From Actinomycetota bacterium (GTDB lineage: Bacteria > Actinomycetota > Thermoleophilia > Gaiellales > Gaiellaceae): a DNA stretch of 11,216 bases. The translations under genes were made by a program, and so were the position numbers. Every line of letters begins with the position of its first letter. Position 1 is the first letter of the stretch. A model generated the notes under the pieces. It searched no databases and was not told the DNA's origin. It worked only from the letters and a program-made list of their open reading frames with translations. Shown here one piece after another: positions 1-11,216 of this stretch. The stretch covers positions 34,535-45,750 of the forward strand of contig PMMN01000048.1 of the NCBI GenBank assembly GCA_003162235.1. The letters are read 5' to 3'.

Positions 1-965
1 GAGTGCCCGGTGATCCAGCCGATATCGGCGGTGCAGAAGTAGACGTCGGAATCGGCTTTGAGATCGAAGATGTAGTAGTGGGTCGTTGCGGCACCGACCA
101 GGTAACCGGCGGTGGTGTGAACGACTCCCTTCGGCTTCGCGGTCGTGCCGCTCGTATACATGAGGAAGAGAAGGTCTTCCGAATCCATCGGCTCGCAGGG
201 GCAACTTGCCGGGTCGCTCGCGGCGTCCTTGGCCAGGTCTTCGTAGTGAATGTCGCGCCCGTCAGTCCAGGCCACGTCGCCGCCGCTGTGGGTGACGACG
301 AGCACCTTCTCGATCTTGGGCGTATTGAGCAGGGCCTCGTCCGCAATCTTCTTGAGCCCGAGCGGCTTACCGCGCCGGTAGCCCTCGTCCTGGGTGATCA
401 GAATCTCGGCCTCGAAGTCGTTGGCGCGGTCGGCCAGCGATTCGGCCGAGAAGCCGCCGAAGACGACGCAGTGCGGGGCGCCGAGGCGCGCGCAGGCGAG
501 CATGGCGACGGGCAGCTCCGCGATCATCCCCAGGTAGATGGCGACGTGGGTGCCCTTCTTGACGCCGAGCGACTTGAGCACGTTGGCGAAGCGGACTACC
601 TCGCTCTGCAGATCGGCGTAGGTCAGGGTGCGCCTGGTGTTCTCCAGCTCGCCTTCCCAGTAGAAGGCGACCTTGTCGCCGGCGCCCGACTCGACGTGGC
701 GATCGACGCAGTTGTAACAGACGTTGAGCTTGCCACCGAGGTACCACTTGGAGTAGGGCATCTCCCACTCGTAGAGCTTGCTGAAGGGCTCGAACCAGGA
801 AACTCGGGTCTTGCCTTCTGTGTCCCAGAACTCCTCGAAGTCGCGCTCGTAGATATCGGCCTTGGCGTTGGCCTGAGCGGCGAACTCAGGCGACGGCGGG
901 ATGCGAAGCTCGCCGTCCGTAGACATCATGTGAATGGCGTGCTCGCCCTGCTCGCTGCTACCCAT
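1..965 (-). CDS. acs: Acetyl-CoA synthetase (AMP-forming), N-terminal half, cut by the window edge
   Basis: Activates acetate with ATP to acetyl-AMP and then forms acetyl-CoA in the cytoplasm. Only the first 321 residues are present; the family is usually about 650 residues, so roughly half lies beyond base 1. The N-terminal ACAS domain shows WYLGGKLNVCYNCVDRH at residues 74-90, typical of Acs. The AMP-binding P-loop, YTSGTTAKPKGVVHT, is at 270-284; it has Ala276 where Gly is most common (STGKPKG). GWITGH at 316-321 matches the following conserved block. The ATG at 963-965 is preceded by a perfect AGGAGGT (bases 971-977, minus strand) with a 5-base spacer, which fixes the start; Met13/Met14 are less likely. 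The gene faces away from the tRNA and reductase and has a long upstream region. Propionyl-CoA synthetase is a less likely alternative. Confidence 0.95.
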   Translation of the reverse strand, partial: MGSSEQGEHAIHMMSTDGELRIPPSPEFAAQANAKADIYERDFEEFWDTEGKTRVSWFEPFSKLYEWEMPYSKWYLGGKLNVCYNCVDRHVESGAGDKVAFYWEGELENTRRTLTYADLQSEVVRFANVLKSLGVKKGTHVAIYLGMIAELPVAMLACARLGAPHCVVFGGFSAESLADRANDFEAEILITQDEGYRRGKPLGLKKIADEALLNTPKIEKVLVVTHSGGDVAWTDGRDIHYEDLAKDAASDPASCPCEPMDSEDLLFLMYTSGTTAKPKGVVHTTAGYLVGAATTHYYIFDLKADSDVYFCTADIGWITGH

Positions 966-1138
966 TCCCGACCTCCTGGAGTGTGTCCGTCTTCGACGAG
1001 AGCTCTACGTCATCTCGGCTGACGAGCTTGTCTCCGACCGGCGACCGATTTTCGTCGCCACGCGGTTGTTCCAGCCAGCAAGAATGACCTGGTTATTTTC
1101 GGGCACAAGGCTACCATCGCCAGCTCGGAAACAACGAT

Positions 1139-1154
1139 TCGGGCGATAGCCCGA
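1139..1154. repeat. Short perfect hairpin TCGGGC-GATA-GCCCGA
   Basis: A perfect 6-bp stem closes a four-base loop (GATA), about 175 bases upstream of the acs start. It could act in the acs leader or be an operator. No function can be assigned from sequence alone. Confidence 0.35.
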
Positions 1155-1190
1155 CCCCGGTCAGCGCGATCGGCATTTCGTAGCGCTTCC

Positions 1191-1239
1191 ACCGGCGCCG
1201 CACGGCCAGCAACACTCCAAGAAAGCGAGGGGCGCCGGT
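1191..1239. repeat. 9-bp inverted repeat ACCGGCGCC ... GGCGCCGGT
   Basis: The arms lie at 1191-1199 and 1231-1239 with 31 bases between them. Each arm contains the self-complementary GGCGCC. The right arm runs into GGTTCGAAT, which resembles a tRNA T-loop, but no matching 3' stem follows. It may be a regulatory site, a terminator or a tRNA relic. Confidence 0.35.
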
Positions 1240-1316
1240 TCGAATTCGTTATCCGCCGACGACCTTGCGTTGAAACGGCGTGCGGGTAACGCTCGCGTAC
1301 TACGCTTATGGCCGAT

Positions 1317-1390
1317 GGCGGAGTAGCTCAGCTGGTTAGAGCGACGGACTCATAACCCGTAGGTCGCCGGTTCGAGCCCGGCCTCCGCCA
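1317..1390 (+). tRNA. tRNA-Met (anticodon CAT), elongator type
   Basis: A complete cloverleaf can be drawn. The acceptor stem is GGCGGAG (1317-1323) with CTCCGCC (1383-1389). The D stem is GCTC/GAGC (1326-1329, 1339-1342). The anticodon stem is ACGGA/CCCGT (1344-1348, 1356-1360) with one A-C mismatch next to the loop. Anticodon CAT is at 1351-1353. The T stem is GCCGG/CCGGC around loop TTCGAGC. The discriminator is A1390 and the CCA end is not encoded (CCT follows). The paired G1-C72 and the lack of three G-C pairs in the anticodon stem argue against initiator tRNA. A lysidine-modified tRNA-Ile2, which also has CAT, cannot be fully excluded. Confidence 0.95.
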
Positions 1391-1405
1391 CCTCGCGCCC
1401 TCGGC

Positions 1406-1452
1406 CGGCGGCTCCCTCCGGCCGGGTGTGTGACCGGCCTACGGAGCCGCCG
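1406..1452. terminator. Long GC-rich stem-loop behind tRNA-Met, candidate terminator
   Basis: A perfect 10-bp outer stem, CGGCGGCTCC (1406-1415) with GGAGCCGCCG (1443-1452), encloses a second stem GGCCGG/CCGGCC (1420-1425, 1434-1439) with an eight-base loop. An alternative stem, CGGCCGG/CCGGCCG (1402-1408, 1418-1424), competes with it. There is no direct U-tract; only TTTT at 1464-1467 lies downstream. Its place 16 bases after the tRNA makes transcription termination or 3'-end processing the likely role. Confidence 0.5.
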
Positions 1453-1540
1453 ATCGCACGTCGTTTTCGGAGTCGTGCGGCAATACCGTGGTTTCTTCGG
1501 CGACGCGCCGGCGGTGTTTCTCATCTGCGCCGGGCGGTCA

Positions 1541-1553
1541 TAGACTCTGCGAT
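1541..1553 (+). promoter_or_regulatory. -10-like box for a leaderless aldo/keto reductase transcript
   Basis: TAGACT (1541-1546) lies exactly 7 bases before ATG 1554, and no Shine-Dalgarno sequence is present. Transcription would then begin at or next to the A of the start codon. I see no clear -35 box. Confidence 0.4.
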
Positions 1554-2582
1554 ATGGAGATGCGCGTTCTCGGCCGGACGGGCGTGCGGGTGAGCCCGCT
1601 CTGTCTCGGCGCGATGATGTTCGGGGCCTGGGGCAACCCCGACCACGAGGACGCGATCCGAATCATCCACCGGGCGCTCGACGCGGGCATCAACTTCATC
1701 GATACGGCTGACGTCTACTCGCGCGGAGAGTCGGAGGAGATCGTCGGCAAGGCGCTTGCCGGCGGCAGGCGCGAGCGCGTCGTACTGGCCACCAAGGTGC
1801 ACGGGACGATGGGCGAGGACGCGAACGAGCAGGGAAACTCGCGTCGCTGGATCACGCGCGAAGTGGACGCGAGCCTGCGCCGTCTCGGCACCGACTGGAT
1901 CGATCTCTACCAGATCCACCGTCCCGATTCGTCCTGCGCGATCGAGGAGACGCTTGCCGCCCTGACCGACCTCGTCCGCGCCGGCAAGATCCGCTACTTC
2001 GGTAGCTCGACCTTCCCGGCGCACGAGATAGTCGAGGCGCAATGGGTCTCCGAGAGGAGAGGGCTCGGACGCTTCGTCTGCGAGCAGCCGCCCTACTCGA
2101 TGCTCGTGCGCGGGGTCGAGGCGGACGTACTGCCCGTCTGCGAGCAGTACGGGGTCGGCGTCATTCCCTGGAGCCCGCTGGGGGGAGGCTGGCTTTCCGG
2201 CCGCTATCGAAAGGACGCGAGGGTTCCTAGCTCCCATCGTGCGAAGCTGGTTGCGAACCGCTACGACATGACGCTGCCGGTGAATCAGGCGAAACTCGAG
2301 GCCGCGGATCGGCTCGCTGCGCTCGCCGAAGAAGCCGGTCTCTCGCTCGTTCAGATGGCACTCGCTTTCGTGCTCGAGCATCCGGCTGTGACGGCGGCGA
2401 TCATCGGCCCGCGCACGCTGGAGCAGCTCGAAGGGCAGCTTGGCGCGGACGAGATCAGGCTCGACCCACAACTGCTCGACCGCATCGACGAGGTAGTTCC
2501 GCCGGGGACGACGATCAACCCGGTCGACCGGGGCTGGGATCCGCCCTCGCTCGCTTCGCCGAAGTCGAGGCGCCGGAGTTAG
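1554..2582 (+). CDS. Aldo/keto reductase
   Basis: Predicted NADPH-dependent carbonyl reductase with a TIM-barrel fold, 342 residues, a usual length for the family. The catalytic tetrad is visible: Asp50 and Tyr55 in NFIDTADVYS (47-56), Lys81 in LATK, and His122 in YQIHRPD. The SPLGGGWLSGRY stretch (207-218) and the IIGPRT motif near residue 304 match the nucleotide-binding C-terminal part seen in aryl-alcohol dehydrogenase/YajO-like members. The frame is open back to base 1488, but similarity starts with MEMRVLGRTG, and the -10-like box directly before ATG 1554 supports this start; Met3 at 1560 is the alternative. The gene stands alone and its stop abuts the stop of the opposing gene. The physiological substrate cannot be told from sequence. 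Confidence 0.93.
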   Translation: MEMRVLGRTGVRVSPLCLGAMMFGAWGNPDHEDAIRIIHRALDAGINFIDTADVYSRGESEEIVGKALAGGRRERVVLATKVHGTMGEDANEQGNSRRWITREVDASLRRLGTDWIDLYQIHRPDSSCAIEETLAALTDLVRAGKIRYFGSSTFPAHEIVEAQWVSERRGLGRFVCEQPPYSMLVRGVEADVLPVCEQYGVGVIPWSPLGGGWLSGRYRKDARVPSSHRAKLVANRYDMTLPVNQAKLEAADRLAALAEEAGLSLVQMALAFVLEHPAVTAAIIGPRTLEQLEGQLGADEIRLDPQLLDRIDEVVPPGTTINPVDRGWDPPSLASPKSRRRS

Positions 2583-3362
2583 TCAGCGCTTCGGGCGTAG
2601 CGAGAGCAGGCGCAGGGTGAAGTCTTCGCTGTAGTGGACGCGCCCGACAAAGAGCGATCGGCTGGTGCGGCTCTGCATGGTGATGCGGAGCGGAAGGGAG
2701 TTGGCGGCGTCCAGCCACCAGTCGATGGTCTCGGTCCCGCCGGTTGCGCCGCCGTGGATAGAAAGGGTTGTCCGGGCATGGACGGCTCGGACGGACTTGC
2801 CTCCGACCTTGATCGTGGCCCGCCCGAGAATGTGCACGGCGCCGTTCTCTGCCACTTGATGGGCGCTGCAGCGGAACGGATCGACCACACCGCGCACGGG
2901 CTTTACGGGTAAGAGAAGGCGGTTACTGCAGGTGTAGGTCGCGTGGTCGTGCTGGCCGAAGAAGCTGTGCCTTTCGTCCGAGAGGCGGAGCACCGTTCCG
3001 GCCGCGGTCGAGCAGAAGGTCCAGATCGTCGATCGTCCCTGGAGCGCCGTCCAGCGCAGCTGCACGCCGCAGGGTATCTCGATCGCTGTGATGCTGGTCG
3101 TGGCGGGATAGGTGTGGTGGGCGCCGCCCAGAGCGTCGATCGACTCGTGGCCTTTGGTGGCGTACAGATAGACGCCGTTGAGCGCGCCTGAACCGTGCTT
3201 GTTGGCGCGGTAGAAGTGGAGCGCCTCCTTGACCGAAGCCGCCTGACTGGAATCGTGGAGGATGAGTCCCGTCGCCCAGGCGATCACGAGCGCCGAGACG
3301 AGAGCCACCGCTCCGGCGCAGAGCCAGATCGCGACACGCTTGAGGCGCTTACCGCGCTTCAT
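2583..3362 (-). CDS. Membrane-anchored extracytoplasmic protein with four cysteines, function unknown
   Basis: 259 residues. A basic N-terminus (MKRGKRLKR) leads into one hydrophobic segment at about 11-35, read as a signal anchor, so most of the protein should lie outside the membrane. Four cysteines in that part (98, 117, 145, 165) could form two disulfides. Recognisable blocks are GVYLYATKGHESIDALGG (63-80), the YPATTSITAIEIPCG stretch (85-99), and SFFGQHDHATYTC (133-145). Similar unnamed proteins are, to my recollection, found in other actinobacteria; I know no assigned function. The C-terminal part (about 165-259) looks beta-rich, with a DWWLDAANSLPLR stretch recalling lipoprotein-type folds, but this is weak. 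The stop touches the reductase stop. The start is ATG 3360-3362, without a Shine-Dalgarno but with a -10-like box 7 bases upstream. Confidence 0.82.
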   Translation of the reverse strand: MKRGKRLKRVAIWLCAGAVALVSALVIAWATGLILHDSSQAASVKEALHFYRANKHGSGALNGVYLYATKGHESIDALGGAHHTYPATTSITAIEIPCGVQLRWTALQGRSTIWTFCSTAAGTVLRLSDERHSFFGQHDHATYTCSNRLLLPVKPVRGVVDPFRCSAHQVAENGAVHILGRATIKVGGKSVRAVHARTTLSIHGGATGGTETIDWWLDAANSLPLRITMQSRTSRSLFVGRVHYSEDFTLRLLSLRPKR

Positions 3363-3375
3363 CGAGAAGACCCTA
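3363..3375 (-). promoter_or_regulatory. -10-like box for leaderless start of the four-cysteine protein
   Basis: On the minus strand TAGGGT (3375-3370) is followed by 7 bases and then the ATG at 3362. No Shine-Dalgarno sequence lies at normal distance. No clear -35 box is seen. Confidence 0.35.
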
Positions 3376-3440
3376 ACCTCTATGGTTGATCTGTGCGGCG
3401 GGCGCTGCCGGTCGCCTCGGGGCCAGCCGCAGGACGTCGT

Positions 3441-3490
3441 TTGCGGTTGCGGTCGCCGGATAGCTACTCTCGAAGCACCGCCTGGGAGGG
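3441..3490 (+). promoter_or_regulatory. Possible promoter and Shine-Dalgarno site of gltD
   Basis: TTGCGG (3441-3446) and TACTCT (3465-3470) are spaced by 18 bases, a weak sigma70-like match. GGGAGGG (3484-3490) lies 6 bases before ATG 3497 and decides the start of gltD. The ribosome binding site is convincing; the promoter is tentative. Confidence 0.4.
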
Positions 3491-3496
3491 CGGTTC

Positions 3497-4921
3497 ATGG
3501 CACAAGAGACCGGTTCTGTTGACAGGCCGCGCGTCGGCCCCTCGTATTTGCCCGTTCAGGAGCGGTTGAAGACGTGGACCGAGTTCACGATCCTTCCCGA
3601 CGAGGAGGTGCTGAGCGAGCAGGCCGGTCGCTGCATCGACTGCGGCGTGCCCTACTGCCACACTCTCGGTTGCCCGCTTGGGAATCTGATTCCGGAATGG
3701 AACGAGCTCGTCTCTCACGGCGACTGGTACGAGGCCTTTCTTCGCCTGGACGCGACCAACAACCTGCCGGAGATCACCGGCCGGATCTGCCCGGCGCCCT
3801 GCGAGGCTGCCTGCACGCTCGCCGTGAACACCGATGCGGTCACGATCGAGCAGACCGAGCTCGCCATCGTCGAGCACGCCTTCGCGGCCGGGTGGGTGGT
3901 TCCGCGACCTCCGGCGCAGCTGAGCGGTCGCAGCGTCGCCATCGTCGGTAGCGGGCCTGCCGGCCTCTCCGCAGCCCAGCAGCTTCGCCGTGCCGGGCAC
4001 GAAGTGACGGTATTCGAGCGATCGCCTCGTATCGGTGGTCTCCTCCGCTACGGCATTCCCGATTTCAAGCTCGAGAAGCGAATCATCGATCGGCGCCTGG
4101 AGCAGATGGCGGCCGAGGGAGTTGGCTTCGAGACCGGCGTAACGGTCGGCGAGGATATCCCTGCCGCCGAACTGCTCGAGAAGTTCGACGCCGTCCTGCT
4201 GGCGATCGGCGCGGGCGAGCCCCGCGATCTACCCGTTCCCGGGCGCGACTTCGGCGGGATCCACTTTGCGATGGACTTCCTCGTCCCGGCCAACCGCTTC
4301 GGCGCCGGCGAGATCGACGCGAACGAGATCATCTCGGCGGAGGGCAAGGACGTGCTCGTGATCGGCGGCGGCGACACCGGCTCGGACTGCGTCGGCACCG
4401 CCAACCGGCTCGGCGCCAAGTCCGTGCGCCAGATCGAGATCCTGCCCAAGCCGCTCGAGTGGACCGAGAAGGGAAACCCGAACTGGCCCTACTGGCCGAA
4501 CATCGTGCGCACGTCCAGCTCCCATCTGGAAGGCTGCGAACGCGACTGGTCGTTGACGGCGCGCAGCTTCGCGGGCAGCGAAGGACACGTCCACGAGGCC
4601 GAGCTCGTGCGCGTGGAGTGGAAGCCGTCCGGCAACGGTGCCCCGCCCCGGCCCGAAGAGGTGCCGGGCAGTGCCTTCAGCGTCGAGGCCGACCTCGTGC
4701 TCCTCGCCATGGGTTTCGTCCATGTCGAGCACTCGAGGCTGGTGAAGGATCTCGGCCTCGATCTCGACGGACGCGGCAATATCCAGGTCTCGGGGCACGC
4801 AACCTCGGTCGCCGGCGCCTACACGGCCGGCGACGCCCACACGGGCGCCTCGCTCATCGTCACCGCCGCTCACCACGGCCGCGAGGCCGCCAGGGCGATC
4901 GACGAGTTCCTGCGCGACTGA
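3497..4921 (+). CDS. gltD: Glutamate synthase, small (NADPH) subunit
   Basis: Feeds electrons from NADPH through FAD and iron-sulfur clusters to the large subunit GltB, which makes two glutamates from glutamine and 2-oxoglutarate in the cytoplasm. 474 residues, normal for GltD. The N-terminal domain carries C46xxC49, C54 and C59 (CIDCGVPYC) and C98, C102, C106 (RICPAPCEAAC), the expected 4Fe-4S ligands. The FAD-binding GSGPAG is at 151-156 and the NADPH-binding GGGDTGSDC at 290-298. The closing FAD motif AGDAHTGASLIVTAAHHGR is at 444-462. A clear Shine-Dalgarno supports the start. No gltB lies within the window and both flanking genes are on the opposite strand, so the subunit gene is not in the usual gltBD pair. 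It could serve a distant gltB or act as a related NADPH-dependent dehydrogenase subunit. Confidence 0.93.
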   Translation: MAQETGSVDRPRVGPSYLPVQERLKTWTEFTILPDEEVLSEQAGRCIDCGVPYCHTLGCPLGNLIPEWNELVSHGDWYEAFLRLDATNNLPEITGRICPAPCEAACTLAVNTDAVTIEQTELAIVEHAFAAGWVVPRPPAQLSGRSVAIVGSGPAGLSAAQQLRRAGHEVTVFERSPRIGGLLRYGIPDFKLEKRIIDRRLEQMAAEGVGFETGVTVGEDIPAAELLEKFDAVLLAIGAGEPRDLPVPGRDFGGIHFAMDFLVPANRFGAGEIDANEIISAEGKDVLVIGGGDTGSDCVGTANRLGAKSVRQIEILPKPLEWTEKGNPNWPYWPNIVRTSSSHLEGCERDWSLTARSFAGSEGHVHEAELVRVEWKPSGNGAPPRPEEVPGSAFSVEADLVLLAMGFVHVEHSRLVKDLGLDLDGRGNIQVSGHATSVAGAYTAGDAHTGASLIVTAAHHGREAARAIDEFLRD

Positions 4922-4933
4922 GGGCAGACCGGA

Positions 4934-4966
4934 CGCCGGGTTTCTCGGCGCGTGTTCGGGGAAACC
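4934..4966. terminator. Candidate two-way terminator between gltD and the ATP-grasp gene
   Basis: In the short gap between two convergent genes, CGCCG/CGGCG (4934-4938, 4946-4950) and GGTTTC/GAAACC (4939-4944, 4961-4966) can form alternative hairpins. There is no long U-tract. The position favours termination, but the stems are short. Confidence 0.3.
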
Positions 4967-4980
4967 GTGCTCAGGGCCAG

Positions 4981-5847
4981 CTAGGCGGCGTCGCGCGCGT
5001 TCAGGCGCGAGCCGGTTTCGGCGGCGAGCTCGAGCCGTTCGACCACGACGTCGAACACGTTCTCGTCGCTGTTGTAATCGAGCCCGAAATCGGGGGCCGC
5101 GTTCACCTCGAGCACGCAGAAGCCGCCTCCCGGCAGCGGCAAGATGTCGACGACCGCGAGCTCGAGGCACGTCATCTCGACGGCCTCGAGCGCCAACCTG
5201 GCGGCCCGCGGCTCGACCGTCTCGGCGACGCGTTGAGCGCCGCAGGAGACGTTCGTTCGCCACTCGCCGTCACATGCCCGCCGTCTCACCGCGCCGGCAA
5301 CCTCTCCATGGGCGACGAGCACGCGCAAGTCGAAACCGATCGGCGGAATGAGCTCTTGAGCGATCGCACCGCCGCGCTTGAGCCAGGGGCGACCTGCGAG
5401 CTTCTGCGCCAGCCGGTTCAACACGCGGATCTCCTCGACGCGGAAAACGTCCATCCCCCAGCTGCCGAAACGAGGCTTGATCACCTGCGGCAGCAAGGAG
5501 GCGAGTGCGCTCCAGTCGTCTGCTATCAGCCGAGTCCGCGGTGTTGGCACGAGGCCGCTCTCGAGCAGGCGCGCGCACAGAAGCTTGTCATGCCCGGCGA
5601 GGAGTGCCTCGGGCCGATTGAGGACGTGCACGCCGCGTCGTTCCAGCTCGACCAGATCGGAGAGACCGCGCTCTACTCCGTCCAGTGTCCGGCGCACGTC
5701 GAGGCGCGCAAGCGCGATGTCGCCGGGGCCGAGGACGTGCAGCGCCGCGCGCGGGTCGAGCACGCCGTAGGACTCGCTCGCCCGCCAGGCCGAGGCCAGG
5801 GCGACGTTCGTCTCCGTGTGAGAGTGAGCGACGATCGCGAAGGCCAT
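4981..5847 (-). CDS. RimK-like ATP-grasp ligase
   Basis: 288 residues with the ATP-grasp signature of the RimK/LysX group, enzymes that join an amino acid or amine to a carboxylate through an acyl-phosphate. An N-terminal domain (1-85) precedes the ATP-grasp part. Visible elements are HDK (86-88) at the start of the grasp domain, VIKPRFGSWGMDV (122-134) with probable nucleotide-binding Lys124, AQELIPPIGFDLRVLV (163-178) with Arg175, Asp234 in VVDIL, and LEVNAAPDF (246-254), where Glu247 and Asn249 are the expected metal ligands. The substrate is not evident: no small peptide substrate or tailoring partner is adjacent. Options include ribosomal-protein or cofactor glutamylation (RimK, F420 or mycothiol-type chemistry); I cannot choose. 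No Shine-Dalgarno precedes ATG 5845-5847. It is convergent with gltD and divergent from the deaminase gene. Confidence 0.87.
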   Translation of the reverse strand: MAFAIVAHSHTETNVALASAWRASESYGVLDPRAALHVLGPGDIALARLDVRRTLDGVERGLSDLVELERRGVHVLNRPEALLAGHDKLLCARLLESGLVPTPRTRLIADDWSALASLLPQVIKPRFGSWGMDVFRVEEIRVLNRLAQKLAGRPWLKRGGAIAQELIPPIGFDLRVLVAHGEVAGAVRRRACDGEWRTNVSCGAQRVAETVEPRAARLALEAVEMTCLELAVVDILPLPGGGFCVLEVNAAPDFGLDYNSDENVFDVVVERLELAAETGSRLNARDAA

Positions 5848-5925
5848 CGCCGTCAGCTTGACGCTCGCGGCCGTGTCTGTGTAGGGCCGTTACCAAGTTG
5901 TTCCAGTCCAGACGCGAAGTCGTCA

Positions 5926-5944
5926 CGCCTGATGCGCTCAGGCG
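5926..5944. repeat. 7-bp perfect inverted repeat CGCCTGA-N5-TCAGGCG
   Basis: A perfect dyad with a five-base centre in the 154-base region between the two divergent genes, just upstream of the likely deaminase promoter. It fits an operator or a hairpin in the minus-strand upstream region. No binder is known from the sequence. Confidence 0.4.
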
Positions 5945-5986
5945 AGCTTGGCGGCCAGCACGATATGAATCGCCCGGCCATGGTCA

Positions 5987-6001
5987 TACAATCTCCGACT
6001 G
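5987..6001 (+). promoter_or_regulatory. -10 box for the deaminase gene, leaderless or near-leaderless
   Basis: TACAAT (5987-5992) matches TATAAT in five of six bases and lies 9 bases before ATG 6002. There is no Shine-Dalgarno in the remaining space, so the transcript probably starts at or within about two bases of the start codon. The -35 region is weak. Confidence 0.5.
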
Positions 6002-6562
6002 ATGGCATCGGAATCGATCCGCCCGGAGCATCCCGAATACTTCATGCAGATCGCCATGGCCGTGCGCGAGCGGGCGAATTGCCTCGGTAGCCGCGTTGGC
6101 GCCGTGCTCGTCCTCGGTGATCGCGTGATCGCGACCGGTTACAACGGCACGCCCGAGAACATGACCAACTGCGACGAGGGTGGCTGCGATCGTTGCGCCC
6201 ATCGCGACCAGTACGAATCGGGCACGGCCTACGACGTCTGCATCTGCGTTCACGCTGAGCAGAACGCACTCCTCTCGGCCGCACGCTTCGGTACCGCGGT
6301 CGAGGGCACCGTCCTCTACACGACCACTCGCCCCTGCTTCGGCTGCACCAAGGAGCTTTTACAGGCTCACGTGAGCGCCGTTTACTACCTGCACGAATGG
6401 AGTCACCCCGACGAGCGGCTGGCGCAGGAGTACGAGCGACTGCAGGGTCGCTTTCCCGGGGGCGTCAAGAAGGTGGATATGCCGGACTCGCGCGAGGACT
6501 GGGCGCGTGGGCTCGCCGCCTCGGCTCCGTTCGATCTGGAGGCCGGCGGCGAAGAGGAGTAG
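6002..6562 (+). CDS. Deoxycytidylate (dCMP) deaminase family protein, ComEB-like
   Basis: Predicted zinc enzyme turning dCMP into dUMP for thymidylate supply, 186 residues. The catalytic motifs are HAE (His84, Glu86) and PCFGC (Cys112, Cys115), which hold the zinc and the proton-shuttling glutamate. GYNGTP (46-51) is the usual substrate-binding stretch. Between them lies a cysteine-rich insert with Cys57, Cys62, Cys65, Cys80 and Cys82 and His67, as seen in dCMP deaminases and ComEB, where a second zinc is bound. The acidic C-terminal tail is unremarkable. A free-standing cytidine or guanine deaminase is less likely given GYNGTP and the insert. The start is supported by a -10 box 9 bases upstream rather than by a Shine-Dalgarno. 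The gene ends 9 bases before the stop of the opposing membrane-protein gene. Confidence 0.88.
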   Translation: MASESIRPEHPEYFMQIAMAVRERANCLGSRVGAVLVLGDRVIATGYNGTPENMTNCDEGGCDRCAHRDQYESGTAYDVCICVHAEQNALLSAARFGTAVEGTVLYTTTRPCFGCTKELLQAHVSAVYYLHEWSHPDERLAQEYERLQGRFPGGVKKVDMPDSREDWARGLAASAPFDLEAGGEEE

Positions 6563-6571
6563 GGCGAACTC

Positions 6572-6952
6572 TCAGCGCCGTTGGATGAACCGGAACAGGC
6601 AGAGCAGGCTCAAGTACAGAAACGCCAGCCAGAAGTAGGGAAAGACGTTGTGGCCGCGCGCTGCCTCCACTATGAAGCAGATGAAAATGACCTGAAACAA
6701 AACGACGCCGGCGCCCCAGCCCGCGAGTAGGCTGATCGTATCGGAGCGCTCGTCGCCGACGAGCCCCCGGCGAAGTTTCTTGCTGTAGCCGGCCGCGAGG
6801 AGAGCGAGCGCGATCACGAGGATCAGTCCGAGACCTTTAAACGCCTGTGAGCGCTCGCCCTGGATCCTCCAGGTCACCACGGTGAATAGCCCGCCACCGT
6901 ACAGGAGCACACTAGCCGGCAAGAACCACTTCGATTTCATGAACTTAGGCAT
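6572..6952 (-). CDS. Small four-TM membrane protein, DUF2178-like
   Basis: 126 residues with four hydrophobic segments at about 9-28, 37-55, 74-97 and 103-121. Between the second and third lies a short loop with GDERSD (66-71), the acidic/Arg motif I associate with the DUF2178 membrane family. Its ATG directly follows the TAA of the XRE gene (TAAATG), so the two are co-transcribed and probably translationally coupled. DUF2178-type proteins are commonly found beside a small XRE regulator of this kind, which supports the assignment. The molecular role is unknown. Met5 is a possible alternative start. Confidence 0.78.
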   Translation of the reverse strand: MPKFMKSKWFLPASVLLYGGGLFTVVTWRIQGERSQAFKGLGLILVIALALLAAGYSKKLRRGLVGDERSDTISLLAGWGAGVVLFQVIFICFIVEAARGHNVFPYFWLAFLYLSLLCLFRFIQRR

Positions 6953-7147
6953 TTAGCTCTCTTCCGTGAACAACTTCTCGATCGATGTTCCGAAGTAGCG
7001 CGCGAGCGCGAGCGCCAGCGGTAGAGAGGGCGTGTAACGCTCCTTCTCGATCGAGTTGATCGTCTGTCGCGAGACGTCGACAAGGTCGGCCAGCTGGCCC
7101 TGAGACAGGCCCGCTTTCTCCCGTAGTTCGTGCACTCGGTTCTTCAT
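6953..7147 (-). CDS. Small XRE-family transcriptional regulator, YozG/YgzD type
   Basis: 64 residues, almost entirely one helix-turn-helix domain. It begins MKNRVHELREKAGLSQGQLA; the recognition part is VSRQTINSIEKERYTPS (25-41), followed by the usual LALALARYFGTSIEKLF ending. The frame stays open upstream to base 7402, but that extension lacks similarity and would cross the operator, so ATG 7145-7147 is chosen. No Shine-Dalgarno is present; a promoter with TTGACA and TAACTT ends 7 bases before the ATG, suggesting a leaderless message. Three half-sites of TGTCAAG/CTTGACA cover the promoter, pointing to autorepression. It heads an operon with the DUF2178-like gene and may also control the divergent oxidoreductase. 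Confidence 0.92.
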   Translation of the reverse strand: MKNRVHELREKAGLSQGQLADLVDVSRQTINSIEKERYTPSLPLALALARYFGTSIEKLFTEES

Positions 7148-7150
7148 CGC

Positions 7151-7186
7151 TGTCAAGTTAGCTTGACATGTTGTGGATGTCAAGCT
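7151..7186. promoter_or_regulatory. Operator cluster for the XRE regulator
   Basis: Two overlapping inverted repeats share a middle arm. The first is TGTCAAG (7151-7157) with CTTGACA (7162-7168), spacer 4. The second is AGCTTGACAT (7160-7169) with ATGTCAAGCT (7177-7186), a perfect 10-bp arm pair with spacer 7. The sites overlie both promoter boxes of the XRE gene. Confidence 0.75.
7155..7183 (-). promoter_or_regulatory. Promoter of the XRE/DUF2178-like operon
   Basis: On the minus strand a perfect TTGACA -35 box (7183-7178) is followed after 17 bases by TAACTT (7160-7155) as -10. The ATG lies 7 bases further, so the mRNA is likely leaderless. The operator half-sites coincide with these boxes. 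Confidence 0.6.
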
Positions 7187-7250
7187 CGCTTTACAGGGCG
7201 GTGTTCGCAATCTCCGCGGTGGGTATGAGAGTGCCGTAGAAGGAGGAGAG

Positions 7251-7877
7251 ATGAAAATCGGAATCATCGGTGCGGGCAACATAGGTGGAACGCTGGCTCG
7301 GCACTTCGCCAGAGCCGGCCACGAGCTGGCTGTCTCGAACTCGCGCGGGCCCGAGACGCTGCGGGATCTCGTGGCGGAGATCGGCGAACCGGCTCGTGCC
7401 ACGACTCCGGCGGAGGCGGTGGAATTCGGCGAGGTGGTTGTCGTCTCGATTCCCCTGGGCCGCTATCGCGAGCTTCCGGCCGAGGGCGCTGAAGGCAAGG
7501 TTGTGATCGACACCAACAACTACTACCCGAACCGCGACGGGCACTTCGAGGAGCTGGACAGCGACGCCACCACGTCGAGCGAGCTACTCCAGGCGCACAT
7601 GAAGGGCGCGCGTGTCGTCAAGGCCTTCAACGCCATCTACTGGGAGCACCTCCGCGACCAGAGCAGGCTTTCGGGCGATCCAAAACGAATCGGCATTCCG
7701 ATCTCGGGCGACGACGCGCAGGCCAAGCGGACAGTGGCCAAACTGATCGACGAGATCGGCTTCGACGCGGTCGACATGGGCACGCTCGCCGAGGGCGGAC
7801 GCAGGCACCAGCCCGGGACTCCCGTCTACACATCCGATCTGCAGGCATCGAAGCTGCGCAAGTTCGCAGGCGTTTGA
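7251..7877 (+). CDS. NADP-binding oxidoreductase, COG2085 / F420-dependent reductase-like
   Basis: 208 residues. The Rossmann fold begins at once with MKIGIIGAGNIGGTLA, where GAGNIGG (7-13) binds the dinucleotide; the basic/Ser stretch SNSRGP (29-34) after the second strand is typical of NADPH binding. VIDTNNYYPNRDG and RVVKAFNAIYWEHL, downstream, match the predicted dinucleotide-binding enzymes of COG2085, which include NADPH:F420 reductases. Whether it uses F420 or another partner is open. AGGAGGAGAG directly before ATG 7251 fixes the start; the frame extends back to 7173 through the operator region, which is rejected. It is divergent from the XRE gene and close to the following barrel-protein gene, perhaps one transcript. 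Confidence 0.88.
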   Translation: MKIGIIGAGNIGGTLARHFARAGHELAVSNSRGPETLRDLVAEIGEPARATTPAEAVEFGEVVVVSIPLGRYRELPAEGAEGKVVIDTNNYYPNRDGHFEELDSDATTSSELLQAHMKGARVVKAFNAIYWEHLRDQSRLSGDPKRIGIPISGDDAQAKRTVAKLIDEIGFDAVDMGTLAEGGRRHQPGTPVYTSDLQASKLRKFAGV

Positions 7878-7942
7878 GCGGCGCCTTCCGGCGTAAAAAA
7901 GAGTCGGGCCGGGAAGAAGCCGAGAAATCGTCCGAGGAGGCC

Positions 7943-8236
7943 ATGGTGGCAGTCGCAGTGGAGATCCATTTTCCGGGCACATCGCTCGATCAGTACGACC
8001 AGGTGATCAAGGCGATGGGTTTCGTGCCGAAAGGCCCCGGCGAGCCGGGCCTGCTCTTTCACTGGGTCGCGGAGGCGGGTGGAGGGCTCCGCATCGTGGA
8101 TGTCTGGGAGACGCAAGAGCAGTTCGAGCGCTTCGCCCGGGAGAAGATGGGCCCGCTAACGGCGGAAGCCGGCTTCGGGGCCGAGTCCCATTTCAACGTC
8201 TTCGAAGTGCACAACTACCTCGTCGGTAACCGTTAA
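7943..8236 (+). CDS. Small dimeric alpha/beta-barrel protein, antibiotic-monooxygenase-like
   Basis: 97 residues resembling the ABM/DABB ferredoxin-like fold: a first strand VAVAVEIHFPG, a helix with SLDQYDQVIKAMGF, GLLFHWVAEAGGGLRIVDVWET as strands two and three, then the QEQFERFAREKMGPL helix and a last strand with HNYLV. Such proteins act as small monooxygenases, stress proteins or ligand carriers; no catalytic residue lets me choose. The start is uncertain: ATG 7943 and GTG 7946 follow GAGGAGG (7934-7940), while TTG 7874, overlapping the stop of the previous gene, would add 23 charged residues without similarity. It lies 65 bases after the oxidoreductase gene, probably co-transcribed. Confidence 0.78.
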   Translation: MVAVAVEIHFPGTSLDQYDQVIKAMGFVPKGPGEPGLLFHWVAEAGGGLRIVDVWETQEQFERFAREKMGPLTAEAGFGAESHFNVFEVHNYLVGNR

Positions 8237-8270
8237 CACGGGCGTAGTGCATCTCGGATCCTTGGCACAG

Positions 8271-8284
8271 GGCGCGAAAGCGCC
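8271..8284. terminator. GNRA-loop hairpin between convergent genes
   Basis: GGCGC-GAAA-GCGCC is a perfect 5-bp stem capped by a GAAA tetraloop, in the 73-base gap between the barrel-protein gene (+) and the SGNH gene (-). No U-tract follows. It may stop transcripts from either side. Confidence 0.4.
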
Positions 8285-8309
8285 GCTAGTTCCGCGTTAG
8301 CGACGAGCT

Positions 8310-8945
8310 CTAATAGCCGAGAAGCTCGCGGGCAACCCGCGCCACCGCTAGCGCCACGGCCCGGTGTCCGCCGGCGTTCAGGTGCACGCCGTCGGCGTCG
8401 TCGTAAACGGTGACCTCGGAGAGATCGAGGAGCGGCACACCCACCTCGGCAGCCGCGACCTGGAAGTAGCGGGAAAGGTCAGCGGCCTTAGCCGCTCCGC
8501 CCGAGAAGGTGTCCGCGAGTGTGCTCGTATCGCCCAGTCGCGGCAGCGAACAGAGAAGCACGGCGGGCGCTTCGTAGCCCGGCCCTGTTTCGCTCCGCAG
8601 CGCAATCTGCGCGAGCAAAGCGGCGCCGCGTGCGATATCGAGCGGCGGCAGCGAGTAGCGGTCGCAGAGGTCGTTCGTGCCCAGGAAGACCACGACCAGG
8701 TCGAGCGGCTGGTGCGACTGCAGGCACGGAAGCAGGTACTCGCGCCCGTTCCGGTACTGCTCGAGCGGGTTGTCGAGCACCGTCGTCCGCCCGCTCAGCC
8801 CCTCCTCGATCACGCGGAATTTGTCGCCGAGCTCGGCCTGCAGGACTCCCGGCCAGCGCACCTCCCAGGGAAAGCGCTCGCCCTCGCTCCCGGGGACGAA
8901 GCCCCAGGTGTTCGAGTCGCCGTAGCAGAGGATCGTCTTCGCCAT
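8310..8945 (-). CDS. SGNH/GDSL-type arylesterase or acyltransferase
   Basis: 211 residues of the SGNH hydrolase fold, acting on ester bonds of small acyl substrates. Block I is GDSNTWG (9-15) with nucleophile Ser11. Block II shows IEEGLSGRT (46-54) with the oxyanion-hole Gly. Block III is LGTND (88-92) with Asn91. Block V is DGVHL (185-189) with the catalytic Asp185 and His188. The DVRW-like EVRW, IEEGLSGRT and LPCLQSHQPLDLVV stretches recall the Mycobacterium smegmatis acetyltransferase/arylesterase (MsAcT). There is no signal peptide, so it is probably cytoplasmic. No Shine-Dalgarno precedes ATG 8943-8945; TATCGT (8962-8957, minus) lies 11 bases upstream as a possible -10. It stands as a single gene. 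Confidence 0.9.
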   Translation of the reverse strand: MAKTILCYGDSNTWGFVPGSEGERFPWEVRWPGVLQAELGDKFRVIEEGLSGRTTVLDNPLEQYRNGREYLLPCLQSHQPLDLVVVFLGTNDLCDRYSLPPLDIARGAALLAQIALRSETGPGYEAPAVLLCSLPRLGDTSTLADTFSGGAAKAADLSRYFQVAAAEVGVPLLDLSEVTVYDDADGVHLNAGGHRAVALAVARVARELLGY

Positions 8946-9029
8946 GCGCAGTCGTGACGATAACGATTAACTCTTTTTCCCGTGGCCGCGAGTCCTCAGC
9001 GCCGACCGAGAGATACCTACTGGAAGATT

Positions 9030-9051
9030 GAGTGTCGTACGGGCGGCACTC
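9030..9051. repeat. Hairpin GAGTGTCG-N6-CGGCACTC upstream of the cytochrome b operon
   Basis: An 8-bp stem (one G-T wobble) with a six-base loop, lying about 50 bases upstream of the operon's -35 box. It could be an operator. It has no U-tract and no gene ends just before it. Confidence 0.3.
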
Positions 9052-9102
9052 GTTGCGCGCAGAACGCTGAGCCGAGCTTGTCGCATCGACTGTAAGCGCT
9101 TT

Positions 9103-9141
9103 TTGTTACGAGCGTGCTGGTTCTGGTATAAACGCTAAAGC
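9103..9141 (+). promoter_or_regulatory. Promoter of the cytochrome b operon
   Basis: TTGTTA (9103-9108) and TATAAA (9127-9132) are spaced by 18 bases, a good sigma70-like pair. Nine bases separate the -10 box from GTG 9142 and there is no Shine-Dalgarno, so translation is probably leaderless. Confidence 0.6.
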
Positions 9142-9333
9142 GTGATTCCGCTGCCTGCAGCCGTTTGTCCGCAGCTCGTGGAAGCGCTCATCTCGCTGGG
9201 GGGTAAGCCGCACTCCATTCACGCCGGCTGGTTTCTGATCTCGGTCGCCAACCTCGTCGTGATCGTGCTCATGATCGTCGCTTTCTTGCTGGCGCTGTTC
9301 CTGCCTTTCCCGCGCGAGCGTGACGACGAATGA
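9142..9333 (+). CDS. Small single-TM protein, first gene of the cytochrome b operon
   Basis: 63 residues with one hydrophobic helix at about 30-54, a short N-terminal part holding Cys9, His24 and His27, and a charged end (FPRERDDE). I do not recognise a family. It starts with GTG and its stop overlaps the start of the cytochrome b gene by ATGA, so it is very likely translated and coupled. Its position suggests a small accessory subunit or assembly factor of the cytochrome b complex. A role in haem binding by its histidines is possible but unsupported. Confidence 0.7.
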   Translation: MIPLPAAVCPQLVEALISLGGKPHSIHAGWFLISVANLVVIVLMIVAFLLALFLPFPRERDDE

Positions 9334-10181
9334 GCGCGCGGCCCGAGCCGCCGAGCTGGACCGGCCGCGTCAGGCATGCCGTTTTTTCGGCGTACCCGCC
9401 CGAACAGCTTCTTCCCGAGCGGCAGCCAGCCTATGTCTCCTCTTGGATCTACGTGTTCGGCGTTCTGACGCTCGCGTCCCTAATCGCCGTTGTCTCTTCC
9501 GGAATCGTGCTGGTGATCTTCGGCCCGGCCTGGTGGCACGTCTCGAGCGTTGGCCACTTCGTCAACAGCCTCCATCTCTGGTCGGCGGAGATGTTCTTCT
9601 TCTTCATGGCCGTGCACCTCTGGGGCAAGTTCTTCATGGCTGCCTGGCGCGGCGGCCGAGCGCTGACGTGGATGGCCGGCTCGATCTGCTTTCTCGCCTC
9701 GATCGCGACCGCCTTCACCGGCTACCTCTCGCAGCAGAACTTCGACTCGGAATGGATCAGCACCCAGGCCAAGGACGGCATCAACGCCACGGGTGCCGGT
9801 GCCTTCTGGAACGTTCTCAACTTCGGCCAGATGCTGATGTGGCACATCGTGCTGCTTCCGCTCATCGTCGCGATCCTGATCGGGCTTCACGTCCTGCTCG
9901 TCAGGCGCCACGGCGTCGTTCCGCCGTTCGCTCCGACCGAGGCTCAACTCGCCAAGGCCGGCCTCAGCCTCACCACCACCGTCACGGCCGCGACGTCTCT
10001 GCTTGTGCCACAAGAACTGACTGAGCCTTCGCCACAAGAGCAACCCTTGCTGCAGGAGCCGCTGGCACAGGAGCCCACGTCGGAGGAGCCGCCGGCACAG
10101 GAGCCGCTGGCACAGGAGCCCACGTCGGAGGAGCCCACGTCGGAGGAGCCGCTGTGGACGCTACCGGAGGACCAGTCATGA
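9330..10181 (+). CDS. Cytochrome b, N-terminal (b6-like) four-helix domain with a repeat tail
   Basis: 283 residues. Four membrane helices at about 38-64, 80-105, 113-133 and 168-191 form the haem-bearing core of a cytochrome b. His82/His96 in the second helix and His172/His187 in the fourth are the two bis-histidine pairs; spacing of 14 and 15 resembles cytochrome b6. RRHGVVPPF (192-200) matches the conserved end of this domain. It differs in the loop after TGY (130-132), which reads LSQQN instead of the common SLPWDQ. Residues 201-230 are a linker, and 232-275 form a Pro/Glu/Gln-rich tail of five-residue repeats. There is no C-terminal PEWY domain. It should transfer electrons across the membrane with quinone, but the exact reaction is unclear. 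ATGA overlaps join it to both neighbours. Confidence 0.88.
   Translation: MSARPEPPSWTGRVRHAVFSAYPPEQLLPERQPAYVSSWIYVFGVLTLASLIAVVSSGIVLVIFGPAWWHVSSVGHFVNSLHLWSAEMFFFFMAVHLWGKFFMAAWRGGRALTWMAGSICFLASIATAFTGYLSQQNFDSEWISTQAKDGINATGAGAFWNVLNFGQMLMWHIVLLPLIVAILIGLHVLLVRRHGVVPPFAPTEAQLAKAGLSLTTTVTAATSLLVPQELTEPSPQEQPLLQEPLAQEPTSEEPPAQEPLAQEPTSEEPTSEEPLWTLPEDQS
10023..10145 (+). repeat. 15-bp tandem repeats coding the tail of cytochrome b
   Basis: Six in-frame 15-bp units fill 10056-10145 in the order A-B-A'-A-B-B, where A is GAGCCGCTGGCACAG (EPLAQ) and B is GAGCCCACGTCGGAG (EPTSE); A' differs from A by one base. Degenerate units precede them (from 10023) and a partial A follows. The copies are almost identical, suggesting recent expansion, and copy number changes would keep the frame. 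Confidence 0.9.
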
Positions 10182-11212
10182 GCGCGACCAGCGCATCCGA
10201 CACCTCCGGGGCCCACCGGGCTCGCCGCTTCAAGACGGACCGTGACGTCGTCGAGTGGCAGGGGGACTACAGGCGCTATGACATCGCGAAAGAGGTCCTC
10301 ATCTCGTTCCTGGTCGTCCTTGTTCTGGTGGTCGCCTGTGCCATCGTGTTCTCATCGCCCGATGACCCTCCAGTGACGGTGAAATCCTGGTCGAACGCCG
10401 CACCGGTGGACTTCGCGCAGACCGCAATGGCCGAGCTCAACGGAACGAGCGGGGTCGCGACTTACGGGCCGCCCTACACGAACACGGCGGGCGCCAGCCA
10501 GAAGCTCGGCCCGATCTCGCTCGAGCACGCTGTGGGAGTCAGGATCCCGATCAACACCGCCCAGGACTTCGTGCTGAAGCCGCTTGCGACACTGCCGAAC
10601 CGCCCAGCTCTTGATGCCGCGCTTGCGGAGTACCAAGGCGCGTCCGCGACACAACGAACGAAGTGGGACGCCGCCTACAAGAGAGTCGTCGCAAACGCGA
10701 CCTTCTCCAGTGGCCAGCTCGTCGTGAAGGGCGGCCCTTACGGCCCGGTTGGCGTTCTCATCGGCAACCTCGAGTCGATGGCACGGACCGGAGCCCTTGA
10801 TGGCGCCCTTCTTGCGACGCCTCAGCTGTACGCGACCAATTACACCAACCCGCTGCTGTTCATCGCGGACGGCATGTATCTGGCCGATCAAGCGAGCCTG
10901 CGTCATCTCCAGGGAAGCCAATGGGGAATGATGAACGAGACCGGGAACTTCCCCGGGCAGGCCTGGCTCTGGCTCTACACCATGTGGTACCAGGTTCCTC
11001 CGATGAACAGCTCCAGCAACGGTGACATCGAGGTGTGGGCGATCATGATGGCGCTCACGTTGCTGCTGGCCCTGGTGCCGTTCATACCGGGCTTGAGGTC
11101 CATCCCGCGGCGGATAGGCATCTATCGCCTCATCTGGCGCCATCACTACCGCTCGCTCGGCCCCGACGTGCTCTCACAGATGCCTCCCGGTCGCACGCCG
11201 TCCCGCCGGTAA
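10178..11212 (+). CDS. Two-TM protein with large extracytoplasmic domain, partner of cytochrome b
   Basis: 344 residues. A basic N-terminal tail (RRFKTDRDVVEWQGDYRRYD) leads to a helix at about 38-59, then some 225 residues predicted to lie outside, a second helix at about 285-303, and a basic cytoplasmic end (GLRSIPRRIGIYRLIWRHHYR). The outer part holds NGTSGVATYGPPY (88-100), GPYGPVGVLIGN (186-197) and GSQWGMMNETGNFPGQAWLWLY (246-267). It has no CxxCH haem site, no Rieske Cys/His motifs and no PEWY. I do not know a named family for it; I believe similar proteins accompany cytochrome b in some actinobacteria. ATG 10178 overlaps the cytochrome b stop (ATGA) and follows GGAGG (10166-10170). 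The earlier GTG 10154 is less likely. Its place after a b6-like domain suggests it replaces or modifies the missing C-terminal subunit. Confidence 0.82.
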   Translation: MSATSASDTSGAHRARRFKTDRDVVEWQGDYRRYDIAKEVLISFLVVLVLVVACAIVFSSPDDPPVTVKSWSNAAPVDFAQTAMAELNGTSGVATYGPPYTNTAGASQKLGPISLEHAVGVRIPINTAQDFVLKPLATLPNRPALDAALAEYQGASATQRTKWDAAYKRVVANATFSSGQLVVKGGPYGPVGVLIGNLESMARTGALDGALLATPQLYATNYTNPLLFIADGMYLADQASLRHLQGSQWGMMNETGNFPGQAWLWLYTMWYQVPPMNSSSNGDIEVWAIMMALTLLLALVPFIPGLRSIPRRIGIYRLIWRHHYRSLGPDVLSQMPPGRTPSRR

Positions 11213-11216
11213 GGTC

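Follow-up and report, generated by a model that had tools for sequence, protein, structure and literature searches.

An apparent split cytochrome b operon as a probable two-species assembly chimera, and the likely PEWY-less cytochrome b family behind it

The window, the whole stretch of 11,216 nucleotides analysed here, spans positions 34535-45750 of contig C58 in a 1.87-Mb MAG that is 77% complete. Its right end holds three open reading frames (ORFs) of 63, 283 and 344 amino acids with mutual overlaps, a layout given by the initial annotation and borne out by the ORF list and, for the cytochrome b, by PF13631. The features of the locus are listed below.

9142..9333, + strand: one-helix protein of 63 aa encoded first in the operon, in host-genus sequence (ORF and tblastn homologues)
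9330..10181, + strand: printed cytochrome b ORF of 283 aa, with a host part (9330-9725) and an Acidimicrobiaceae part (9726-10181) (PF13631, E 5e-12; mismatch pattern)
9573..9617, + strand: first haem-ligand pair, H82 and H96, 14 apart, in host sequence
9726..11216, no strand: foreign stretch identical to L028 (PLIM01000181.1, Acidimicrobiaceae MAG bog_560), 0 mismatches in 1491 bases, with NN directly after it
9728..9749, + strand: 22-bp stretch common to the host, the foreign contig L028 and the fragment past the NN, which opens with it; likely mis-join point
9843..9890, + strand: second haem-ligand pair, H172 and H187, 15 apart, in foreign sequence
10178..11212, + strand: partner of 344 aa, a cytochrome b C-terminal half that carries an outer domain as an insert; foreign sequence, all 344 residues identical to L028
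10283..10348, + strand: helix E, partner residues 36-57 (model and alignment)
10427..10921, + strand: inserted P-side domain, partner residues 84-248 (aligned to P0009 303-467), mostly helical, no cysteine
10952..10993, + strand: ef segment with PGQAW (partner residues 259-272) in place of the canonical PEWY
11021..11083, + strand: helix F, partner residues 282-302 (model and alignment)

The 283-aa product has the properties first read from it. It is a four-helix cytochrome b in which H82/H96 and H172/H187 form both haem pairs and the helices close with RRHGVVPP, and PF13631 scored over its cut-off, in keeping with an N-terminal domain of four helices and two bis-His haem pairs. The reported lack of a Rieske protein, a cytochrome c and a PEWY motif in the window was reproduced by a six-frame scan of stretches of at least 60 codons, in which PEW[YF], P[DEN][WF]Y, CxxCH and a Rieske-type motif were all absent. 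The two-TM description of the partner also held, with about 225 residues between helices 36-57 and 282-302 in a low-confidence model of the partner alone. Upstream of the operon, a 211-aa ORF (8310-8945, minus strand) resembles an SGNH/GDSL hydrolase by eye and is not conserved beside the operon in G001 or G004.

The genes had been taken for one organism's operon, and this was not confirmed: positions 9726-11216 are identical to the Acidimicrobiaceae contig and positions 9330-9725 are host-like. When compared base by base with L028, 142 of the 396 bases in 9330-9725 differ, and from 9726 on none does. Residues 1-139 of the cytochrome b equal those of P0153, a one-piece protein of 532 aa, save one difference. 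To the right of the window comes the NN and then an ORF that opens in mid-cytochrome b and continues stop-free into a second copy of the partner; residues 134-532 of P0153 are 99.7% identical to this fragment, which starts past the NN just beyond the window. GltD, the one left-flank gene tested, has identities of 95% in G003, 83% in G001 of the host genus and 52% in G051, the genome that holds L028. By sequence, the 5' part of the ORF and the piece past the NN are most likely the two ends of a single 532-aa gene belonging to the host MAG, itself a Thermoleophilia relative, and it is almost certain that the cytochrome b ORF is a chimera of the assembly. Because it is composed of two organisms' DNA, the printed form probably exists in neither of them. 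The comparison leaves little doubt that the host MAG's 532-aa gene behind the 63-aa gene received 1491 bases of an Acidimicrobiaceae homologue, and we infer that the assembler made the joining step at the shared 22-bp stretch.

The initial annotation suggested that more subunits might lie past the right edge and proposed reading the genes beyond 11212. There, no PEWY gene and no further subunits were found; that region is taken up by the second half of the host gene. Its term "split operon" does not describe the host either, as the whole gene is one ORF in two host-genus genomes (G001 and G004) and the split form comes from the foreign contig. The window would be correct as given if the host carried a tandem, with a split copy recently transferred from Acidimicrobiaceae beside its own one-piece copy. 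Split and one-piece copies do lie close together in locus L026 and exchange between groups is visible in the tree, but the copy after the NN is without its first 133 residues, exactly those that open the first ORF, and the NN is located at the join. Furthermore, the 100% identity over 1491 bases includes silent sites and ends abruptly within the shared 22-mer. Tandem duplication in the host, which we consider very improbable, was set aside for the mis-join on the strength of the NN, the missing 133 residues, the 1491-base identity and the 22-mer. A seemingly split operon in a scaffolded MAG can thus be two species joined at a short shared stretch, which is a caution for similar cases.

Two further observations concern the same gene. 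QEP/EEP repeat units occupy the cytochrome b tail (9960-10181); since this part of the foreign stretch has an identical counterpart in L028, it is assigned by sequence to the Acidimicrobiaceae split form. In G003, which is near the window's MAG by its GltD, only a 26-residue end piece was seen (G003:C11:3747-3824), perhaps because its assembly also broke off at this gene.

Although the printed pair is most likely a joining artefact, a real and widespread cytochrome b family most likely stands behind it, with 6337 of 7997 scored candidates reaching E 0.001. The partner had been described as not subunit-IV-like. We find it instead to be the C-terminal domain of a cytochrome b, with helices E and F and an insertion. 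Y34-D35 and K38-E39 of the partner align with the 'YFVIKD' segment of Rhodobacter. The insert is placed after helix E and ahead of the ef segment, on the P side; it takes up 165 columns of the family alignment and measures 141-170 residues among the 176 distinct rows. hhalign gave a collinear signal with 117 canonical proteins, the members of a list of 120 that exceed 340 aa, and the C-terminal half alone had a weak likeness to canonical C-terminal halves (8%, E 0.004), the reversed and five shuffled controls giving E 0.03 or worse. There was no hhalign signal between the partner and eight QcrBs, PF00032 did not match the C-terminal half, profile searches placed the 344-aa protein in no recognised family, and a Pfam search with four insert-excised C-terminal parts returned no cytochrome family. 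The partner's own model was poor and matched nothing in the structure search. In Foldseek, the fused model had TM-scores on the query of only about 0.29-0.36 with an rmsd of about 20-23, because the insert is in the way. Taken together, the anatomy of the family is, with high probability, that of helices A-D with two b haems and helices E and F, with a P-side insert of about 165 residues and the PEWY motif lost.

Conservation was examined in an alignment of one-piece forms, with 176 distinct rows of 185 and the numbering of P0009. The columns of H90 and H104 hold His in 175 of the 176 distinct rows each, and those of H180 and H195 in 174 and 175. Glu473, Gly479, Trp482 and Asp502 are invariant. 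A PEWY-like motif occurs in none of these rows and in none of the 49 rows that align the split-type partners, in agreement with the earlier view of a non-canonical complex. The idea of an unusual quinol site also stands, in that a P-side quinol site, if there is any, must be partly built by the partner. No distinct row contains CxxCH and no insert contains a cysteine. Lys257 is kept in 163 of the 176 distinct rows, with Arg in seven long rows, and Glu258 is kept in 169, with Arg in seven, which are the short rows L138-L144. These seven rows, from genomes of the G059 family, are of a divergent form of about 466 aa that keeps the haem histidines and the invariant Glu before PGAWW. As the Lys/Glu pair of helix E is lost in the short form (Arg at 258 in 7/7 rows), the Qi-like site is not universal.

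The cytochrome b and its partner form one ORF in 75 of 80 loci and are split in five (L011, L019, L028, L029 and L051), a ratio that is no survey, the loci being the best 80 of 563 confirmed stretches picked for their resemblance to a fused query. Some Acidimicrobiaceae do have the gene in split form. On one contig (L026:6926-11521), a split copy of 309 and 332 aa was seen near a one-piece copy of 544 aa. The sole recurrent operon-like neighbour is the 63-aa protein, a separate ORF of at least 55 aa in 19 of the 80 loci. Homologues lie just upstream of the cytochrome b in all ten loci searched by tblastn, with 79% identity over 43 aa in the host genus, and in some homologues, such as P0200, the protein is fused to the cytochrome b N-terminus. 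Neighbour clusters resembling universal stress proteins (by eye, 19/80 loci) were rejected as unspecific, as they occur in all orientations. By eye, no Rieske protein or cytochrome c was seen among the neighbour clusters within 7 kb that are present in at least six of the 80 loci. The want of a conserved redox partner nearby (by eye, 80 loci) would suit a sensor of the quinone pool, or a protein for assembly or anchoring, in which the haems are structural and the large, conserved outer domain is the working part; two-component genes also lie near the gene in some loci. That all four haem ligands and the b6-like spacing are kept across great divergence speaks against such a role, as does the absence of an adjacent regulator in most carriers examined, and we regard it as quite improbable.

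The named carriers among the Actinomycetota are Acidimicrobiaceae, Acidithrix, Ferrithrix, Acidiferrimicrobium, Streptosporangiaceae, Jatrophihabitans, Trebonia and Thermoleophilia. In the host genus, whose genomes are 77-93% complete, the gene was found in three of six (G000, G001 and G004) and is whole in G001 and G004. Further carriers come from records titled Candidatus Saccharibacteria. The G059 family is termed Saccharibacteria-type here on the basis of one genome compared, G142, whose protein is that of L044, a record titled Saccharibacteria. The gene is carried by 37 of 79 genomes of this family, each of 0.5-1.5 Mb; 29 carriers have a long form of about 590 aa (fragmentary in some) and eight have the divergent form of about 470 aa. 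In a quick tree of 98 rows, with SH-aLRT support only and a provisional root, the long form falls in a 27-row set (support 99) nested among actinobacterial rows, which also includes eight rows grouped as 'other' and titled only 'bacterium'. The short form makes a separate long branch. The nesting suggests a transfer of the long form, putatively from Actinomycetota to Saccharibacteria-type bacteria. Actinomycetota are the usual hosts of Saccharibacteria.

The respiratory setting of the carriers was surveyed by profile searches. A detectable Rieske protein (PF00355) was absent from all six host-genus genomes (G000-G005) and from all 37 gene carriers of the G059 family. These absences, and the roughly 165-residue insert that lies on the docking side, weigh against a disguised Rieske/cytochrome b complex, in which a remote or divergent Rieske protein would dock and a normal Q-cycle would run with the invariant Glu473 or Gln480 replacing the PEWY Glu. 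The constancy of Glu473 in all 176 distinct rows is as such a complex would have it, and Rieske genes lie elsewhere in 27 of 31 other carriers (the four without are G053, G055, G058 and G059, of 0.6-1.0 Mb); overall, we find it rather improbable. QcrB exceeded the cut-off of NF050120 in 24 of 37 genomes, none of them among the six of the host genus, which amounts to 24 of the 31 other carriers. In carriers with both Rieske protein and QcrB, a shared Rieske protein and a Rieske-dependent role are conceivable. PF00032 was tried as a genome marker of canonical C-terminal domains and dropped. It hit one of 34 genomes and its Corynebacterium glutamicum control was negative; it is therefore blind to actinobacterial QcrB, and NF050120 was used instead.

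The terminal oxidases were searched as well. COX1 was found in 29 of 37 genomes and in none of the six of the host genus, in which no heme-copper oxidase was found. CydA was present in 10 of 16 genomes searched, including all six of the host genus. In the host MAG, CydA (by PF01654) and CydB-like genes were seen about 6.6 kb past the end of the cytochrome b fragment (L004:10593-13066). COX1 occurs in 72 of the 79 G059-family genomes, which made a gene/COX1 co-occurrence test unusable there, and five of the 37 gene carriers are without it. Among the 32 genomes of this family with both, the gene lies within 6 kb of COX1 in six (G078, G115, G129, G135, G136 and G147), which may be close relatives, so that no probability is given. 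At L134, L135 and L145, the gene is preceded by ORFs resembling the remainder of a cyo operon, a two-component pair and a secreted-looking protein, as judged by eye.

How, then, might such a cytochrome b work? In a canonical cytochrome b, one quinol electron goes to the Rieske protein and the other crosses the membrane. Without PEWY and a Rieske protein, the usual bifurcation of bc complexes should not run. Anatomy, conservation and the lack of detectable Rieske genes in two carrier groups are computed, and the reaction that we infer beside them would be that of a stand-alone, Rieske-free, quinone-linked di-haem transmembrane electron carrier, a proposal that we hold at somewhat less than even odds. 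An N-side Qi-like site, formed by the Lys/Glu pair where helix E begins, would exchange electrons with the quinone pool, and these would cross via both haems, to or from a site on the P side that lies under the insert. With the insert over this site, there would be no Rieske docking and no bifurcated Q-cycle. We favour quinol oxidation with a small one-electron acceptor on the P side. In carriers with only quinol oxidases found, namely cytochrome bd in the host genus and a bo3-like oxidase in the Saccharibacteria-type family, the protein would provide the quinol pool with a side branch.

The main rival is reverse flow, with P-side one-electron reductants such as superoxide or Fe(II) delivering electrons under the insert to the haems and on to N-side quinone. 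The E. coli b561-type superoxide oxidase is reported to pass electrons from the P side to quinone, and two haems with one apparent quinone site in a lone polypeptide would fit such a reaction. Iron-cycling acidophiles are among the carriers (Acidithrix, Ferrithrix and Acidiferrimicrobium), and passages of one published account treat the iron reduction of the acidophile carriers (PMC8790237). The insert, in contrast, has no metal-ligand pattern, with no Cys and one majority-His column only, and some carrier records are not known for iron metabolism; we consider inward flow unlikely. Returning to the quinone-linked carrier, we propose, again tentatively, that the outer domain replaces the Rieske head over the P-side site and makes the carrier self-contained. 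It may have arisen in acid or soil Actinomycetota and been passed to Saccharibacteria-type bacteria (up to 1.5 Mb), where it could serve as an extra respiratory branch beside the bo3-like oxidase. For the mis-join and the stand-alone cytochrome b family, taken together as one statement, we estimate a probability of about 0.6.

With the haems and the fold kept, PEWY lost and Rieske-free genomes among the carriers, what a cytochrome b does alone becomes a testable question. For Saccharibacteria, whose proposed respiratory chains are thin, the family is a further component. Passages of two published descriptions give that chain as a type II NADH dehydrogenase and a bo3 oxidase, a b6-like cytochrome going unmentioned in those passages (PMC6031116, PMC8407418). 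No description of the family was found in the open-licence literature searched; it may already be described in other literature.

Compared with known systems, the family is a cytochrome b by fold and falls outside the Rieske/cytochrome b definition by its motif and, in two carrier groups, by its partners. Unlike the bc1/bcc cytochromes b (mycobacterial QcrB, 9gy6_B; Rhodobacter), it has no PEWY-like motif, carries an insert of about 165 residues after helix E, has no transmembrane helix after F in the model and has no Rieske protein or cytochrome c seen adjacent to it. The window cytochrome b scores 24.4 bits with the actinobacterial QcrB model NF050120, under the curated cut-off of 500. The b6 protein of the b6f complex, 1q90_B, which works with subunit IV, is the best PDB sequence match (E 3e-13); the 15-residue spacing of the helix D histidines is shared, and some members are likewise split after helix D. 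The second gene of the family differs from subunit IV by its outer domain and its lack of PEWY, and most fetched members are fused (75/80 loci). ExtP of selenite/tellurite reduction operons (NF040969) is the best NCBIfam match of the N-terminal half, but its 51.1 bits are far under the curated cut-off of 290 and no such operon was seen here. CybB, the b561-type superoxide oxidase, belongs to another family and is not known to have a large outer domain. Its likeness would be functional, in that it too would link one quinone site and one reactant on the P side through two b haems in one polypeptide.
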